Below are positions 1 to 64,000 of a stretch of DNA of 64,000 nucleotides, piece after piece. This DNA is from Terriglobia bacterium. Lineage in GTDB: Bacteria; Acidobacteriota; Terriglobia; JAIQFV01. Under the pieces are notes generated by a model. It had not been told where the DNA came from and did not search any database. It saw nothing but the letters and a program-made list of their open reading frames with translations. The first letter of the stretch is position 1; the number at the start of each line of letters is the position of its first letter. The DNA is taken from NCBI GenBank assembly GCA_028716525.1, contig JAQUPQ010000008.1:47448-111447 (forward strand). The letters are read 5' to 3'. The translations under genes were made by a program, and so were the position numbers.

Positions 1-16
1 GGCCGAGAAGAAGTAG
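1..16 (+). CDS. 3' end of an upstream gene (possibly 50S ribosomal protein L25/Ctc)
   Basis: The first bases read in frame as Ala-Glu-Lys-Lys followed by TAG at 14-16. A lysine-rich tail immediately before pth fits the rplY/ctc gene that often precedes pth, but four residues cannot prove it. The identity is inferred from gene order only. Confidence 0.35.
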
Positions 17-67
17 CCGCGAGCTGGCGACTGGACGCCGTCGCGTCCGTCGCCGGGGACACATCGC

Positions 68-673
68 ATGCGTATTGTTGTGGGTTTGGGAAATCCCGGG
101 GAACGATTTGCCGCCACACCGCACAACCTGGGATTTCTGGTGGTGGACAAGCTGGCCGACCGATTGGGTATCGAGATTCGGCGGCCGGAATCCCAGTCGC
201 TGGTCGGGCGGGGACGCTGCGGCGAATGGGATGTGGTTGTGGCCAAGCCGCAGACGTTCATGAATCTGAGCGGTCAAGCGGTGCAGAAATTGTTGGCCCA
301 GCACCAGGCTTCACCCGAGGAAGTGATCGTGGTCGTGGACGATCTGGATCTTCCCTGGGGGCGCATGCGGATTCGCGAACGCGGCAACGCGGGAACTCAC
401 AACGGAATGCGCTCCGTCGTCGGCGCTGTGGGAACCGATTTCGCGCGCCTGCGGATGGGCATCGCTCCGGAGCACGCGGTTTCAGACCCGGCAGCCTTTG
501 TGCTGGCGCCGTTTGAAAAAATGCAGCGGCAGGGTTTGGAGGAGTTTGTGGACCGGGGCGCTCAGGCCCTTTTCGTTGTGCTGTCGGAGGGCACCCGGGC
601 CGCCATGAATCAGTTCAACGCCGCCCCCGAAGCGGAATCGGAAATCGATTCGCGGGACGGAACGACGCAGTAA
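68..673 (+). CDS. pth: peptidyl-tRNA hydrolase
   Basis: Cytosolic enzyme that cleaves the ester bond of peptidyl-tRNAs released from stalled ribosomes and so recycles tRNA. The 201-residue length is normal. The N-terminus has the family start GLGNPG (residues 6-11). Asn9, the catalytic His19 in the TPHNLGF segment, Asp91 in the DDLDLP motif and Asn112 in the GTHNGMRS motif are all present. The C-terminal tail beyond about residue 185 is low-complexity and acidic. It begins the run pth-rpsF-rpsR-rplI-dnaB; the gap to rpsF is 40 bp with a strong ribosome binding site for rpsF, so co-transcription is likely. Confidence 0.97.
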   Translation: MRIVVGLGNPGERFAATPHNLGFLVVDKLADRLGIEIRRPESQSLVGRGRCGEWDVVVAKPQTFMNLSGQAVQKLLAQHQASPEEVIVVVDDLDLPWGRMRIRERGNAGTHNGMRSVVGAVGTDFARLRMGIAPEHAVSDPAAFVLAPFEKMQRQGLEEFVDRGAQALFVVLSEGTRAAMNQFNAAPEAESEIDSRDGTTQ

Positions 674-713
674 GAAGGATTTTGAGTGTAGTTTTGCAAC
701 AAGGAGAGCATTT

Positions 714-1160
714 GTGGACCGACTCTATGAAATCATGTTCATCGTCAACCCGACCGTATCTGAAGAAGAGGTCGACAAGTTGATCACCCAGTTTGAAACC
801 ACCGTCACTTCCACCCACGGAGAAGTCCAGAAAGTCGACAAGATGGGCAAACGGCGCCTGGCGTATCGTGTGGGCAAGTTTTCGGAAGGCTTCTACGTCC
901 TCTTCACGGTCAAAAGCGGCGGTGAAACCATCAAGGAATTTGAGCGCCGTCTGCGCGTCACCGATGCGGTCATCAAGTATCTGACCGTCCGGGTGGACGA
1001 AGATCTAAAGCGGCTGGAGAAGATGAAGGCCAAGCGAGCGGCGCGCGCTGCCCGCAAACCCAAACCGGCGCCCAAGGTCGAAGAGGCTGCCGCACCTGAA
1101 ACGGCTCCGGAGACGCCGCCCCAAACGCCGCCTGAGGGTGCACCGCCCAACGCCGGGTGA
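714..1160 (+). CDS. rpsF: 30S ribosomal protein S6
   Basis: Component of the central domain of the small subunit, binding 16S rRNA together with S18. The start is GTG at 714 (VDRLYEIMFIV, read as Met), preceded by AAGGAG at 701-706; the normal S6 N-terminus begins here. Residues 1-95 are the S6 fold with the conserved GKRRLAYRV and EFERRLRVTDAV stretches. Residues 100-148 form an unusually long Lys/Ala/Pro/Glu-rich tail, likely disordered, as in many S6 proteins. It lies in the rpsF-rpsR-rplI order typical of bacteria. Confidence 0.97.
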   Translation: MDRLYEIMFIVNPTVSEEEVDKLITQFETTVTSTHGEVQKVDKMGKRRLAYRVGKFSEGFYVLFTVKSGGETIKEFERRLRVTDAVIKYLTVRVDEDLKRLEKMKAKRAARAARKPKPAPKVEEAAAPETAPETPPQTPPEGAPPNAG

Positions 1161-1221
1161 GAAGGATTTTGTTTGACGCCGGCCGAGACAGAGTGCCGGC
1201 CAAATCGGGAAGGAGTTCAGC

Positions 1222-1524
1222 ATGGAAGTACGAAAATCAAGTGGACCGCCACGATCGGGACCGCGTCCCGGTGGCCGGCCGTCTGGCCCAGGGCGGGGAC
1301 CCCGCCGGGATTTTGTGCGACGTCGCCGCGTCTGCAAGTTTTGCGTCGAGAAGATCGACTACATCGATTACAAAGACGCGCGCATCCTGATGCAGTTCAT
1401 CCCGGAGCGGGGCAAAGTCATGCCGAGACGGCTCTCGGGCGTGTGCTCACGGCATCAACGACGCCTCATGGAAGCGGTCAAACGGGCGCGCAACATCGCC
1501 TTGATTCCGTTTACCACGGAATGA
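1222..1524 (+). CDS. rpsR: 30S ribosomal protein S18
   Basis: Small-subunit protein that heterodimerises with S6. Start ATG 1222 follows a purine-rich AAGGAG about 7 bp upstream. Residues 1-35 are a basic, Gly/Pro/Arg-rich extension; the S18 domain follows ([17 protein letters not shown], then [11 protein letters not shown]). It keeps a CxxC pair (VCKFC) and the third Cys of GVCSRHQ, suggesting a zinc-binding form of S18. The 126 bp between this gene and rplI contain no convincing further gene. Confidence 0.96.
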
Positions 1525-1650
1525 TTGCAGCGGCGCTCGGGAGAATTGAAAGTCCGACTTTCGCCGGACCGGCCGCATGTCGAGGCGCAGCCGGTTTGAA
1601 ATCCAGCGGCGCGATCGGAGCCATGCCGGCGGAACATTAAGGAGAACGTT

Positions 1651-2106
1651 ATGGAAATTATCTTGAAGGAAACCATCGAGAAGCTCGGGACTCAGGGCCA
1701 GGTCGTGCGTGTCGCCGCCGGCTACGCCCGCAACTATTTGTTTCCCCGAAAACTGGCGATTCCAGCCACTCCCGCGAACATGAAGCTGATCGACCAGATC
1801 AAAGCGGTCGCTTTGAAGAAAGAAGCCGCCGATCGCACTCAAGCGGAGGGCTTGGCCGGATTGTTGGCGCAATTGACCGTCACCGTGGCGCGCAAGGTCG
1901 GCGAGAACGATGTGCTTTATGGCTCCGTGACGGCCATGGATATTGCCGAGGATTTGAAACGGCAAGGTTACGAACTGGACAAACGGAAAATTCACCTGGA
2001 GGAACCTCTCAAAACCCTGGGAGAGTACTCCGTCCCCATCAAGCTCCACCACGATGTGACCGCGCAAGTCAAAGTTCAGGTGGTCGCCGAAGCCTCGGCT
2101 TCGTAA
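1651..2106 (+). CDS. rplI: 50S ribosomal protein L9
   Basis: Large-subunit protein with two globular domains joined by a long helix. The start ATG 1651 has AAGGAG a few bases upstream. The N-terminal domain shows the family signature (GTQGQVVRVAAGYARNYL, residues 13-30), followed by FPRKLAIPAT, the connecting helix, and a C-terminal domain with LYGSVTAMDIAEDL and LGEYSVPIKLHHDV. The length of 151 residues is typical. An intrinsic terminator follows within 25 bp of the stop, so the ribosomal block probably ends here and dnaB has its own promoter. Confidence 0.97.
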   Translation: MEIILKETIEKLGTQGQVVRVAAGYARNYLFPRKLAIPATPANMKLIDQIKAVALKKEAADRTQAEGLAGLLAQLTVTVARKVGENDVLYGSVTAMDIAEDLKRQGYELDKRKIHLEEPLKTLGEYSVPIKLHHDVTAQVKVQVVAEASAS

Positions 2107-2128
2107 CGGATTCAAAGCTTCATCCTCA

Positions 2129-2159
2129 GGGCGATTCCTCTCGGGGAATTGCCTTTTTT
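2129..2159 (+). terminator. intrinsic terminator after rplI
   Basis: A 9-bp stem (GGCGATTCC at 2130-2138 pairing with GGAATTGCC at 2145-2153, one G-U pair) with a short loop is followed directly by six T residues at 2154-2159. Position just after the rplI stop codon supports a Rho-independent terminator. Confidence 0.85.
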
Positions 2160-2388
2160 GTTTGTGGGTTTCCCTGGCCGGACCCCGCCGGATGGAAAGC
2201 TTCATTCGGCCCGCATTCCATCGGCTTTTTCCCGGCGCCTGTGATGTTCCTGTGGATGGTTTGTGGAAGTCCAATGCGCGGACGGATTGGAATGTCAAGA
2301 GGATAGTGATTCGTGAAGGAAATTGTTTTTGTCGAATTGTGTTGAGGAAAACATTTTTCAGAATTAACGTGATAAGGTTTCGATCCAG

Positions 2389-2418
2389 TTGATTTTCAAC
2401 TCTGCGAAATCCTAGAAT
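2389..2418 (+). promoter_or_regulatory. possible dnaB promoter
   Basis: In the 350-bp gap between rplI and dnaB, TTGATT (2389-2394) and TAGAAT (2413-2418) are spaced by 18 bp, resembling a sigma-70 promoter 44 bp upstream of the dnaB ATG. The rest of the gap (2160-2388) shows no gene. Prediction from sequence resemblance only. Confidence 0.4.
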
Positions 2419-2462
2419 AACCCTTCAGCAGATCACGGCGCGACGTTTGGAAGCGTGGGCTC

Positions 2463-3797
2463 ATGGCGACTGAAATCTCCTCCCTTAAGGGATTGCCTTA
2501 TAACGAAGACGCGGAACGCTCCATCCTGGGCGCCATCCTGATCGACAATAATGCCTACAACACGGCCGTTCAGATCGTCAAGCGCGACGACTTTTACCTG
2601 GAAAGCCATCGCCGCATCTTCGATTCCATCCTGGATTTGGGTGAAGCCAATCAGTCAGTCGACCTGGTCACGCTGGCCGAGCGGCTTTCGCGCCGCGGCG
2701 ATCTCGAGAGTATTGGAGGGGCGGCGTATCTCTCGGCGCTGACGGATGGGCTGCCGCGCTCCACCAACGTGGAGTATTACGCCCGCATCGTCAAAGAGAA
2801 GTCCTTGCTGCGCAAAATGATCAATGTCTCCAACGGGGTTATTCAGCAATGCATGGAGGGAGACGGCGACGCCGAGGTGTTGCTGGATCGCGCGGAGAAC
2901 AGCTTCTTCCAACTCGCTGAAGACCGTGTGCGCGTGGGTTTTTATCACATCCAGCAGGTGTTCAACGAAAGCCTGCATTCACTCAGCGAATTTCAGGAGC
3001 GGCGCCGCCAAGTCACCGGCGTCAAAAGCGGCTATGACGACCTGGATCGCTTGATCTCCGGTCTCCAGCCCTCCGAGCTGATCATTTTGGCGGCCCGGCC
3101 TTCCATGGGAAAAACCGCGCTGGCGTTAAACATCGCCGAACATGTGGCCCTGCATCAAAACAAGACGGTCGGTATTTTCAGTTTGGAAATGTCGCGCGAA
3201 GCCGTGCTGCTGCGCATTCTGAGTTCGGTGGCGGACGTGGATGCTTCACGCGTGCGAAGCGGCTTCTTCGACAAGACGGAGCAAAACAAACTGGCCAATG
3301 GTCTCGACCGCCTCGTGGAGGCCCCGCTGTTCATCGACGACACACCCAACCTCAGTATTCTGGAGATGCGCGCCAAGGCACGACGCTTGCAGCGCGAGCA
3401 TGGCCTGGCGTTGTTGATCGTCGATTACTTGCAATTGATGAGCGGCCATGGACGGTTCGAGAACCGCGTCCAGGAAGTGTCTTCGATTACGCGAGGGCTC
3501 AAAGCCCTGGCCAAAGAACTCAACATACCTGTTCTGGCCCTGTCTCAGCTTTCCCGCGCCCCGGAACAGGAACGTACCGATCACCGTCCCCAACTCTCGC
3601 ACTTGCGCGAATCGGGATCCATCGAGCAGGACGCTGATGTGGTGATGTTTATCTTTCGGGAGAGTTACTACAAGCGCGACCAGCCGGACAACCGCCAGGC
3701 GGAGCTGATTATCGCCAAACAGCGCAACGGGCCCGTCGGAAACGTCAATCTGGTTTTCATGTGGGAGAAGACGCGCTTCGAATCGATGGAAGTGTAA
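2463..3797 (+). CDS. dnaB: replicative DNA helicase DnaB
   Basis: Hexameric ATP-dependent 5'-3' helicase that unwinds the replication fork and recruits primase. The 444-residue protein has an N-terminal DnaB domain (residues about 7-110, starting LPYNEDAERSILGAIL), a linker, and a RecA-like motor with Walker A AARPSMGKTALAL, Walker B LLIVDYLQLM, and the C-terminal motifs ALSQLSRAPE and DVVMFIFRE. No intein is visible. It follows the rplI terminator and ends convergently with the di-iron repair domain gene. Confidence 0.97.
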   Translation: MATEISSLKGLPYNEDAERSILGAILIDNNAYNTAVQIVKRDDFYLESHRRIFDSILDLGEANQSVDLVTLAERLSRRGDLESIGGAAYLSALTDGLPRSTNVEYYARIVKEKSLLRKMINVSNGVIQQCMEGDGDAEVLLDRAENSFFQLAEDRVRVGFYHIQQVFNESLHSLSEFQERRRQVTGVKSGYDDLDRLISGLQPSELIILAARPSMGKTALALNIAEHVALHQNKTVGIFSLEMSREAVLLRILSSVADVDASRVRSGFFDKTEQNKLANGLDRLVEAPLFIDDTPNLSILEMRAKARRLQREHGLALLIVDYLQLMSGHGRFENRVQEVSSITRGLKALAKELNIPVLALSQLSRAPEQERTDHRPQLSHLRESGSIEQDADVVMFIFRESYYKRDQPDNRQAELIIAKQRNGPVGNVNLVFMWEKTRFESMEV

Positions 3798-3869
3798 GAA
3801 GGGGGACCGCCACCCCGCATCCGGGAAACCGGACAACTCCCATACCCGATGTCAGTCCCCAGGTGAAAT

Positions 3870-4073
3870 TTACTGTGCCGTAGCGCCCAGGCTCTGCTTC
3901 AACGCGGCAATCAGGTCGCCTGCCTGAAAGCCTTTTTGACGCGCCGTGTCCTCAATGGATTGACTCGCCCCGCAGCATACATCCACGTTGAATCGATAGA
4001 AGATCGGTAGGGAGTCCGGATGACTCCGAAGAATCTCATTGATGGTTGAGGACCCCGTAATTTCTTCCGCCAT
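3870..4073 (-). CDS. ScdA/RIC N-terminal-domain (DUF542-like) protein
   Basis: Small protein (67 residues) matching the stand-alone N-terminal domain of the RIC/ScdA/YtfE di-iron proteins that repair iron-sulfur clusters after nitric oxide damage. The domain signature is visible: INEILRSHPDSLPIFYRFNVD, then VCCGASQSIEDTA with the paired cysteines. The hemerythrin-like di-iron domain of full RIC is absent. Start chosen at ATG 4073 because GGGAG lies just upstream; a longer in-frame start at 4115 would overlap the cupin gene. It is the last gene of a leftward operon with the cupin and the NnrS-like protein, supporting an NO-response role by context. Confidence 0.8.
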   Translation of the reverse strand: MAEEITGSSTINEILRSHPDSLPIFYRFNVDVCCGASQSIEDTARQKGFQAGDLIAALKQSLGATAQ

Positions 4074-4102
4074 GGTTTGCTCCCTTTTCTCCCACTCCGC
4101 TT

Positions 4103-4441
4103 TCAGTGGGAACATGTGCCGGCGCCAGCCGGTGCCGGAATGATCGTAGCCAGAATATTGATCGATTCGTTCTCCGCAGCCCGCATGCCATGAATCTCCA
4201 GCGGCTCGAAAAACATCAAATCGTCTTTGCTGACGCTGTATTCTTCTTCTCCCTTGCGAATGAACCCGGCGCCGTCAACCACGTGCATAACGACGCAGGC
4301 ATTCGCCTTGTGAGGTTCCACCGCCTGACCCGCGTTGAGATTGAACAGCACCACACGACAAGGGGTGCAGTCGTGCAGCAATCGTGCCGTGTAGCCGTCG
4401 GGACGAAAGTCCTGTGCCGATTTCCAGTTTGTTTTGCTCAT
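4103..4441 (-). CDS. cupin-domain protein
   Basis: Single-domain cupin of 112 residues; cupins are small beta-barrels that bind a metal and act as enzymes or sensors. The two motifs can be seen: GQAVEPHKANACVVMHVVDG around residues 38-57 and a second motif ending in EPLEIHGMRA around residues 80-90. The C-terminus ends CSH after an Ala/Pro-rich stretch. Start chosen at ATG 4441 with AAGGAAGGAT upstream; an in-frame start at 4462 lies closer to the preceding stop. It lies between the NnrS-like gene (33 bp upstream) and the ScdA_N gene in a probable operon. The substrate is unknown. Confidence 0.75.
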   Translation of the reverse strand: MSKTNWKSAQDFRPDGYTARLLHDCTPCRVVLFNLNAGQAVEPHKANACVVMHVVDGAGFIRKGEEEYSVSKDDLMFFEPLEIHGMRAAENESINILATIIPAPAGAGTCSH

Positions 4442-4474
4442 TAGCGCATCCTTCCTTTCCAAAAATCTTTTCCC

Positions 4475-6292
4475 TCATGCCGCCGATTGGCTCGCCAACA
4501 TGTCGCGCACCTTGTTCAGTGTGCTCACCAACAAGCGGGCATCGAGATTCTTTATCCGGGCCGCTTGCTCGACCGTAACGGCATGAGCCATGGTTTTTCT
4601 CAAAACCGGATTCCGAAGTTGATCGAAACCAAAATTCAAGAACACATCCAGGGTGGCGGGGTAACTGGCCAATACCTGCGCCACGGTCCAGGAAGCACTA
4701 ATGGGGCCCGCCATTTTCTTTTCGACCGCCGCCCGTACATCCGCCCTGCCTTGAATCGTGGCCACCAGGTTGTACGCGAACAGGCACAGGCCGATTAATT
4801 CGAAATAGCCTGAGGTTCCCGCGACCAGGAACATCGATTTTCCAAACGGCACCGTCAGCGCTTGAAATGCGACGCGCAGCAAATTTCCTGCGGTCATGAA
4901 TACGAAAGCGGCATTCAGCAACCGGGTGCTGTAGATGCGATGTCCCGTGAAGACCGGCACGATGCGGTTGGAATAACCCATGATCATCATGGTGATGAAT
5001 CCCACGGTCAGGGCGTGCCGATAGGCCCCCATCAACGCATGGGCCACCACTTGCCCCGTCATGAATTGATAAATCGAAAAACTGAAAATCATGACGGTCG
5101 CAGCCGCCAGCCAGGCATAGGATTGATAAACAAATTTCTCGTAATCGCGCGGCAGCGGAGTGCCGCTGAGATCCACTGTTGATTTCCCAAAAATGTGGAG
5201 ATTGTAGATGAACCCGACAATGGCCAGAAGTTCCACGCTTGCCGAAGCCAGCAGCAAGCCCCGTGCCCAGGGAGTCGCCGCCTGGTGCATCATCAAATCG
5301 GCCGCCATGCGAGCCATCAAAGCCGCGTTCCATGAGCCAAACACCCAACGATCCAGGGTGTTATTGGGGGATTTCTTTCCCATGAACACGCCCACGGTCC
5401 TGCGGCCGATCCCGAAAATGAACATTGTGATGAATCCATCGAGCTGAAGGTGGCGCAACGACCAGTTCAAGGCCTCTGGAATGGAGTTGGAATTCTGCGC
5501 CGCCATCGTCATCACAATTCCGACATTGGCCAGTCCCATGAGAAGGAACCAGGTCGATCCGGCCATCAAGTATTTTTCGAAACCCTCGTTGGATTGGGGC
5601 GAGGACTGCAGTGTTTTGAGGATAATCAAAACGAATAGACCGATGGCCACCAACTCCAACAGCGCGGAGGTGATCACGATTCCCGCAATGTGAGTGTTCC
5701 CCGCCATCAGGGGTTGAAAAATTCCCCGCAGCAGCACCCCGGCAGCCATTAGAACAAACGACGTTTCCGCAAAAAATTCATTCCACAGTTTTGTGGCTTT
5801 CATCCGCGGAACCACGTGATAGGCCACGCCCATGATAAATAACGAAACCCAGCCGAAAATCTGCACGTGTCCGTGGGCTTGGTTGGAGGGATCCAGCCAC
5901 TTGGGAAAATCGCGGTGAATGGCAATGAGGGTGAGATTGATGACGCCCCACACCACGCCGCCGGTCAAGGTGAAGGCCAGGGCGGCAAAGATGAATCGTT
6001 TATACAGCGGTATTTCTTGAGGCCCTTGCGCTGAAGCTTCCTTTTGCAGCGGTTCAGTCCGGATGAACTCCTTGACTTCCGAAATCAAGGTTTGGGGATT
6101 GATGTTGTGAACCACGGCAAACCATTGCAGCGGCTCGTCGGGCCCGCGCTCTCCGCCGCAGCCCATAAGCCCGTAACGAGTGAACAGCTCCACGGTTTGA
6201 GGAAAGGCGGCAATAATGGCGCGAATGTTGGTGTTCGAGCCGATCGCATCCACCGTCAAAACTTCATTTTCTTTCGCGAGCGATGTGCTCAT
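4475..6292 (-). CDS. NnrS-like / haem-copper-oxidase-like membrane protein flanked by two DUF1858-type domains
   Basis: 605 residues in three parts. Residues about 12-75 resemble a DUF1858/ScdA_N-type helical domain (IRAIIAAFPQTVELFTRYGL, then MGCGGERGPDE). Residues about 95-520 contain roughly twelve hydrophobic segments. Three of these carry related histidine motifs: AHGHVQIFGW with YHVVPRM, SLRHLQLDGF with GIGRRTVGVF, and YRHALTVGF with YSNRIVPVFTG; they recall the haem-binding repeats of NnrS and cbb3-oxidase-like proteins. Residues about 530-600 form a second DUF1858-type domain (WTVAQVLASYPATLDVFLNFG). NnrS family members are haem and copper proteins linked to NO tolerance. The neighbours (ScdA_N protein, cupin, Crp/Fnr regulator) and an Fnr-like box at -41 fit that role. 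The exact chemistry is unknown. Confidence 0.75.
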   Translation of the reverse strand: MSTSLAKENEVLTVDAIGSNTNIRAIIAAFPQTVELFTRYGLMGCGGERGPDEPLQWFAVVHNINPQTLISEVKEFIRTEPLQKEASAQGPQEIPLYKRFIFAALAFTLTGGVVWGVINLTLIAIHRDFPKWLDPSNQAHGHVQIFGWVSLFIMGVAYHVVPRMKATKLWNEFFAETSFVLMAAGVLLRGIFQPLMAGNTHIAGIVITSALLELVAIGLFVLIILKTLQSSPQSNEGFEKYLMAGSTWFLLMGLANVGIVMTMAAQNSNSIPEALNWSLRHLQLDGFITMFIFGIGRRTVGVFMGKKSPNNTLDRWVFGSWNAALMARMAADLMMHQAATPWARGLLLASASVELLAIVGFIYNLHIFGKSTVDLSGTPLPRDYEKFVYQSYAWLAAATVMIFSFSIYQFMTGQVVAHALMGAYRHALTVGFITMMIMGYSNRIVPVFTGHRIYSTRLLNAAFVFMTAGNLLRVAFQALTVPFGKSMFLVAGTSGYFELIGLCLFAYNLVATIQGRADVRAAVEKKMAGPISASWTVAQVLASYPATLDVFLNFGFDQLRNPVLRKTMAHAVTVEQAARIKNLDARLLVSTLNKVRDMLASQSAA

Positions 6293-6328
6293 ATCCTTCT
6301 CCTGAGAAGATCCTCAATTCACAGGAAA

Positions 6329-6369
6329 AGGATATCCCTGGACCTTTTTGGGGGCCATGACTTATGTCA
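6329..6369 (-). promoter_or_regulatory. Fnr/Dnr-like operator and -10 of the NnrS-like operon
   Basis: Leftward promoter of the NnrS-like gene. The symmetric box TGAC-TTAT-GTCA lies at 6358-6369. Reading leftward, a -10-like TATCCT occupies 6334-6329, predicting a start near 6322. The box centre (6363.5) is then about 41.5 bp upstream, the classical class II position for Crp/Fnr activators. The same box type recurs before the YwiC-like gene. Confidence 0.65.
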
Positions 6370-6376
6370 CGAGAAG

Positions 6377-6449
6377 AAGTTGGGGACAGACACCTTCAGT
6401 CCAAGAATCCCTCGATTCTTTCAAAAACTGGTGTCTGTCCCCGGAGTGG
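6377..6449. repeat. 73-bp hairpin repeat, copy 1
   Basis: Arms GGGGACAGACACC (6382-6394) and GGTGTCTGTCCCC (6430-6442) form a perfect 13-bp inverted repeat. The same 73-bp unit recurs at 6664-6736 in the same orientation with only a few differences, all in the loop. The two copies bracket the RelE-like remnant. Confidence 0.9.
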
Positions 6450-6711
6450 CATCGCGCTCTCGGCGGTGGCCTATCCGAAGGATCACAACATCATGGCCCA
6501 AGAGCGCGAAGATGACTCGGTAGTCCCCCACCCGAAATTTCCTCAGCCCGGCAAACGGCCCTCTCAGAAGCGGATACTTCTCGGCGTTCTTTGACAATTC
6601 TGCTTCAATGCGATCCAGCACGCGACGGGCTTCGCCCCTGGACAGCTTCTTAAGGTCGCGGAAAAGTTGGGGACAGACACCTTCAGTCCAAGAATCCCTC
6701 GATTCTTTCAT
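6421..6711 (-). pseudogene. RelE/ParE-family toxin remnant between two hairpin repeats
   Basis: The open frame encodes 96 residues. Its centre (FRDLKKLSRGEARRVLDRIE, then LLRGPFAGLRKFRVGDYRVIF and ILRIGHRRE) is clearly RelE-like. These toxins are mRNA interferases that cleave transcripts on the ribosome. The first 16 codons and the last codons are translated from the two 73-bp repeat copies, replacing the usual short RelE N-terminal strand. No antitoxin gene is adjacent. I read it as a decayed toxin trimmed by repeat insertion; a functional variant cannot be excluded because the frame is intact. Confidence 0.65.
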
Positions 6712-6736
6712 AGATTGGTGTCTGTCCCCGGAGTGG
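6664..6736. repeat. 73-bp hairpin repeat, copy 2
   Basis: Second direct copy of the unit at 6377-6449, with the same GGGGACAGACACC / GGTGTCTGTCCCC arms. It covers the 5' end of the RelE-like frame. Confidence 0.9.
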
Positions 6737-6902
6737 TAGGTCGGAACTGAATCATCCCCCAGCTTCCGTTGGGGGAATTAGCGCCGCTCACCCTTTAGCG
6801 TCAATTTCTCTTCGGTTGATGCGTATGCGCAAGGCGGGATCCGAGCTACCAGAAATCAGCGCAATAGAAGTCGGTGGAAATGAGAGCAACGGCGTGATGA
6901 GC

Positions 6903-7595
6903 CTATTTCTTGAGCCCGGAGGCGATTTCTTTGAGTTCAGGGAGAGAATGAACGGTGATGTGTCGGCCGTCGGTGGAAATTAGTTTTTCATCCTGAAAAC
7001 GGCCGAGCGTGCGCGACACCAGTTCACGGACTGTACCCAACTGGGCGGCAATCTCCTGCTGAGAATACGCCAGTTCAAACTCGACCCCGGCGCCGGTTTT
7101 ACGACCTTTGCCTTCCGCCAACGTGACCAGCCGCCGAGCCAAGCGTTGACTGACTTCTTTCAATGATAATTCCTCCACCAACATGACCATTCTCCGCAAA
7201 CGCATGCTGAGGGAGCGGATGACCGCCATGGCGATTTCGGGATGTTGTCGCAGGGTGGCATCGAAATCGCGCCGTGAAATGAAGAGCAGCTCCGCCTCGT
7301 CGACGCATTGCGCGGCCGCCGGATACTTTCCTCCGTCAAACAGCGGCAGCTCCGCGACCGGCGTTCCCGGCAATTGCATGTCCAGGGATTGTTCGCGTCC
7401 GCTCGCAGAGCACTTCAAAATCCTCACGGCGCCCCGCACCACCACAAACAAACCTTTGCATTCGTCGCCCTCTGCAAACAGGAATTCGCCTTTGCCGTAG
7501 GTTTTCTCAACCGCGTGCTGAGCCAGCGCCGCAATTTCAGTCTCGCCCAGCTCGTGAAAGAAGGGAACGCGTTTTAAGAGTGCGGTTTTATCCAT
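6903..7595 (-). CDS. Crp/Fnr-family transcriptional regulator
   Basis: 230 residues. An N-terminal cyclic-nucleotide-binding-type beta-roll (residues about 10-120: VPFFHELGETEIAALA, GEFLFAEGD, GAVRIL) is followed by the dimer helix and a C-terminal winged helix with SQQEIAAQLGTVRELVSRTL. Recognition-helix residues Arg190, Glu191, Ser194 and Arg195 combine the Crp-type Arg-Glu with the Fnr-type Ser-Arg, consistent with reading TGAC half-sites. The N-terminal cysteine cluster of oxygen-sensing Fnr is absent, so a Dnr/HcpR-type sensor is more likely. Start chosen at ATG 7595 (AGGAAGGAGA upstream) rather than the in-frame 7622. It lies between the two promoters carrying TGAC-N4-GTCA boxes and is their likely regulator. 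Confidence 0.88.
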   Translation of the reverse strand: MDKTALLKRVPFFHELGETEIAALAQHAVEKTYGKGEFLFAEGDECKGLFVVVRGAVRILKCSASGREQSLDMQLPGTPVAELPLFDGGKYPAAAQCVDEAELLFISRRDFDATLRQHPEIAMAVIRSLSMRLRRMVMLVEELSLKEVSQRLARRLVTLAEGKGRKTGAGVEFELAYSQQEIAAQLGTVRELVSRTLGRFQDEKLISTDGRHITVHSLPELKEIASGLKK

Positions 7596-7618
7596 GGAAC
7601 TCTCCTTCCTGCACACCG

Positions 7619-7633
7619 ACAAATATGATTTGT
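7619..7633. promoter_or_regulatory. inverted repeat in the Crp/Fnr gene leader
   Basis: ACAAAT-ATG-ATTTGT forms a perfect 6-3-6 inverted repeat 24 bp upstream of the chosen ATG of the regulator. It differs from the TGAC-N4-GTCA boxes in sequence and spacing. A role as an operator is only a possibility. Confidence 0.35.
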
Positions 7634-7732
7634 GGAACCTTTTGTCTCGTTTAGTTTATCTAATTCAAGGGGGATGTTCAAAGGGCAGCTCTTGGCAATA
7701 TGGATGGGTCCTGGTCGAAATGCCTGAAGAAC

Positions 7733-7872
7733 TCACCGCGGAGACGCCGAGATGCGCAGAGGCCATAAAGGTCAGAGCACGAGAACGAGTTCATTCCAAA
7801 ATCTGGCGGAGACTTTTTAAGTAATTATTTCATTTCAGCGCAACCTCTGCGAACTTTGCGTCTCTGCGGTGA
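7733..7872. repeat. TIR-bounded element, TCACCGC(A/G)GAGACGC type, copy A
   Basis: Left end TCACCGCGGAGACGC at 7733-7747 and right end GCGTCTCTGCGGTGA near 7858-7872 form terminal inverted repeats of an approximately 140-bp non-coding element. A second member lies at 28598-28744 and partial ends occur near 15388 and 27260-27300. It sits directly upstream of the Fnr-like box of the YwiC-like gene. Confidence 0.75.
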
Positions 7873-7897
7873 GCATATCTTCACTCCTCCGAATTTG

Positions 7898-7937
7898 TGA
7901 CAAAAGTCATCTAGCCGCTGGTTGGAGGAATTATAAT
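7898..7937 (+). promoter_or_regulatory. Fnr/Dnr-like operator and -10 of the YwiC-like gene
   Basis: TGAC-AAAA-GTCA at 7898-7909 is followed by a perfect TATAAT at 7932-7937. The predicted start near 7944 puts the box centre (7903.5) at about -41, the class II activator position. This is the same architecture as upstream of the NnrS-like operon. Confidence 0.7.
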
Positions 7938-7993
7938 CGCACCGCATGAGTTCGTACTGAATGAACGTTTTTGAGGAATCCGAAGAACCCCTC

Positions 7994-8800
7994 ATGACAC
8001 TCAAGCACATGCTTCCGAAAGAGCACGGCACTTGGGCCATGCTGTTGGCGCCCTGGATAGTGGGTTGTGGAGTAGCCCGGCGTTTCGATCACGCCGCTCT
8101 GCTCTCGCTGGCGGCCATTCTGATGTTCTTTCTGGCGCAGAATCAGATGATGAACTGGATGCGGCTGCATTTTGCCAACCAACCGGATTCCAACGCTCTC
8201 CGGCGAACCGAGCTTTTGCTGCTGGTGTTTGGCTTGATCGGAATTCTGATTGTTTCGCCCCTGTGGGTGGTCGACAAACTGCACGGGCTGATTTATTTCG
8301 CGCTCCTGGCGTTGCTTCTGACCGCCGCTGCCCTCTTCCTGGTTCAAAAAAAGAAGGACCGCTCGATCGCCGGGCAGATTCTGGCGGCCGCCGGGCTGTC
8401 GTTGAGCGCGCCGTTGGCTTACTACTCCACTTCACGCACTCTTGACCACAACGCGGGGATTCTGTGGCTGGTGAATTTCCTCTTCTTTTTGGGCGGGGTG
8501 TTTTACGTTCAGATGAAGATTGATGCCCTGGCACGAAGAAAATCCTTCCAACGCTTGTCCGACAGGTTCCGATTTGCCGCTGGGACGTTGGTGATGGACT
8601 CACTTCTTGTTCTGGTGGCCTTCGGATCCCTGCGATGGAGCTCTTTCTCCGGCTGGGCCACTTTGGCATTCGCGCCCACAGCCATTCAGGCGATCGCCGG
8701 AACAATCCGTCTCGACCACCCCGCTGTTTTGAAACGTGTCGGAATCATCTCCACGATTCATTCCATCCTTTTTGTCGCCCTTTTCATCATCTTGGCTTGA
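7994..8800 (+). CDS. YwiC-like integral membrane protein
   Basis: Hydrophobic protein with about seven to eight membrane segments and the YwiC-family opening MLPKEHGTWAMLLAPW. Residues after the first helix include NQMMNWMRLHF and an LDHNAGILWLVNF stretch. The molecular function of the family is not known to me; in Bacillus subtilis ywiC lies beside fnr and narK, so association with anaerobic or nitrate/nitrite metabolism is established by context only. Here the promoter has a TATAAT with an Fnr-like box at -41, which fits that association. Starts at 7961, 7994 and 8009 are all in frame; 7994 is a compromise and 8009 would match the family N-terminus most closely. Confidence 0.75.
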   Translation: MTLKHMLPKEHGTWAMLLAPWIVGCGVARRFDHAALLSLAAILMFFLAQNQMMNWMRLHFANQPDSNALRRTELLLLVFGLIGILIVSPLWVVDKLHGLIYFALLALLLTAAALFLVQKKKDRSIAGQILAAAGLSLSAPLAYYSTSRTLDHNAGILWLVNFLFFLGGVFYVQMKIDALARRKSFQRLSDRFRFAAGTLVMDSLLVLVAFGSLRWSSFSGWATLAFAPTAIQAIAGTIRLDHPAVLKRVGIISTIHSILFVALFIILA

Positions 8801-8903
8801 AAATCAGAAGGCCCTTCAATCCAACTCTTCCCCAAGAACACAAAGACACACTTTCAGAAAACCGCGGTGCGCTGTACTGGCTCTATTTTTCAAACCCGGC
8901 TCT

Positions 8904-9389
8904 TCAGGATCCAAAATCCAGTTGTGTGATTTTGATGAGGGGGTGTTGATGATTCCAGTCTTCTGAAATCCGTTCAAATCCGACGGCAAAATCTCGAACT
9001 TCATTGGGTTTTAGTGAGGCTTTGTGGACATCGACCACCTGTTTGGAGTCCACCAAGATGCGCTGGCCGTTCACATCCAGAAAAGTAAACGTGAGCGCCA
9101 GCACGGTGACCGGGCGACCGGTGTGATTGGCTACTTGCCCGTTCACATACGTCACATGGTTCCCAATGATGTTCTTGGCGGTGTTGATATAAATATCGCT
9201 GACTTCGATTTGTGATGAAAACTCCCGGGCCTGATCTTGCATGCGGCGCTCAGCGGCCGCCCGATACCGCTCCATCACCATATGAATGACGTAGCCCACC
9301 GTACTGATCAGAATCGCGACAATGAGAATACTGGCCAGGATGCGCTTTAATCCGCCCGGTGACGGTTTCTGGACATTTTCTTCAAGCAT
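8904..9389 (-). CDS. membrane-anchored hypothetical protein (FxLYD-like)
   Basis: 161 residues with a single N-terminal membrane helix (ILASILIVAILISTVGYVI, residues about 16-35) preceded by basic residues, then a periplasmic domain. That domain (YVNGQVANHTGRPVTVLALT, then FLDVNGQRILVDS and LKPNEVRDFAV) has the pattern of FxLYD or DUF2393-type beta-sandwiches found in cell-envelope proteins. No catalytic residues are recognisable. It stands alone between the YwiC-like gene and pmbA. Function unknown. Confidence 0.6.
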   Translation of the reverse strand: MLEENVQKPSPGGLKRILASILIVAILISTVGYVIHMVMERYRAAAERRMQDQAREFSSQIEVSDIYINTAKNIIGNHVTYVNGQVANHTGRPVTVLALTFTFLDVNGQRILVDSKQVVDVHKASLKPNEVRDFAVGFERISEDWNHQHPLIKITQLDFGS

Positions 9390-9506
9390 AGAATTTTATG
9401 GAAGCGGTTTTCGCGAAAGGTTCGTTTAAAGCCTCATCCCGTTGTTTCTACAGGCAAATTGTAATTCATTTCAATGGGAAGTGAAACGGTTGCCCGGCCG
9501 AAGGCA

Positions 9507-10886
9507 TCAACTTCCGCTGACCATCATCTTTGAAATCTTCAGGCTGGGTGAAGAGATTTCGTCGCGAAATTCCAAGTCGTTGGCCACGGCCACAATCGAC
9601 CGCAATATCTCAACCAGGTTTCCCGCGATGGTCACTTCCTCAAAGGGAAACGTCAAACGTCCGTTTTCAATCCACTGTCCGGAGGCGCCGCGGGAATAAT
9701 CTCCTGTGACCACGTTGACGCCGAACCCGATCAGGTCCGTCACATAGACCCCGCGTTCAACAGACTCAATCAGTTCCCCCGGAGCTTGTGTGCCGGGCTT
9801 CAAATAAAAATTGGTCGGCCCGATCCGGGGGGAGCCGGCAATCTCGCGTGTGGAATTCCCGGTGGTGCGCAGCCCCAACTTCCTTGCGGCATAACAATTC
9901 AAAAGGTAATTCCTCAACACACCCCGTTCGATAACGGGAGTCGTCTGCGACGGAACGCCTTCTCCATCAAAAGGCACCGTTCCTAATCCGCCCGGTAATC
10001 GGCCGTCGTCAACGATGGTGACGCATTCAGAAGCGACCGGGTTCCCTAATTTCCCAACCAGAAAGGAGGCCTGGCGATAAATGGCGCTTCCCGAAACCGC
10101 ATCAACCAGATTTTCCAAGAGTGTTTGCGCGGTCATGGGATCGAAAATGACAGGCACTTCACAGGTGGGGATCTTGCGCGCGCCGAGACGACGCAAGGTA
10201 CGCTGGGCCGCCTTGGTTCCCACTACCTGAGGCGATTCCAGCTTCCGATAGTCGATGGATTTGCTGTACCAACCGTCCCGTTGCATTAATGTCCGCCCCT
10301 GTGCGTCCTTTTCCTCCGCCACCGGAACGGTTTCCAAAGAACAGTTGGTGTTGCGATATTCCCCGGTAAAACCGTTGGAATTGGTCAGGATAACGCGCCC
10401 CACCGAGCTTCGAAACGACGAGCCGTCGGAGTTGATGATGCGCGGGTCATAATCTAATGCAAACTTCTCCGACTCTTTGGCCCAACGGATCTTGGTTTCG
10501 GCCTCCAGGCGTGCCACGGAATCACTGAACATATGGAGGCCGTTTTCACGGACGAGAGAACCGCTCTCTTCAGGCAAACCCGCGCAGTCATCCGCCGAAG
10601 TGACGCGGGCCATGGTCACGGTGTCCTCAACCAAGCGTTTCACGCTGGCCGCAGAAAGATCTGACGTGTGCGCCGTGGCGGTTTGAAGACCGGCTCCGTC
10701 TCGCGCCCGGAAGAGCACGCGCAGCCCCAAACCTTTGGAGCCGGAGTCCTTCAGCGTTTCGATTTCCTGCCGACGGACGGTGACCAGAAAATCATTGGCT
10801 TCGACGAGAAAACAATCGGCCGCTGCGGCGCCTTGTTGAATGGCCGCGGCGACTATTTCCTGAGCAAGTTGTTTTAATTCGGACAT
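9507..10886 (-). CDS. pmbA: metallopeptidase-related protein PmbA/TldE
   Basis: 459 residues, normal for PmbA/TldE. Together with TldD it forms a heterodimer that trims peptides, for example in microcin maturation and CcdA antitoxin degradation; PmbA lacks the zinc-binding site. Visible family segments are VRRQEIETLKDSGSKGLGLR near residue 35, RKIPTCEVPVIFDPMTAQTL, FDGEGVPSQTTPVIERGVL, and GNLVEILRSIVAVANDLEFR near the end. The partner tldD lies upstream on the same strand, separated by 313 bp filled with an inverted repeat. Confidence 0.93.
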   Translation of the reverse strand: MSELKQLAQEIVAAAIQQGAAAADCFLVEANDFLVTVRRQEIETLKDSGSKGLGLRVLFRARDGAGLQTATAHTSDLSAASVKRLVEDTVTMARVTSADDCAGLPEESGSLVRENGLHMFSDSVARLEAETKIRWAKESEKFALDYDPRIINSDGSSFRSSVGRVILTNSNGFTGEYRNTNCSLETVPVAEEKDAQGRTLMQRDGWYSKSIDYRKLESPQVVGTKAAQRTLRRLGARKIPTCEVPVIFDPMTAQTLLENLVDAVSGSAIYRQASFLVGKLGNPVASECVTIVDDGRLPGGLGTVPFDGEGVPSQTTPVIERGVLRNYLLNCYAARKLGLRTTGNSTREIAGSPRIGPTNFYLKPGTQAPGELIESVERGVYVTDLIGFGVNVVTGDYSRGASGQWIENGRLTFPFEEVTIAGNLVEILRSIVAVANDLEFRDEISSPSLKISKMMVSGS

Positions 10887-10899
10887 GGTAAGAAGAGGG

Positions 10900-11195
10900 G
10901 TCAGGGAAAGCTGTCAGTGATCAGCTCTCAGCCATCAGCTTTCAGAATACAGCTTTAAGCCCCAAGCCATAAGCTGGAAGCAATCAAGAAAGTCATTTGG
11001 AGTATCAATTCTCATTCGGGGCAAATTGACTTTCTGCGTGATTCCGTTAATGAGAGCTATTTGATTTTGTTTCTCTTTTCGATCGCTTAGGGCTTGTAGC
11101 TTAAGGCTTATGGCCGGCTCCTTTTTTCTGAAAGCTGAGAGCTGAAACCTGACAGCTGATTACTTTTCCTGACACCTGATACCTGACCCCTGACA
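10900..11195. repeat. long imperfect inverted repeat between tldD and pmbA
   Basis: Left arm about 10901-10978 consists of repeated CAGCT/TCAGC words; the right arm about 11092-11170 is its approximate reverse complement (for example GGCTTATGG versus CCATAAGC, GAAAGCTGAGAGCTGA versus TCAGCTCTCAG-type words). The right arm continues as CTGACACCTGATACCTGACC to the tldD stop. The element fills almost the whole tldD-pmbA gap and no gene is present. Confidence 0.8.
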
Positions 11196-11199
11196 CCTG

Positions 11200-12630
11200 T
11201 TACCCCTGCGTTCCCCCTACGGTAATCTCACTCACCTTAATTGTCGGCAAGCCCACGCCGACGGGAACCGACTGCCCGTCTTTTCCGCAGATGCCGATGC
11301 CTTCGTCCAATTTCAAATCATTTCCCACGGCGACCACTTTTGTCAAAACATCCGGCCCATTCCCGATCAACGAAGCGCCCCGAACCGGCGCTGTAATCTT
11401 TCCGTTCTCGATCAGATATGCTTCAGACGCGCTGAAGACGAACTTGCCATTGGTAATATCCACTTGCCCGCCCCCGAATTGCACGGCGTACAACCCGTGT
11501 TTCACAGACCGAATAATTTCATCGGGGGAAGAAGCTCCCGGCATCATAAAGGTATTGGTCATTCGAGGAATGGGCAAATGGGTGTAATCTTCGCGGCGGC
11601 CGTTTCCCGTCGGCTCCATTTTCATCAGATCCGCGCTCAAGCGGTCCTGCATATAGCCGCGCAAAATTCCGTTTTCGATCAGGATCGTTTGCTGTGTCGG
11701 GGTGCCTTCGTCGTCGACGTTCAGGGAGCCGCGGCGGGAAGGAATAGTGCCGTCATCGACCACGGTGCAAATATCGGAGGCCACGCGTTGCCCCAAGCGG
11801 CCGCTGAAAGCGGAAATCTTCTTGCGATTGAAGTCGGCTTCCAGGCCGTGACCAATGGCCTCATGAAGAAGGATGCCGGGCCAGCCCGGCGCCAGCACCA
11901 CCTCCATCGTTCCTGCAGGGCAATCGATGGCGCCCAGTTGAACAATGGCCTGACGTGCGGCTTCTCGGGCAAAGTAGGAGGGCGGATGCACCTGTTCGAA
12001 AAATTCCATGCCGACGCGTCCGCCGCCGCCATAGATGCCGTCGGCGCGGCGGCCGTTCTCCTGGGCGATGCAGAACACCGTCAAGCGGGAAAGCGGCTGA
12101 TCGTCGGAAGCCACATGACCGCGCGAGTTGGCAATCAAAACCAATTTTTGTTCATCGGCGTAGGCAACCACGACGTGCTGGATGCGGGAATCCCAAGCGC
12201 GGGCGCTGTGGTCGGCTTCTCGAACCAGCGCGATTTTGCGATCGATGTCGACCTCCACCGTGGGATGCACCACCGGATAGAGATTATGTCCGGCGACCGA
12301 CCCTGAAATTCCCACCGAGGCGTTCTTGCCGGCTTGAGTGGCAATGTAGGCGGCGGAATGCGCGGCTTTTTCGATCTTCGATCGCGACAGGTCGTCGGAA
12401 TAGGCGTATCCCGTTTTTTCTCCGGAGACCACGCGCACACCCACCCCCACGGAAATGCCGCGAGTCGCTGTCTTCACGATGGATTCTTCGAGGTGGACGG
12501 AGGAGGTCGTGCGGTATTCAAAGTAAAGATCCGCATAATCGCCCCCCCGCGCGAGTGCCACGCCCAGGAAATGAGCCAGATCCTGCTCGGTGATTCCAAA
12601 TTGAGTGTTAAAAAATTGTTTGGCGTCCAT
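11200..12630 (-). CDS. tldD: zinc metallopeptidase TldD
   Basis: Catalytic subunit of the TldD/TldE protease. The zinc motif is visible as LLHEAIGHGLEADFNRKK, around residues 255-272 (HExxxH). It is followed by SDICTVVDDGTIPSRRGSLN and the conserved C-terminal GICGKDGQSVPVGVG. The length of 476 residues is normal. Translation begins at ATG 12630; the codon before it is an in-frame TTG and is an unlikely start. The gene precedes pmbA in the same direction. Confidence 0.94.
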   Translation of the reverse strand: MDAKQFFNTQFGITEQDLAHFLGVALARGGDYADLYFEYRTTSSVHLEESIVKTATRGISVGVGVRVVSGEKTGYAYSDDLSRSKIEKAAHSAAYIATQAGKNASVGISGSVAGHNLYPVVHPTVEVDIDRKIALVREADHSARAWDSRIQHVVVAYADEQKLVLIANSRGHVASDDQPLSRLTVFCIAQENGRRADGIYGGGGRVGMEFFEQVHPPSYFAREAARQAIVQLGAIDCPAGTMEVVLAPGWPGILLHEAIGHGLEADFNRKKISAFSGRLGQRVASDICTVVDDGTIPSRRGSLNVDDEGTPTQQTILIENGILRGYMQDRLSADLMKMEPTGNGRREDYTHLPIPRMTNTFMMPGASSPDEIIRSVKHGLYAVQFGGGQVDITNGKFVFSASEAYLIENGKITAPVRGASLIGNGPDVLTKVVAVGNDLKLDEGIGICGKDGQSVPVGVGLPTIKVSEITVGGTQG

Positions 12631-12848
12631 CAAATAAAGAAGGGTGGTGGTGCGTCAGGGGTGTTTAGGTGAAACACGTCGCCGTCTTCCCCAACGTTTC
12701 CATCCCATGGTGTTCCCACCTTGAAGATCCACATCCCGACCAAGGTTGGATGCGTCTCTCACCCGAAACGCTGCTGTGGCGCCCGTTGCACGCGCAACGG
12801 CGCGATGAAAAAAGTATCGTACCGTAAAAGGGCTGTCAGCCCGTGGGT

Positions 12849-13082
12849 TTAAGCGGCCTGAGCGGCCGTCGCTTGAACTGCTTTCAGAAATTCCTTGGTG
12901 ACATCCCGGTATTCAAACTTGAAATCCGTCCGCCAGGTTGTTTTGAAACGCGTTTCGTATTCGTTCTGCAATCGCTCAATATCGACAAAAATGTTTTCAG
13001 ACCGATTCATGCAAAAATAATGATCGGTGGCGTTGGTTTTTCGATCCGTCACTGTCACCAGATAAATTTCATTCACAATCAT
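12849..13082 (-). CDS. small hypothetical protein
   Basis: 77 residues beginning MIVNEIYLVTVTDRKT at ATG 13082, preceded by GGGGAG six bases upstream; an in-frame ATG at 13103 lacks this site. The protein is hydrophilic, with an aromatic-rich middle (YETRFKTTWRTDFKFEYRDV) and an alanine-rich end. I do not recognise the family. It lies alone between tldD and a rightward DsbA-like gene. Confidence 0.55.
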   Translation of the reverse strand: MIVNEIYLVTVTDRKTNATDHYFCMNRSENIFVDIERLQNEYETRFKTTWRTDFKFEYRDVTKEFLKAVQATAAQAA

Positions 13083-13379
13083 GGCGGTCTCCCCAAAAAA
13101 CATCAGTGGTGCATATTCACAGGCCGCACCCGGCCGGCTTCCCGCTGGAGGCTATATGAACCCACAGAAAGCACTTCAGAATAACATAAATGCCTAGCCT
13201 TGAAAACATCCCCCGGACGGTCGTTGAGACACATTCCTAGGAGTAATCCCATGGAATCCGCCTTCGATAGACCTTGAAAAGCGTTAAGCGAGCCGTTATT
13301 CTGAGCCGCGCAATCCTGACGAACCGGTTCCTCTGATGAACCTCCAGGCTTGCGAGAATTATCGAGGAGACGACATTCT

Positions 13380-14264
13380 ATGAAATTTCCACGACTGAGA
13401 AATCATCTTCTGATCGGCGTGCTGGCGGGACTGGTGCTGTTTACCACAACCTTGGCCGCCATGGATCCGGCACAAGAAGCCGCCATCAAGAGGAAGGTCG
13501 AACGCTATCTGACACGCTATTTCAATCTGGCGCCTCAGGAATCAGTGATGGTCGATCAGGTCTGGTCGGTCGAAAATCCGCCCATGTGGGGATTGGCTGT
13601 GACGCGCGTTCAAGCCGGAAAGACCACCTCCGATGTGTACATGCTTTCGAAAGACATGAAGCAGTTGTCACTCGGTCGGGTGCTCGATTTTTCGAGAGAC
13701 CTGGACGCCGAAAACCTGGCCAAGATCAACCTGAAAGATACCCCGGCGCGCGGACCTGAAAATGCCGCCGTCACGTTGATTGAATTCTGCGACTTGCAAT
13801 GCCCTGATTGCAAAGGGATGGTGGATAATCTGAATGCTGTTCTTCCCGGTTACGAGGGCAAAGTCAGGGTGCTGTTCAAGAATTATCCCTTGATCAGCAA
13901 ACATCCCTGGTCGGAACCGGCGGCCCTCGTGGCTCGATGCGCCTATCAACAAAATCCCGCAGCCTTTTGGAACTACTATGACTTTTATTACAGCCAGCAG
14001 CAAAGCATCACTTCGGCCAACCTGCGCGAGAGGTCGCTGGAAGTGGGAAAACAGACGGGACTCGATGTGGATCAGTTGACCCGCTGTTTCGATTCCAAAG
14101 CCAGCTTGCCGGCCGTGCAATCGGATGTGTTTGAGGCGCTGAAGTTAGGCGTCAAAGGAACGCCCACGCTGCTGATCAACGGGCGGTTTGTATTTAACGA
14201 GGACATGACGCAGAAGGATTATCGAAAACTGATCGACGAAGCGTTGGCCTCAAGCAAGCAGTGA
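13380..14264 (+). CDS. DsbA-like thioredoxin-fold protein, exported
   Basis: 294 residues. The N-terminus (KFPRLRNHLLIGVLAGLVLF) is a signal peptide or membrane anchor, so the protein acts in the periplasm. Residues about 25-105 form a small N-terminal domain (VERYLTRYFNLAPQES). The DsbA/thioredoxin_4 domain begins near residue 118 with VTLIEFCDLQCPDC, carrying the redox motif CPDC, and contains the cis-proline segment GVKGTPTLLINGRF near residue 260. It probably forms or isomerises disulfides in exported proteins. Start ATG 13380 has GAGGAG upstream; the longer frame from 13350 is not needed. Confidence 0.88.
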   Translation: MKFPRLRNHLLIGVLAGLVLFTTTLAAMDPAQEAAIKRKVERYLTRYFNLAPQESVMVDQVWSVENPPMWGLAVTRVQAGKTTSDVYMLSKDMKQLSLGRVLDFSRDLDAENLAKINLKDTPARGPENAAVTLIEFCDLQCPDCKGMVDNLNAVLPGYEGKVRVLFKNYPLISKHPWSEPAALVARCAYQQNPAAFWNYYDFYYSQQQSITSANLRERSLEVGKQTGLDVDQLTRCFDSKASLPAVQSDVFEALKLGVKGTPTLLINGRFVFNEDMTQKDYRKLIDEALASSKQ

Positions 14265-14474
14265 GGTCTCCTACTCTTTGGGCGGGATCCTGCTTCGAAC
14301 AATCTTCCTTAAGTTCGAGATTATCAACGAGGAATCCGATCCCTTCACAATACCGGTGAATCTCGAGAGTGAAAAACCGTCTTCTCTTGAACTAACTTAT
14401 TCCCTGCTTCGAAAATGGGGGCTCTCTGTCGCCCCTGACGGGGCTGGGCGACCTTATCGATCCGCAAGATTGTC

Positions 14475-14502
14475 AGCCCAGTCCCCCGCGGGGGACTGGG
14501 CT
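14475..14502. repeat. 28-bp perfect palindrome
   Basis: AGCCCAGTCCCCCG followed immediately by its exact reverse complement: a 14-bp arm with no spacer. It may form a very stable hairpin or be a symmetric repeat-family core. No T-run follows, so it is not an obvious intrinsic terminator. Confidence 0.85.
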
Positions 14503-14558
14503 ATTGAAGATGTCCCTTGCAGGGACCAGAAAACGGTCACTTCAAGTGCTGGAGTTCA

Positions 14559-14660
14559 TTTTCATGCCCTTGGGTGCCCCGATCTATCGGGGCATGAAGA
14601 ACTGCCTCGAAAATAGCTTTGGTAGCGCCGGCAGTTCTTTATGCCGGCGATTCTCTGTCG
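14559..14660 (+). repeat. 102-bp GC-rich module, copy 1
   Basis: Matches 27326-27427 over its entire length with only scattered differences, and a 60-bp part recurs inverted at 32871-32930. Contains an internal hairpin (CGCCGGCAG near 14625 pairing with the later TGCCGGCG). Confidence 0.85.
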
Positions 14661-15015
14661 CTCGAGTAGCGCTCGCCCCGATGCATCGGGCAGGGCTGTT
14701 CTTCAAGTTTCTGTCGCCCGCCAAGGCGGGCTGGGCGATGAGAACCCACACCCTACCCCACCCTTGCTCTCCGCCTACGGCGGACGAGCGGCGCGTGGGG
14801 CTACCTGAGCAAAGGTCGTTTGGGTAGCTCAGCCGAGTCCCGATTCGTCGGGACGAAGGCTGCGGTGTTTGCAAACCGAAATTCAAAATTCGTCCTGCAC
14901 CGCATGATCTCCGCATCGCGATGGGAAATGCCCCGCCCTGCGGGCGGGCTACCCTCAAACCGGCCATCCGGGCCTAACCGAATCGGGCCTCATTATTTTC
15001 ATGATCCCGGGTACC

Positions 15016-15135
15016 CCGATCCATCGGGGCATGAAGAACTGCTCCGAAAATAGTCCCGGAGGGACGGCGTTCAGTAGCCCGGGGCGTGAGCCCCGGGAAA
15101 GGGCGCGTTTTAACAACGGAGCCCCAAAGGGGCGA
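15016..15135 (+). repeat. 120-bp GC-rich module, copy A
   Basis: Matches 32754-32873 in the same orientation over 120 bp with few differences. It includes GTCCCGGAGGGAC and GAGCCCC-AAA-GGGGCG hairpins; related words also occur in the 184-bp tandem repeat at 47.8-48.2 kb. Confidence 0.85.
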
Positions 15136-15434
15136 AAGAGAAATTGGGCACAAACATTTTACCGCTCAATCCTCTGCGGAGTCGGTATGGAGTGGTACCC
15201 GTGCCTATTTTTCGGGATGCTCCCCGGCCTAGGCGGACGGAACATCGGGTGGGGCTATCCGCCAGAAAGCCGGCGGACCGGCCTTCACAAGCCTAAGTCG
15301 CACACTTTGTGCAATTTTCATGTCCTTAGGCGCGACCACAGCGCATGATGGATCGGCCCGAAAATTGCCGAACGATTTTCTGCACGATCTCAGCGTCTCT
15401 GCGGTGAACGGCCATCCCGGCAAACGCTACACTT

Positions 15435-16856
15435 TCACGCGCCCGCCCCAAACTCAATTCCGCGTTTTTCTTTGCCCAACGCGATGACCACGACGCACAC
15501 CAGGAAAACCACCAGGGCGGTGGTGGCCATGGCGTTGGCATAGTTCATGCGCTTGGCAAAGACCGCCTCAAGGTAGGCCACGCTGCCCGCAATCAATACG
15601 CCGCACTGGTAAGCAAAACCGGGAAGAAAACCCCGAACATTATCGGGCGACAGCTCCGTGATGTGAGCCGGAATGACCCCCCAGGCGCCTTGCACCATAA
15701 ACTGAATGCTGAACGCGCCCAGCATCAGGAGCGCCGTCGTGGGCGAATAAACCCACAGGGGAATCAGCAATACCGCCAACAGGAGCGAAATGATCATTCC
15801 ACGGCGCCGCCCGAAGCGATCCGAGAACAATCCCACCGTGATGCCTCCGATGAGCGCGCCTATGTTGGCAATGATGGAAATGATGGCCGTCATTTGCGGA
15901 GTAAATCCGCGCTGCACCTTCAGAAATGTCGGATACATGTCCTGCGTCCCGTGCGACACAAAATTCATCATGGCCATCAAGGCCACCAGATAGAAAAACA
16001 GCCGGCGATGTCCTTCGGCCACACGCCACGTCACGTCCGCCATAAAAAGAATGACCAGGGCTACGACAAAGATGGCGCCCGTTCGGAGAAGGGTGAAATT
16101 AAATCCACCTGCGAGGCCTCCCAAAGCACTCATCAACGGCCGATAGAAGATCTGCACCATGACTGCCAGCGCCGCGCCGAGCAGGTAGTACTTGAGATGC
16201 TTTCGAACTCCAATTCCTAAGGCGCTCCAATCCTTGCGGCGAGAACGTTCCCATACCTCCGACTCCTTGACCCGACGCCGGATAAACCAAGCCAGCAGGG
16301 CCGGCAACCCGCCGATGAAAAACATGGGGCGCCATCCCAAATGGGGGAATACGAAAAAGTAGGCGCACGAGGCCATGAGATACCCTACGGCGTAACCTTC
16401 TTGAAGAACTCCGGAAAGAATTCCCCGCCATCGCGGTGGCACAGCTTCCATCGCCAGCGACGCGCCCACCCCCCACTCCCCGCCCATCCCGATTCCGAAA
16501 AGCGCCCGCAGGATGATGAAGGTGGTGTAATTCGGCGCCAGTCCGGAAGCCACTTCGATGATGGAATAAAACACCACGTCGATCATGAGCGGAATACGGC
16601 GACCGTAGCGATCGGCCACCAACCCGAAAATAAAGGCGCCCACGGGCCGGAACGCCAGGGTGACGCTCAAGGTCAACGCTATTTCTGCCGGGGTGCGATG
16701 CAAGTCTTTTGCGATCTCCGTCAGCACCATGACCACGATAAAGAAGTCAAAGGCGTCCAGCATCCATCCGAGAAAGGAGGCCAGCAAGGCATTGCGGCGC
16801 TGTCGAATTTCTTCAGGAGAAAGCGGGGGTGGAGACGCGGATTCAAGAAAGGGCAT
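15435..16856 (-). CDS. MFS transporter, sialate/lactate:H+ symporter-like
   Basis: 473 residues with about twelve membrane segments. The signature between helices 2 and 3 reads GLVADRYGRR (residues about 75-85) and the second-half equivalent GLFSDRFGRRRG. The N-terminal LGWMLDAFDFFIV and GIGMGGEWGVGASLAME segments are typical of the SHS/MHS branch that moves organic anions such as lactate, pyruvate or sialate with protons; the substrate here is inferred only. Its start overlaps the end of the upstream MFS gene by 14 bp, indicating translational coupling and possible joint function. Confidence 0.85.
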   Translation of the reverse strand: MPFLESASPPPLSPEEIRQRRNALLASFLGWMLDAFDFFIVVMVLTEIAKDLHRTPAEIALTLSVTLAFRPVGAFIFGLVADRYGRRIPLMIDVVFYSIIEVASGLAPNYTTFIILRALFGIGMGGEWGVGASLAMEAVPPRWRGILSGVLQEGYAVGYLMASCAYFFVFPHLGWRPMFFIGGLPALLAWFIRRRVKESEVWERSRRKDWSALGIGVRKHLKYYLLGAALAVMVQIFYRPLMSALGGLAGGFNFTLLRTGAIFVVALVILFMADVTWRVAEGHRRLFFYLVALMAMMNFVSHGTQDMYPTFLKVQRGFTPQMTAIISIIANIGALIGGITVGLFSDRFGRRRGMIISLLLAVLLIPLWVYSPTTALLMLGAFSIQFMVQGAWGVIPAHITELSPDNVRGFLPGFAYQCGVLIAGSVAYLEAVFAKRMNYANAMATTALVVFLVCVVVIALGKEKRGIEFGAGA

Positions 16857-18177
16857 CGGACGAAGCCTCAGGAATCGAGATGGTCAACTGCTCGTCGATC
16901 TTCAGACTGCGTAATTGTGAATTAAAAATGAGGGCGCACACCACGCAGGCCACACCGCCCAGTTTTACCGCCAGGGGCGCGCTGAACCGTTGGGCCAGGA
17001 ATCCCGCGATCAAACTGCCGAAGGGGGCGATCCCCAAAAACATCATGGTATAAAATCCCATGATGCGGCCGCGCATGGAATCGGTGACGATGGATTGAAC
17101 CAACGTATTGGTCGCGGCCATCTGCACCATGACCGCAAAGCCCGCCGGAACCAACAAAACGCAGGACAGCCAGAAATCTTTAGAGAATCCGAAGAGAATC
17201 AAGCTCACACCAAAGGAGGCCGTCGCCCAAGCCACCACCCGGTCCAGTCCCAGCACCTGCTTTCGCCGCGCCAGCCACAGGGCTGCCATCAAAGCCCCGA
17301 AGCCCGCCGCCGTCATCAACCAGCCCAAGCCGCGCGCACCCTGATGCAGGATTTGATCCGCGAAAATCGGCATCAAGATCATGTAGGACATGCCCGAAAG
17401 GCTGACCACGCCCAACAGCAAGAGCAACGAACGCAGTCCGGGATTCTTATACACATAGTGCAACCCTTCGCGGAGCTGCTGCATTTTCCCCCGGCCTTTG
17501 CGATCGACCGGTTCATTTTCAATCCGCATCAACAACAATCCGGCGATCACCGCGATGAAACTGATCCCGTTGAGTAGAAAGCACATGCCCTCGCCCAACG
17601 CGGCGACCATGATCCCCGCCACGGCCGGCCCGATGATGCGGGCGCTGTTGAACATGGAGGAGTTCAGCGCGATGGCGTTCATCAGATCGTCCTGGCCGAC
17701 CATTTCGACAAGAAACGACTGGCGGGCCGGTATGTCGTAGGCGTTGCATACACCCAGCAGGAACGCCAACACAAAGATTTCTTCCACTGTAATGATTTTG
17801 GCGAGCGTCAAGGCAGCGATGAGGAGGGCTTGAAGCATCATCGCCGTTTGCGTAGCGATGACAATACGGTGGCGTCGATGCCGGTCGGCCACGATGCCCG
17901 CCACCGGACCCAGAAATAACACCGGTATCTGGGCCGCAAACCCCACGGAGCCCAGCAGCGCCGCGGATTTCGTCAATCGATACACCAGCCAGCTTTGCGC
18001 CAGTGTTTGCATCCAAGTGCCGATAAGCGAGATCAGCTGGCCGGCGAAGAAAAGCTGAAAATTGCGGTGACGGAGGGCTCGAAACATCGACCACCGGCCG
18101 GCCGCCCCTGCCGATGTCGTGGAGTGAGGATGGGTCGTCACAAAAAATATCGATCCACTGGCGCTTCGAGGCGCCAC
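16843..18177 (-). CDS. MFS exporter (MFS_3 / EntS-like)
   Basis: Membrane transporter with about twelve helices. The segment FRALRHRNFQLFFAGQLISL opens the conserved part (residues 32-51), followed by GTWMQTLAQSWLVY and GPVAGIVADRHRRHR. This branch contains the enterobactin exporter EntS and many uncharacterised drug or siderophore exporters; the substrate cannot be told. The annotated start is GTG 18177; the family N-terminus would fit the internal ATG at 18087 equally well. It lies between a cupin gene and the second MFS gene, which it overlaps. Confidence 0.85.
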   Translation of the reverse strand: MAPRSASGSIFFVTTHPHSTTSAGAAGRWSMFRALRHRNFQLFFAGQLISLIGTWMQTLAQSWLVYRLTKSAALLGSVGFAAQIPVLFLGPVAGIVADRHRRHRIVIATQTAMMLQALLIAALTLAKIITVEEIFVLAFLLGVCNAYDIPARQSFLVEMVGQDDLMNAIALNSSMFNSARIIGPAVAGIMVAALGEGMCFLLNGISFIAVIAGLLLMRIENEPVDRKGRGKMQQLREGLHYVYKNPGLRSLLLLLGVVSLSGMSYMILMPIFADQILHQGARGLGWLMTAAGFGALMAALWLARRKQVLGLDRVVAWATASFGVSLILFGFSKDFWLSCVLLVPAGFAVMVQMAATNTLVQSIVTDSMRGRIMGFYTMMFLGIAPFGSLIAGFLAQRFSAPLAVKLGGVACVVCALIFNSQLRSLKIDEQLTISIPEASSDALS

Positions 18178-18201
18178 AAAAATACAAATCGAGTCATTCG
18201 A

Positions 18202-18588
18202 TTAAGGGGCTCGACCGGAGGTCCGTCCATAATCGTCCTCCAAGCGGACGATGTCATCTTCTCCCAAGTAGTCACCCCGCTGCACCTCAATGAAAATCAA
18301 GGTATCCGTTTGCGGATTTTCGATGCGATGCGACGCACCTCGAGGGATGTCGACGAATTCCCCGGTCGCCACGGAAATTTCCTTTCCATCCAGCGTCACT
18401 TTGGCGGCGCCTTGAACCACCATCCAATGCTCGCTGCGGCGGGCGTGCTTCTGATAACTCAAACGTTGCCCGGGGAGGACCTCAATACGTTTGACCTTGT
18501 ATCCTCGGCCCTCGTCCAGCACCGTAAACGCCCCCCACGGGCGCCGATCCGTTCGCGAGGAAGCCTCGGATGATTTCGTCTCATCCAT
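18202..18588 (-). CDS. stand-alone type II mannose-6-phosphate-isomerase-like cupin
   Basis: 128 residues corresponding to the C-terminal cupin of bifunctional mannose-1-phosphate guanylyltransferase / mannose-6-phosphate isomerase (ManC/AlgA). Visible are RPWGAFTVLDEGRGYKVKRI, PGQRLSYQKHARRSEHWMVV and IPRGASHRIENP, including the metal-ligand His and Gln residues. The guanylyltransferase domain is missing. Such stand-alone forms may isomerise mannose/fructose 6-phosphate or another sugar phosphate; this is inference. Start ATG 18588 has AGGAG upstream; the GTG at 18600 is inside that site. Confidence 0.78.
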   Translation of the reverse strand: MDETKSSEASSRTDRRPWGAFTVLDEGRGYKVKRIEVLPGQRLSYQKHARRSEHWMVVQGAAKVTLDGKEISVATGEFVDIPRGASHRIENPQTDTLIFIEVQRGDYLGEDDIVRLEDDYGRTSGRAP

Positions 18589-18602
18589 AAAAAATTCCAC
18601 TC

Positions 18603-19991
18603 CTATTTCACCGGCACAAACTCAGGACTCTTCCCCGCTTGCCAGGGATTGTATTGAAGAGCAAAGTCAACCCGCTCCGTGAGCGGAGGATGGCTGTACA
18701 ACCAGAACTTGATAAACGAATTGGGACTCGGATCCGCCAAATCCACCTCGCCCAAAATTTGAAACGCATGAGCAGCCACTTGAGGCGAATCCGGCGCCAT
18801 TCCATGCGTTACTTCCAGACCGTAAACATCCGCCTGATGTTCATAGTGACGCGAGATGCCGTTGATCAAAGGACTGGAGAAAAAGACCAGGATCGACAGG
18901 AAAAAGAAAATGATGGTGAGTGATCCCCACTCCCCCAGGCTGTTCACACCGGACCAGGATTGCCAGCGTGGAACAGCCCAATTCAGCAGCCGATAGCCCA
19001 AATAGAACAGAATCAAAAAAATCAGCAAGAACATCCCAATCATTTTGGGAATGTGATTCAAAACGTAGTGTCCGGATTCATGGCCGAACACGAAGGCGAT
19101 CTCATCGGGTGTCATCTTCTGAATCGTATTATCCCAAACGACCACACGCTTTGAAGAGCCCAAACCGCTCACGTAGGCGTTGAGCCCCTTGGTCTTGCTG
19201 CTGGCATTCATCTCGAACATGCGGGATTCGGGAATATTGAGATCGGCTCGCTGGACCACCTGTTGTAACTTCTCGGCCACTTGAGGCTGAGTAGTTTGAA
19301 GCGGTGTAAACTTGTAAAAGAGGGGCTCGATGACGTAGGGCTGCAGGAAAATCAAAAACACCGTGATCGGGATAGTGGTGAGCCAAAAATAGAACCACCA
19401 TCGGGTGGGGCTGCGACGAATAACCCCATACAAAATCCAAATGAGCAGCGTCCCGATGACGACGCCGATGGCCAAACCTTTCAGCCAATCCACAAACCAC
19501 GACCCCAGTGATTGTACCGACAATCCAAATATCTTCTGCAAATGTTCACCGTAATAATCCACCGGCAACGACATCACTTGAATCGTCGCGATGAATAATG
19601 GCGCAAAAATGATGACCTGAAGAAAACGGCGCCGCGTGCCGCTCCCGGCGGCCCACTGGGCAAACTTTACGGGCCATTGCAAACGCATCAAGAAGTAGAG
19701 AAGAGCCAGACCGTAGACCGCATCGATGAAGTACAGTCGATAATTGGCCTTGGAATAGGCGATGGCCTTATCGCGCTGTTCCGGTGTCAAGGCATAGCCT
19801 TCCACCTTGGGCGCCGGCTTGCTCGCTTCCGCCGGCGTCGATGACAAATGGGTTTGGGCGGAAGAAGCGCCGGACGACGGCGCTGTCGTCGGCTCCGCAG
19901 TTTGGGCATTGTCTCCCCACACAATTGATACGGCGAGAATTCCGATCAATAACGTTAAAGCAAGAAGAACGATTCTCCTGTTGCGGTGCAT
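18603..19991 (-). CDS. M48 family membrane zinc peptidase (Ste24-like)
   Basis: 462 residues. A signal-like first helix (IVLLALTLLIGILAVSIV), a Ser/Ala/Pro-rich linker, then several membrane helices and the cytosol- or periplasm-facing catalytic part. The zinc motif is FVFGHESGHYVLNHIP (HExxH) near residue 300, with the downstream Glu segment YEHQADVYGLEVTHGMAP. This is the CAAX-protease-like Ste24/HtpX clan, which degrades misfolded membrane proteins in bacteria. Start ATG 19991 is preceded by AAGGAGA. It follows the S9 peptidase by about 40 bp and precedes the cupin by 14 bp. Confidence 0.9.
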   Translation of the reverse strand: MHRNRRIVLLALTLLIGILAVSIVWGDNAQTAEPTTAPSSGASSAQTHLSSTPAEASKPAPKVEGYALTPEQRDKAIAYSKANYRLYFIDAVYGLALLYFLMRLQWPVKFAQWAAGSGTRRRFLQVIIFAPLFIATIQVMSLPVDYYGEHLQKIFGLSVQSLGSWFVDWLKGLAIGVVIGTLLIWILYGVIRRSPTRWWFYFWLTTIPITVFLIFLQPYVIEPLFYKFTPLQTTQPQVAEKLQQVVQRADLNIPESRMFEMNASSKTKGLNAYVSGLGSSKRVVVWDNTIQKMTPDEIAFVFGHESGHYVLNHIPKMIGMFLLIFLILFYLGYRLLNWAVPRWQSWSGVNSLGEWGSLTIIFFFLSILVFFSSPLINGISRHYEHQADVYGLEVTHGMAPDSPQVAAHAFQILGEVDLADPSPNSFIKFWLYSHPPLTERVDFALQYNPWQAGKSPEFVPVK

Positions 19992-20030
19992 GGGAATCTC
20001 CTTAGGATTGAAGGTGGAAACGCCGACTGT

Positions 20031-22169
20031 CTATTTTGTCTCCTCTTGAGCTGACTTTTCCCCGCTTCCCCACAACGGTGAATCCTTGGGAATCGGTTCG
20101 CCCCAGATGTAATGACTGAACCAATCAAGATTGTGTTCCAGAACGGCACGATTGGATTTGGGTTTTGTAATGCCATGGCCAAATCCGGCGTACATAATGA
20201 AGCGCGATTCTATGTTCTGGTCGAGCAGCCCGCGATACAGTTCGAAACTGTCGGGCACAGGCACGCGCTTATCAAATTGTCCCTGCTGAATCAAGGTGGG
20301 CGTCTTGGCATTCTTGATGTGCGTGATGGGAGACGTCAGCGCGTAGATCGCGGGATCGTCCCAAGGTGTGGCATGCAAGTATTGGCGTGTGAAGGGCGTA
20401 ATGTCGGTGCTGACGTAGTACGTCATCCAGTCGCTGATGCCCGCGCCCACCGAGATGGCTTTAAACCGGTCGGTGTTGGTGGTCAAAAACGCGGAGATAT
20501 ATCCCCCTTGTGACCATCCCATGGCCGCCATGCGATGAGAATCGACAAAGCCTTTCGCGATGAGGGCGTCCACACCGCTCATCACGTCCCACATATCGCC
20601 GACTCCCAGATTGCGCACATTCAGGGACCGGAACTTCTCGCCGTAGCCGGCACTGCCGCGATAGTTCGGCTCCAGCACCACCGCGCCCTTGGAAAGAAAA
20701 ATCTCGATGGGATAATAACGATTCCCGGGATTCAACACGGCCCGAGAAACACCGGTCGGGCCGCCATGAATAACCACCAGCAACGGATATTTCTTCTGCG
20801 GATCAAAATTGGCCGGCTTGTGAAGCACTCCTTCGATGGTCGTCCCGTCTTGGCTCTTCCAGGAGATCATTTCCACGCTGCCGACGGTCCAGTCCCGAAT
20901 CTGGGCATTCATGTCGGTGAGCTGGCGCGGTGCAAACGAAGAAACCGGGCTCTCAAACACCTCGGCAATTTGTCGCGCCGTCGCTGCCGTGTAAGCCATA
21001 CGCCGAAAATCTTTGGTGAATGAAAACCCGCCGCCTGCAAAATCATCAGGTGCACTCAGGCGAGTGACTTTCCTTGTTTGAGGATCCAATCGAAAAACAT
21101 GGGAGGAGGTCTTCTGGAGCGCCCCTAAATAAATGCCGTCGGGGCCCCAATCGATCAATTGGGGATCTTCACCGAACTGCGCGGTCAAATCAATCACGTC
21201 AGCGGGGGTTGTGGCAGGATGGACGAGAACTCTGTCCACGTCCACAACCGCAATGTGGGAGTTGAGGTAATAATTGTATTCCTGTCCCAAGGCGGTCACG
21301 AAGGCGAGGTGCTTATCATCCGGTGAAAAAACAGGGGCGCGGTCCGGCCCTTTCAAGGCGACAATCTTGGTGACCGCGTGGGGCGCTTTCACTTCCACCA
21401 GGTAAATGTCGGCTTCCTGGCTGAACGCCACCAGTGGGTTGGGAACGGCGGTAAAAGCAATACGCTCAGAATTTCGCGACCAGGAGAATCCTTCAATGTT
21501 CAAATTTTTGTCGGTGACGATGGGGACGGAATTCACCGGCGTCATTCTTTCAGCGGCGGCCGCAACGTCAACCATCCACAGATGATTTTGAGCGTAATCT
21601 TTTTCGAACACCTCGTAGTCGCTGTATTTTTCTTTGCGGTCCTTGGTGGCTTTGGGTTCCTTGGGAGGCGCCGTGAAGGCGATCTTCTTTCCGTCTTCCG
21701 ACCACTCATAACCTCCCACATTGGACTCCTGGCGGGTTAACTGCCAGGCTTCACCGCCCTGCGGAGAAATCAACCAGATTTGCCGTGCAGCCACTTTCGG
21801 ATCGTCTTTCTCGGGAACCGCCGGTGTGGCGCCCCCGGTGGCGTCCCGTTCCGCGACAAATGAAATCCAACGCCCGTCAGGCGACCATCGCGCGTTCTCG
21901 GCGGATTTCTTCCCGCGCGTCAATTGAAAGGTGCGCCCCGTGTCGACATCCGCCAGCCACAACTGCGCGACGTACTCGTTATCCTTCCAGTTGGTCTCTT
22001 GAACGCTGTAAACCACAAACTTTCCGTCGGGCGAAATGTGCGCCCCGCCCGCGCTCCGGAGACTCACGGATTCATCCAGCGTGGGAACATGCGCCCCAAA
22101 AATGGCGCAGCAGAAAAACAGAACGCCCGCGAAGACGATTAGAAGTTTCACACGGAAAGGCTGACTCAT
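20031..22169 (-). CDS. S9 family prolyl oligopeptidase, exported
   Basis: 712 residues from ATG 22169, chosen because AAAAGGAG precedes it and a signal peptide follows (FRVKLLIVFAGVLFFCCAIF). Residues about 40-440 form a beta-propeller with repeats such as SPDGRWISFVAERD and SPDDKHLAFVTALG. The C-terminal alpha/beta hydrolase contains VVIHGGPTG, the serine nucleophile in GWSQGGYISAF, and the catalytic His in MYAGFGHGI. The family (acylaminoacyl peptidase/DPP type) removes N-terminal blocks or dipeptides from peptides; here in the periplasm. Likely first gene of the S9-M48-cupin-MFS-MFS run. Confidence 0.92.
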   Translation of the reverse strand: MSQPFRVKLLIVFAGVLFFCCAIFGAHVPTLDESVSLRSAGGAHISPDGKFVVYSVQETNWKDNEYVAQLWLADVDTGRTFQLTRGKKSAENARWSPDGRWISFVAERDATGGATPAVPEKDDPKVAARQIWLISPQGGEAWQLTRQESNVGGYEWSEDGKKIAFTAPPKEPKATKDRKEKYSDYEVFEKDYAQNHLWMVDVAAAAERMTPVNSVPIVTDKNLNIEGFSWSRNSERIAFTAVPNPLVAFSQEADIYLVEVKAPHAVTKIVALKGPDRAPVFSPDDKHLAFVTALGQEYNYYLNSHIAVVDVDRVLVHPATTPADVIDLTAQFGEDPQLIDWGPDGIYLGALQKTSSHVFRLDPQTRKVTRLSAPDDFAGGGFSFTKDFRRMAYTAATARQIAEVFESPVSSFAPRQLTDMNAQIRDWTVGSVEMISWKSQDGTTIEGVLHKPANFDPQKKYPLLVVIHGGPTGVSRAVLNPGNRYYPIEIFLSKGAVVLEPNYRGSAGYGEKFRSLNVRNLGVGDMWDVMSGVDALIAKGFVDSHRMAAMGWSQGGYISAFLTTNTDRFKAISVGAGISDWMTYYVSTDITPFTRQYLHATPWDDPAIYALTSPITHIKNAKTPTLIQQGQFDKRVPVPDSFELYRGLLDQNIESRFIMYAGFGHGITKPKSNRAVLEHNLDWFSHYIWGEPIPKDSPLWGSGEKSAQEETK

Positions 22170-22367
22170 TGAATCGAACTCCTTTTCAGGCGGGAGTAAG
22201 AAAGGAAGCGGAGCGGCTGAACGACGCCTCGCCATTTTTCGAACAGAAGATTTCCGTGAACCGGCCGATCCTACGAGTTGTCATCTATAACATATCGTCG
22301 AGTGGGAAACAAGGCGGACCGGGCGGCGCGTTCGTCTCCGCCCGAGTGACGCATCTATGATGGGAAC

Positions 22368-23639
22368 CTAGAAAGGCCGTTTCACTTTTTTGCGGTGTTG
22401 ATAACTGCGGGCGAGTTCAAGAAAGATGCCGACGTCGCGGTTGAGATCGGCCTGGGTGCCGTCGAAATAGAAGTTTTTGATCGGCAGATGATCGTGATCG
22501 CGGCTGACGCGGGGATAGATGGCCTCGGTCACGGTCCCATTCATGCAGGTGAAGGGGCTGATGTCGATGATGCCATCGACGCCCTGGGCATGGAGGTAGA
22601 TGGTTTTGGCAACAGAAATGACCATTTCCCCGTAGGCGCCATTCTGTGGAAGGTACGGGTTGGATAGAGCCAGGAAGTCGTCGGTTTCTTCCGGCTCTTC
22701 ATAGCCGGTGAAGTCCTGGTGGAAGGGGGCGTACAGGGCGTGTTCGTCTTTTCGTTGAAAATGGTTTTTCAGTTTTGCCGCCAGCATGGCCCGGCTGTAT
22801 TTCTTGCCGAACAACCGCAGCTTGCGCTGCTGTTCACTGTTGGTGTACCACACCCACTCGGCAACATCCGACAGCCACGCCTCGCCTCCCAACTCTTCAA
22901 TCTTCTTGATCAGGTTTTGGTTGCTGAAGCGATTCAAGCGGCAAAATATTTCTCCGACGACGCCAATCAGCGGGCGTGAAACGTCGCGGCGGGTCGGGAT
23001 GGTCCGGAATCGGTCCCGGGACCGGGTCAACACCTGGACCAGCTTCTGGAGTCGGTCGGCCGGCTTGATGCCCGGAACCTCCAACGTGGCCGCCACCTCC
23101 GCCAGACAGCTGTCATACACTTGCTCGGTTTCACCGGGATGGATTTCGTAAGGTCGAGTTTTCAGCAAAATCTTCCGCAGGATATCGGCGCAGACCAAAG
23201 CCCGCCAACCGGTGCGCTTGAATTCTTGCGCATGGCTGCCCAAGTCTTCATAGGCATTCTTGCTGGTCGGAGAAAGAACGATGACATCGTCCGGCGCCAG
23301 TTTCATGGAACTGATCAAATTCTTGAAGAACGGGGAGTATTGTCCGAAACGGCATGGACCTTCAGCGGTCGGCATAAACACGGCCATGCGTTCCTTCGAA
23401 AAATCAGCTTGGCGAATGACCTTGAGAAAATCGCCGGCCGTCACCTTGAGCGGAAAACATTCTTCCCCCGACATAAACTTGGACGCCAACTCCAAGGTTT
23501 CATCATCCGCCGGTGCAAACTCCACGGCATCGATTCCGATGGAGCGAAAGGCCGCCGCAAACAGTCTGGCGCCCGAATTCGTCATCGGAGGAACATAGAG
23601 TTTTCGGTTCTTCCAAAGTTGCTGATAATCGGTTGTCAT
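22368..23639 (-). CDS. CoA-substrate enzyme activase, C-terminal part as separate protein
   Basis: 423 residues matching the C-terminal portion of the very large activase-related proteins that combine BadF-type ATPases with DUF2229-type domains. Recognisable segments are KLYVPPMTNSGARLFAAAF, SGEECFPLKVTAGDFLKVI, PTAEGPCRFGQYSPF and DISPFTCMNGTVTEAIYPR, with several conserved cysteines. In many genomes this part is fused to the preceding domains; here it is a separate gene starting 83 bp after the 1,044-residue protein. The pair probably acts as one complex. Precise role unknown. Confidence 0.8.
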   Translation of the reverse strand: MTTDYQQLWKNRKLYVPPMTNSGARLFAAAFRSIGIDAVEFAPADDETLELASKFMSGEECFPLKVTAGDFLKVIRQADFSKERMAVFMPTAEGPCRFGQYSPFFKNLISSMKLAPDDVIVLSPTSKNAYEDLGSHAQEFKRTGWRALVCADILRKILLKTRPYEIHPGETEQVYDSCLAEVAATLEVPGIKPADRLQKLVQVLTRSRDRFRTIPTRRDVSRPLIGVVGEIFCRLNRFSNQNLIKKIEELGGEAWLSDVAEWVWYTNSEQQRKLRLFGKKYSRAMLAAKLKNHFQRKDEHALYAPFHQDFTGYEEPEETDDFLALSNPYLPQNGAYGEMVISVAKTIYLHAQGVDGIIDISPFTCMNGTVTEAIYPRVSRDHDHLPIKNFYFDGTQADLNRDVGIFLELARSYQHRKKVKRPF

Positions 23640-23721
23640 GGCTAGAGGTGCACTTCTCTGCGGATCCGAGCTATCGTTTTCTCATCCAATTCAATCGATC
23701 CAGACGTCTCTTCAAAACTTC

Positions 23722-26700
23722 TCACTGCAGCATTCCTTTACTGTGGAGGTAGGCCTCACACCGCGTCAGAAAACCGGCATCGTTGGAATGTCCGTCAAAT
23801 TGCAAAGCCAAGAACGGCTTTCGGGCCGCTGCTCCTGTGAAATGCTTGATGAAGGAATCCGGCCCGCACTTGAAATTGGTAATGTAAATAATATGAAGCT
23901 TGGGATGTTCTCGCGCCAAGCGTGCCGCGGCCAGAATGCGTCGACCGGAATTCCAAAACATGTTGTCGTGAACCTCTTGAATATCGACCTCTTCGAGCGG
24001 CAGAAAATCCTGCGGGATGACATTGACGCCATAGAGATCTTTCAGCTTACCCGGAATATCGAGATTCACCGTGCGGTCATACAGGTTGTAGTAGCGCCCC
24101 ACCAAAATAATTCCACCGTCGCCATTGGATTTCAGTTGGGCAATGGCCTGATCACCCTCGTCCCGCAACCGCAGTTGAAATGCTTCCAAGGCCTCGCGTC
24201 CGGCCTTAAAAGCGCGGGTAATGTCGCGCTTGGTCTTGCCCAGCGGCTTGGCAAGAGTCTCCAGCTCTCGAGACACGCCCGCCGGCCCCAATCGAAAGTG
24301 CAGCGTGGGAATCAGAAATCTCCGTTTTTCCTCTTCAAAGCGGGGAACACTGGAAAGCACCCAAGGCAACGTTTGATTCCAAGGGCACCAATGCATCTCC
24401 AAATTCTGATGCGGATTTTCCGCGTCCAAAATATTGGGGAGAAACACATAGTCGACGCGTTTATCCAGCAAATCCTGAACATGACCGTGGGAGATAAGAA
24501 TCGGGTAGCACGGTTCGGCAACGCTGAGATCGATCCCGTCTTGCGAAATCTTGCGATTGGTTTTCTCGGAGACCTGTACGTCGCATCCCAATTCCCGGAA
24601 GAAGCGATGCCACAGGGGAAACTGCTCGAAAAAGTAGATAGCCCGGGGAATTCCAATCGTCAGCCGGTCGCCGCGGGGTTCTTCATAACCTTCCATGAGC
24701 AATTGTTCCCGCAATTCGATCAGATCCGGAATAACCGGCTGATGGCTCACTTTGGCTCGCTTTCGGAACTTGTCGGAGCACTTGTCGCCCCAGTAGGTCT
24801 TCACCCCGGCGACCTTGAATTCCTGCATATCGCAATAATTCGAGCAGGCGCGACAGACAAACTCCCGCAGGGTGTAATCAATTTGCTCCAGGTCGTATCC
24901 GCGGAATTGAGTTTTCCGGGGGCCGGCGCTCACCTTGTCGCGGGCCAGCAACGACATGCCGATGGCGCCCACCACGCCGTTGTGAGGCGGAACGATGATG
25001 CGCTTCCCAAGAATCTTGGAAAAAGCCGCCGCCACGGAATCGTTATAGGCGGTTCCGCCCTGGAAATAGATCACCTCACCGATCTTGCGGCCGCGCACCA
25101 CGCGGTTCAAATAATTCAAGGCGATGGAATACGCCAACCCGGCCACCAAATCGCGTTTCTCTGCGCCACGCTGCAGGTATGCCGTGACATCCTGCTCCAT
25201 GAATACCGTGCAGCGCTCTCCTAAACGCACCGGACGGTCCGACGCCAAGGCCAAGGCCGCGAATTCATCCTTAATTTGGATTCCCAACTTTTCGGCTTGT
25301 TCCTCCAGGAACGATCCCGTGCCCGCGGCGCAGGCTTCGTTCATCGCAAAGTCCACCACGATACCGTCTTCGATCGAAATGTACTTGGAATCCTGCCCTC
25401 CGATTTCAAAGATGGTGTCGACCTGTTCGCCGATCAACTGTTTGCTGATGTGCATGGCGCCGGTTTTGTGCGCCGTGATCTCATCGTTGACCGTGTCGGC
25501 CCCGATCAGTTCACCGATCAGTTCCCGCCCCGATCCGGTGGTTCCCACGCCGGCAATCTCAATGCGCTCTCCCATCTCCTCATTGATTTCTCTCAAACCC
25601 CGGTTGACCACCTCGATGGGCCGACTCTCTGTCCGCAGGTAAATCTCCTTCATGAGATTTGCCTCTTCGTCCAAAAGCGTGAGATTGGTGCTGACGGATC
25701 CCACGTCCACACCCAGAAAGGCCTGCACTTTGGCGCCGTTTGCGGGCCATGGATAAGGCTTGGAACGATTTCGAAGCAACAGCACCTTTTCCATCGACAG
25801 GGGCGACTGCGTGGGAAAACTTTCAGCGGATCGAGCTTCGAGTGAAATAGTGGGTCGGACCCGGGATTTTGGGGACTGCACGGTCTTATGGGCAAGCTGG
25901 GAGGTTTCCACACGCGCCAGAACCGCAGCCCCGACCGCTCCGAGCCAGGCGAATTCATCCGGAACAAACAGATCGTCTTCCCCAAATTGAAACAGCTCTT
26001 TCAACGATTCCACCACGCCGGCATTTTGAGAAACACCTCCGATAAAGGCCACCCGCGGCACAACTTTTTTCCCTTTGGTGATGGAGCCCTTGAAATTTCT
26101 CGCCACGGCATCGCACAGGCCTTTCAGAACCTGGGGCGGTGTAAAACCTTTTTGTTGAGCGTGAATCATGTCGCTCTTGGCAAATACGGAACACCGACCG
26201 GCCACACGCGCCGGCGTCCCCACGTCGGCGACCAGGGAGCCGATGTCTTCGACCCGATAGCGCATACGGCTCGCTTGCTGATCGAGAAACGAACCTGTCC
26301 CGGCGGCGCAGTCACCGTTGGTTTCATAATCGACGATGGCAGCGAGTTTGTTGGCCACTTCCCGTTCGATTCGAATGAACTTGGAACTCTGCCCGCCCAT
26401 CTCAAAGATGGATTGAACATCGGGATACATAAGAGAGGTCCCTGCCGCGATGGCTTTGAATTCGTTTTCTTCCACCGCCTCCAATTTCGCAGCAATCAGA
26501 TGTGCTCCCGATCCCGTGACGTGAAAACCCCGGATCAGTTCCAAGCCCTCCTCAGGGGCCGGCCGGCCCAACTTCTGTGAGGCCTGTTTCAACAGTTCAC
26601 AGAACTCTCTCACCAACTCGAAAGCCGCCCGGGCCGGATCACCAAAATTGCGCCGATAACTCGATATCAATAGAAAGAGGTTTTCGAAAGATGTGTAAGA

Positions 26701-26856
26701 AGATTGGACCTTCAGACAACGATACGGCAAGGAGCCGGCGGATTGAAACAACTGGCTGTCACTGGAAAGCGCCGCCAGTTTGACGCTGACCGATCCCAGA
26801 TCGATGCCGACAAAGATGTCGCCCGGGTCGGAAGAAGGTTGGGAATGCGTGTTCAT
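23722..26856 (-). CDS. double BadF/BcrA-type ATPase plus DUF2229 activase protein
   Basis: 1,044 residues from ATG 26856. Two ASKHA-type ATPase modules are visible. The first has FVGIDLGSVSVKLAAL, MGGQSSKFIRIE and GDCAAGTGSFLDQQASRM; the second has FLGVDVGSVSTNLTLL, IGGQDSKYISIE and NEACAAGTGSFLEEQA. The cysteine of each CAAGTGSF motif is a ligand of the bridging 4Fe-4S cluster in dehydratase activases. A DUF2229 domain follows (PRAIYFFEQFPLWHRFFREL). Such activases inject an electron into 2-hydroxyacyl-CoA dehydratases or aryl-CoA reductases, but no such enzyme lies nearby. The upstream 132 bp of open frame lack family similarity. Confidence 0.88.
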   Translation of the reverse strand: MNTHSQPSSDPGDIFVGIDLGSVSVKLAALSSDSQLFQSAGSLPYRCLKVQSSYTSFENLFLLISSYRRNFGDPARAAFELVREFCELLKQASQKLGRPAPEEGLELIRGFHVTGSGAHLIAAKLEAVEENEFKAIAAGTSLMYPDVQSIFEMGGQSSKFIRIEREVANKLAAIVDYETNGDCAAGTGSFLDQQASRMRYRVEDIGSLVADVGTPARVAGRCSVFAKSDMIHAQQKGFTPPQVLKGLCDAVARNFKGSITKGKKVVPRVAFIGGVSQNAGVVESLKELFQFGEDDLFVPDEFAWLGAVGAAVLARVETSQLAHKTVQSPKSRVRPTISLEARSAESFPTQSPLSMEKVLLLRNRSKPYPWPANGAKVQAFLGVDVGSVSTNLTLLDEEANLMKEIYLRTESRPIEVVNRGLREINEEMGERIEIAGVGTTGSGRELIGELIGADTVNDEITAHKTGAMHISKQLIGEQVDTIFEIGGQDSKYISIEDGIVVDFAMNEACAAGTGSFLEEQAEKLGIQIKDEFAALALASDRPVRLGERCTVFMEQDVTAYLQRGAEKRDLVAGLAYSIALNYLNRVVRGRKIGEVIYFQGGTAYNDSVAAAFSKILGKRIIVPPHNGVVGAIGMSLLARDKVSAGPRKTQFRGYDLEQIDYTLREFVCRACSNYCDMQEFKVAGVKTYWGDKCSDKFRKRAKVSHQPVIPDLIELREQLLMEGYEEPRGDRLTIGIPRAIYFFEQFPLWHRFFRELGCDVQVSEKTNRKISQDGIDLSVAEPCYPILISHGHVQDLLDKRVDYVFLPNILDAENPHQNLEMHWCPWNQTLPWVLSSVPRFEEEKRRFLIPTLHFRLGPAGVSRELETLAKPLGKTKRDITRAFKAGREALEAFQLRLRDEGDQAIAQLKSNGDGGIILVGRYYNLYDRTVNLDIPGKLKDLYGVNVIPQDFLPLEEVDIQEVHDNMFWNSGRRILAAARLAREHPKLHIIYITNFKCGPDSFIKHFTGAAARKPFLALQFDGHSNDAGFLTRCEAYLHSKGMLQ

Positions 26857-27570
26857 AGCGGGATGAAACTCAGCTACCCTGGCCTCGTGGGTCGCGTTGG
26901 CAGCGCGGCCTCGAGATGAGTAAATATTTTTCAGGCGAGTCCGGACAGCCGCGGGGTGGTCTGGCCGATGATGGCTTTTCGCCGCCACCTGTTCCCTGCC
27001 TCCTCGTCCGTGGACAGGTCAACGGCACGATCCTCTCGCGGCACCATCCTCGCAAAGGTGCCTAAGGTTTTCAAGATCAACTTGAAAGAGAACGTAGAAT
27101 TAAAGGAATATAACGTTAAGGTCAGTTTGTGACGCAACGACTTTGAGTGTTTCTACTCCGAAAATAGGTGTCGGGTGTCCCCGGCCCGTTCCCGGAGCGA
27201 AGCGCCGGGGCGGGCAGGTGCCGGGGAGAGTCTTTTAATCAGAAAACATCCGGAAGGTCCTCTGCGCAGTCTCGGCGACCTCGGCGCCTCCGCGGTGAAC
27301 AGTCGTCCAAAGACCGAATCATTTGTTTTCATGCCCCTGGGTGCCCCGATCTATCCAGGCATGAAGAACTTCCTCGAAAATAGCTTTGGTAGCGCCGGCA
27401 GTTCTCTATGCCGGCGATTATCTGTCGTCCGGATAGTGCTGCCCCGATGTATCGGGGTGGCTACCAACCCCCCATTTTCATGATCCCGGGTGCAAGGTCG
27501 GCGGACCGGCTCAAATACGTCCCGGGAGTGCCGGTTGAGGTAAAATGGTTTATCTGGAGGCTGAACGCAC
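26857..27570. other. intergenic region with repeat modules
   Basis: About 710 bp between divergent genes. 26857-27165 shows nothing recognisable beyond the probable promoter area. 27165-27240 is GC-rich with short inverted words. A GAC-CTCGGCGCCTCCGCGGTGAAC element end occurs near 27275-27300 and a 102-bp module at 27326-27427. No credible gene. Confidence 0.6.
27326..27427 (+). repeat. 102-bp GC-rich module, copy 2
   Basis: Same length and orientation as 14559-14660, nearly identical. Followed by CCCCGATGTATCGGGG, a short hairpin also seen after copy 1 in altered form. Confidence 0.85.
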
Positions 27571-28584
27571 ATGCCGGCCAATCTGACACCGCAGTATCTT
27601 GCCGCCGAGCAACGCTTCAAGGACGCCGTTTCTCTGGACGAAAAACTTGAAGCGTTGAAAGAAATGATGGCGGTGATCCCCAAGCACAAGGGTACCGAAA
27701 AGCTTCAGGCCGACCTCAAGCGCAAGTTCGCCAAGCTGCAAACGGAGGGCGAGAAGAAGCACGGGGCTTCCAAAGTCTCATCACTCTATACCGTGATTCG
27801 GGAGGGCGCCGGCCAGGTGGTTTTGCTGGGGGCGCCGAACGTCGGCAAGTCCTCTATCTTGGCGCGGCTCACGAATGCGACGCCGGAGATCGGGGACTAT
27901 CCCTTCACCACCCGCATGCCGCAGCCCGGCATGATGCCCTTTGAAAACATTCAAATCCAGATCGTAGACATGCCGGCCATCGCACCGGAGATTTATCATC
28001 CCTGGATGGGCAACATTGTGCGCCAAGCCGACGACACTTTTCTGGTGGTCGACCTTAGTAGCGACGACCTTCTGGACGAGGTCGACACGGTGCTTCAGCT
28101 CTTGAAAAGCTCGCATTTGGAACTTGTGAACGCCCTCCCGCCAAAATCTGAATCCGGATCCTCCCTGACATGTTGCCGCACGATGATCCTGGCTAATAAA
28201 TTTGATTCCGTAGCAGCTTCGGAGAACTTGAAAATCCTTCAGGAATTTTTCGGTTCCCAATTCGAGATTTTGCCGGTTTCGACGGTCTCCGGAGAGGGGC
28301 TGGAAGCGTTGCGTCAAAGGATTTTCCAAAGATTGGACATTATCCGAATCTATACCAAGGTCCCGGGGAAAAAACCTGATCTCACCGGAGCTCCGTTTGT
28401 TCTCAAAAGCGGAAGCACGGTGCTGGATTTGGCCCGCACGGTGCACCGCGAGTTCGAGCAGACGTTGAAGTTCGCCAAGGTCTGGAGCTCCGAGAAATCA
28501 AAACGCTCACTGAAATTTGACGGTCAGATGGTGGAACGGACACACCGGCTCGAAGATGGCGACATCCTGGAATTGCACGGATAG
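27571..28584 (+). CDS. DRG/Obg-like GTPase with C-terminal TGS domain
   Basis: 337 residues. A helical N-terminal part (residues 1-70) precedes the GTPase domain: G1 LGAPNVGKSSIL (about residues 88-99), a switch region with GDYPFTTRMPQPGMMPFEN, G3 IQIVDMPAI, and G4 LANKFDS. The C-terminus (about residues 265-337) is a TGS beta-grasp domain: FVLKSGSTVLDLARTVHREF and LEDGDILELHG. The layout matches DRG-type GTPases of archaea and eukaryotes and a scattered bacterial subgroup, which bind ribosomes or RNA. It is distinct from ObgE, which carries glycine-rich N-terminal repeats. The exact cellular role is unknown. Confidence 0.87.
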   Translation: MPANLTPQYLAAEQRFKDAVSLDEKLEALKEMMAVIPKHKGTEKLQADLKRKFAKLQTEGEKKHGASKVSSLYTVIREGAGQVVLLGAPNVGKSSILARLTNATPEIGDYPFTTRMPQPGMMPFENIQIQIVDMPAIAPEIYHPWMGNIVRQADDTFLVVDLSSDDLLDEVDTVLQLLKSSHLELVNALPPKSESGSSLTCCRTMILANKFDSVAASENLKILQEFFGSQFEILPVSTVSGEGLEALRQRIFQRLDIIRIYTKVPGKKPDLTGAPFVLKSGSTVLDLARTVHREFEQTLKFAKVWSSEKSKRSLKFDGQMVERTHRLEDGDILELHG

Positions 28585-28597
28585 CTGAAAGAGCCGT

Positions 28598-28744
28598 TCA
28601 CCGCAGAGACGCAGAGGGCGCAAAGTTAACGCAGAGGTTTAATGGCAGGGCCATGGACACATTTATTCAGAGGATCTGAGTGACAGTTTTTAATCCTCAT
28701 TCTTTCTCTGCGTAATCTCTGTGCCCTCTGCGTCTCTGCGGTAA
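28598..28744. repeat. TIR-bounded element, TCACCGC(A/G)GAGACGC type, copy B
   Basis: Left TCACCGCAGAGACGCAGAGG near 28598-28617 and right CCTCTGCGTCTCTGCGGT near 28725-28742 are near-perfect inverted terminal repeats around a 100-bp AT-richer centre. Same family as 7733-7872. It lies just past the TGS GTPase stop. Confidence 0.8.
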
Positions 28745-28812
28745 GATTTTTACGTTTTCAGAAAGGTGAGAGATGCTCCTGGTGATTCTCGGATGTACCG
28801 GTACGCTCTTCT

Positions 28813-29382
28813 CTATCTCTTGTAGGTTCCCATCAAATTGCCATCGGCAAGGATATGACCTTGTAGGGCCTTCAGCAACTCGCTTCGCCGGGCTCCTTGC
28901 CCCAGTGAAAGAGTTGTATCCAACGCATAAAGCCTGAAGAAATAGCGGTGGGCACTCCCCGGTGGCGGGCAAGGTCCCCCGTAACCGGATTGACCGAAAT
29001 CGTTTCTGCCGACAACGGTCGCGGCCGTTTTGCCCGCCGCACTCGAGTGTCCCTCCGGCAGGCCACGTGAGTCGGGCGGGATGTTATAAACCACCCAATG
29101 CCCGAAAGTGCCCATGGGAGCATCCGGGTCTTCGGTAATCAACGCGAAAGTTCGAGTCCCAGCTGGAGGATCGGCCCATTGGAGTGAAGGCGAGACATTT
29201 GATCCGTCGCAAGTAAACCGAACGGGAATCGAGGCGTTGTTTTGAAATGCCGTCGAGGTTAACCGGAGCTTTGACGTGTTCGGCGCAGGTCCGGTCTCTC
29301 GATTCCCACAAAACACCGTGATCAAACAGATACCCGCCAAGCCGATGGTCCAGCCCAAACTTATGAGAATTTTTCGAATCAT
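28813..29382 (-). CDS. PEBP / YbhB-YbcL family lipoprotein
   Basis: 189 residues. The N-terminus is a signal peptide with a lipobox-like end (LITVFC followed by Gly, about residues 20-26), suggesting a lipid-anchored periplasmic protein. The rest is the phosphatidylethanolamine-binding protein fold: SIPVRFTCDGSNVSPSLQW, FALITEDPDAPMGTFGHWVV, then YGGPCPPPGSAHRYFFRLYAL. Bacterial members bind small anionic ligands; the function is not settled. Confidence 0.9.
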   Translation of the reverse strand: MIRKILISLGWTIGLAGICLITVFCGNRETGPAPNTSKLRLTSTAFQNNASIPVRFTCDGSNVSPSLQWADPPAGTRTFALITEDPDAPMGTFGHWVVYNIPPDSRGLPEGHSSAAGKTAATVVGRNDFGQSGYGGPCPPPGSAHRYFFRLYALDTTLSLGQGARRSELLKALQGHILADGNLMGTYKR

Positions 29383-29557
29383 GTGCGTTCCCCAAGAAAC
29401 TCAAACTTGCGTTGCGGTTGCTATCCAATTTTTCCAACCGACCGGTCAGTCAAATGAAATTCGATTGTTGACTACGGTTCCATGGTAATCCAAGGGGAGA
29501 TTCAACTGCAAATGACACGGCTCCACGATCATCCGTTTGAAATGGGCCAGGGCATTT

Positions 29558-30907
29558 TCAGACAATTTCCTGCGGGTTTGAAGCGCGGGAGGTGCGGATC
29601 CACACAAAATAAACGCCGATGCCAATGACCAGCGTAATCAGGCCTCCGAAGATGTATTTTGCGCCCGACGTCAGAAAAATATACAGCCAACCGAGCAATG
29701 CCACGGCACTCGGCAGAGGATAGAGGGCCATGCGGAACGAGTTGGCTGCCGGTCGGGCGCGCCGCATCAACTGGACTCCAATAATCTGAGCGACGAATTG
29801 GACCAGGATGCGGGTGGTGATCAGGGCTTTGATCACCTCATCGAGTGAAAAGAAACTTGCGGCTAAAACCACCGCACCCAGGGAAAGAAGGGATACGTGG
29901 GGAAAATCGCCCCGTCGGTGCAGGCGGGCAAAGGCTGAGAAGAAATAGCCGTCACGAGCCGCGGCGTAGGGAATCCGGGAATACCCGAGCATCAGGGCAA
30001 ACACCGAAGCCAACGCCGTCCACAAAATCATGACCGTCATCACCACTCCACCCCCACGGCCGTAAATCCGTTCCATGAATTCCGCGGCGATAAAGGGCGA
30101 TCGTATGGCTTGTTGCCACGGTACGACGCCGATGATGCAGATATTCATTGCCAAATAAACCAGCGCAATTGAAATCACTGAGATGAGAATTGAGCGGGGA
30201 ATGGTTCGGGAGGCGTCACGAACCTCGTCGCCGATATAACACACGCTGTAGTAGCCCATAAAATCATACATGGCAATCAGCATGGCGGAGCCCAAGCCGA
30301 GCACAAATCCCCTGGAAAAATCAAAGGCGTGCGGAGGAAATGCAAAAGCCATGCGATGATCGAAGTGTCGAAGACCGGAGATCATGACCACGGCGATCGT
30401 TAGAACCATTCCTGCCCACAACACCACCATCAACCGGCTGATGGATGAAATTCTCCGGTACAACAAAACAATCGTCAGCAATCCGACGGCAGCGGCCGCC
30501 AGCTTTATTTGCAAGGGAGTCAGTGGAACAAGGTAGGTCAGGTATTGCGCGAATCCAATATTTCCCGAGGCAATTTCCAGAGGACCGGAAAGAATGAATT
30601 GCCAAATGAACAGAAACGGTAGAAGGCGTCCCAGGGAGGTCCGTCGGTACACGACGCGCAAATATTCAAGCGTGCCCCCGGAGGAGGGAATGGCCGAAGA
30701 AAGCTCCGCCCAAATCAAACCGTCGCACCACGCCAAAACCGCCCCGGCAATCCAGCCCAACATGGCTTGCGGGCCGCCCATGGCGGCCAGGATCAGCGGG
30801 ATGGTGATGAACGGCCCGACCCCCACCATGTTGGACATATTCATGGCGGTCGCTTGCAACAGGCCAAACGAGCGGCGCATCGGGGACGAGAGATCAGAGG
30901 AGCTCAT
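29558..30907 (-). CDS. APC-superfamily amino acid permease
   Basis: 449 residues with about twelve membrane segments. The first helix motif (NMVGVGPFITIPLILAAMGG, residues about 25-44) is the unwound substrate-binding helix of APC transporters. Later segments include YDFMGYYSVCYIGDEVRDAS and SRTIPRSILISV, typical of the superfamily. It probably imports or exchanges amino acids or amines; the specificity cannot be read. It lies alone, convergent with the PEBP gene. Confidence 0.87.
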   Translation of the reverse strand: MSSSDLSSPMRRSFGLLQATAMNMSNMVGVGPFITIPLILAAMGGPQAMLGWIAGAVLAWCDGLIWAELSSAIPSSGGTLEYLRVVYRRTSLGRLLPFLFIWQFILSGPLEIASGNIGFAQYLTYLVPLTPLQIKLAAAAVGLLTIVLLYRRISSISRLMVVLWAGMVLTIAVVMISGLRHFDHRMAFAFPPHAFDFSRGFVLGLGSAMLIAMYDFMGYYSVCYIGDEVRDASRTIPRSILISVISIALVYLAMNICIIGVVPWQQAIRSPFIAAEFMERIYGRGGGVVMTVMILWTALASVFALMLGYSRIPYAAARDGYFFSAFARLHRRGDFPHVSLLSLGAVVLAASFFSLDEVIKALITTRILVQFVAQIIGVQLMRRARPAANSFRMALYPLPSAVALLGWLYIFLTSGAKYIFGGLITLVIGIGVYFVWIRTSRASNPQEIV

Positions 30908-30998
30908 GAATCAAGATTCTAGGTTTAAAGGGCAGGCATCCGAAAAAAATTCTCTTACGTCAACCGCGATGCACAAATCGCATCGCGGCTACCAAAAC

Positions 30999-31295
30999 TC
31001 ATCCCCCCGCAATGGCCCCCACAATCATGAACGGCTCTCTTCCAGTGGCGACTGCCTCGGGAAGGGGCGCATCCGGAGATTCGTGGGAGAGATCTTCTTC
31101 GCAAGCAAAGAAGCGAATGAAGGGTCGGCGCTTGAGGGTGACATGATCACGAATGGTTCCGCGCAGCACCGGATAGCGCGCTTCCAAGGCATCGAGGACG
31201 GACCGCTGGGATACGACTCCCGCCACTTCAAGCTGGACTTCATCACCCACGTGGGCCAGCGTGCGCAAATGTTGAGGTAGCGTAACACGAATCAT
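30999..31295 (-). CDS. MoaD/ThiS-like beta-grasp protein
   Basis: 98 residues with the ubiquitin-like fold pattern ([36 protein letters not shown]) and a C-terminus ending exactly in GAIAGG, the diglycine tail on which MoaD and ThiS are adenylated and thiocarboxylated as sulfur carriers. The ATG at 31295 overlaps the TGA of the preceding Asp-box gene as ATGA, showing translational coupling; the longer open frame upstream lies inside that gene. No MoaE, ThiF or ThiG is adjacent. Function is inferred from fold and tail only. Confidence 0.8.
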
Positions 31296-32470
31296 GACAA
31301 CGTCTGCGCCTCGACGGAAAGAACAGCGGGCAAATCGCGAACAATGGGCGCCCAGTGGTCGCCGGCATCGGCCGTGCCATACACCTGGCCGCCGGTGGTC
31401 CCGAAATAGACGCCGCACTTATCCAGCGAATCGACCGACATGGCGTCGCGCAACACGTTCACATAACAGTTGGCTTGCGGCAAACCATTCGTAAGGGCTT
31501 CCCAATCGTTGCCGCCCTTTCGGCTGCGGTAGACGCGAAGCTTCCCGTCCATGGGATAGTGTTCCGAATCGCTTTTAATGGGAACCACGTAGATGGTTTC
31601 GGGATCGTGGGCGTGAACGTCGATCACAAACCCAAAATCGGTCGGCAGGTTTCCACTGACCTCCTGCCACGAATCGCCGGCGTTGTCGGTGCGCATCACA
31701 TCCCAATGCTTTTGCATGAACAATACGCCCGGGCGTGTAGGATGCATCGCGATGTGATGAACACAATGGCCGACCTCGGCATTCGGGTCGGGAATGTATT
31801 GTGACTTCAACCCGCGATTGATGGGTTTCCAATTTTTTCCGCCGTCGTCGGTTCGAAAGGCACCGGCCGCCGAAATGGCGATATACATCCTCTTGTCGTT
31901 GCTGGGATCCAGCAGAATGGTGTGAAGGCACATTCCTCCGGCGCCGGGCTGCCACTGTGGTCCGGTGCCGTGGCCGCGCAATCCGGCCAGTTCCTGCCAG
32001 GTCGTTCCTCCATCCGTCGACCGGAACAAGGCGGCATCTTCCACACCCGCGTAAACCGTATCGGGATCTTTGGGCGAAGGTTCGAGATGCCACACCCGCT
32101 TGAATTCCCAGGGACGCGGCGTGCCGTCGTAATGCTGGTGTGTCGTGAGGGGTTTGCCGGTTTCGGGAGATGTGTCGTAAACAAATTTATTGCTCTCGCC
32201 ATGAGGAAAACCTTGGGCGTCTTTGGTCACTCCGCCACCGGGCGCCTCCCAGGTTTTTCCGCCGTCGCTGGAGCGCTGGATGACTTGCCCGAACCAACCG
32301 CTGGTTTGCGAGCAGTAAATCCTGTTCGGATCGGCCGGTGAACCCTTCATGTGATAAATCTCCCAGCCTGCAAAGTGGGGACCGCTGACATCCCACTTCT
32401 CGCGCTTTCCATCCGATTCCAATATGAATGCACCTTTCTTGGTGCCGACCAGCAGCCGCACTCTGCTCAT
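31292..32470 (-). CDS. Asp-box (BNR) repeat propeller protein
   Basis: 392 residues with at least six Asp-box-type repeats (for example [57 protein letters not shown]), which build a beta-propeller of sialidase/Vps10/YCF48 type. The sialidase catalytic Arg triad cannot be recognised, so glycosidase annotation is not justified. No signal peptide: the N-terminus [19 protein letters not shown] starts directly with a blade, suggesting a cytosolic protein. Start ATG 32470 is preceded by GGAAGAGGAGAAAGG. Its stop overlaps the start of the MoaD-like gene. Confidence 0.8.
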
Positions 32471-32753
32471 GCCTTTCTCCTCTTCCTGATTCGCAAATCC
32501 CGGACGGTGTCCGAGCTCCACGGATCATCAGATTGTGAATGATCACCAAGGACAAGTGCTCTCCGACTATCTCAGATGAGATACCCACCGCGTCCTAGGA
32601 TCGTTTGTTGTTTTTGGGCTTTGAAGCCGCTGGGCAAACCTTACCGATTTCAAAGGAAAGATGCAAGCAAGAATTCGTCAAAAAACTCACCACGGAGAAG
32701 CCTACCGCGACGGGCTATAAGTGGAATTTTGGGATGAATCGAGGAGAGCCCGC

Positions 32754-32873
32754 CCGATGAATCGGGGCAGGAGGAACCGCTCCGAAAATAGTCCCGGAGG
32801 GACGGCGTTCAGTAGCCCGGGGTGTGAGCCCCGGGAAAGGGCGCGTTTTAACGACGGAGCCCCGAAGGGGCGA
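32754..32873 (+). repeat. 120-bp GC-rich module, copy B
   Basis: Matches 15016-15135 over the full 120 bp with few differences. It ends in GGGGCGACAG, which is shared with the next module. Confidence 0.85.
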
Positions 32874-32930
32874 CAGATAATCGCCGGCAAAAAGAACTGC
32901 CGGCGCTACCAAAGCTATTTTCGGGGCAGG
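32871..32930 (-). repeat. inverted partial copy of the 102-bp module
   Basis: Reverse complement of roughly the last 60 bp of the modules at 14559-14660 and 27326-27427. Its outer end lies 9 bp from the 3' end of the tRNA-Leu gene. Confidence 0.85.
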
Positions 32931-32939
32931 ATGAAAATT

Positions 32940-33026
32940 TGGTGCCGAAGCGGGGACTTGAACCCCGACCCCCCGGAAGGGACTACACCCTGAATGTAGC
33001 GCGTCTGCCAATTCCGCCACTTCGGC
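32940..33026 (-). tRNA. tRNA-Leu (anticodon CAG)
   Basis: On the minus strand an 87-nt gene folds as a class II tRNA: acceptor GCCGAAG with CTTCGGC, D-loop AATTGGCAGAC, anticodon stem CTACA/TGTAG with loop TTCAGGG (anticodon CAG), a long variable arm and the T-arm GGTTCAAGTCC. The CCA end is encoded (32940-32942). It reads leucine CUG codons. Confidence 0.97.
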
Positions 33027-33100
33027 ACGGGCAGCAGATTTTGTCACCGCGGAAAAAGTTTGTCAATCAGCCCTGCCCATAAAAGTAAGCCCACATGGAG

Positions 33101-33403
33101 TTAGGCGCCCCCAGTCTTATTTGATTTTCCTGGAAGCTGGGCGCTATGCCAAACCGCAACAATCCAAATCGTGCTCCCCACGGTACGGTAAAAGAAACGA
33201 TATGGTGACACAATGATTTCCCGTTGTGGCAAATCAGGAAACTCGGGAATGGTTCTTCCGGAATGGGGGAACTTCACCAACCTCCTGAGGAGAGTCTCCG
33301 CTCGTCGTCGAAATCGCCGAGCGGCGGAAGGATTGTCCCGGCGTATGAAATCCACCGCCGCAAGAAACTGGATCCTGGCCGTTGATGTAAATAGAACCTT
33401 CAC
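33101..33403 (-). CDS. RelE/ParE-type toxin
   Basis: 100 residues: MKVLFTSTARIQFLAAVDFI, then ARRFRRRAETLLRRLVKFP, GRTIPEFPDLPQREIIVSPY and YRFFYRTVGSTIWIVAVWHS. This is the ParE/RelE fold. ParE-like members poison gyrase and RelE-like members cut mRNA on ribosomes; which applies is not clear, though the PxxREIxV and YRFFYR pattern favours the ParE branch. It starts 3 bp after the stop of the Phd-type antitoxin, forming an intact pair. Confidence 0.88.
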   Translation of the reverse strand: MKVLFTSTARIQFLAAVDFIRRDNPSAARRFRRRAETLLRRLVKFPHSGRTIPEFPDLPQREIIVSPYRFFYRTVGSTIWIVAVWHSAQLPGKSNKTGGA

Positions 33404-33406
33404 GGC

Positions 33407-33682
33407 TCATTCTCTCTGGAGGAGCGCGTCGGCCTCCGCAAGCACAGACTCCAGATCGTATCCTTCTCCAGCCGCAATTTCCTTGTCTCCCCGTGCCAAA
33501 AGGCGCAGAAGTTCCCGCTCGTGCTCGCCTCGCTCATAGGCCTCAGTACTCTGCAGCACCGCCGCGGCCCGACCCCGCTGCGTAATGAAGAAGGGCTGCT
33601 TGGATTCCCGCACACGTTTTAGCACTGTTGCGGAATCCTGGCGGAGATCAGTGATGGGGATGATATGCGGCACTTTGCTCAT
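33407..33682 (-). CDS. Phd/YefM-family antitoxin
   Basis: 91 residues from ATG 33682, chosen because GGAGG precedes it. The N-terminal DNA-binding part reads VPHIIPITDLRQDSATVLKR, followed by QPFFITQRGRAAAVLQSTEA; the C-terminal part (LLRLLARGDKEIAAGEGYDL) would wrap and neutralise the toxin. Such antitoxins also repress their own operon. Paired with the downstream RelE/ParE toxin. Confidence 0.9.
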   Translation of the reverse strand: MSKVPHIIPITDLRQDSATVLKRVRESKQPFFITQRGRAAAVLQSTEAYERGEHERELLRLLARGDKEIAAGEGYDLESVLAEADALLQRE

Positions 33683-33867
33683 TTGTCTTACCTCCAAAGA
33701 TACAGTTAAACGTATCATTAAAGATAACAAAGAACAAGGCGCCATTCCCACCGTGATACGATCCTCCAAAAGGTTGGTGCATGGACCCCAGCAATCATGG
33801 ACCCCAACAATCTGCGCCGAAAATGGCCGTCATGCTTTGGCAGGCCCGGCGAACGCTCTTCTCGCCT

Positions 33868-33960
33868 GGTGATCTCTTAATGTCCCTTCTCAATGATGGC
33901 GAGGTTGCCTGTCATCCCTTCATCATTAGGGAATTGGCATCTGGACGTCTTCATGACCGG
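33868..33960 (+). pseudogene. VapC (PIN-domain) toxin fragment
   Basis: The plus-strand frame reads DLLMSLLNDGEVACHPFIIR then ELASGRLHDR, closely resembling the segment of VapC ribonucleases that normally reads LLxxGEVLxHPFVIGELALG. The start with the first catalytic Asp and everything after this segment are missing. The match ends exactly where the repeat word GTAGCGCAGCCGAGTCC begins (33961), also found near 14825. A truncated remnant. Confidence 0.7.
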
Positions 33961-34161
33961 GTAGCGCAGCCGAGTCCGCCTGGGTGGACGAAGGCTGCGG
34001 CCCTTGCGAGCGGTCGCGAGAAACCTTGCTGACCAGCACGATCCATCCATTCTGCACGGAAGAACCCCGCGCTGGATAAAACACGGGCGGGCTACCCGCT
34101 TCGCACGGCAGAAATCGATTCGCAGCGCTGGTATCAGGTATAATAATGGCGAGGCTTTCAA

Positions 34162-34353
34162 ATGTCTAAGCGAAACCCCACCATTCCACCCAATCCGGTC
34201 GTGGAGGCCTACAAGAAAGACATTGACATGACCTTGGTCCGGGAAAATCTCCGCCTCACCGTCGAAGAGAGACTCCGAAAGCTGATGCGACTCCAGGAGT
34301 TCGCCGAAGAACTGCGGCGAGCGAAGAAGAAATCTGGAATGGAATCTCGATGA
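34162..34353 (+). CDS. small conserved helical protein, probable orphan antitoxin-like partner
   Basis: 63 residues with the pattern NPVVEAYKKDIDMTLVRENL then RLTVEERLRKLMRLQEFAEE. I recognise this pattern from small proteins that usually precede a nucleotidyltransferase-like gene starting with an overlapping ATGA. Here the ATGA overlap exists (ATG 34350), but the following frame ends after 35 codons (34457) and from about 34395 is made of GC-rich repeat sequence. The partner therefore appears to be lost. Function unknown; pairing from memory of genome context. Confidence 0.6.
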   Translation: MSKRNPTIPPNPVVEAYKKDIDMTLVRENLRLTVEERLRKLMRLQEFAEELRRAKKKSGMESR

Positions 34354-34457
34354 CGGATCAAAGAATCATTACCACTGCAGCCCGCACGCAAAAACCGCCG
34401 GCCTCAATCCGCCACGGCGGAGGCCGGCGCTACCAACACAGAAATATTCGTGCCTGA
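34350..34457 (+). pseudogene. truncated partner gene overwritten by a repeat
   Basis: Starts ATGACGGATCAAAG overlapping the upstream stop, but becomes a GCCGGCCTC...GAGGCCGGC hairpin repeat (34398-34431) and stops at 34457. Only about 14 codons look original. The rest of 34458-34616 shows no gene. Confidence 0.45.
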
Positions 34458-34616
34458 TCCCATCAACTGCCTTCTTCTCCTCCAAGTGAAACCGATTCTC
34501 AATCGGTGGGTGCTTTGATATCATGAACCCCGTTTAGTGCATCTCTACTTGAGATGATTTCTTGCACCATCTTCTGATCGACTTTCTTAGAAATCCGGAA
34601 AGGCAGTCTTCATTTC

Positions 34617-35618
34617 ATGCTGATTGAATCCATCGCCCCGACCCGTGTGGATTTGGCGGGTGGAACCGTCGACATCTGGCCGCTTTATCTTTTTCATGAA
34701 AACGCCTGCACGGTCAACTTCGCCATCGACCAGTACGCTCAGTGTCAAATTCGCACTCGCCGGGACCGCCGGATCATTCTCCGATCTATCGACGGACGCA
34801 AGACCGTCAGATTCTCGAATCTCGAGGGGCTGAGAAGCGATCGTATCCTCCCGCTTCTTTCGCGACTGGTTCACACTTTCTCGCCGCAGACAGGCCTGGA
34901 AATGACAACGTCCTGCATGGCACCGGCGGGTTCGGGATTGGGCGGGTCGTCGGCGTTGAACATTGCGATATGTGGCGCGTTAAACGTTCTCACGCATGCG
35001 CGCCTCAGCAAGATGGCCATCCAAGCCTTGGCAAAAAATGTCGAGGCTCAAGTCATCAACATCCCCACCGGAGAGCAGGATTATTTTCCGCCGCTGTTCG
35101 GAGGAGCCCTTTGCCTTCATTTGAAAGAGCAAGGCATCCGCGTGGAAAAGCTGCCGGTCGACTTAAAGGAACTGGAATCACACCTGGTCCTCTGTTTTAC
35201 CGGGGAGCCGCGTTACTCGGCCATCAACAACTGGGAAATGTTCAAGCGACACATCAACGGCGACCGGTCGACGATTGCGAAATTTGAGAACATTGTCGGA
35301 AGTGCCGTTCAAATGCGCGCCGCCGTTCTGGGCCGCGATTTCACACATCTTCGCCGGGCCCTGGCCGCCGAATGGAAACACAGAAAACATCTTGCGCCGC
35401 GTATCACGACGCCCTTCATGGAACGCCTCACGCGCATCGCCAAACAAGCGGGCGCCCCGGCCGCCAAGGTTTGTGGCGCCGGCGGAGGCGGCTGCATGGT
35501 CTTTGCGACGACACCTCGGCGCAAGCAAGCGGTTCAGGAAGCCCTGCACCGTGCGGGCGGAAGAGTGATCGATTTTCGAATCGCGCCGCAGGGTTTGAGA
35601 ATCCGCGCTGAAGCCTGA
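34617..35618 (+). CDS. GHMP-family sugar kinase (heptose-7-phosphate kinase-like)
   Basis: 333 residues. N-terminal IESIAPTRVDLAGGTVDIWP, the ATP-binding glycine-rich motif APAGSGLGGSSALNIAI (about residues 101-117), and the C-terminal motif AKVCGAGGGGCMVFA (about 282-296) are those of GHMP kinases of the HddA/galactokinase branch. HddA phosphorylates D-glycero-alpha-D-manno-heptose 7-phosphate. GmhA and RfaE2 at 47-50 kb make a heptose role plausible, but the gene is not in that operon. It precedes a membrane glycosyltransferase by 50 bp. Confidence 0.83.
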   Translation: MLIESIAPTRVDLAGGTVDIWPLYLFHENACTVNFAIDQYAQCQIRTRRDRRIILRSIDGRKTVRFSNLEGLRSDRILPLLSRLVHTFSPQTGLEMTTSCMAPAGSGLGGSSALNIAICGALNVLTHARLSKMAIQALAKNVEAQVINIPTGEQDYFPPLFGGALCLHLKEQGIRVEKLPVDLKELESHLVLCFTGEPRYSAINNWEMFKRHINGDRSTIAKFENIVGSAVQMRAAVLGRDFTHLRRALAAEWKHRKHLAPRITTPFMERLTRIAKQAGAPAAKVCGAGGGGCMVFATTPRRKQAVQEALHRAGGRVIDFRIAPQGLRIRAEA

Positions 35619-35668
35619 ACACGGGAAACCGAAGAAGAGCACTGCCCACAATACGTTTGGAGCATGAC

Positions 35669-37078
35669 ATGCCCACAGCGACCGGCGACCTGAAGGATCC
35701 GCCAGCGGGGGCGACACCGACTTGGGCGCTGGCCTTCATATTTCTTCTGGCTCTTGTTCCGCGCCTGCTCCTCATCCATTTCTCTCCCGAGATTCTTCTC
35801 GATACCTACGGTTACGAAGAAATTGCCTATTCCATCGCGCACGGATGTGGCATCGGGCAGATCAAAGGTATTTACAATCCGGTGCATGATTTTTCTGTTC
35901 GTCCTCTGGGCGAAGCTCCCGTTCCGCTGAGTTGCAACCATTTCACACCCACCTACATTCGCCCCCCCCTTTATCCGGCATTTCTGTCGATCTTCTACCG
36001 GATGTCGCTTCCCGATCAAGCCGCCCGGGCAGCCCAAGGGTTCTTGGATTCTCTCGTGGCCGTACTGCTCTTCTTTTTCGCCACACGGTACTTTAACCCC
36101 TGGGTGGGATGGTTTTCGGGAATCTTCTTCGCACTGCATCCCTTCATCTTGGTTTGGCCGCGCTACATTCTGACCGAGACGCTGTTTTTGGACCTCTTCA
36201 CGGTGGCGATCGTGGTGTTGGCCATGGGGTGGGTTCGCGGGCGGTGGTGGGTGTTGTTTTCCGCGGGATTGTTATTGGGACTCTCCACGCTCTGCCGAAC
36301 TACCAGTCTCCTTATCCCTCTGTTCCTGCCGCTGATGTTCCTTATGCCCGGTCAGCGCAAGGCGTGGCCGACCGCGTTGAAGAACATCGTCCTCGTTGTC
36401 CTTGGATTGGGATTGGCGCTGGCGCCTTGGGTGATTCGCAATAATCGAATTTTCGGCCAGCGATTCCTGGTTTCCGGAATCCAAGCCTCGAATCTCTGGG
36501 TGGCTACGGTTGACTCCGATCCCCACCATGAAAATACCGGCGCCAGTTTTTGGATCATCTATGATCGTGTCCAAAAGGGCGATCGCTACGGAATTACTGA
36601 TGTTCCCCCGGGCCAGCCTCATCCGCTCACGGTTATTTTCGGATCGAGTGCCAACGCGGATCCTAAAAACGTTCTGGCTGCAGAAAAGATCTTGCTCCGG
36701 GAAGCCCTCAATAATATCCGGCGGAATCCGTTTCTATTTGTGTGGCATCGCCTGCGCGCTTTCCCCGGCTTTCTTTTTGAAAGTTTTTACTATTTTCCCG
36801 GCACCTTGGCGGAATACCGTGCCCAACATGCCTGGTTTACGGTGGCGGCTAAAATTCTTTACAACCTGCTGTTCCACGGTGCCGTCTTTGTCCTCGCCCT
36901 CATCGGCTGCATCGGAATGAGACAATCCATTCCCAAGTTTTTGATGGCGCTAATTCTGTTCTACATGGTGACAGTTCACCTTCCGATGTTCCATGAAGTG
37001 CGTTACAGCCTGCCAATGTATCCGTTCCTGGGGATTTTGGCGGGTTGCGGGTTGCAAAAGCTTTTCTCCCGCACATAA
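35669..37078 (+). CDS. GT39/ArnT-like membrane glycosyltransferase
   Basis: 469 residues with about ten to eleven membrane segments. Acidic first-loop residues after the first helix (FSPEILLDTYGYEEIAYSIA), the HPFILVWPRYILTETLFLDL segment and multiple aromatic-rich helices fit the dolichyl/undecaprenyl-phosphate-sugar transferases that glycosylate lipids or proteins at the outer face of the inner membrane. The acceptor is unknown. Start ATG 35669 has GGAG six bases upstream; an in-frame TTG at 35657 contains that site. Follows the GHMP kinase. Confidence 0.75.
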   Translation: MPTATGDLKDPPAGATPTWALAFIFLLALVPRLLLIHFSPEILLDTYGYEEIAYSIAHGCGIGQIKGIYNPVHDFSVRPLGEAPVPLSCNHFTPTYIRPPLYPAFLSIFYRMSLPDQAARAAQGFLDSLVAVLLFFFATRYFNPWVGWFSGIFFALHPFILVWPRYILTETLFLDLFTVAIVVLAMGWVRGRWWVLFSAGLLLGLSTLCRTTSLLIPLFLPLMFLMPGQRKAWPTALKNIVLVVLGLGLALAPWVIRNNRIFGQRFLVSGIQASNLWVATVDSDPHHENTGASFWIIYDRVQKGDRYGITDVPPGQPHPLTVIFGSSANADPKNVLAAEKILLREALNNIRRNPFLFVWHRLRAFPGFLFESFYYFPGTLAEYRAQHAWFTVAAKILYNLLFHGAVFVLALIGCIGMRQSIPKFLMALILFYMVTVHLPMFHEVRYSLPMYPFLGILAGCGLQKLFSRT

Positions 37079-37225
37079 CACCGTTCGAGCCAGATATTCC
37101 AATCCGAACTGAAAATAGGTGTCTGGTGCCAGGTGTCAGGTATCAGGGAATACTTACTCCCTTCAATCGACCTGACGGGCGATATCAGCAAGAGGTCCCC
37201 CTGGAAATCAAGGCATCTTCCAATA
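37079..37225. other. intergenic with short repeat words
   Basis: Contains AGGTGTCTGGTGCCAGGTGTC then AGGTATCAGG words similar to the right arm of the tldD-pmbA inverted repeat. No gene or terminator seen. Confidence 0.4.
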
Positions 37226-37385
37226 GGCAGTGACTCACTTTAGAATTCACGAGATATTCCAAGGGCTTTTGACCGCAAAGGCTACAAGGCATGCTCAGAG
37301 GACGCCGATTAGAACTCTTTAGTCCAGGACGCCCTCTGCGCCTTCCTACCGTTCTTTGCGGTTGAATCCAAAATGAGTCGCTACC
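37226..37385. repeat. MITE-like element, GGTAGTGACTCATTTTGAA family, copy 3
   Basis: Left end GGCAGTGACTCACTTTAGAA and, read on the other strand, right end GGTAGCGACTCATTTTGGA are imperfect terminal inverted repeats about 160 bp apart. They match the ends of the elements at 50702 and 62717. An inner CCGCAAAG/CTTTGCGG pair is visible. The right end overlaps the stop codon of the DUF255 gene. Confidence 0.7.
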
Positions 37386-39489
37386 CCGAATGGAGTAAGG
37401 TCTGAAGATCTTTTTCGGAATTGACCGGAGGAGAGCAGGCAAAACCGCTGCACACAAACGCTCGAGGCAATGAATCAGGCGGCATGGCTTTCGTCAGGGA
37501 ATACAAAGCGGGAGGCAGGATTGAAGGGTCACGATCACTGGGTCGGATGCGCAGCACGGCTTTGCCCAGGCGAAATACCTTGATGGCGGCATTCACAAGA
37601 GCTTGGCCCTCAGGCTGCTGTTCCCCGGCAATGACCACGACCTGCATCGGAGGGTTAAAGTACATCGACAGAGCAAGGCCATAAGAGGCCGCATATAAAC
37701 CATATCTGGCGGCGGGTTCGCCGAATATCTTCAGAAGGGTCTCGGCTTTTTCCCGGTATTCAACTTTTTCGGTGTAATGAAACAACCGCAGCAGCGCGGC
37801 CACCGCCACGGAGTTGGCTGACGGAGTGGGCGCATCTTGGAAGGGCTTGCGCCGCAAAGCCAACACTCCGGATTTGTCCGAAGTGTGATGGACATCGAAG
37901 AATCCACCATATTGCGAATCCCAAAAATCGTCCATGGCCTTCCGCAGAACCGATTCAGCCCAATCAAAATATTTCTTTTCGAGCGTGACCTCGAAGGCGT
38001 CGAGCAAGGCATTGACGGTATGAATTTGATCATCAATCAATCCGGCCACACCGGCTTTGTCTTCCACCACCGTGTGCAGCATTCCGGTCTCGGGTTGATA
38101 CGCCAGGCGAATCAATCGATCCAGGGTGCGCAGTGAAAAATCGCGCCAATCCGGAAGGTTGAACACTCGGCTGGCCTCCAGACACGCTGAGATCATCAGG
38201 GCATTCCAACCAGTGTAAAGCGCTTGATCGACGAAGGGTGTGGCGCGTAGAGCCCGAGCTCGCCTCAACCTGCTCTTCCCTGTGACAAGCGTTTCCTGAA
38301 CGTGGGGCTCGCTGATCTTCAATCGCGCCGCCACGTCCGCCGGTGTCATGGCAACCTCCAAAACATTTTTCCGCGGGTTGTGATGCATATCGCCTTCATC
38401 TTCGACGCCGTAATACAAGCGCAGGATCTCAAACTCCCCCGGCGTTAGCGCTGCTTTCAATTCTTCAGGAGTCCAGGTGAAGTAATCGCCATCGTCCCGT
38501 CCGGCAGAGTCGGTATCGGCATCCTGGCTGGCATAGAATCCGCCGTTCTCCCGATCCGACATGGCGGTTTCAATCCAGAAAAGAATTCCTTCAGCCGTTT
38601 CCCGATAAAGGGGATTTCCAGTGACCTGGTAGGCGTGTACGTAATTCTTCAACAGTTCCGAATTGTCGTACGACATTTTTTCAAAATGAGGGACCGTCCA
38701 GTGTTCGTCCGTGGAATAGCGATGAAACCCTCCACCCACCTGGTCGTACACGCCACCCTGCGCCATTCTTGTCAGCGTGGTTTCAGCCGTCGTCAAGGCC
38801 CACTGTTCACCGGTTCTCTGGTAATGATCCAGCAGCAAATCCAAAGCAGCGGGATGAGGAAATTTCGGCGACGAGCTGAATCCTCCATAGCGCACGTCAA
38901 AAGAACGGCCGATAGAACTCAGAATGGATTGCAGCAGATCAGGGGAGAGCGCTGTTTCGGCGGGGACAAAATTATCAACCGACTCGATGGCCTCGGCAAG
39001 TTTGGCGGCTTGGTCCACGATTTCTTGCGGATCTTTTTTATAATATTCCGCCAGCGTAAACAGGATGCGCTTGAATCCCGGACGGCCGTAACGGTCCTCT
39101 GGAGGAAAATACGTTCCCCCGAAAAAGGGTTTGCCCTCGGGGGTAAGAAACGCCGTCAGGGGCCAACCGCCCTGCCCGCTGATGGTTTGTACGGCCGCTT
39201 GCAAGCGTGTGTCGATATCGGGACGCTCATCCCGGTCCACTTTGATGGCAATATAGTGCTCGTTGATAAGACCTGCAATCTCTTGGTTTTCATAACTCTC
39301 GCCGTCCATGACATGGCACCAATGGCACCACACCGCGCCCACGTCGACCAGAATCGGCTTCCTTTCCCGGGAGGCGCGCTCGAAGGCGGCTTCGCTCCAT
39401 TCCTGCCAATGAATGGGCTGATGCGCTGCAGTTTTCAGATAAGAGCTGCGCGAATGTGCAAGCTGATTTGCCGATTCTGGAGACGCCAT
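37381..39489 (-). CDS. DUF255 thioredoxin-domain protein (YyaL/SSP411-like)
   Basis: 702 residues. Residues about 20-140 are the thioredoxin-like DUF255 domain with FERASRERKPILVDVGAVWC and HWCHVMDGESYENQEIAGLI; the CHWC motif is present. The rest is an alpha/alpha barrel resembling N-acylglucosamine 2-epimerases (DQVGGGFHRYSTDEHWTVPH, then FEKMSYDNSELLKNY). The family is widespread, with no agreed function. The last codons read His-Ser-Gly and the TAG stop lies inside the end of a MITE-like element, so the native C-terminus may be altered. Confidence 0.9.
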   Translation of the reverse strand: MASPESANQLAHSRSSYLKTAAHQPIHWQEWSEAAFERASRERKPILVDVGAVWCHWCHVMDGESYENQEIAGLINEHYIAIKVDRDERPDIDTRLQAAVQTISGQGGWPLTAFLTPEGKPFFGGTYFPPEDRYGRPGFKRILFTLAEYYKKDPQEIVDQAAKLAEAIESVDNFVPAETALSPDLLQSILSSIGRSFDVRYGGFSSSPKFPHPAALDLLLDHYQRTGEQWALTTAETTLTRMAQGGVYDQVGGGFHRYSTDEHWTVPHFEKMSYDNSELLKNYVHAYQVTGNPLYRETAEGILFWIETAMSDRENGGFYASQDADTDSAGRDDGDYFTWTPEELKAALTPGEFEILRLYYGVEDEGDMHHNPRKNVLEVAMTPADVAARLKISEPHVQETLVTGKSRLRRARALRATPFVDQALYTGWNALMISACLEASRVFNLPDWRDFSLRTLDRLIRLAYQPETGMLHTVVEDKAGVAGLIDDQIHTVNALLDAFEVTLEKKYFDWAESVLRKAMDDFWDSQYGGFFDVHHTSDKSGVLALRRKPFQDAPTPSANSVAVAALLRLFHYTEKVEYREKAETLLKIFGEPAARYGLYAASYGLALSMYFNPPMQVVVIAGEQQPEGQALVNAAIKVFRLGKAVLRIRPSDRDPSILPPALYSLTKAMPPDSLPRAFVCSGFACSPPVNSEKDLQTLLHSG

Positions 39490-39819
39490 GCGCCTTCTTC
39501 CCTGCTCCTCGTTGCGGGCATGCGCATTAACCTACGCAACGGAGCGATCATATTCACAAATCCCAATCCCCCGCGGGGGACAAATTCCAAATAAGTTCCA
39601 AATTTCAAATTTCAAACAAAGGAGCCCTTGTGCACCCACAATCCCACAGCGCGATCCTGTTTGGATTTTGGAAATTGGAGCTTATTTGGATCTTGGTTTC
39701 TGTTGCTTGGATTTCATTCATACATTTACTCCAGACGTTAAATTGCCCCCGCCCCGAGTACGACCGCCAGGACGAAAACAACGCTGGAATCGTTGGATGG
39801 TGGAGAAGAATCTTGATTT
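39490..39819. other. intergenic region with an AT-rich inverted repeat
   Basis: CCAAATAAGTTCCAAATTTC near 39586-39605 pairs imperfectly with GAAATTGGAGCTTATTTGG near 39672-39690, a repeat-like structure. A short CCCGCGGGGG palindrome precedes it. No gene seen. Confidence 0.5.
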
Positions 39820-40803
39820 TCAGCCACCAATAAGGGACATGTCTCGGCGCGGCGGCTGGAAATCCGGATCATTGATGTGGTGACGTTCTTCCTTGTGATC
39901 CACCACGTCGCGAATAAAATCACACAATTCCGAATCGCCGGCGCCCGATCGCAGGAGCGCCCGCAGATCGTATTCCACGATTGAAAAAAGACAGGTCCGA
40001 ATCTTTCCGTCCGCTGTCAACCGAATGCGGCTGCACTGTCCGCAAAAGGGCCGCGAAACCGAAGCAATAATCCCAATCTCCCCATCGCCATCTTCAAATT
40101 GAAATCTCCGGGCGGTTTCACTGAGCGTGTGGGGCGGGAGCGGAACCAAACCCTTGAACGCGGAAATAATCCGAAGCATCTCCTCCAAAGTGACCACGCG
40201 ATTACGACTCCATTGATGGTCGGCGTCGAGGGGCATAAATTCGATGAATCGGAACACCACGCCCTTGTCTCTGGCGAAGCGAGCAAAATCGATCAACTCA
40301 TCGTCGTTGATGTCGCGCATAATGACGGCATTCACCTTCACGGGCTTCAAGCCGGCCGCCAAAGCGGCGTCGATCCCTTGCAAAACCTTTTGGAAGGAAT
40401 CCTGGCCGGTAATGGCCGTGAATTTTTCCGAATTGAGCGTATCGAGGCTGATGGACACGCGTTGAAGCCCGACCTTGCGGAGTTCTTCCACTTTGTCGGC
40501 AAGGATGTAAGCATTGGTGGTCATGCAGAGATCGCGCAATCCGGGAATCCGGGCGATCCGCCCGATCAGCGACTCCACGTTTTGCCGCACCAGCGGTTCG
40601 CCGCCGGTGATTCGGATTTTTTCGATGCCCAGTGAGACGAAGATCCGCGCCACCCGCTCGAGCTCTTCAAAAGTCAACAGCTCCCGGCGATCCACCCATC
40701 GACCCTCCAGCTGGGGCTTGCAATAGACACACTGAAAGTTGCAGCGGTCCGTGACCGAGAGTCGAAGATCCGTAATGTGTCGTCCAAAACTGTCCCGTAG
40801 CAT
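39820..40803 (-). CDS. moaA: GTP 3',8-cyclase MoaA
   Basis: Radical-SAM enzyme that, with MoaC, converts GTP to cyclic pyranopterin monophosphate, the first step of molybdenum cofactor synthesis. The 327-residue protein has the N-terminal cluster motif CNFQCVYC (C21, C25, C28), ITGGEPLVRQNVESLI, and the C-terminal second 4Fe-4S site in FCGQCSRIRLTADGKIRTC. It ends in the characteristic RDMSLIGG, whose GG tail is needed for activity. The leader carries a probable Moco riboswitch and terminator. No other moa gene lies nearby except the distant MoaD-like gene. Confidence 0.95.
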   Translation of the reverse strand: MLRDSFGRHITDLRLSVTDRCNFQCVYCKPQLEGRWVDRRELLTFEELERVARIFVSLGIEKIRITGGEPLVRQNVESLIGRIARIPGLRDLCMTTNAYILADKVEELRKVGLQRVSISLDTLNSEKFTAITGQDSFQKVLQGIDAALAAGLKPVKVNAVIMRDINDDELIDFARFARDKGVVFRFIEFMPLDADHQWSRNRVVTLEEMLRIISAFKGLVPLPPHTLSETARRFQFEDGDGEIGIIASVSRPFCGQCSRIRLTADGKIRTCLFSIVEYDLRALLRSGAGDSELCDFIRDVVDHKEERHHINDPDFQPPRRDMSLIGG

Positions 40804-40809
40804 CTTCGT

Positions 40810-40860
40810 AAAAACAATAAAGCCGACCCCGTGTCAAAACGGAAGTCGGCTCGGCGACTT
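40810..40860 (-). terminator. riboswitch expression platform: terminator versus antiterminator upstream of moaA
   Basis: On the minus strand AGCCGAC (40851-40845) pairs with GTCGGCT (40827-40821), reinforced by CCGT/ACGG inside, followed by TTATTGTTTTT just before the ATG. The same AGCCGAC segment overlaps an alternative hairpin AAGTCG/CGACTT (40860-40841 region). The two structures exclude each other. Confidence 0.65.
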
Positions 40861-40985
40861 GCGTCTTTCTCCTTTCCAAGCACGGGAGGCATTCCAATTT
40901 CTCGGAACACCCTGATCCCGCTGAGCGGGCGTCGGTGCGGAACTCATGTCCTGTCAGGATTTAGAATCCTGCACTCGGAGAAAAT
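40861..40985 (-). ncRNA. probable molybdenum-cofactor riboswitch (Moco motif)
   Basis: The minus-strand leader of moaA contains CTCCGAGTGCAGGATTC, an internal GGATT/AATCC hairpin, a CGCCCGCTCAGCGGG hairpin, and near the 3' side TGCCTCCCGTGC followed by TTGGAAAGGAGA, which pairs CTCC with GGAG. Position before moaA and the CCTCCCG...GGAAAGGAG core fit what I remember of the Moco RNA motif. I cannot align it to a covariance model here. Confidence 0.55.
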
Positions 40986-41088
40986 AATCCCGGAATTTCA
41001 AAAATCCATGGTTTCAATCCAGATGCTAACGAAGGCAACGCCGTTTGTCAAACCAAAGGAGCCGCGGCCTAAAATGGGCCAATGCCCT

Positions 41089-41133
41089 GGTAGCCACGAA
41101 TCCTCCCGCTCTTCTGGAGGATTCGTGGCTACC
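41089..41133. repeat. 18-bp perfect inverted repeat
   Basis: GGTAGCCACGAATCCTCC (41089-41106) and its exact reverse complement (41116-41133) are separated by 9 bases. It lies between the moaA leader and the end of a glycosyltransferase gene. No T-run follows on either strand. Confidence 0.85.
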
Positions 41134-41150
41134 ACAGCTCTACCGGAAGA

Positions 41151-42857
41151 TTATTTGTTGTGTCTTATTTCCAACAGATCGGCCGTACTGCCGTCGGGTA
41201 AGGTTAGGGATGAAATCACCGTGAATTCATTGGAATGAGCGTCCAAATAAGCGTAAATCGCATTGTTGGGGCGAGTGGCATATTCGGGGCCCTGGTCGCC
41301 GGTTTTTCTAATGAGATAGTCCATTTTTGCAAGAGCTCGGGGAACATCTGAAATGAGTCTGAAATCTTCTATTTGAAACGAAGCTCTGCGCAATCTGGTG
41401 AAATACAGAAAAGCCGCCGGGTTGAAGAATTGCGCTTGGGGGACGACCCCGACCCAAATACTTGCTTTCAGTCCACGCCGGGAAACAAGTCCATCAATAA
41501 TCTCCTCCACATGCCAGTCTTCATTCTTAGGCTCGATCATATCCCGGTCAATGCCGGGACATTGATAGAGCCGCACCATGGGACGACTTGAAAAGAATTT
41601 AATCACACCGACAGTCTTGTCCGGCCCGCCCGAAAAGTAACCGACCGTTCCCAAAAACAGAACTCCAACCGCAACCACCAACGCTTTCCACACGAAACCA
41701 GGCAATCGATCAATCCCGATGCCCGCCAGCAGGATCACGGCAGGTACAATCGGCATATCATATCGGCCGTCCTTACCCATCACGAAAAAAGTGATTCCGG
41801 CATATCCCGCCAAGACCCAAATGAAGAAGAATGTTTTGTGCGTCCCCGTTTCCTTTTCATGTTTGAAAGGAATGAACGCCAATATGACGCCGATGAGAAG
41901 AACCGCGAGGATCCACCCGTTCGCCTGGTCTTGCCAAAACATGCGGAGATAATAGGTGATCCCGGACCACGTCAAAGGCATGGGATCGCTTCTCAAGAGC
42001 GCCGCCTGATGAACACGCAGCGCTGTGCGAATCATGGAAGGAACCTGGAGGATATACCAGACAACAGAGATCGACGCCCAGCGTGAAAAGCACATCAGGT
42101 TCTTCTTCCAAACTGATCGATCACAGACTCGTCTCGACTGAACCAATCGATACACCAGGATGGGGATGGCAAAAAACACAAAAGATTGCTTCGAGAGAAG
42201 GCCCAACGAGAAGACCAAACCGGACCAGCGGGTGGCCTTTTTGTCCCGAAGAAAATCCTCAGAACAAATCAGGGCTGCAAAAAGCAGGGTGAACGAGATC
42301 ACCGACAAATCGATCAAGGCTTCGCGACTCATCCAAATGACGATAGGAAATGCGCTGAAAATGACGGCGCACAGCCATCCCCGATCCCGCAATCGGAGCT
42401 CACGACCAAAAAGATAGAAGCCGAGGAAGGTCACAAAAAGAAAAAGGCTATTCACCAATGCGGCGTATTGATGCGACGGGCCTGTGATGAGATACCACAC
42501 GGCGACGGCGCAATGAAACAAGGGCGGATAGGGTTTGGGTCGGAAAAGAAGCTGCTTGAAGAAGCGGTCCAATTGGAATTGGTGAAGCGGAAAGTAGAAA
42601 TCCAGCGCCATGGTCAGGTGCGAGGCCGGATCCCACTGAGGCGGCCGCGTGTCGCGGCTCAAAATACCCTGCAGAAATAGAAGCTCCAGGATCCACAAGC
42701 CCGCGAATGAATAGATCGGCCACCGCGGCTCATCGGGTGGAAAAAATCGCTGCCATTTGTCACGTAGAGAATGAATGAGAGGCCCCGTGAGAGAATCAGC
42801 CCTTGGAAGGATGCCCTTGGACGAAATAGCTGTATCGACCGATATAGCCGGACTCAT
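41151..42857 (-). CDS. polytopic membrane glycosyltransferase (GT39/ArnT-like)
   Basis: 568 residues with ten or more membrane segments. The first periplasmic loop holds an acidic motif (SRDTRPPQWDPASHLTMALD), followed by FFKQLLFRPKPYPPLFHCAV and GRELRLRDRGWLC. The layout resembles lipid-linked-sugar-dependent glycosyltransferases. A soluble C-terminal domain (residues about 410-568) follows the last helix. The only in-frame start found, ATG 42857, lies 62 bp inside the end of the upstream methyltransferase gene. Acceptor and donor unknown. Confidence 0.72.
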   Translation of the reverse strand: MSPAISVDTAISSKGILPRADSLTGPLIHSLRDKWQRFFPPDEPRWPIYSFAGLWILELLFLQGILSRDTRPPQWDPASHLTMALDFYFPLHQFQLDRFFKQLLFRPKPYPPLFHCAVAVWYLITGPSHQYAALVNSLFLFVTFLGFYLFGRELRLRDRGWLCAVIFSAFPIVIWMSREALIDLSVISFTLLFAALICSEDFLRDKKATRWSGLVFSLGLLSKQSFVFFAIPILVYRLVQSRRVCDRSVWKKNLMCFSRWASISVVWYILQVPSMIRTALRVHQAALLRSDPMPLTWSGITYYLRMFWQDQANGWILAVLLIGVILAFIPFKHEKETGTHKTFFFIWVLAGYAGITFFVMGKDGRYDMPIVPAVILLAGIGIDRLPGFVWKALVVAVGVLFLGTVGYFSGGPDKTVGVIKFFSSRPMVRLYQCPGIDRDMIEPKNEDWHVEEIIDGLVSRRGLKASIWVGVVPQAQFFNPAAFLYFTRLRRASFQIEDFRLISDVPRALAKMDYLIRKTGDQGPEYATRPNNAIYAYLDAHSNEFTVISSLTLPDGSTADLLEIRHNK

Positions 42858-43386
42858 CCACCTTCCAGCCCCGCTTCATTAACGAATGAGTCACTTGCTC
42901 CGGCGCTATTCGATGCTCCAAGGGCGGACCGGGCGGTCGATCGACGTCGGGACGCCAATCCAAAATCAGAAGCTGGCCGGAAGCTCGCAATAAGCGCTCT
43001 ACTTCGCGTAATGTCGCAACCTCATCATCGATCTCATGCCACACATTGGCGATCAGCACACGATCGGCCATGTGATCGGCCAAATGCGTCGCTGCGGCTT
43101 CGCCCAACTGAAGATGAAGGTTCGTTGGTGCATCCGGGCCGGTCAGCTTGGTTTTCAATTTGTCCAGCATTTCCTGCTCAACATCAACGGCAAACACCTG
43201 ACCTCTCGGGCCGACGGCCCTCGAAATCGGAATCGAAAAGTACCCGGTCCCTGCCCCGAGGTCGGCGACCACCATCCCGGGCTGCAAATTCATGTGGGCC
43301 AGAACTTCCGACGGCGGAAGCCAAATCAATCGTTCGGGGTCTTCCAGTTTGTAAGCTTCCGTGGGTTTGAATCGGCGATCCGACAT
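42796..43386 (-). CDS. class I SAM-dependent methyltransferase
   Basis: 196 residues. Motif I VADLGAGTGYFSIPIS (about residues 35-50), an acidic motif II (VFAVDVEQEMLDKL) and motif IV/V (VLIANVWHEIDDEVATLREV, then GQLLILDWRPD) mark a Methyltransf_25/31-type Rossmann enzyme. The substrate is unknown; small molecules such as arsenite, quinones or thiols are typical for the branch. It overlaps the downstream membrane protein start by 62 bp. Confidence 0.88.
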   Translation of the reverse strand: MSDRRFKPTEAYKLEDPERLIWLPPSEVLAHMNLQPGMVVADLGAGTGYFSIPISRAVGPRGQVFAVDVEQEMLDKLKTKLTGPDAPTNLHLQLGEAAATHLADHMADRVLIANVWHEIDDEVATLREVERLLRASGQLLILDWRPDVDRPPGPPLEHRIAPEQVTHSLMKRGWKVDESGYIGRYSYFVQGHPSKG

Positions 43387-43442
43387 AGAAAAACCACTAT
43401 GCTACGAACAGGACAAGCTGAACTCAAGAATTTCTCAATACT

Positions 43443-44144
43443 TCATTTCCAGTCCACCGGGACGCGCTGACGTTGGCCTCGAGAATCGATGCACACATAG
43501 CCATTTTGGACGCCGTACTTGAACAATTCATAAGTCAAGCGAACATCATCACGGCAATACTGTATCAACTTCTCCAACTCGCCATTCTTAAACCATTCAA
43601 TCGCCTGCAGGCCATGTCCACTCTTGCGGGAGTTGAGTGTAGCGTTGGCCACACTGTCGAGCTTCACGCGAAAACCCAGCGTTTTGGCGAGTCCTTGCAT
43701 CAAGTCGAGGGTCGGAAGTTTCTTCAGATCCTTCTGGGAGTACGGTTGCAAAACGGCGTAGTCGAAGCCGAGGATGTTGTAACCGATAACCAAATCGGCG
43801 GCGAACAGATGATCCACCAGCTGCGGCGCTTCACTCTCGTTGTAAACAAAATATTCATTCAACAATTCGTCGAACAGAACGGCTATGGAAACCCGCAGCT
43901 TGTCGAAATTCAACCGACCTCCCACCTCATCGAAAGAGTGCTGTGTTTCCACATCGAAGCACACAACATGACGCGGAGATCCCGGTTTCCTTTGGGTTGA
44001 AGACTTCTCCGGCTCTGGTGAAGTCAGCTGAAAAGACCCGGCGGTGTCCCCGAGTGCCGAAGCATGGCCAAGAAGTTCATGAAAAAAGCCCGTATCCGGG
44101 TCGGAACGCTGTTTTTTGTGATTTTCCTGAATAAGAAAGCTCAA
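43443..44144 (-). CDS. DEDD-type exonuclease / RNase H-like protein (YprB-like)
   Basis: 233 residues. The exonuclease motifs read VVCFDVETQHSFDEVGG (Exo I, Asp and Glu), LVIGYNILGFDYAVL (Exo II, Asp) and LIQYCRDDVRLTYELF (Exo III, YxxxD). In related proteins this domain is fused to a helicase; here it stands alone. It probably degrades single-stranded DNA or RNA ends. The start is a TTG at 44144 after AGAGGA; no ATG or GTG occurs before the domain, so residues 1-58, which look unstructured, may be partly untranslated. It is divergent from uvrA. Confidence 0.75.
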   Translation of the reverse strand: MSFLIQENHKKQRSDPDTGFFHELLGHASALGDTAGSFQLTSPEPEKSSTQRKPGSPRHVVCFDVETQHSFDEVGGRLNFDKLRVSIAVLFDELLNEYFVYNESEAPQLVDHLFAADLVIGYNILGFDYAVLQPYSQKDLKKLPTLDLMQGLAKTLGFRVKLDSVANATLNSRKSGHGLQAIEWFKNGELEKLIQYCRDDVRLTYELFKYGVQNGYVCIDSRGQRQRVPVDWK

Positions 44145-44246
44145 GGGTCCTCTGGCGCGCCGAGGTTTAGCCCTTGACGCTCTCGGGCGCGTGAACTAAA
44201 ATCGTGGGTTCATTATCTCACGAAATAAGTCTCTGTAGCACCGCGC

Positions 44247-47135
44247 ATGCCTATTGAAAACATAACGGTCCGTGGCGCCCGGCAGCACAACCTGAAGAAC
44301 CTTGACGTCACGATTCCCCGCAACACCTTCACCGTGATCACCGGCTTAAGCGGCTCGGGGAAGTCCTCCTTGGCGTTTGACACCATCTACGCTGAAGGCC
44401 AGCGCCGCTATGTAGAGTCTTTGTCGACCTATGCGCGTCAGTTTTTGGATCAGATGGAGCGGCCGGACATCGACTCCATCGAAGGTCTTTCTCCCTCCAT
44501 CTCCATCGAACAGAAAACCTCCTCGCGTTCCCCGCGGTCCACGGTCGGCACTATTACCGAAATCTACGACTACCTGCGGGTGCTGTACGCCACGGTGGGA
44601 ATCCCGCACTGTCCGCAATGCGGGCGGCGCATCTCGAGGCAATCCAGCGACCAGATTGTATCCACGATTATGTCGATGCCCTCGGAAGAGCGGGTCATGG
44701 TGCTGGCGCCGATCGTTCGAGGGCGCAAAGGGGAGTTCAAAAAGCAGTTGGAAGAGCTCAATCGGAGCGGCTTCGTCCGCGCGCGCATCGACGGTCAGCT
44801 CCACAACCTTGAAGATCCCGTTCGACTCGATAAGAAAAAGAATCACACGGTCGAGATTGTCGTGGACCGGTTGTTGATCAAACCCGGCATCGACTCTCGC
44901 TTGCGTCAATCCATTGAAACAGCGATGCGGCTGACGGGTGGAATTGTACAAATCGCTGTGGTCAACGGGGAGGAGCATCTGTACTCGGAAAAACTGGCGT
45001 GTGTCGACTGTGGTTTGAACTTGCCGCAACTGGAACCGCGCTCATTTTCATTCAACAGTATGTATGGCGCCTGTGAGACGTGCAATGGTTTGGGCTCGAT
45101 CTTCGATTTCGATCCCTCCAAGATCGTGACCGATTGGACCAAACCGATTTTTGGCGGCGCTTTGGCGGGTTGGGCCGAAAGCCGTCGCCTGGAGGATAGC
45201 TTCCTGGAAATGGCCCAGGCCAAGTCCTTTTCTCCGGAGACACCTTTCGGTGAACTGTCGGAACGCATTCAGGCCGCCGTGTTGTATGGGGAAAATCACA
45301 ACCACCCTTCCAATGGGAACCCCGGATCCAAAACCCGTCGTGCGCGTCGTGTCAACGGGCGTCAGCCCTTCATGGGAATCATCCCTCATCTAAAAGACTC
45401 TTTTGGTCACGTCTCCACCGAATGGCTGCTGCCCTACATGTCGTCGATCCCGTGCAACACCTGCAAGGGTCGACGTTTGAAACCCGAGAGCCTGGCGGTT
45501 CAAGTGGGCGGACATTCGATTGCGGAGTTGACCTCGCTTCCCACACAGCAAGCCCGCGAGGTTCTCAACGATTTGAAACTCACCCCGAGAGAAGAAATCA
45601 TTGCCCAGGGATTGTTGAAGGAAGTTCGCGACCGGCTCGATTTTCTTTCCGCGGTGGGACTGGATTATTTAAGCCTGGATCGAAGCGCAGCCACCCTCTC
45701 AGGTGGCGAAGGCCAGCGCATCCGCCTGGCCTCACAAATCGGATCGAAGCTGCGGGGGGTCTTATACGTGTTGGACGAACCGTCGATCGGCCTGCATCCT
45801 CGCGACAATCTGCGGCTGATCAATACCTTGAAGCAGCTTCGCGATCTGGGAAACACGGTGCTGGTCGTCGAGCACGACGAAGAAACCATCCGGAACTCCG
45901 ACCACGTTATCGATCTGGGACCCGGCGCCGGAACCCACGGCGGATTTTTGGTGGCCGCCGGGACGCCGGATGAAATTTCGAACACTGCGGCTTCCCTCAC
46001 GGGGCAGTATTTGGCGGGCCTCCAACGAATTCCTCTTCCCAAGACCCGACGAAAACCCAATGGCAAATCCATCAAGATTGTGGGAGCACGCCATCACAAT
46101 CTCAAGAATCTTGATGTGGAAATCCCCATTGGTTTGATGACGGTGATAACCGGCGTTTCCGGCGCCGGCAAATCGACGCTGATCAACGACGTCCTTTACA
46201 AAACCCTGGCGCGCCGGTTGTATCATTCCATTGAAGAAGCCGGAGCGGTCAAGGCCATCATCGGGCTGGAGCACATCGACAAAGTCATTACCATCGACGC
46301 CTCGCCCATCGGACGCACCCCTCGCTCCAATCCCGCCACCTACACGGGGCTGTTTACACCCATTCGGCAACTGTATGCCCTGCTGCCCGAGTCGCGTGAA
46401 CGCGGCTACAAAGCCGGCCGCTTCAGCTTCAACGTCAAGGGCGGACGGTGTGAAGCCTGCCAGGGCGACGGTTTACGCCGCATCGAAATGAATTTCTTGC
46501 CGGACGTCTTTGTGACCTGCGATGTGTGCCGCGGGCAACGCTACAACCATGAAACCTTGGCGGTGAAATTCAAGGGCCGGTCTATTTCAGACCTCCTGAA
46601 TACTACCGTCACCGATGCCATTCCATTGTTAGAGAAGATTCCACAGATCGCTCAGAAACTGACCACGCTGAATGATGTGGGGCTGGGCTATTTGCAGTTG
46701 GGACAGTCGGCCACCACGCTTTCGGGAGGCGAGGCGCAACGCATCAAATTGGCGAGAGAACTTTCGCGCCGCCAGACCGGCCGTACCTTGTACATTCTCG
46801 ACGAACCCACCACGGGACTGCACTTTGACGACGTCAAGAAACTCCTCGCTGTGCTCAATCGCTTGACAGACCTTGGGAACACCGTCATTATCATCGAGCA
46901 TCATCTCGACGTGATCAAAACCGCCGATTGGATCATCGATCTGGGACCGGAAGGCGGCGAAAAGGGCGGGCGTATAGTCGCTGCCGGCGTTCCTGAGCAT
47001 ATCGCAAGAGTCCAACGGTCCTATACCGGTCAGGCTTTAGCGGAGTTGTTTTCGAATGGAAATCATGCGGTGCCGGTGGAAGAGGCGCGAGCCGCAGAAA
47101 CCGCCGCCCCATACAACAAAGGGGCATCTTCTTGA
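44247..47135 (+). CDS. uvrA: excinuclease ABC subunit A
   Basis: 962-residue DNA damage sensor of nucleotide excision repair. Two ABC ATPase halves: first Walker [15 protein letters not shown] near residue 31, signature [15 protein letters not shown]; second Walker [15 protein letters not shown] near residue 635, signature [17 protein letters not shown]. Zinc-binding cysteines are visible in [36 protein letters not shown] and CDVCRGQR. The length and domain order are standard. A gmhA-led heptose operon begins 50 bp downstream. Confidence 0.97.
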
Positions 47136-47185
47136 GAGGGCGGTCTGAGGCGGACGCCGGTCCGACTCATCCTTGACCTTCCTTT

Positions 47186-47782
47186 ATGACTCATCAGCAA
47201 TTCATCCACGCATGTGTGGCCGAAAGCACTACCTTGCAACAGAAGTTTGTTGCTTCTAACGCCACACGCTTGGAACGCGTGGCTCTGGAAATGGTGGCCC
47301 GATTCAAACGCGGCAGGAAGCTGCTGGTGTTTGGAAACGGAGGTAGCGCCGCCGACGCGCAGCACATGGCGGCCGAATTGGTTGGGCGCTTTTCCCATGA
47401 ATCACCCCGCACCGCGGCCCTTTCAGCGTTTTCTCTTTCCACAGACACTTCTGCTTTGACGTCACTCAGCAACGATTTTGGATTTGAATGGGTGTTTGCG
47501 CGGCAGATCGCCGCTCACGGACAGAAAGACGACATCGCCGTGGCCATCTCCACCAGCGGAAACTCTCCCAACATTTTGAAAGCCGTGGAAGAAGCTCGTG
47601 CCCGCGGGATGTGGACGCTGGGTCTCAGCGGTTGCGGCGGCGGGGCCCTGGCCAATGCCGTTCACGAATGTCTTGCGGTTGAATCCAAGTCCACTGCCCG
47701 GATTCAAGAAGTGCATGGGCTATTGATCCACGTGTTGTGTGAAATCATCGACCGTGAGATTGTCGCCTCGGAAAAGCCGTAA
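47186..47782 (+). CDS. gmhA: sedoheptulose-7-phosphate isomerase GmhA
   Basis: 198 residues of the SIS-domain family. It converts sedoheptulose 7-phosphate to D-glycero-D-manno-heptose 7-phosphate, the first step of lipopolysaccharide heptose synthesis. Visible are LLVFGNGGSAADAQHMAAEL (residues about 47-66), AVAISTSGNSPNILKAVEEA and the C-terminal VESKSTARIQEVHGLLIHVL motif with its zinc-binding His and Glu. The TAA stop sits at the very edge of a 184-bp tandem repeat. Confidence 0.95.
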   Translation: MTHQQFIHACVAESTTLQQKFVASNATRLERVALEMVARFKRGRKLLVFGNGGSAADAQHMAAELVGRFSHESPRTAALSAFSLSTDTSALTSLSNDFGFEWVFARQIAAHGQKDDIAVAISTSGNSPNILKAVEEARARGMWTLGLSGCGGGALANAVHECLAVESKSTARIQEVHGLLIHVLCEIIDREIVASEKP

Positions 47783-48188
47783 CGCACCACAACGACAGAG
47801 CCCCAACGGGGCGAAATAATGTTTAGAAAACTCTTTCACGGTTTGGAGATGATTGGTTTTCGGAAACCACGGTCATTGGTTCAGTGGTAAGACGGAAAAA
47901 TCCGCTGCACAACCAGTCCCGAAGGGACGGAGTTTAGTAGCCCGGGGCGTCAGCTCCGGGTCGCAACGCACCACAACGACAGAGCCCCAACGGGGCGAAA
48001 TAATGTTTAGAAAACTCTTTCACGGTTTGGAGATGATTGGTTTTCGGAAACCACGGTCATTGGTTCAGTGGTAAGGCGGAAAAATCCGCTGCACAACCAG
48101 TCCCGAAGGGACGGAGTTTAGTAGCCCGGGGCGTCAGCTCCGGGTCGCAACGCACCACAACGACAGAGCCCCAACGAGGCGAAACTCT
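47781..48188 (+). repeat. tandem repeat, 184-bp unit (two full copies plus a partial third)
   Basis: The word AACGCACCACAACGACAGAG begins at 47781, 47965 and 48149, giving an exact period of 184 bp. I see one mismatch between copies 1 and 2. The third copy breaks off after about 40 bp. Units contain GAGCCCC-AA-CGGGGC and AGTCCCGAAGGGAC hairpins related to the 120-bp modules elsewhere. Confidence 0.95.
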
Positions 48189-48216
48189 TCGCGGTAAACG
48201 ATCCTCCTGGCGCATC

Positions 48217-49224
48217 ATGAAAATAGATTTCACCAAAATTCGCACCTACCCCTTAAGAGAGCGGAAGAGCAAGGTCTCGGTGAAAGATTTCGCCGGCCCG
48301 ATTACAGGAAGCATGTCGGTTGATCGGTTCATCGCCGCCCTTCCCGACATTCTCGCAACCCACGATTTTCGCGCCATCGTGGAGGCCTGCCGAACGGCCC
48401 GCCAGCGAGGCAAACCCATCATTTGGGCGATTGGCGGACACGTCATCAAATGCGGGCTCTCTCCCGTGCTCATCGATCTGATGAAACGCGGATACGTGCA
48501 ACATCTCGCCATGAATGGCGCCGGTCTGATTCACGACTTTGAGATTTCGATGGTCGGCTCCACCAGCGAGGACGTGGAAGCCTCCCTCGGTCAGGGCGGG
48601 TTTGGAATGGCGCGCGAGACCGGCGAGTGGGTCAATCGGGCCATCAATGGGCAGGTGGCGGCAGGATGCGGCTTGGCGGAAGCGGTCGGCAAGAGCCTGG
48701 TGGAAGGATTTAACCGCGTTGCCGCAGGCTCGTCCCGCCGGAATGCAAATTCAGGTCCTCGCTTCGATTTTCTGAAGCTCTCTCTGCTCGCGACAGCCTA
48801 CCGCATGAAGATTCCTGCAACCATTCATCTCGCCATCGGCACCGACATCATTCACAACCATCCGGCCGTGGACGGGCGTTGTTTGGGAGAAGGAGCCCTG
48901 CGTGACTATCGAACTTTCGTCGAGAGCGTGGCCGGCTTGAGCGGCGGCGGTGTCTTCTTGAATTTTGGCTCGGCGGTCATCATGCCGGAGGTGTTCTTAA
49001 AGGCCGTATCGCTGGTCCGCAACCAAGGCTTGCCGCTTCGCCATTTCACGACTGCCAATTTTGATTTCATCCAGCATTATCGCGGCGTCCAAAACGTGGT
49101 GAAGCGGCCCACGCAACGCGGAGCAGGCCGGGGATTCTCAATTACGGGGCATCATGAATTTATGTTGCCTCTATTGGCGGCGGCGTTGACCGGCCGGCTC
49201 CCGAATGTCCGGAAAAGGGGCTGA
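48217..49224 (+). CDS. deoxyhypusine-synthase-like protein in heptose operon
   Basis: 335 residues from ATG 48217; the open frame continues upstream through the tandem repeat, so the native start and leader may have been replaced. The fold of deoxyhypusine synthase is suggested by KPIIWAIGGHVIKCGLSPVL, VQHLAMNGAGLIHDFEISMV, GTDIIHNHPAVDGRCLGEGA and GGGVFLNFGSAVIMPEVFLK. Deoxyhypusine synthase uses NAD and spermidine to modify eIF5A, which bacteria lack. The segment aligned by eye with the catalytic-lysine loop (GSAVIMPEVF) has no lysine, so a different reaction is likely. Neighbours gmhA and rfaE2 suggest a link to sugar or envelope metabolism. Function unknown. Confidence 0.72.
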   Translation: MKIDFTKIRTYPLRERKSKVSVKDFAGPITGSMSVDRFIAALPDILATHDFRAIVEACRTARQRGKPIIWAIGGHVIKCGLSPVLIDLMKRGYVQHLAMNGAGLIHDFEISMVGSTSEDVEASLGQGGFGMARETGEWVNRAINGQVAAGCGLAEAVGKSLVEGFNRVAAGSSRRNANSGPRFDFLKLSLLATAYRMKIPATIHLAIGTDIIHNHPAVDGRCLGEGALRDYRTFVESVAGLSGGGVFLNFGSAVIMPEVFLKAVSLVRNQGLPLRHFTTANFDFIQHYRGVQNVVKRPTQRGAGRGFSITGHHEFMLPLLAAALTGRLPNVRKRG

Positions 49225-49309
49225 CGTTGACTTCTCCGCCCCGCATTCCTCCCCCATCTGTATTGCCTGCGGAAAACAATGACGCGGAGAGCGCCACATC
49301 ACGAGAACA

Positions 49310-50149
49310 ATGACAGATCCGTATTCCACCCCAAACCCTGAATGGCCGGAGCCGTCTCAACCCAACGTTCCAGACCTCCCCTCCACTCCCGAGGCCCCTC
49401 CTCCAAAGCCCGTTTTTTGGACAGGCTGGGATGCTTGGGTGTTGCTCGGCATGGCAGTGGCCGGATCGATTCTTTCCAGCTTTCTCTGCCAGGTCGCCTA
49501 TCTGATTTTTCGATCGCCTCTCCGCTGGCCGGTTCTGGGGATCGACGAACTCAGCAAGAACCCGTACTTCGTCTTGGCGGTGCAGTTCATCCTCTATATT
49601 CTTCTGGTTTCCTTTCTGTTCTTGTTGATTACGCGTAAGTACGGTTTGGATTTCTATTCTTCTCTTCGATTGATCCGACTTCCCTCCCGGGATCTTCGAC
49701 GTTTCTTCTCCGCCGGAATCCTGGTGGCCTTCGCCGTCATGATATTTTCGACCCTTCTTCCGTCCGCCCGGGAGACGCCTCTGGAAAGGATTTTCGGCCA
49801 AGGAAACGCCCTCTATTTCTTCGCTTTCTTTGGAATCGTCATCGCGCCCTTCACCGAAGAACTGATCTTCCGTGGCTTCTTGTTCCCCATATTTGAAAAC
49901 CGCGGCGGGCGAGGACTTGCGATCATTGTGACGGCACTCATTTTTGCGGGGCTTCACGTGCCGCAATTATGGGGAAGCTGGCCGGCGATTGGTCTCATTC
50001 TTTTTGTCGGGTTCGTTCTTTCGGGGATTCGGGCCGCCACCGGCCTGCTGACTCCCAGCTGGATGGTGCATTTGGCTTATAATTCCACGCTGGTGTTGAT
50101 GGTGATTCTGGCAAAAATTTCCGGCCTTCTCTCTCATTCCGTGCGGTGA
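49310..50149 (+). CDS. CPBP family intramembrane metalloprotease
   Basis: 279 residues: a proline-rich cytosolic N-terminus (residues 1-35), then about seven to eight membrane helices. The CPBP (Abi/Rce1) motifs are visible: EELIFRGFLFPIFENRGGRG (EExxxR) and ALIFAGLHVPQLWG (FxxxH), with a later HLAYN motif. Members cleave substrates inside the membrane. The gene lies between the deoxyhypusine-synthase-like gene and rfaE2, 6 bp before the latter, so it is probably co-transcribed. Confidence 0.9.
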   Translation: MTDPYSTPNPEWPEPSQPNVPDLPSTPEAPPPKPVFWTGWDAWVLLGMAVAGSILSSFLCQVAYLIFRSPLRWPVLGIDELSKNPYFVLAVQFILYILLVSFLFLLITRKYGLDFYSSLRLIRLPSRDLRRFFSAGILVAFAVMIFSTLLPSARETPLERIFGQGNALYFFAFFGIVIAPFTEELIFRGFLFPIFENRGGRGLAIIVTALIFAGLHVPQLWGSWPAIGLILFVGFVLSGIRAATGLLTPSWMVHLAYNSTLVLMVILAKISGLLSHSVR

Positions 50150-50155
50150 ACGCTC

Positions 50156-50647
50156 ATGTCTGCGCCTAAAATTCTCACGCTCAATGAATTTCTCCCGGAA
50201 AGAAAACGACTGGCGGAGAGCGGGTTGAAGTTGGTCTTCACCAACGGCTGCTTCGATTTGCTGCATCCGGGTCACGTCGAGTATTTGGAAAAAGCCCGGG
50301 CGCTGGGAGATCGATTGATTGTCGCTATTAACACCGATGAAAGCGTTCGTAGTGTGAAAGGGCCGAGCCGCCCCATCATTCCTCAAGAGGAGCGTGCCGA
50401 AGTGTTGGCGGCGCTGGCTGCAGTTGACTACGTCACTTTTTTTGAGGAAGCCACTCCACAACACATCATTCGGTCCATCCTTCCCGATATTCTGGTCAAA
50501 GGCAGCGACTGGGCACTTCATGACATCGTGGGCCGCAAAGAAGTGGAAGCGGCCGGGGGACAGGTCGTTTCCATCGATGTGGTCCCGGGCTACTCCACCA
50601 GCGCCATCCTGGATACGGTCCGCTCACGATTCGGATCCAAGAAGTAA
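50156..50647 (+). CDS. rfaE2: D-glycero-beta-D-manno-heptose 1-phosphate adenylyltransferase
   Basis: 163 residues corresponding to the adenylyltransferase half (domain II) of HldE, here as a separate protein. It makes ADP-heptose for lipopolysaccharide. The nucleotidyltransferase motifs are [20 protein letters not shown] (HxGH) and [20 protein letters not shown], with the C-terminal [12 protein letters not shown]. The separate kinase half is missing here, which fits the GHMP-kinase route or a kinase elsewhere. Confidence 0.93.
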
Positions 50648-50701
50648 ATTTCCCCGACTCCTTTTGAGTTTTCCTCCAAGGTGTGGTTGAATGGGCCGTT
50701 G

Positions 50702-50852
50702 GGTAGTGACTCATTTTGAATGGGGTGGCGCACACAGGCGCTCCAGGCATGTGTGCGGAGTCCCCCTGTTGATGTACGCATACATCGGCCGCCGTGGCGG
50801 CCGATGTATGCGCCACCCAGAGGTGAAAAAGAGTTCAAAATGAGCCACTACC
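50702..50852. repeat. MITE-like element, GGTAGTGACTCATTTTGAA family, copy 1
   Basis: 151 bp bounded by GGTAGTGACTCATTTTGAA and its near-exact reverse complement. Inside are two hairpins, one with perfect 16-bp arms GCATACATCGGCCGCC / GGCGGCCGATGTATGC at 50778-50811 and one with CGCACAC/GTGTGCG. No coding capacity. Nearly identical to 62717-62868. Confidence 0.9.
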
Positions 50853-50873
50853 GGCCGTTGAGCTTGTGAGAGC

Positions 50874-53800
50874 ATGACGCGCTTCGAGGAACTATTCGGC
50901 GCGATTGAGGCCGAACCGGAATTTCAGTCACTCCTCGACCGCTTGAAGGCGGTCGAAGTGTGTTCGTGTGCCTTGGAGGGGCTGACGGAGGGCGCCAAAG
51001 CCCCGGTGTTGGCATTACTGGGATCACGACTTCATCGTCCCCTGCTGATCATCACTGCCCGTACCCAACCGCTTGAGGAGTTCTCAGCAGCCCTTAATTT
51101 CTATTATCGAGAGATCAGCGGTCACAAGGCCCCGCACGGGGCCGCACTGCCGGCTTACGATTGCCGACCTTACGACCGGCTCTCGCCGCATGCCGCCATT
51201 GCAGAGCAGCGCGCTCTGGCATTGGCCCTCCTGCGATCCGACCAGGCGAAATTTGTGGTGTGTGCTCCTCCGGTTGCACTTTCGCGGTGGCCGGAACCCG
51301 AATTCTTTGACCATCTCTCTTTGAGCATTTACAAAGACCAGCCTCTCAACCCCGACACTCTGAAATCCTGGCTGGCCTCCAGCGGTTATTATTCCTCAGA
51401 ACCGGTAAGCAGCATTGGCGAGTTCTCTATGCGCGGCGGAATCCTGGATGTCTTCTCGCCTTCCGAATCGGAGCCGCTACGGATTGAATTTCTCGGCGAC
51501 AACATTGAATCCATTCGCCGGTTTAATGTGGAGAACCAACGCTCTCTCCGGGCCATCGACGCTGCCACCCTGGTGGCGGTTCGCGACATCCCGGCCTCTC
51601 CGCAATCCCTCCAACGTTGGGCTGCCGCCGCTGAAAGACATCTTTCACCGGAATTCCGGGCCGCTTGGGCCGATCAAATTGAAGCGGCGGCCGCAGGAGA
51701 ATCGTTCGCAGGATTCGAATTCGCTCTTCCTTTGGATCGCCCCTTCACGCGTTCTTTGCCGGACCTGCTGAAAAATCCCCTCGTTGTTTTCGAGGAGGAA
51801 GAGGCGATTCGCGAAGCGTGGCGCCAAGAGCGCGAAAAACTGGAACAGGAATTTACAGCGAAACAAGAAAGCCTAGAGGCCATTGTTCCCCCCGATGCAT
51901 TGTATTTCAGCGCCGAGGAAATTCAATCGATTTTCAGGGGCTGTACCCAGTTGCGTCTCAACACGCTGGAAATGGGAGATGCGGTCAAAGCGGTTCACTC
52001 GTTTTCACTTCCCACGCAGCCCGTGCGAAGGTTTCGAAATCGCTTTGCACAATTTGTGGCGGAAGAAGCTTCCCTCGAAGCTTCCGGATTTCGGTCGGTG
52101 GCCATTGTGCGATCGAACTCCAAAGCGGATATCTTGAAGGATGTATTCCAAGAATATGCTCACGAGGGGCGGACAAAGGCTGGTTGGTCCTTAAAGGAAG
52201 ACCGTGAAGGTATTGTTCCCCCAAACCGTCCCCAACTGAAAGCGCCCATCCCCGTGCAAATCGGGGAAGTGGACACCGGATTCCTGTTGCCCCGCCAGCG
52301 ATTTGCTGTTTTTGGAGACCTGGATCTCTTCGAAGAGGTGGAATATCGCTCCTCGCGATCCGCGCGTCCCAAGCGCTCACCCTTCATTTCCGATTTCAGC
52401 GACCTGAAAATCGGCGATTTGATGGTGCACGTCGATCACGGCATCGGCAAATTTATGGGCATCAAATCGTTGCAGCTTCAAGAGGCGGCCCAGGAATTCA
52501 TGGAACTGCATTATCAGGAGGACGCCAAGCTGTACATTCCCCTGGAGCGCCTCGATTGGGTTCAAAAATATTCGGGAGCAGGCGGGCATCGTCCGCCACT
52601 CGATAAGCTGGGCGGCGTCACCTGGGAGCGAACCAAATCCCGGGCGCAGAAGCGCATCCGCATTCTGGCCGAGGACCTATTGAAACTCTATGCCCAACGG
52701 AAAGTGCACCCCGGTTTTGCCTTCTCACCAGACTCCGAATGGATGCGCGAGTTTGAAGCCGCCTTTGAGTTTACCGAGACGCCGGATCAGGCGCTTTCCA
52801 TCGACGACGTCAAGCGGGACATGCAGAGCACGAGCCCGATGGACCGGTTGGTCTGCGGCGATGTCGGTTACGGCAAAACCGAAGTCGCCATGCGGGCCGC
52901 CTTAAAAGCTGTGGTCGACCATAAGCAAGTGGGCGTGCTGACGCCGACGACGGTCCTGGCGTATCAGCACTACGTAACCTTCAAGCGGCGCTTCGATCCG
53001 TTCCCGGTGAACATCGAGATGTTGAGCCGATTTCGCGACAAGAAACAACAAAAGACCATCGTCGAAAATCTGGCCGCCGGGAAGATCGACATCGTGATCG
53101 GCACGCACCGGCTTCTCTCCAAGGATGTGCAATTTCTCGATCTGGGTCTGCTGATTGTCGACGAAGAACAGCGCTTCGGCGTGGGCCACAAGGAAAAGCT
53201 CAAGCAGTTGACGCAGTCGGTGGATTGCCTGACGTTGACCGCTACGCCCATTCCGCGGACTCTGCAAATGTCGTTAATGGGCGTGCGCGACATGAGCCTC
53301 ATTGAAACGCCCCCGAAAGACCGCTTGGCCATCCAAACCGTCGTGACCAAGTTCGATGTGGCGCTCATTCAGACCTCCATTGAGCACGAGCTGGACCGTG
53401 GCGGGCAGGTATATCTGGTTCACAATCGCGTGGAATCGATTTACTCCATTGCCGCATTGGTGGCGCGCCAAGTCCCGCGGGCGCGCATCGCCGTGGCCCA
53501 CGGGCAGATGAGCGAACATGAACTGGAGCAGGTGATGCTCAAGTTCATGCGCCACGAATTTGATGTGCTCGTGGCCACGACGCTCATCGAAAACGGGCTC
53601 GATATCCCGCTGGTCAACACCTTGATCGTCAACCGCGCCGACAAGTTCGGCTTGGCCCAACTGTATCAACTGCGCGGGCGAGTGGGCCGATCCAATCGCC
53701 GGGCCTATGCGTATCTGCTCGTTCCTCCGGACCAGGGACTGACACCGATTGCCCGCAGACGCTTGAATGCTTTGAAGGAATTCACGGACTTGGGTTCCGG

Positions 53801-54407
53801 TTTTCGGGTTGCCGCACTGGACTTGGAACTGCGCGGAGCCGGCACGCTGTTGGGGGCACAACAACACGGTTTCTTGAACTCCGTCGGATTTGACACCTAT
53901 TGTCAATTGCTGGAACGCACCATTCAGGAATTGAAGGGGGAAGAGCTTCCGCCGGAAACGCGCTGCAGCATCAATTTGCGGGTGGACATCAAGATTCCCG
54001 GAAGCTTCATTACCGACGAAAACCTGCGCCTGGTCACTTACAAACGCATTTCAAACATCCGATCCGACGGGGATGCTCTCCGCCTCCGTGAGGAGCTGCG
54101 CGATCGCTTTGGTGAATTACCTGAAGGCGTACAAAACTTGCTGGCTTATGCCCAATTAAAATTTCTCGCAGAATCACTGCAGGTCAAGATCATCGAGCGC
54201 GACAAGTCCGTGGTTTACATTCAGTTTCATCCTCAGACCCAAACGGCGCCCGAGAGCCTGGTCCGGCTCGTGGAACATGATCCCGAAGTCAGTTTCACGC
54301 CGGCCGGCTGGTTGAAAATTCAATTGCAACAAACTGTTCCGTCTTACATCTTGGCGCGCACACGCCAGGTCCTTGAGGAACTCCATGCTCCCGCACCGAT
54401 CGCCTGA
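50874..54407 (+). CDS. mfd: transcription-repair coupling factor Mfd
   Basis: 1,177-residue ATPase that removes stalled RNA polymerase and recruits UvrA. N-terminal UvrB-like modules include SIGEFSMRGGILDVFSPSES. The RNA polymerase interaction domain begins near residue 515 (DLMVHVDHGIGKFMGIKSLQ), followed by RecG-like motor motifs: Walker A GDVGYGKTEVAMRA, DEEQRFGVGHKEK, TATPIPRTLQMSL, and the TRG region LYQLRGRVGRSNRRAYAYL. A C-terminal TRCF domain closes the protein. With uvrA it covers nucleotide excision repair. A parvulin lipoprotein gene follows after 19 bp. Confidence 0.97.
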   Translation: MTRFEELFGAIEAEPEFQSLLDRLKAVEVCSCALEGLTEGAKAPVLALLGSRLHRPLLIITARTQPLEEFSAALNFYYREISGHKAPHGAALPAYDCRPYDRLSPHAAIAEQRALALALLRSDQAKFVVCAPPVALSRWPEPEFFDHLSLSIYKDQPLNPDTLKSWLASSGYYSSEPVSSIGEFSMRGGILDVFSPSESEPLRIEFLGDNIESIRRFNVENQRSLRAIDAATLVAVRDIPASPQSLQRWAAAAERHLSPEFRAAWADQIEAAAAGESFAGFEFALPLDRPFTRSLPDLLKNPLVVFEEEEAIREAWRQEREKLEQEFTAKQESLEAIVPPDALYFSAEEIQSIFRGCTQLRLNTLEMGDAVKAVHSFSLPTQPVRRFRNRFAQFVAEEASLEASGFRSVAIVRSNSKADILKDVFQEYAHEGRTKAGWSLKEDREGIVPPNRPQLKAPIPVQIGEVDTGFLLPRQRFAVFGDLDLFEEVEYRSSRSARPKRSPFISDFSDLKIGDLMVHVDHGIGKFMGIKSLQLQEAAQEFMELHYQEDAKLYIPLERLDWVQKYSGAGGHRPPLDKLGGVTWERTKSRAQKRIRILAEDLLKLYAQRKVHPGFAFSPDSEWMREFEAAFEFTETPDQALSIDDVKRDMQSTSPMDRLVCGDVGYGKTEVAMRAALKAVVDHKQVGVLTPTTVLAYQHYVTFKRRFDPFPVNIEMLSRFRDKKQQKTIVENLAAGKIDIVIGTHRLLSKDVQFLDLGLLIVDEEQRFGVGHKEKLKQLTQSVDCLTLTATPIPRTLQMSLMGVRDMSLIETPPKDRLAIQTVVTKFDVALIQTSIEHELDRGGQVYLVHNRVESIYSIAALVARQVPRARIAVAHGQMSEHELEQVMLKFMRHEFDVLVATTLIENGLDIPLVNTLIVNRADKFGLAQLYQLRGRVGRSNRRAYAYLLVPPDQGLTPIARRRLNALKEFTDLGSGFRVAALDLELRGAGTLLGAQQHGFLNSVGFDTYCQLLERTIQELKGEELPPETRCSINLRVDIKIPGSFITDENLRLVTYKRISNIRSDGDALRLREELRDRFGELPEGVQNLLAYAQLKFLAESLQVKIIERDKSVVYIQFHPQTQTAPESLVRLVEHDPEVSFTPAGWLKIQLQQTVPSYILARTRQVLEELHAPAPIA

Positions 54408-54426
54408 TCCCGGAGACAGACCTTCC

Positions 54427-55380
54427 ATGAAGAGAGTGGCCGCTTCTCTGGCACTGGGTTTAAGCCTTTGGGTGGCCGGATGTGGGGAAGCGCCAACGGC
54501 TCCCGGCCCATCGACCCCACTCCCGCCTCAAACAGTCATCGCCCGCATTGGCGATGAAAATTATACCCACGGCCAGTTCCGGGAATTTCTTGCAGAACGA
54601 TTTCCGGAATCTTCCAATCCCATCCCCTCCAACAACAAAGTGCTCAGTGCCCTGCTGGACGAAGCCCTTAATGACCGTCTGGTGCTTAAAGAAGCCGTTC
54701 GACAAGGAATTACCGTGAGCGCCAAGGAAGTTCAGGAATATCTCCAAAATACTTCTCTGACAAGCCCCAAGAGCGAAATACATCCCGGTTCGACGCCTCC
54801 ATCTACACCCGAGCAGCGGGCTCGTGACATCCTTCTGACCGAAAAGTATCTGAACCTGCTGCTGGCTACCGTTCCTCCCATTTCCAAGGCCGATGAACGC
54901 CGCTACTACGAGACTCATGGCGCTGAATTTCAAGAGCCGGAGCGGTATCACATCGAAGAAATTCTGGTCAAAAATGAACCTCTGGCAGAGGCCGTTCTGC
55001 AAATGCTGGCCAAACGAAAATCCTTCGAGTCACTGGCTCAAAAGTACTCGGAAAATTCCATGGCCAAGCGGGGAGGCGATCTGGGATGGTTCGCGCGCGG
55101 CGAGTTGCCCGAACAACTGGAGAAGGCCGTGTGGGGTCTGAAGCCGGGAGCCCACTCTCAAATTGTGAAAACCGATTATGGTTTCCACATTTTCAAAGTG
55201 AAAGAAATACGGGCCGGATATCAACTCTCATTCGATGCCGCTCGTCCTGGAATCCAAACGGCATTGGGGCAAGAGCATAAGAATGAGATCCTGGCTCAGA
55301 CCATCGAAAGGCTCCGTAAAGAAACTCCCCCAACGATTGAGGTTCAAAAGCTTGATTTCAAGTACATCTCTGAGAAGTGA
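54427..55380 (+). CDS. parvulin-type peptidyl-prolyl isomerase lipoprotein
   Basis: 317 residues from ATG 54427. The start is chosen because a lipoprotein signal follows (KRVAASLALGLSLWVAGC, lipobox AGC at about residues 16-18). A SurA-like N-terminal chaperone region spans about residues 40-150. The parvulin domain follows: YHIEEILVKNEPLAEAVLQM, YSENSMAKRGGDLGWFARGE, LKPGAHSQIVKTDYGFHIFK. It probably assists folding of outer-membrane or exported proteins in the periplasm. An in-frame start at 54373 lies inside mfd and lacks the signal. Confidence 0.9.
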   Translation: MKRVAASLALGLSLWVAGCGEAPTAPGPSTPLPPQTVIARIGDENYTHGQFREFLAERFPESSNPIPSNNKVLSALLDEALNDRLVLKEAVRQGITVSAKEVQEYLQNTSLTSPKSEIHPGSTPPSTPEQRARDILLTEKYLNLLLATVPPISKADERRYYETHGAEFQEPERYHIEEILVKNEPLAEAVLQMLAKRKSFESLAQKYSENSMAKRGGDLGWFARGELPEQLEKAVWGLKPGAHSQIVKTDYGFHIFKVKEIRAGYQLSFDAARPGIQTALGQEHKNEILAQTIERLRKETPPTIEVQKLDFKYISEK

Positions 55381-55565
55381 GTGGTCAGTGACGAGAGAGC
55401 AGTGACGAGTGGTTAGTGGCGAGTGGCGAGTGATAAGTGACAAGTGGCCAGCACAACGGGAAAAGATACGAAGAGTTTGTCTTATCGTATTGTCGGTCCG
55501 CTCTTTAACATTCCCCACAAAGTCTTCTTGTCACTAATCACTTGTCACTTATCACTCGCCACTGC
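55381..55565. repeat. inverted repeat of GTGACGAGTGGT-type words
   Basis: From about 55380 to 55450 the words AGTGACGAG, TTAGTGGCGAG, TGGCGAGTGATAAGTGACAAG are strung together; from about 55528 to 55565 the reverse complement (TCACTTGTCACTTATCACTC then GCCACTGC) follows. The right arm enters the 3' end of the M16 gene. Confidence 0.8.
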
Positions 55566-56858
55566 TCTCGGCCCCACCACCACCGTGATGGCCCCTTCCG
55601 GATGCAAGTATTTTTGGGCGACGCGGGATATTTCCTCGACAGTCACCGCCTCAATGAGCTGCGGATATCGTTCAGGATAATCAAATCCCAGACCATATCG
55701 TTCCGCCTGAATCAAGAAATGGGCAATCTGAGAGGTGGTTTGAAAATGGAATACAAAACTGCCCGTCAGATAGCGTTGGGCGCTCCGCAACTCCTCTGGA
55801 AGAACCGGCTCACTAACCATCGTTCGCATTTCTCGAAAAATTCCCTCGATGGCCCGCCGGCGATTTTCCGGAGAGGTGCCGATATAGGCCACAAATCGCC
55901 CGGGATCGAGCCCGGCGGAGTTCGTGATGTTGGCATAAGCGGAGTACGCCAGGCCCTGTTCATCCCGCAGGTGTTTAGGAACTCGCGAAGTCATTCCTGG
56001 AGCGCTCCCTAAAATCACATCCATCACATTCAAGGCATAAAAATCGGGATTATTGCGGCGAATGCCCAGATGGCCCACAAAGATGTTCACCTGTTCCTTG
56101 GGCATTTCAACGAAACGTTCCTGCGGCCGGGTTTGAGGTTGGAGTTCTGGAATTTCGGGCAGAACGATGGAGGCGTCTTCCCACGATCCAAAGCGAGCTT
56201 CCAGTTTTTTCAGAATTTCCTCGGCTCTGAAGTCGCCCACCAGTGCCAGGCGACAATTGCGTGGAACGAAGAATCTGCGATGAAAGTCCATCACGGCTTC
56301 ACGCGTCAACTGCGCAACCGTCCCCGGGTACCCGATCGCCGGGCGATGCAGGGGATGATTTTCGTAAAGCAACTCGTTCAAATTCCAATCCAGCACCGTT
56401 CGGGGCCGGTCCTGGGCGCTTTGGATTTGGGAGAGCATTTTTTCTCGTTCCAAAGCCACCCGATCAGGAGAGAAAGATGGGCGCAACGCCACGTCGGCCA
56501 CCAGATCCAGCATCAAATCGACATCCTTGGACAGCGTCGAGGCTGAAATGATCGCCCCTTCCGTTCCCGACCCGGAGTCTAAAGACCCGCCCACCGACTC
56601 GATGAGGTCGGCAATCTCCTCCGAACTCCGCGCCGTGGTTCCCTCCGTCAGCAGGCGGGCGGTCAAAGAGGCTAATCCCGCGGTGGCGTCCACATCAAAG
56701 CGCGAGCCCGCCAGCACGGCGGCTTCCAATGATACGCAACCCACATGACGGCGCTCGCACACCAACAACATCATGCCGTTCGGCAAAACCGTCTTCAGAA
56801 CGCTTTGAGGAGAAAACGCCAGGGAAGGAGCAGCGGATGTCGGTGATTTGGATTTCAT
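55545..56858 (-). CDS. M16-family peptidase-like protein, probably non-catalytic subunit
   Basis: 437 residues from ATG 56858, just 13 bp after the preceding M16 gene. The fold is that of pitrilysin-type proteins: LPNGMMLLVCERRHVGCVSL at the start, then GLASLTARLLTEGT, in the place where active members have HFLEHMLFKGT. The zinc-binding HxxEH is therefore absent. C-terminal half motifs (QRYLTGSFVFHFQTTSQIAH) are normal. The last residues AVASDK and the stop are encoded by the right arm of an inverted repeat. Active/inactive pairs form heterodimeric proteases. Confidence 0.85.
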   Translation of the reverse strand: MKSKSPTSAAPSLAFSPQSVLKTVLPNGMMLLVCERRHVGCVSLEAAVLAGSRFDVDATAGLASLTARLLTEGTTARSSEEIADLIESVGGSLDSGSGTEGAIISASTLSKDVDLMLDLVADVALRPSFSPDRVALEREKMLSQIQSAQDRPRTVLDWNLNELLYENHPLHRPAIGYPGTVAQLTREAVMDFHRRFFVPRNCRLALVGDFRAEEILKKLEARFGSWEDASIVLPEIPELQPQTRPQERFVEMPKEQVNIFVGHLGIRRNNPDFYALNVMDVILGSAPGMTSRVPKHLRDEQGLAYSAYANITNSAGLDPGRFVAYIGTSPENRRRAIEGIFREMRTMVSEPVLPEELRSAQRYLTGSFVFHFQTTSQIAHFLIQAERYGLGFDYPERYPQLIEAVTVEEISRVAQKYLHPEGAITVVVGPRAVASDK

Positions 56859-56871
56859 GAAGAAACTCAAT

Positions 56872-58170
56872 TTAATTTCCGAGCAGCAATCGACCCACGG
56901 TGCGGTTGTCTGTGGTGAGAAACTTTTGCGCCGAGGCCTGAACCTGTTCTCGAGTGACCTCCCGAGTGCGCTCTGCATACGTCTCGTAGTACTCGAAACC
57001 CATCAGCAATTCGGCATGACCGATCTGAATGGCTTCCTGGAGCGGGCGTTCACGTCCAAACTCAAAACCCGCTTCAACCATGTTCTGGGTTTTTTGGAGA
57101 TCGGCCGGCAAAAGGGGCTCTTGGGTCAGACGCGTCACTTCTTGAGTCACGGCTTGTTCCACTTCTTCCACCGATTTACCGGGAACCACCTCCGCGCGAA
57201 TCTCAAACAGAGTCGGATCAATCGTTTCCGAAAATTCCGCGGAAACATTCACAGCCGTGCGATCCTGCTCGATGAGACGCCGGTACAAGCGCGAAGAACG
57301 CCCTCCGGCCAACGCCAGCGCCCCCAAGCGCAAGGCAAAGCTCTCCTGGTTCGAAGCCGCAGGAGCATGGTAGGCCACATGCAACCGCTCGAGTTGAGTG
57401 GGATGTTTAAGAATCGCCTGCCGCTCGCCTCGTTGGGGAGGTTCCACCACGTGGACGGGGGGAGCCGGTGGACCGGCGGGGATGGATCCAAACTTTGATT
57501 CCACCCAATTCACAACACGGTCCGTTTGAATTCCACCCACCAGGACCAGGATGGCGTTGTTGGGATGATAAAACTTCCGGTAATAGGCCTGCATTTCATC
57601 GCGCGTGGCCCGTTCCAAATCTTCGATCCAACCCACCACGGGATGATGGTAGGGGTGCATTTTAAAAGCCATGGCGTGGACTTCTTGTTCCAATGCCCCC
57701 CAGGGGGAATCCAGGTTGATTTTCAATTCCTCAATGACCACCTGCTTCTCGTGCTGGTACTCCACTTCAGGGAACTGGGTGTCCACCATACGATCGGACT
57801 CGATATCCAGCGCCACCTCGAATCGATCCGCCGAAAAATCGAAGTAGTAGGCAGTGCAATCTTCGCTGGTAAACGCATTGTTGGTACCGCCGCTGCTCAG
57901 GGTAATCTGATCAATGCTGCCTTTCGGATACTTTCGGGTCCCTTTGAACAACATGTGTTCGAGAAAATGAGATTTTCCGGTCTGGCCCGGCTCTTCATTA
58001 CGCGAGCCGACGCGATAAAAAATCACAGTGGAGACGATCGGACATCCCGGAATCTCCTTGGTCAGCAGGGTCAACCCATTGGTCAGCTGACTCTTGACCA
58101 CCGAATTGGGGTGGGGTTCTTTGCCGGGGTTTCGGGCGGCAGACGGCTGTGTCTCGGAGAAGGTCCTCAT
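56872..58170 (-). CDS. M16-family zinc peptidase, catalytic subunit
   Basis: 432 residues from ATG 58170. The catalytic motif is SHFLEHMLFKGTRKYPKGSI with the inverted zinc site HxxEH (about residues 67-71) and the distal Glu in the TSEDCTAYYF / LDIESDRMVD region. Other family segments are VVIEELKINLDSPWGALEQE and FYHPNNAILVLVGGIQTD. Members degrade peptides, often in the periplasm, though no signal peptide is visible from this start. The open frame extends 387 bp further upstream without family similarity. Partner of the following inactive homologue. Confidence 0.87.
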   Translation of the reverse strand: MRTFSETQPSAARNPGKEPHPNSVVKSQLTNGLTLLTKEIPGCPIVSTVIFYRVGSRNEEPGQTGKSHFLEHMLFKGTRKYPKGSIDQITLSSGGTNNAFTSEDCTAYYFDFSADRFEVALDIESDRMVDTQFPEVEYQHEKQVVIEELKINLDSPWGALEQEVHAMAFKMHPYHHPVVGWIEDLERATRDEMQAYYRKFYHPNNAILVLVGGIQTDRVVNWVESKFGSIPAGPPAPPVHVVEPPQRGERQAILKHPTQLERLHVAYHAPAASNQESFALRLGALALAGGRSSRLYRRLIEQDRTAVNVSAEFSETIDPTLFEIRAEVVPGKSVEEVEQAVTQEVTRLTQEPLLPADLQKTQNMVEAGFEFGRERPLQEAIQIGHAELLMGFEYYETYAERTREVTREQVQASAQKFLTTDNRTVGRLLLGN

Positions 58171-58533
58171 CGGAAGACATCGATTGGAAACGAAAACGTC
58201 CCATTTGTCAAATGGGTTCGGATAACACGCGGACAGCACGTGCTTCCCGGGGCGGTCGATCAGGTCTTTTCTGCCCATCGAAATCGATTGTCTACGCCCA
58301 AAATTTTCCTTTACTTTCCTGGAAGTGAAAGGAGTAGAATCAGCGCCGTCATCGGTTTTGCTTGGAGGCTTCCCCGGGACCGTGATCCGAAGTTGGCGCA
58401 GACCGACGCCGGACACCATGCCTGCCTGATACTTGGAATCCGAGCGGTTCAATCCTCTGTTGTCCTCTCCTGGGAAAGAAAAGCAGAAACCTTTTGTGTG
58501 GCTTCCCATTAATCTTTTTTTGGGGGATACGTC

Positions 58534-59385
58534 ATGGCCTCCCTTTTTGGTTTTCACCTTTCCTCAGTTCTACGGTTTTCCTTGAGCCTTGCAACTTGCA
58601 TCTTTCTTTCGTCGCCACCCTGTCCCGTTTTGGCCCAGGACCCTCTCTGGAGCTCGCACCGCCCTCGATCCGACGCGACACACGACCCCTTCGATGATAT
58701 CAAGATCCGACCTCAGTCTCATGGTCCGCATTCTAGGTCTAATAATCCCGGCTTTCTCTTCGTTCAAAACGTTCCCCCGGAAGCCGAAAAACTCTTTAAG
58801 AGTGCGGTGCGGTTGATCCAGCAGCACGATCTTGAGGGAGCGACGCGGTCGGTTCAACAGGCCATCGAAATTTATCCCAAGTATTTTCTGGCCTGCCAAA
58901 TGTTGGGGGCCCTTCAATTGGAGACCGGCCACACCGAAGACGGCTTGAACTCACTCAAACGCGCCACTGAAATCAATCCCAACGGATATTACGCCTTTCA
59001 CCTTCAGGGAAGCGCGCAATTGATGTTGGGGAAATTGGATGACTCCTTGAATTCTCTTCAGAAAGCCGTGGCGCTCAATCCCAAATCTCATCCTTCGCAC
59101 CTGTTGCTGGGATTTGCGTTTGTGAAGAAAAGGCTCTTCAAGGAAGCGGAAGGCCCGCTTCAAAAAGCTTACTCCTTGGGCGGGGACCTGGCGATCGAAG
59201 CGCAACGGTATCTCGCGGTGGTTCACGATCAACTGGGGCGCCGCGAGGATGCCCGTGCTGCCTTAGCCCTTTACTTGAAGCATGCTCCCAAAGAAGCCGA
59301 CAAGGAACAGATCAAGGGATTGATCCTCAAGGTGTCGAAGGATCCCGGTGACGGGGAATTGCTTCGGATGGAGGATGTTCAATAA
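58534..59385 (+). CDS. exported TPR-repeat protein
   Basis: 283 residues. A signal peptide (VLRFSLSLATCIFLSSPPCP, residues about 12-31) predicts export. After a linker, about four to five tetratricopeptide repeats run from residue 85 to 260, for example LIQQHDLEGATRSVQQAIEI, LGALQLETGHTEDGLNSLKR, QGSAQLMLGKLDDSLNSLQK and LAVVHDQLGRREDARAALAL. TPRs mediate protein-protein contacts; partners are unknown. It is divergent from the M16 pair and convergent with the BlaI-type gene. Confidence 0.87.
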   Translation: MASLFGFHLSSVLRFSLSLATCIFLSSPPCPVLAQDPLWSSHRPRSDATHDPFDDIKIRPQSHGPHSRSNNPGFLFVQNVPPEAEKLFKSAVRLIQQHDLEGATRSVQQAIEIYPKYFLACQMLGALQLETGHTEDGLNSLKRATEINPNGYYAFHLQGSAQLMLGKLDDSLNSLQKAVALNPKSHPSHLLLGFAFVKKRLFKEAEGPLQKAYSLGGDLAIEAQRYLAVVHDQLGRREDARAALALYLKHAPKEADKEQIKGLILKVSKDPGDGELLRMEDVQ

Positions 59386-59397
59386 ACCGAGGCGCCG

Positions 59398-59853
59398 TCA
59401 AAGAAGCGAATCATCGATGGAGGCCGGTTTGGATTCAGGCGGAGCGACCGCTTTGGGTCGGGCCGTGGCACCGCGGCAAAAATCAATCAGGGCCTGGCGC
59501 GAGCCTTTGAAGAAAATACGCGCCAGAATGTCGAGCGCCGTCTCCGCCAAAGCTTCGCGACCGTGAACGGCGGAATAATAAAACGCTTTCCCGGATTTCC
59601 GCTGCTTCAGCATCCCCTTTCTCTCCAAACGCGACAACACTGTCATGATGGTGGTATAAGCCAGAGGATGGTCGTTTTGATACTTCTGGCGGACCTCGGC
59701 CACACTCGCCTCGCCCGACTCCCAGATGATTTTCATGAGTTCAAGTTCCTGGATCGTCAGAAACAGGGCATGTTCCCTGCGGCGCCGGTCTTTGGTGGGA
59801 AGCGGCTTCAGTTTCTGTCGCGAGGGAGACGTGTGGTTTGGGGCCATGCTCAT
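59398..59853 (-). CDS. BlaI/MecI/CopY-family transcriptional repressor
   Basis: 151 residues from ATG 59853 (59847 is also possible). The winged helix reads LTIQELELMKIIWESGEASV, AEVRQKYQNDHPLAYTTIMT, VLSRLERKGMLKQRKSGKAF, all diagnostic of the BlaI/PenI group. A basic extension precedes and a Pro/Ala-rich tail follows. BlaI proteins usually pair with a BlaR1/M56 sensor protease, which is missing here. It lies at the end of the SurA-S4-YhaM run, 29 bp after the nuclease gene. Confidence 0.88.
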   Translation of the reverse strand: MSMAPNHTSPSRQKLKPLPTKDRRRREHALFLTIQELELMKIIWESGEASVAEVRQKYQNDHPLAYTTIMTVLSRLERKGMLKQRKSGKAFYYSAVHGREALAETALDILARIFFKGSRQALIDFCRGATARPKAVAPPESKPASIDDSLL

Positions 59854-59882
59854 CCCGCCGTGCTGAACGAGGGTATTTGATT

Positions 59883-60923
59883 TTACGGCTTGACGGAACT
59901 CTCTTCCGTTACCGCTTCGGGTTGCGCCTCGGCCGCGGGCTCTGCCGAAGCAGGCGCGGCGGTCTTCTTCGGACCGCGATAAATCGGACGTTGCAGGATG
60001 GGGCTGAAACCGGTCCAATCCCCTTTCACTGCGGAATCATGCGCGATGAGCCACTGCATGGCCTGAACCTTGGAATCCAAATCATCCAATTTATGAAGCA
60101 GCAGGGCTTCCACCGTCATCGGAAGCTTCGGCGACCCGAAGGCATATTCGCCGTGATGGCTGATGATGAGGTGGGCGATTTGGGTCTTCAATTCCGGCGG
60201 AAAATCCGGATGTCGGGCAATGATTGCGTTGATCATCTCCAACTCCAAAATCATGTGACCCAGCAATTGCCCTTCGGTCGTGTACCCGAAACCGCGTTCA
60301 TAGGAGAGTTCGTAGATCTTTCCGATGTCATGCAGAATGGCGCCTGTCATCAACAAGTCCACTTGGAGGTTCGCATAATTCTGGGTCACCAGCCGGACCA
60401 ATCGGCACAGGGACACAATGTGCTCCAGCAGGCCGCCCAAAAAGGCGTGATGCATGGACTTGGCGGCCGGGGCGCGCTTCAGCCGGCGCATGACCTCTTC
60501 GTCGAACAGCAGCTCCTCCATGACACGCCGCAAGGGGGCATTTTCAAACCCCGCCACAACCTCCAGCAACTCTTGATACATCAAATCGACGTCTTTCTCG
60601 GTCGCCGGGAAAAAATCGGCAAAATCGATTTCCTGTTCCTCCACGCGGCGCAATTTGTGGATGGTCAGCTGCCGCCGGTTGCGATAGATTTGAAGCAGCC
60701 CTTTGACCCGAATGAAATCCTCTTTGTCGAACAACGGCGCAAACTCCTCCACGTTGTCCCACATCTTGGCATCCAGCTCGCCTGTCTTGTCCGACAACAC
60801 CAGCGAGAGATAGGGCTCTCCGCTCTTCTTGGCGCGTAGTTCCTTGGACCGGACCAGAAAAGTTTCCGTGATGACGGCGTTGGCCGGCAAATCGTTTACG
60901 TATTTTTCCTTCATATCAGGCAT
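59883..60923 (-). CDS. YhaM-type 3'-5' exoribonuclease (OB-fold + HD domain)
   Basis: 346 residues. An N-terminal OB-fold (GEPYLSLVLSDKTGELDAKM, then WDNVEEF) binds nucleic acid. A helical linker is followed by an HD phosphohydrolase domain with HHAFLGGLLEHIVSLCRL and GAILHDIGKIYEL (the HD pair), and HLIISHHGEYAFGSPKLPMT. This layout is that of YhaM, which degrades single-stranded RNA and DNA. The C-terminus is Ala/Glu-rich. Start is ATG 60923 or ATG 60914; GGAGG fits the second slightly better. Confidence 0.88.
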   Translation of the reverse strand: MPDMKEKYVNDLPANAVITETFLVRSKELRAKKSGEPYLSLVLSDKTGELDAKMWDNVEEFAPLFDKEDFIRVKGLLQIYRNRRQLTIHKLRRVEEQEIDFADFFPATEKDVDLMYQELLEVVAGFENAPLRRVMEELLFDEEVMRRLKRAPAAKSMHHAFLGGLLEHIVSLCRLVRLVTQNYANLQVDLLMTGAILHDIGKIYELSYERGFGYTTEGQLLGHMILELEMINAIIARHPDFPPELKTQIAHLIISHHGEYAFGSPKLPMTVEALLLHKLDDLDSKVQAMQWLIAHDSAVKGDWTGFSPILQRPIYRGPKKTAAPASAEPAAEAQPEAVTEESSVKP

Positions 60924-60995
60924 CCCCTCCGCCGCGGGGGTGTTTTTAATGGGGGCGTCCCTTTATTTTCCTGGAGGGTCGGATCGACCCCGCTC

Positions 60996-61388
60996 TTAAT
61001 CCAAAGACGAAAACTCCCCGGACGGGGAATTATGCTCTTCGGTTCGAGGGGATTCGCTGAGGATACGGAATATTTCAACCTCTTCAAAAATCCGGCGCCG
61101 CCTCTCCGCCGGCGAGGCCAACTGCGGCGGAAGCCTCAGCACCTCCACTTCGATCCAACGATGATTCCGCGGCATCCGAATGCGGTCACCGCATCCCACC
61201 GGCCGACCGGCTCTCGCAACCAACCCGTTCACACGAACGGCGCCGCGGTCACATAACCACTTCGCCAGGCTCCGACGCCGAACCAACCCGCTCCATTTCA
61301 AGAACAAGTCCAGCCGTCCGGTCGAGTGGGGAGATGTTTCGGCGGGTTTCACAAAAACAATTTTATTTGCTGGCGAGCGCCGGTGCAC
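60996..61388 (-). CDS. S4-domain RNA-binding protein (Hsp15/RqcP-like)
   Basis: 130 residues. The S4 domain spans about residues 22-75: GRLDLFLKWSGLVRRRSLAK, WLCDRGAVRVNGLVARAGRP, VGCGDRI. Hsp15 (HslR) and RqcP bind 50S subunits carrying stalled peptidyl-tRNA, and this protein probably binds rRNA similarly. The start GTG 61388 overlaps the end of the SurA-like gene by 26 bp and has AGGA upstream. The Arg/Glu-rich C-terminal tail is poorly conserved. Confidence 0.8.
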   Translation of the reverse strand: MHRRSPANKIVFVKPAETSPHSTGRLDLFLKWSGLVRRRSLAKWLCDRGAVRVNGLVARAGRPVGCGDRIRMPRNHRWIEVEVLRLPPQLASPAERRRRIFEEVEIFRILSESPRTEEHNSPSGEFSSLD

Positions 61389-62361
61389 CGCTATCCTGAT
61401 ATCCGGGCTTTATTTCCACAAACGCATCTTCCCGCGCCCGCGTCAGAAAATCCCGCAGAGCCGGTCCCATGGCCTGCATATAAAGAATGTTGGAAATTTG
61501 ATCCGTAACCCGCTCCACGGGTTGAAGGCCGGACTCGTGCCGATCTTCCAGCTTGATGATCTTATAACCGAACTTGGTGGAAATGGGCTCGCTCACTTCG
61601 TTGCGTTTCAGCGAAAAGGCTACATCGGCAATCTCCTTCAGCAGCAGATGGCGCTGGATATAGTCTTGCTCGCCCCCGTCCTTGGCGGTGGGGCCGTCGG
61701 AGTATTTCTTGGCCAGATCCGAAAAGTTCTCGCCCTTGCGGGCCCGGGCAGCGACATCGGCGGCCTTCTTGGCAGCTTCTTGCTTCTCGGTGTCGCTTTT
61801 TCCTTCGGTGGATATGAGAATTTCCCGAAAACGCACTTCTTCCGGCCGCTCAAATTCATTCTTGTGGGTTTGGTAATACTTATTGATTTCATCCTGAGTG
61901 ACCTGGACGTTGCGACCCACCTCCTGCCGAATGACGGCCTGCGTGAACAGCTGATTCCGCAGGTTGTTCTTGAAATCCTCAAAATTCACTCCCTGCTGCG
62001 CGGCCATCTGCTCCAAGTCGTCCAGCGTTTTGAGGTTGTTCTTCTGGCGAATGTCGTCGAGTTGCTTGATCAAATCGTTTTCAACGCTGATCCCGGCATC
62101 CTTGGCACGTTGAATCAGGAGGAGCTGATCGATCAGATCCCGCAGCACATTCTTTTCCTTCAAAGCGTACTGCCGCTCCAAATCCGCTCCCGAGAAATCC
62201 TGGCCCAACTCCTGGCGAAGCTGTTTGGCGCTTCGGTCGAAGTCCGAGCGGGTTATGATGTCATCGTTGACCCGCGCCACAATCTCTTCCACCGTTTGTT
62301 GCGCCGCCAACGAAATCGTCAAAAACGGAAAAACGAGAAAAAAGAGGTAATGTTTCTTCAT
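61363..62361 (-). CDS. SurA-like periplasmic chaperone / peptidyl-prolyl isomerase
   Basis: 332 residues with a signal peptide (HYLFFLVFPFLTISLAAQ, residues about 4-21). The SurA N-terminal domain follows (VEEIVARVNDDIITRSDFDR, LIDQLLLIQRAKDAGISVEN). One parvulin domain is present (VRFREILISTEGKSDTEKQE, LAKKYSDGPTAKDGGEQDYI, EPISTKFGYKIIKLEDRHES). It probably escorts outer-membrane proteins. It is first in the run SurA-S4-YhaM-BlaI and the second such chaperone in the window. Confidence 0.92.
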   Translation of the reverse strand: MKKHYLFFLVFPFLTISLAAQQTVEEIVARVNDDIITRSDFDRSAKQLRQELGQDFSGADLERQYALKEKNVLRDLIDQLLLIQRAKDAGISVENDLIKQLDDIRQKNNLKTLDDLEQMAAQQGVNFEDFKNNLRNQLFTQAVIRQEVGRNVQVTQDEINKYYQTHKNEFERPEEVRFREILISTEGKSDTEKQEAAKKAADVAARARKGENFSDLAKKYSDGPTAKDGGEQDYIQRHLLLKEIADVAFSLKRNEVSEPISTKFGYKIIKLEDRHESGLQPVERVTDQISNILYMQAMGPALRDFLTRAREDAFVEIKPGYQDSGAPALASK

Positions 62362-62492
62362 TTCAACTTACCTTTTCAATTATTGAACGCAAGGGCATGG
62401 GTGCCAGGGAGCATTATACGCTGCTCCAAAGGCTTGTCAAACGAGCGAAATGAAGGGCAGTGTCCTAATTTGAAATCTTGACTCATGGATTT

Positions 62493-62681
62493 TCATTGCA
62501 AATTCTCGACGATCTTTTTCAGCGATTGGCGAATCCATTCAGACAAGGAGAGCTTGGCCTTTCGGGCGGCTTTCTTGAAAGCGATCCGTTCGTGATGTTG
62601 CAATCTGACAGGCGTAATTTTCCCCCTCACTTGATGCTTTGGTAAAAACGGCCGCCCTACTTTACGCTTTTTAGTCCGCAT
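62493..62681 (-). CDS. small ribbon-helix-helix-like protein
   Basis: 62 residues from ATG 62681, with GGGAG upstream. Basic N-terminus (MRTKKRKVGRPFLPKHQ) followed by KITPVRLQHHERIAFKKAAR and KAKLSLSEWIRQSLKKIVEN, the pattern of CopG/Arc-type DNA-binding or antitoxin proteins. No toxin gene is adjacent. The longer open frame upstream is translated MITE sequence and is rejected. The element at 62717 sits 36 bp before the start and may have replaced the native promoter. Confidence 0.6.
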   Translation of the reverse strand: MRTKKRKVGRPFLPKHQVRGKITPVRLQHHERIAFKKAARKAKLSLSEWIRQSLKKIVENLQ

Positions 62682-62716
62682 CGTTTTCTTGCTCCCTGTA
62701 CTGACTGGCAATGAAG

Positions 62717-62868
62717 GGTAGTGACTCATTTTGAATGGGGTGGCGCACACATGCGCTCCAGGCATGTGTGCGGAGTCCCCCTTGTTGATGTACGCACACA
62801 TCGTCCGCCACGGCGGCCGATGTATGCGCCACCCAGAGGTGAAAAAGAATTCAAAATGAGTCACTACC
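62717..62868. repeat. MITE-like element, GGTAGTGACTCATTTTGAA family, copy 2
   Basis: 152 bp with terminal inverted repeats GGTAGTGACTCATTTTGAAT / ATTCAAAATGAGTCACTACC, nearly identical to 50702-50852. The internal 16-bp hairpin has a few mismatches here. The 150 bp from 62869 to 63022 show nothing further. Confidence 0.9.
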
Positions 62869-63022
62869 AAATGAAGTGCCAGACCCGCATGTTTCTTCTC
62901 GAGGTATAAGGGGGGACCACTCAAAAAACGGTCGGCGCTATGAGTTGTTTTCAGGATTGTGTCGTGGGAAAAAATACGTAGGTCAGTACCTCAAGAAACA
63001 GTCCGGAAAAAATCGAGCCCTG

Positions 63023-64000
63023 CTATCTTCCCGACCTGGCCACACGCAGAGGGATTTCGCCCAGATAGGAATTGGTGTAGGCAGCATTCCAAAGTCCATT
63101 GTAGTGGCTTCCAGTAGACGCAAGCCCATTGGCAAAGAAACCGCCGTTGACATCGGGCACATTCGGCGAACCGCCTCCCCTTCCGGTAAAAATGGTGCCA
63201 TTGGGAGCGTAGACGACGCCTTGAATCTGAGCCGCGCCGCTGAATGTGACCGAACCGGTGATGTAATAGATTCCGTAGACCGTCGTATTCCCATTCACAG
63301 TGAAGTTCCCATTGATATAAACAATGTAAGGCACTCCCGTGCTCGGATCGGGTGGAGTTCCGGTAGGAGCGATCTTCCAAAATTGCGGGGGAAGCGCAAC
63401 TGAGTCGTCGACGCTGGTGGAATAACTGAAATCGGCATTCAATTGCATCACCTTCTGAAGATCGGCTCCGTCAGAAAACGAACAATTGGGAACCACTCCG
63501 TTATTGGCATCGGAGGTTCCCGGCCACACCGCCGGGCCCGCTGGGTCCACGACACCTGAAGCGATATAGGATGTCGGGACATTGTTGCTTAGACTGGCCG
63601 GGTCCACACAGGAGGTCATGGCATGGGGCGGAAAGGCGTGGCTAAAATCCCGCAAGTCGACCATCCCACTGGCGGTTTGTTGACTCTTCACATTGACACT
63701 ACTCAATGTGGCTGTCGATACAATCCGGTAGCGATGCACCGTCATGCTGCCCCCATCGATAAACCGGCCCAAATAATTAATGCGGACGGTGTAGCTGCCC
63801 GATCCGACCTGAACCGGGGCGTTGATCAATGAACTGCCGGTTCCCAACGTGACCGGGCAATTCGGTGCCGTGCTGTCGGAAAAGAAACACTTCGTGACAT
63901 CGATGGGAAAACTCCCCAGGTAGAGTGTCGGATTAAAATAGCTCCGGGGCGAAGTGGCGAGGGCTTTGATGGCTTCTTCTTCGCCGGCCTCGGCAATGTA
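63023..64000 (-). CDS. PilX-like pilus assembly / exported protein, 5' end beyond the window
   Basis: The frame is open to the right edge, so at least 325 codons are seen and the start is outside. The first visible residues YIAEAGEEEAIKALATSPRS resemble the end of the N-terminal helix region of PilX/PilW-type minor pilins (an AEAG motif). A Ser/Thr/Gly-rich domain follows with SYTVRINYLGRFIDGGSMTV, then a repetitive beta-rich part (YIVYINGNFTVNGNTTVYGI, YYITGSVTFSGAAQIQGVVY). Probably a large exported component of a type IV pilus. The exact family is uncertain. Confidence 0.65.
   Translation of the reverse strand, partial: YIAEAGEEEAIKALATSPRSYFNPTLYLGSFPIDVTKCFFSDSTAPNCPVTLGTGSSLINAPVQVGSGSYTVRINYLGRFIDGGSMTVHRYRIVSTATLSSVNVKSQQTASGMVDLRDFSHAFPPHAMTSCVDPASLSNNVPTSYIASGVVDPAGPAVWPGTSDANNGVVPNCSFSDGADLQKVMQLNADFSYSTSVDDSVALPPQFWKIAPTGTPPDPSTGVPYIVYINGNFTVNGNTTVYGIYYITGSVTFSGAAQIQGVVYAPNGTIFTGRGGGSPNVPDVNGGFFANGLASTGSHYNGLWNAAYTNSYLGEIPLRVARSGR

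What the first reader, a model, noticed from the sequence alone, without database searches (positions are those of the whole stretch)
6301..7945. Two promoters with the same TGAC-N4-GTCA box at -41 around a Crp/Fnr gene
The NnrS-like operon has TGACTTATGTCA at 6358-6369 ahead of a TATCCT -10; the YwiC-like gene has TGACAAAAGTCA at 7898-7909 ahead of a TATAAT. In both, the box centre falls about 41 bp before the predicted start, the class II position of Crp/Fnr activators. The regulator between them has Arg190-Glu191 and Ser194-Arg195 in its recognition helix and no Fnr-type cysteine cluster. Together this suggests a local Dnr/HcpR-like regulon for nitric oxide or low oxygen that includes a YwiC protein of unknown function.
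Basis: partly seen in the sequence, partly recalled or inferred. Interest (0 to 1): 0.72.

Follow-up and report, generated by a model that had tools for sequence, protein, structure and literature searches.

The report
Acidobacterial nitric-oxide regulon with YwiC
In an acidobacterium, the two promoters flanking a Crp/Fnr-type regulator gene carry the same binding box at nearly the same distance from the -10 element, and this layout recurs in front of nitric-oxide-defence genes in related bacteria, so the regulator likely switches on a nitric-oxide defence programme that is predicted to include YwiC, a membrane protein of unknown function.

Summary
TGACTTATGTCA (6358-6369) and TGACAAAAGTCA (7898-7909) lie 23 and 22 nt before TATCCT and TATAAT, centring them at -41.5 and -40.5. 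Two boxes per window is not rare (12 of 100 shuffles); comparison makes them real. In 80 named acidobacterial loci around regulator orthologues, TGAC-N4-GTCA plus TAnnnT at 21-24 nt was first of 2,816 palindrome/spacer combinations (54 sites; next independent 3). Of 85 TAnnnT hits 15-31 nt downstream, 66 are at 23 nt; all 56 gene-assigned sites have an outer G. The operator is GTGAC-N4-GTCA(T/C). Boxed genes include RIC, hemerythrin, NnrS, qNOR and YwiC. In the window's genome it also precedes a hemerythrin and an Mrp/ApbC gene. The regulator keeps R190, S194, R195 and lacks an Fnr-type cysteine cluster. It likely is an NO-responsive class II activator whose regulon includes YwiC; NO sensing is inferred. 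Not every target is conserved: 16 of 23 YwiC loci lack the box, and genome-wide enrichment is modest. YwiC's confident model resembles the UbiA-type fold, with weak Foldseek support. A new variant of a known kind: a DNR/HcpR-like regulon with a hybrid operator.

The parts
6357..6370 (-). Operator 1, GTGACATAAGTCAT (core box 6358-6369), for the NnrS operon
   Evidence: exact box with TAnnnT before 11 of 30 NnrS-like loci, this one included
6329..6334 (-). -10 element TATCCT, 23 nt after the box; predicted start near 6322
   Evidence: sequence; 66 of 85 TAnnnT hits 15-31 nt after boxes in the 80 named loci are at 23 nt
4475..6292 (-). NnrS-like membrane protein with ScdA_N-like N-terminus and DUF1858 C-terminus (605 aa)
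   Evidence: PF05940, PF08984, PF00115 over cut-off, PF04405 under it
4103..4462 (-). cupin protein, second gene of the operon; overlaps the next gene by 13 nt
   Evidence: PF07883/PF02311; cf. NsrT of Thermus
3870..4115 (-). short ScdA_N (RIC N-terminal) protein with a CCG motif, third gene of the operon
   Evidence: PF04405 31.3 bits, just under the 32.5 cut-off; cf. NsrS of Thermus
6903..7595 (-). Crp/Fnr-family regulator (ATG start; TTG at 7622 possible)
   Evidence: model pLDDT 89.4
7897..7910 (+). Operator 2, GTGACAAAAGTCAT (core box 7898-7909), for ywiC
   Evidence: exact box plus TAnnnT before 6 of 23 YwiC loci, this one included
7932..7937 (+). -10 element TATAAT, 22 nt after the box; predicted start near 7944
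   Evidence: sequence
7961..8800 (+). YwiC-like membrane protein, 279 aa; homologues suggest the start may be at 7994
   Evidence: PF14256 67.4 bits; alignment A2; model pLDDT 94.0

Best explanation
The two boxes are copies of one conserved operator, GTGAC-N4-GTCA(T/C) set 22-23 nt before a -10 element, through which the Crp/Fnr protein encoded between them likely acts as a class II activator of a nitric-oxide-defence regulon predicted to include YwiC. Shown by sequence: the boxes, their spacing, the conservation of box plus spacing near regulator orthologues and before NO-related genes, and the invariant recognition-helix residues. Inferred: that this regulator rather than a paralogue binds, that binding activates, and that NO (perhaps through a bound haem, as described for DNR and HcpR; PMC12750200, passages) is the signal. 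When NO rises, the dimer would bind the box centred at -41.5 or -40.5, contact RNA polymerase, and raise the NnrS/cupin/ScdA_N operon, ywiC, a hemerythrin gene and possibly an Mrp/ApbC Fe-S carrier gene. The products would bind or remove NO and repair iron centres.
For: Motif rank: TGAC-N4-GTCA with TAnnnT at 21-24 nt is first of 2,816 palindrome/spacer combinations upstream of 985 called genes in 80 named loci (54 of 107 boxes; the next two overlap the same sites; next independent 3). TAnnnT at 23 nt in 66 of 85 hits, outer G in 56 of 56 gene-assigned sites. Downstream genes of those 56, by similarity cluster with one representative each scanned for most: RIC 33, polyferredoxin (NapH/NosR-like, under cut-off) 4, hemerythrin-DUF438 3, methyltransferase 3, NnrS 2, qNOR 2, AhbD-like radical SAM (under cut-off) 2, multihaem cytochrome 2, YwiC 1, NirK-like (just under cut-off) 1, others 3. 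Exact box upstream, own gene included: NnrS 11 of 30 loci (11 with TAnnnT at 22-24), hemerythrin 15 of 30 (4 with TAnnnT, 10 more with CAnnnT), qNOR 4 of 30 (2 with TAnnnT, 1 CAnnnT), against 0 of 24 multicopper-oxidase control genes; YwiC 6 of 23 with TAnnnT. Hemerythrin box kept in the three genomes of the family, one with one mismatch. Regulator orthologue present in 20 of 23 genomes with YwiC (Fisher p 7e-6), 30 of 32 with NnrS (7e-12), 21 of 27 with qNOR (1e-4), 23 of 34 with the hemerythrin (0.003), none corrected for kinship. Genomes with the regulator: 343 sites versus 128 control; without: 285 versus 212. R190, S194, R195 invariant in 24 and 25 aligned sequences, as the published R180-G3 and E181-A6 correlation asks for GTGA.
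Against: The 80 named loci are the best of 461 found with the regulator and include many related genomes, so counts are not independent. The genome-level association is modest and not corrected for kinship; family f3 (11 genomes) has no orthologue but 6.3 sites against 2.9 control on average, and G053 (24 sites) and G043 (17) lack a close orthologue. Two paralogues in the own genome have a similar R-E-x-x-T-R reading head and could read similar sites. Of 23 YwiC loci, 16 show no box upstream even with two mismatches and a TAnnnT, among them the family relative G002. Four of 20 fetched relatives' stretches show no box before a regulon-type gene. NirK genes over the curated cut-off had 0 of 5, and the Mrp box is not kept in the two family relatives (1 of 3). 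The intergenic box near bioY is unassigned. The own genome has no qNOR or NirK match. No binding, transcription start or ligand was measured.
Confidence: 0.78

Rival explanations
1. Same operator and class II activation, but the signal is low oxygen or a general redox or nitrogen-oxide cue (Fnr-like role) rather than NO.
For: Box-driven genes also include a NapH/NosR-like polyferredoxin, multihaem cytochromes and a radical SAM haem-synthase-like gene. The 38%-identical Thermus plasmid regulator, presumably DnrT by its place, sits by a nitrate reductase operon, and the Thermus dnrST product is called an oxygen-responsive system (start of the abstract of PMC6282519, seen in the listing).
Against: No Fnr-type cysteine cluster; the commonest boxed genes are RIC, NnrS and hemerythrin, which are NO-linked families.
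Confidence: 0.17
2. Another Crp/Fnr paralogue of the cell reads these boxes, and the gene between the promoters is a bystander.
For: Two own-genome paralogues (L033, L036) carry SRETVTR reading heads; some genomes without a close orthologue still have many sites.
Against: The box sits beside the orthologue in several families, most often before the RIC gene next to it; genus g22 has 17 sites in one regulator-bearing genome and 0-4 in seven without it, though the other bearer has only 2.
Confidence: 0.12
3. Chance palindromes: the two boxes are coincidental and have no function.
For: Two or more boxes occur in 12 of 100 shuffles of the window.
Against: Preferred spacing, invariant outer G, first of 2,816 combinations, 0 of 24 controls.
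Confidence: 0.03

Closest known systems
HcpR regulon of delta-proteobacteria (PMC1274295, passages read)
   Same: Crp/Fnr protein next to targets; operator core TGAC-N4-GTCA (wyTTGACnnnnGTCAArw) or wTGTGAnnnnnnTCACAw; nitrogen-oxide genes.
   Different: Here the outer base is G with C inside (GTGAC), a hybrid of the two motifs; the commonest boxed genes are RIC, NnrS and hemerythrin. hcp was not searched for.
DNR of Pseudomonas (NO-responsive activator; passages)
   Same: Crp/Fnr family, NO genes; DNR structure 3dkw is a sequence match at 5.7e-21.
   Different: DNR motif is similar to TTGATN4ATCAA; haem binding untested here.
Thermus DnrT and the nic/nar clusters (PMC5748679: passages, section 22)
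   Same: A 38%-identical Crp/Fnr regulator beside nar genes and a hemerythrin gene; short ScdA_N plus cupin pair (NsrS/NsrT) like the window's last two operon genes.
   Different: NsrR acts on the Thermus nic promoters; NsrT and NsrS orthology was not shown (no Thermus plasmid hit for the cupin at 1e-5).
Bacillus subtilis fnr-ywiC-nar region (recalled, no call)
   Same: A YwiC gene beside a Crp/Fnr regulator gene.
   Different: Bacillus Fnr carries an Fe-S cluster (recalled); not checked here.

Membership tests
Class II Crp/Fnr-activated promoter | Two-fold box centred near -41.5 and a -10 element | tested here: met
   22 and 23 nt to the -10 in the window; 66 of 85 TAnnnT hits at 23 nt in relatives; by sequence only, transcription starts not mapped
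Crp/Fnr superfamily | cNMP-binding-like domain plus HTH_Crp | tested here: met
   PF00027, PF13545, PF00325 over cut-off
CRP (cAMP receptor) | Above the curated CRP model score; phosphate-contacting Arg and Ser/Thr in the cAMP site | tested here: not met
   80.9 bits against cut-off 266; the stretch aligned to MtbCRP PRTS reads KYPA, with P92 and A93 invariant; role of the Arg recalled
FNR | N-terminal cysteine cluster for [4Fe-4S]; model score | tested here: not met
   first cysteine is C46; 73.1 bits against cut-off 228
HcpR | Operator TTGACN4GTCAA or TGTGAN6TCACA | tested here: inconclusive
   core TGACN4GTCA met; outer T of TTGAC not met (G in 56 of 56); TGTGA fits the sites with T at -2 (21 of 56)
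HcpR | hcp in the regulon | not tested
   no search for hcp was made
DNR/HcpR haem NO sensors | Haem binding and NO response | not testable with these tools
   needs protein; no fully invariant His in orthologues, H118 is 90% or more in one alignment; C46 invariant
YwiC-like (PF14256) | Score above the Pfam cut-off | tested here: met
   67.4 bits against 25
UbiA prenyltransferase superfamily | UbiA-type helical fold | tested here: inconclusive
UbiA prenyltransferase superfamily | Two conserved Asp-rich metal-binding motifs (recalled) | tested here: not met
   no Asp conserved in 85% or more of 30 aligned YwiC sequences; conserved polar residues include E21, H22, Y182, K186, R202, H267
NnrS | Score above the Pfam cut-off | tested here: met
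   41.2 bits against 28

The most novel reading that the evidence does not exclude
YwiC is a core, NO-induced effector of this regulon: a UbiA-like membrane fold that has lost the metal-binding aspartates and uses its conserved EHG, YxxxK and His residues to bind or modify haem or quinone, protecting the respiratory chain from NO, with a Crp/Fnr-YwiC partnership that predates the split of acidobacteria and Bacillus.
Probability: 0.27. Interest if true: 0.72.

Novelty: new variant of a known kind. Interest (0 to 1): 0.52.

Why it matters
Acidobacteria are abundant in soil (general knowledge). In the open library I searched I saw no description of an NO regulator for them (term searches, listings only, none of those papers opened; most subscription papers are not held). 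This gives a testable operator with a preferred geometry, a candidate regulator, and a target list that suggests a physiological role for a protein family of unknown function (YwiC). The outer G fits a published two-residue recognition correlation, so it also extends that code to a hybrid CRP/HcpR site.

Tried and rejected
Box count in the window as proof: rejected, because 12 of 100 shuffles give 2 or more. Box enrichment in whole genomes as proof by itself: only modest and confounded by kinship. NirK as a conserved target: 0 of 5 NirK genes over the cut-off have the box; the one boxed NirK-like gene (L262) scores 295.2 against a cut-off of 296.3. Mrp/ApbC as a conserved target: box in 1 of 3 family genomes. 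YwiC on plasmids as an outside check: no match. NnrS on plasmids: no match. Literature on YwiC: searches showed nothing on its function in their listings; one search lists 19 papers, by title mostly materials science; two microbiological ones (PMC10050317, PMC7727763) were not opened. A solved relative of YwiC by sequence: none up to E 1. Regulator fold search: Thermus CAP (4ev0), GlxR, MtbCRP, DNR, FNR, CooA and HcpR all match, so the fold does not tell the signal.

Dropped before counts or counted loosely: one search used the 23 YwiC loci. One search used the 30 loci fetched per family, own gene included, some partial or from one genome, and accepted CAnnnT and AAnnnT as -10; 24 of 25 control loci gave an ORF. 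In one search, sites without TAnnnT at 21-24 nt or without a gene on their strand within 350 nt are not among the 56. The regulator orthologue set of 46 genomes uses E below 1e-35. Only 50 of the 86 own-genome boxes were listed; beyond the AT-spacer ones, I scanned for a -10 only those inside own-genome stretches I held, which gave a few more box-plus-[ATC]AnnnT pairs that I did not assign to genes.

Full report
OBSERVATION. The minus-strand NnrS site is GTGACATAAGTCAT with TATCCT 23 nt after the GTCA; the YwiC site is GTGACAAAAGTCAT with TATAAT 22 nt after the GTCA. Two boxes in 64 kb is unremarkable by itself (mean 0.66, 12 of 100 shuffles with 2 or more).

OWN GENOME. The window is G000:C8:47448-111447 in a 4.2 Mb genome of 104 contigs. 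TGACWWWWGTCA occurs 8 times against 2 for the reversed control. Three of the eight are inside genes. Five are intergenic: the two here, one 153 nt before a hemerythrin gene (C42; TAATCT at 23 nt), one 119 nt before an Mrp/ApbC-like gene (C53; TAATCT at 23 nt), and one near a bioY-like gene without a clear target (C25). With 90% of the held own sequence in ORFs, 5 of 8 intergenic has p about 4e-4. TAnnnT at 22-23 nt follows 1.6% of intergenic positions, so 4 of 5 facing a gene is p about 3e-7. These tests were made after seeing the sites.

RELATIVES. The organism is an acidobacterium of class Terriglobia by its kin: a close YwiC relative (P0012) is named Acidobacteriia/Terriglob...; the 80 named regulator loci are all acidobacterial; and a same-class genome, G085, has a contig of the same length (206012) as the Terriglobia record behind L226. 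A close regulator orthologue (E below 1e-35) is in 46 of 101 genomes searched. I took one stretch around the regulator, ywiC or NnrS gene from each of 20 of these genomes. In 16 of the 20 the box precedes a RIC, hemerythrin, NnrS or YwiC gene; TAnnnT follows at 22-24 nt in 10 of them, CAnnnT or a weaker or no hexamer in the rest (read from its output). In the same family, G001 carries the box between ywiC and the regulator, facing ywiC, and before its hemerythrin gene; G002 carries it, with one mismatch, before its hemerythrin gene and, exact, beside its regulator at a contig end, but not before the ywiC gene found.

MOTIF TEST. I counted every palindrome of the form X-Nk-X' (256 half-sites, spacers 0-10) upstream of 985 called genes in the 80 named loci, with TAnnnT at 21-24 nt. 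TGAC-N4-GTCA came first with 54 of its 107 sites; the next two are shifted views of the same sites, and the next independent one had 3. Of 85 TAnnnT hits 15-31 nt after a box, 66 are at 23 nt, and the base before TGAC is G in 56 of 56 gene-assigned sites. The loci are the best 80 of 461, selected around the regulator and related to each other, so this shows a real operator, not its genome-wide frequency.

TARGETS. The 56 gene-assigned sites precede RIC in 33 cases (one representative, L222, is over the curated RIC cut-off), then polyferredoxin (NapH/NosR-like), hemerythrin-DUF438, methyltransferase, NnrS, qNOR, AhbD-like radical SAM, multihaem cytochrome, YwiC and NirK-like genes and three others (single representatives were scanned, and the NapH, AhbD and NirK models are under their cut-offs). 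Family by family, own gene included, an exact box precedes 11 of 30 NnrS, 15 of 30 hemerythrin, 4 of 30 qNOR, 1 of 3 Mrp and 0 of 5 NirK loci, against 0 of 24 multicopper-oxidase controls. A strict TAnnnT at 22-24 nt follows in 11, 4, 2 and 1 of these; most hemerythrin sites have CAnnnT instead (printout). YwiC: exact box with TAnnnT in 6 of 23 loci.

REGULATOR. R190, S194 and R195 are invariant and E191 is E or D in orthologues. Published analysis correlates R180 with G3 and E181 with A6 of the operator (PMC1274295, passages), which predicts GTGA half-sites, as found. The protein is neither CRP nor FNR by curated cut-offs. The residues aligned with the PRTS stretch of MtbCRP are KYPA. C46 is invariant; C115, near-invariant in others, is Leu in the window. 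What it senses is not decided by sequence; NO is inferred from the target list.

LIMITS. All evidence is sequence or model based. Some genomes without a close orthologue have many sites, and two own paralogues have similar reading heads. The annotation of most neighbours rests on ORF calls by length and similarity, not on curated gene models.

Noticed in passing
6370-6449 and 6657-6736: Two 80-nt direct repeats, 93% identical, each with the complementary ends GGGGACAGACACC and GGTGTCTGTCCCC, around a ParE-like ORF (6421-6711, PF05016); the first abuts operator 1. They look like REP-type elements (recalled).
   Followed up: partly
4103-4462 and 3870-4115: Cupin plus short ScdA_N gene pair, overlapping by 13 nt, resembling the NsrT/NsrS pair described in Thermus.
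   Followed up: partly
40853-40992: Molybdenum/tungsten cofactor riboswitch (RF01055, 75.3 bits).
   Followed up: no
15052-15097, 32790-32835, 47915-47960, 48099-48144: Four Acido-Lenti-1 RNAs (RF01687).
   Followed up: no
L026:8133-8144 (G000:C25:21632): Fifth intergenic AT-spacer box of the genome, next to a bioY-like gene, without a clear target promoter.
   Followed up: partly
L180:2602 and L187:2572: In G001 and G002 the box precedes a GltD-like oxidoreductase gene close to its called start; a possible further target in that genus.
   Followed up: no
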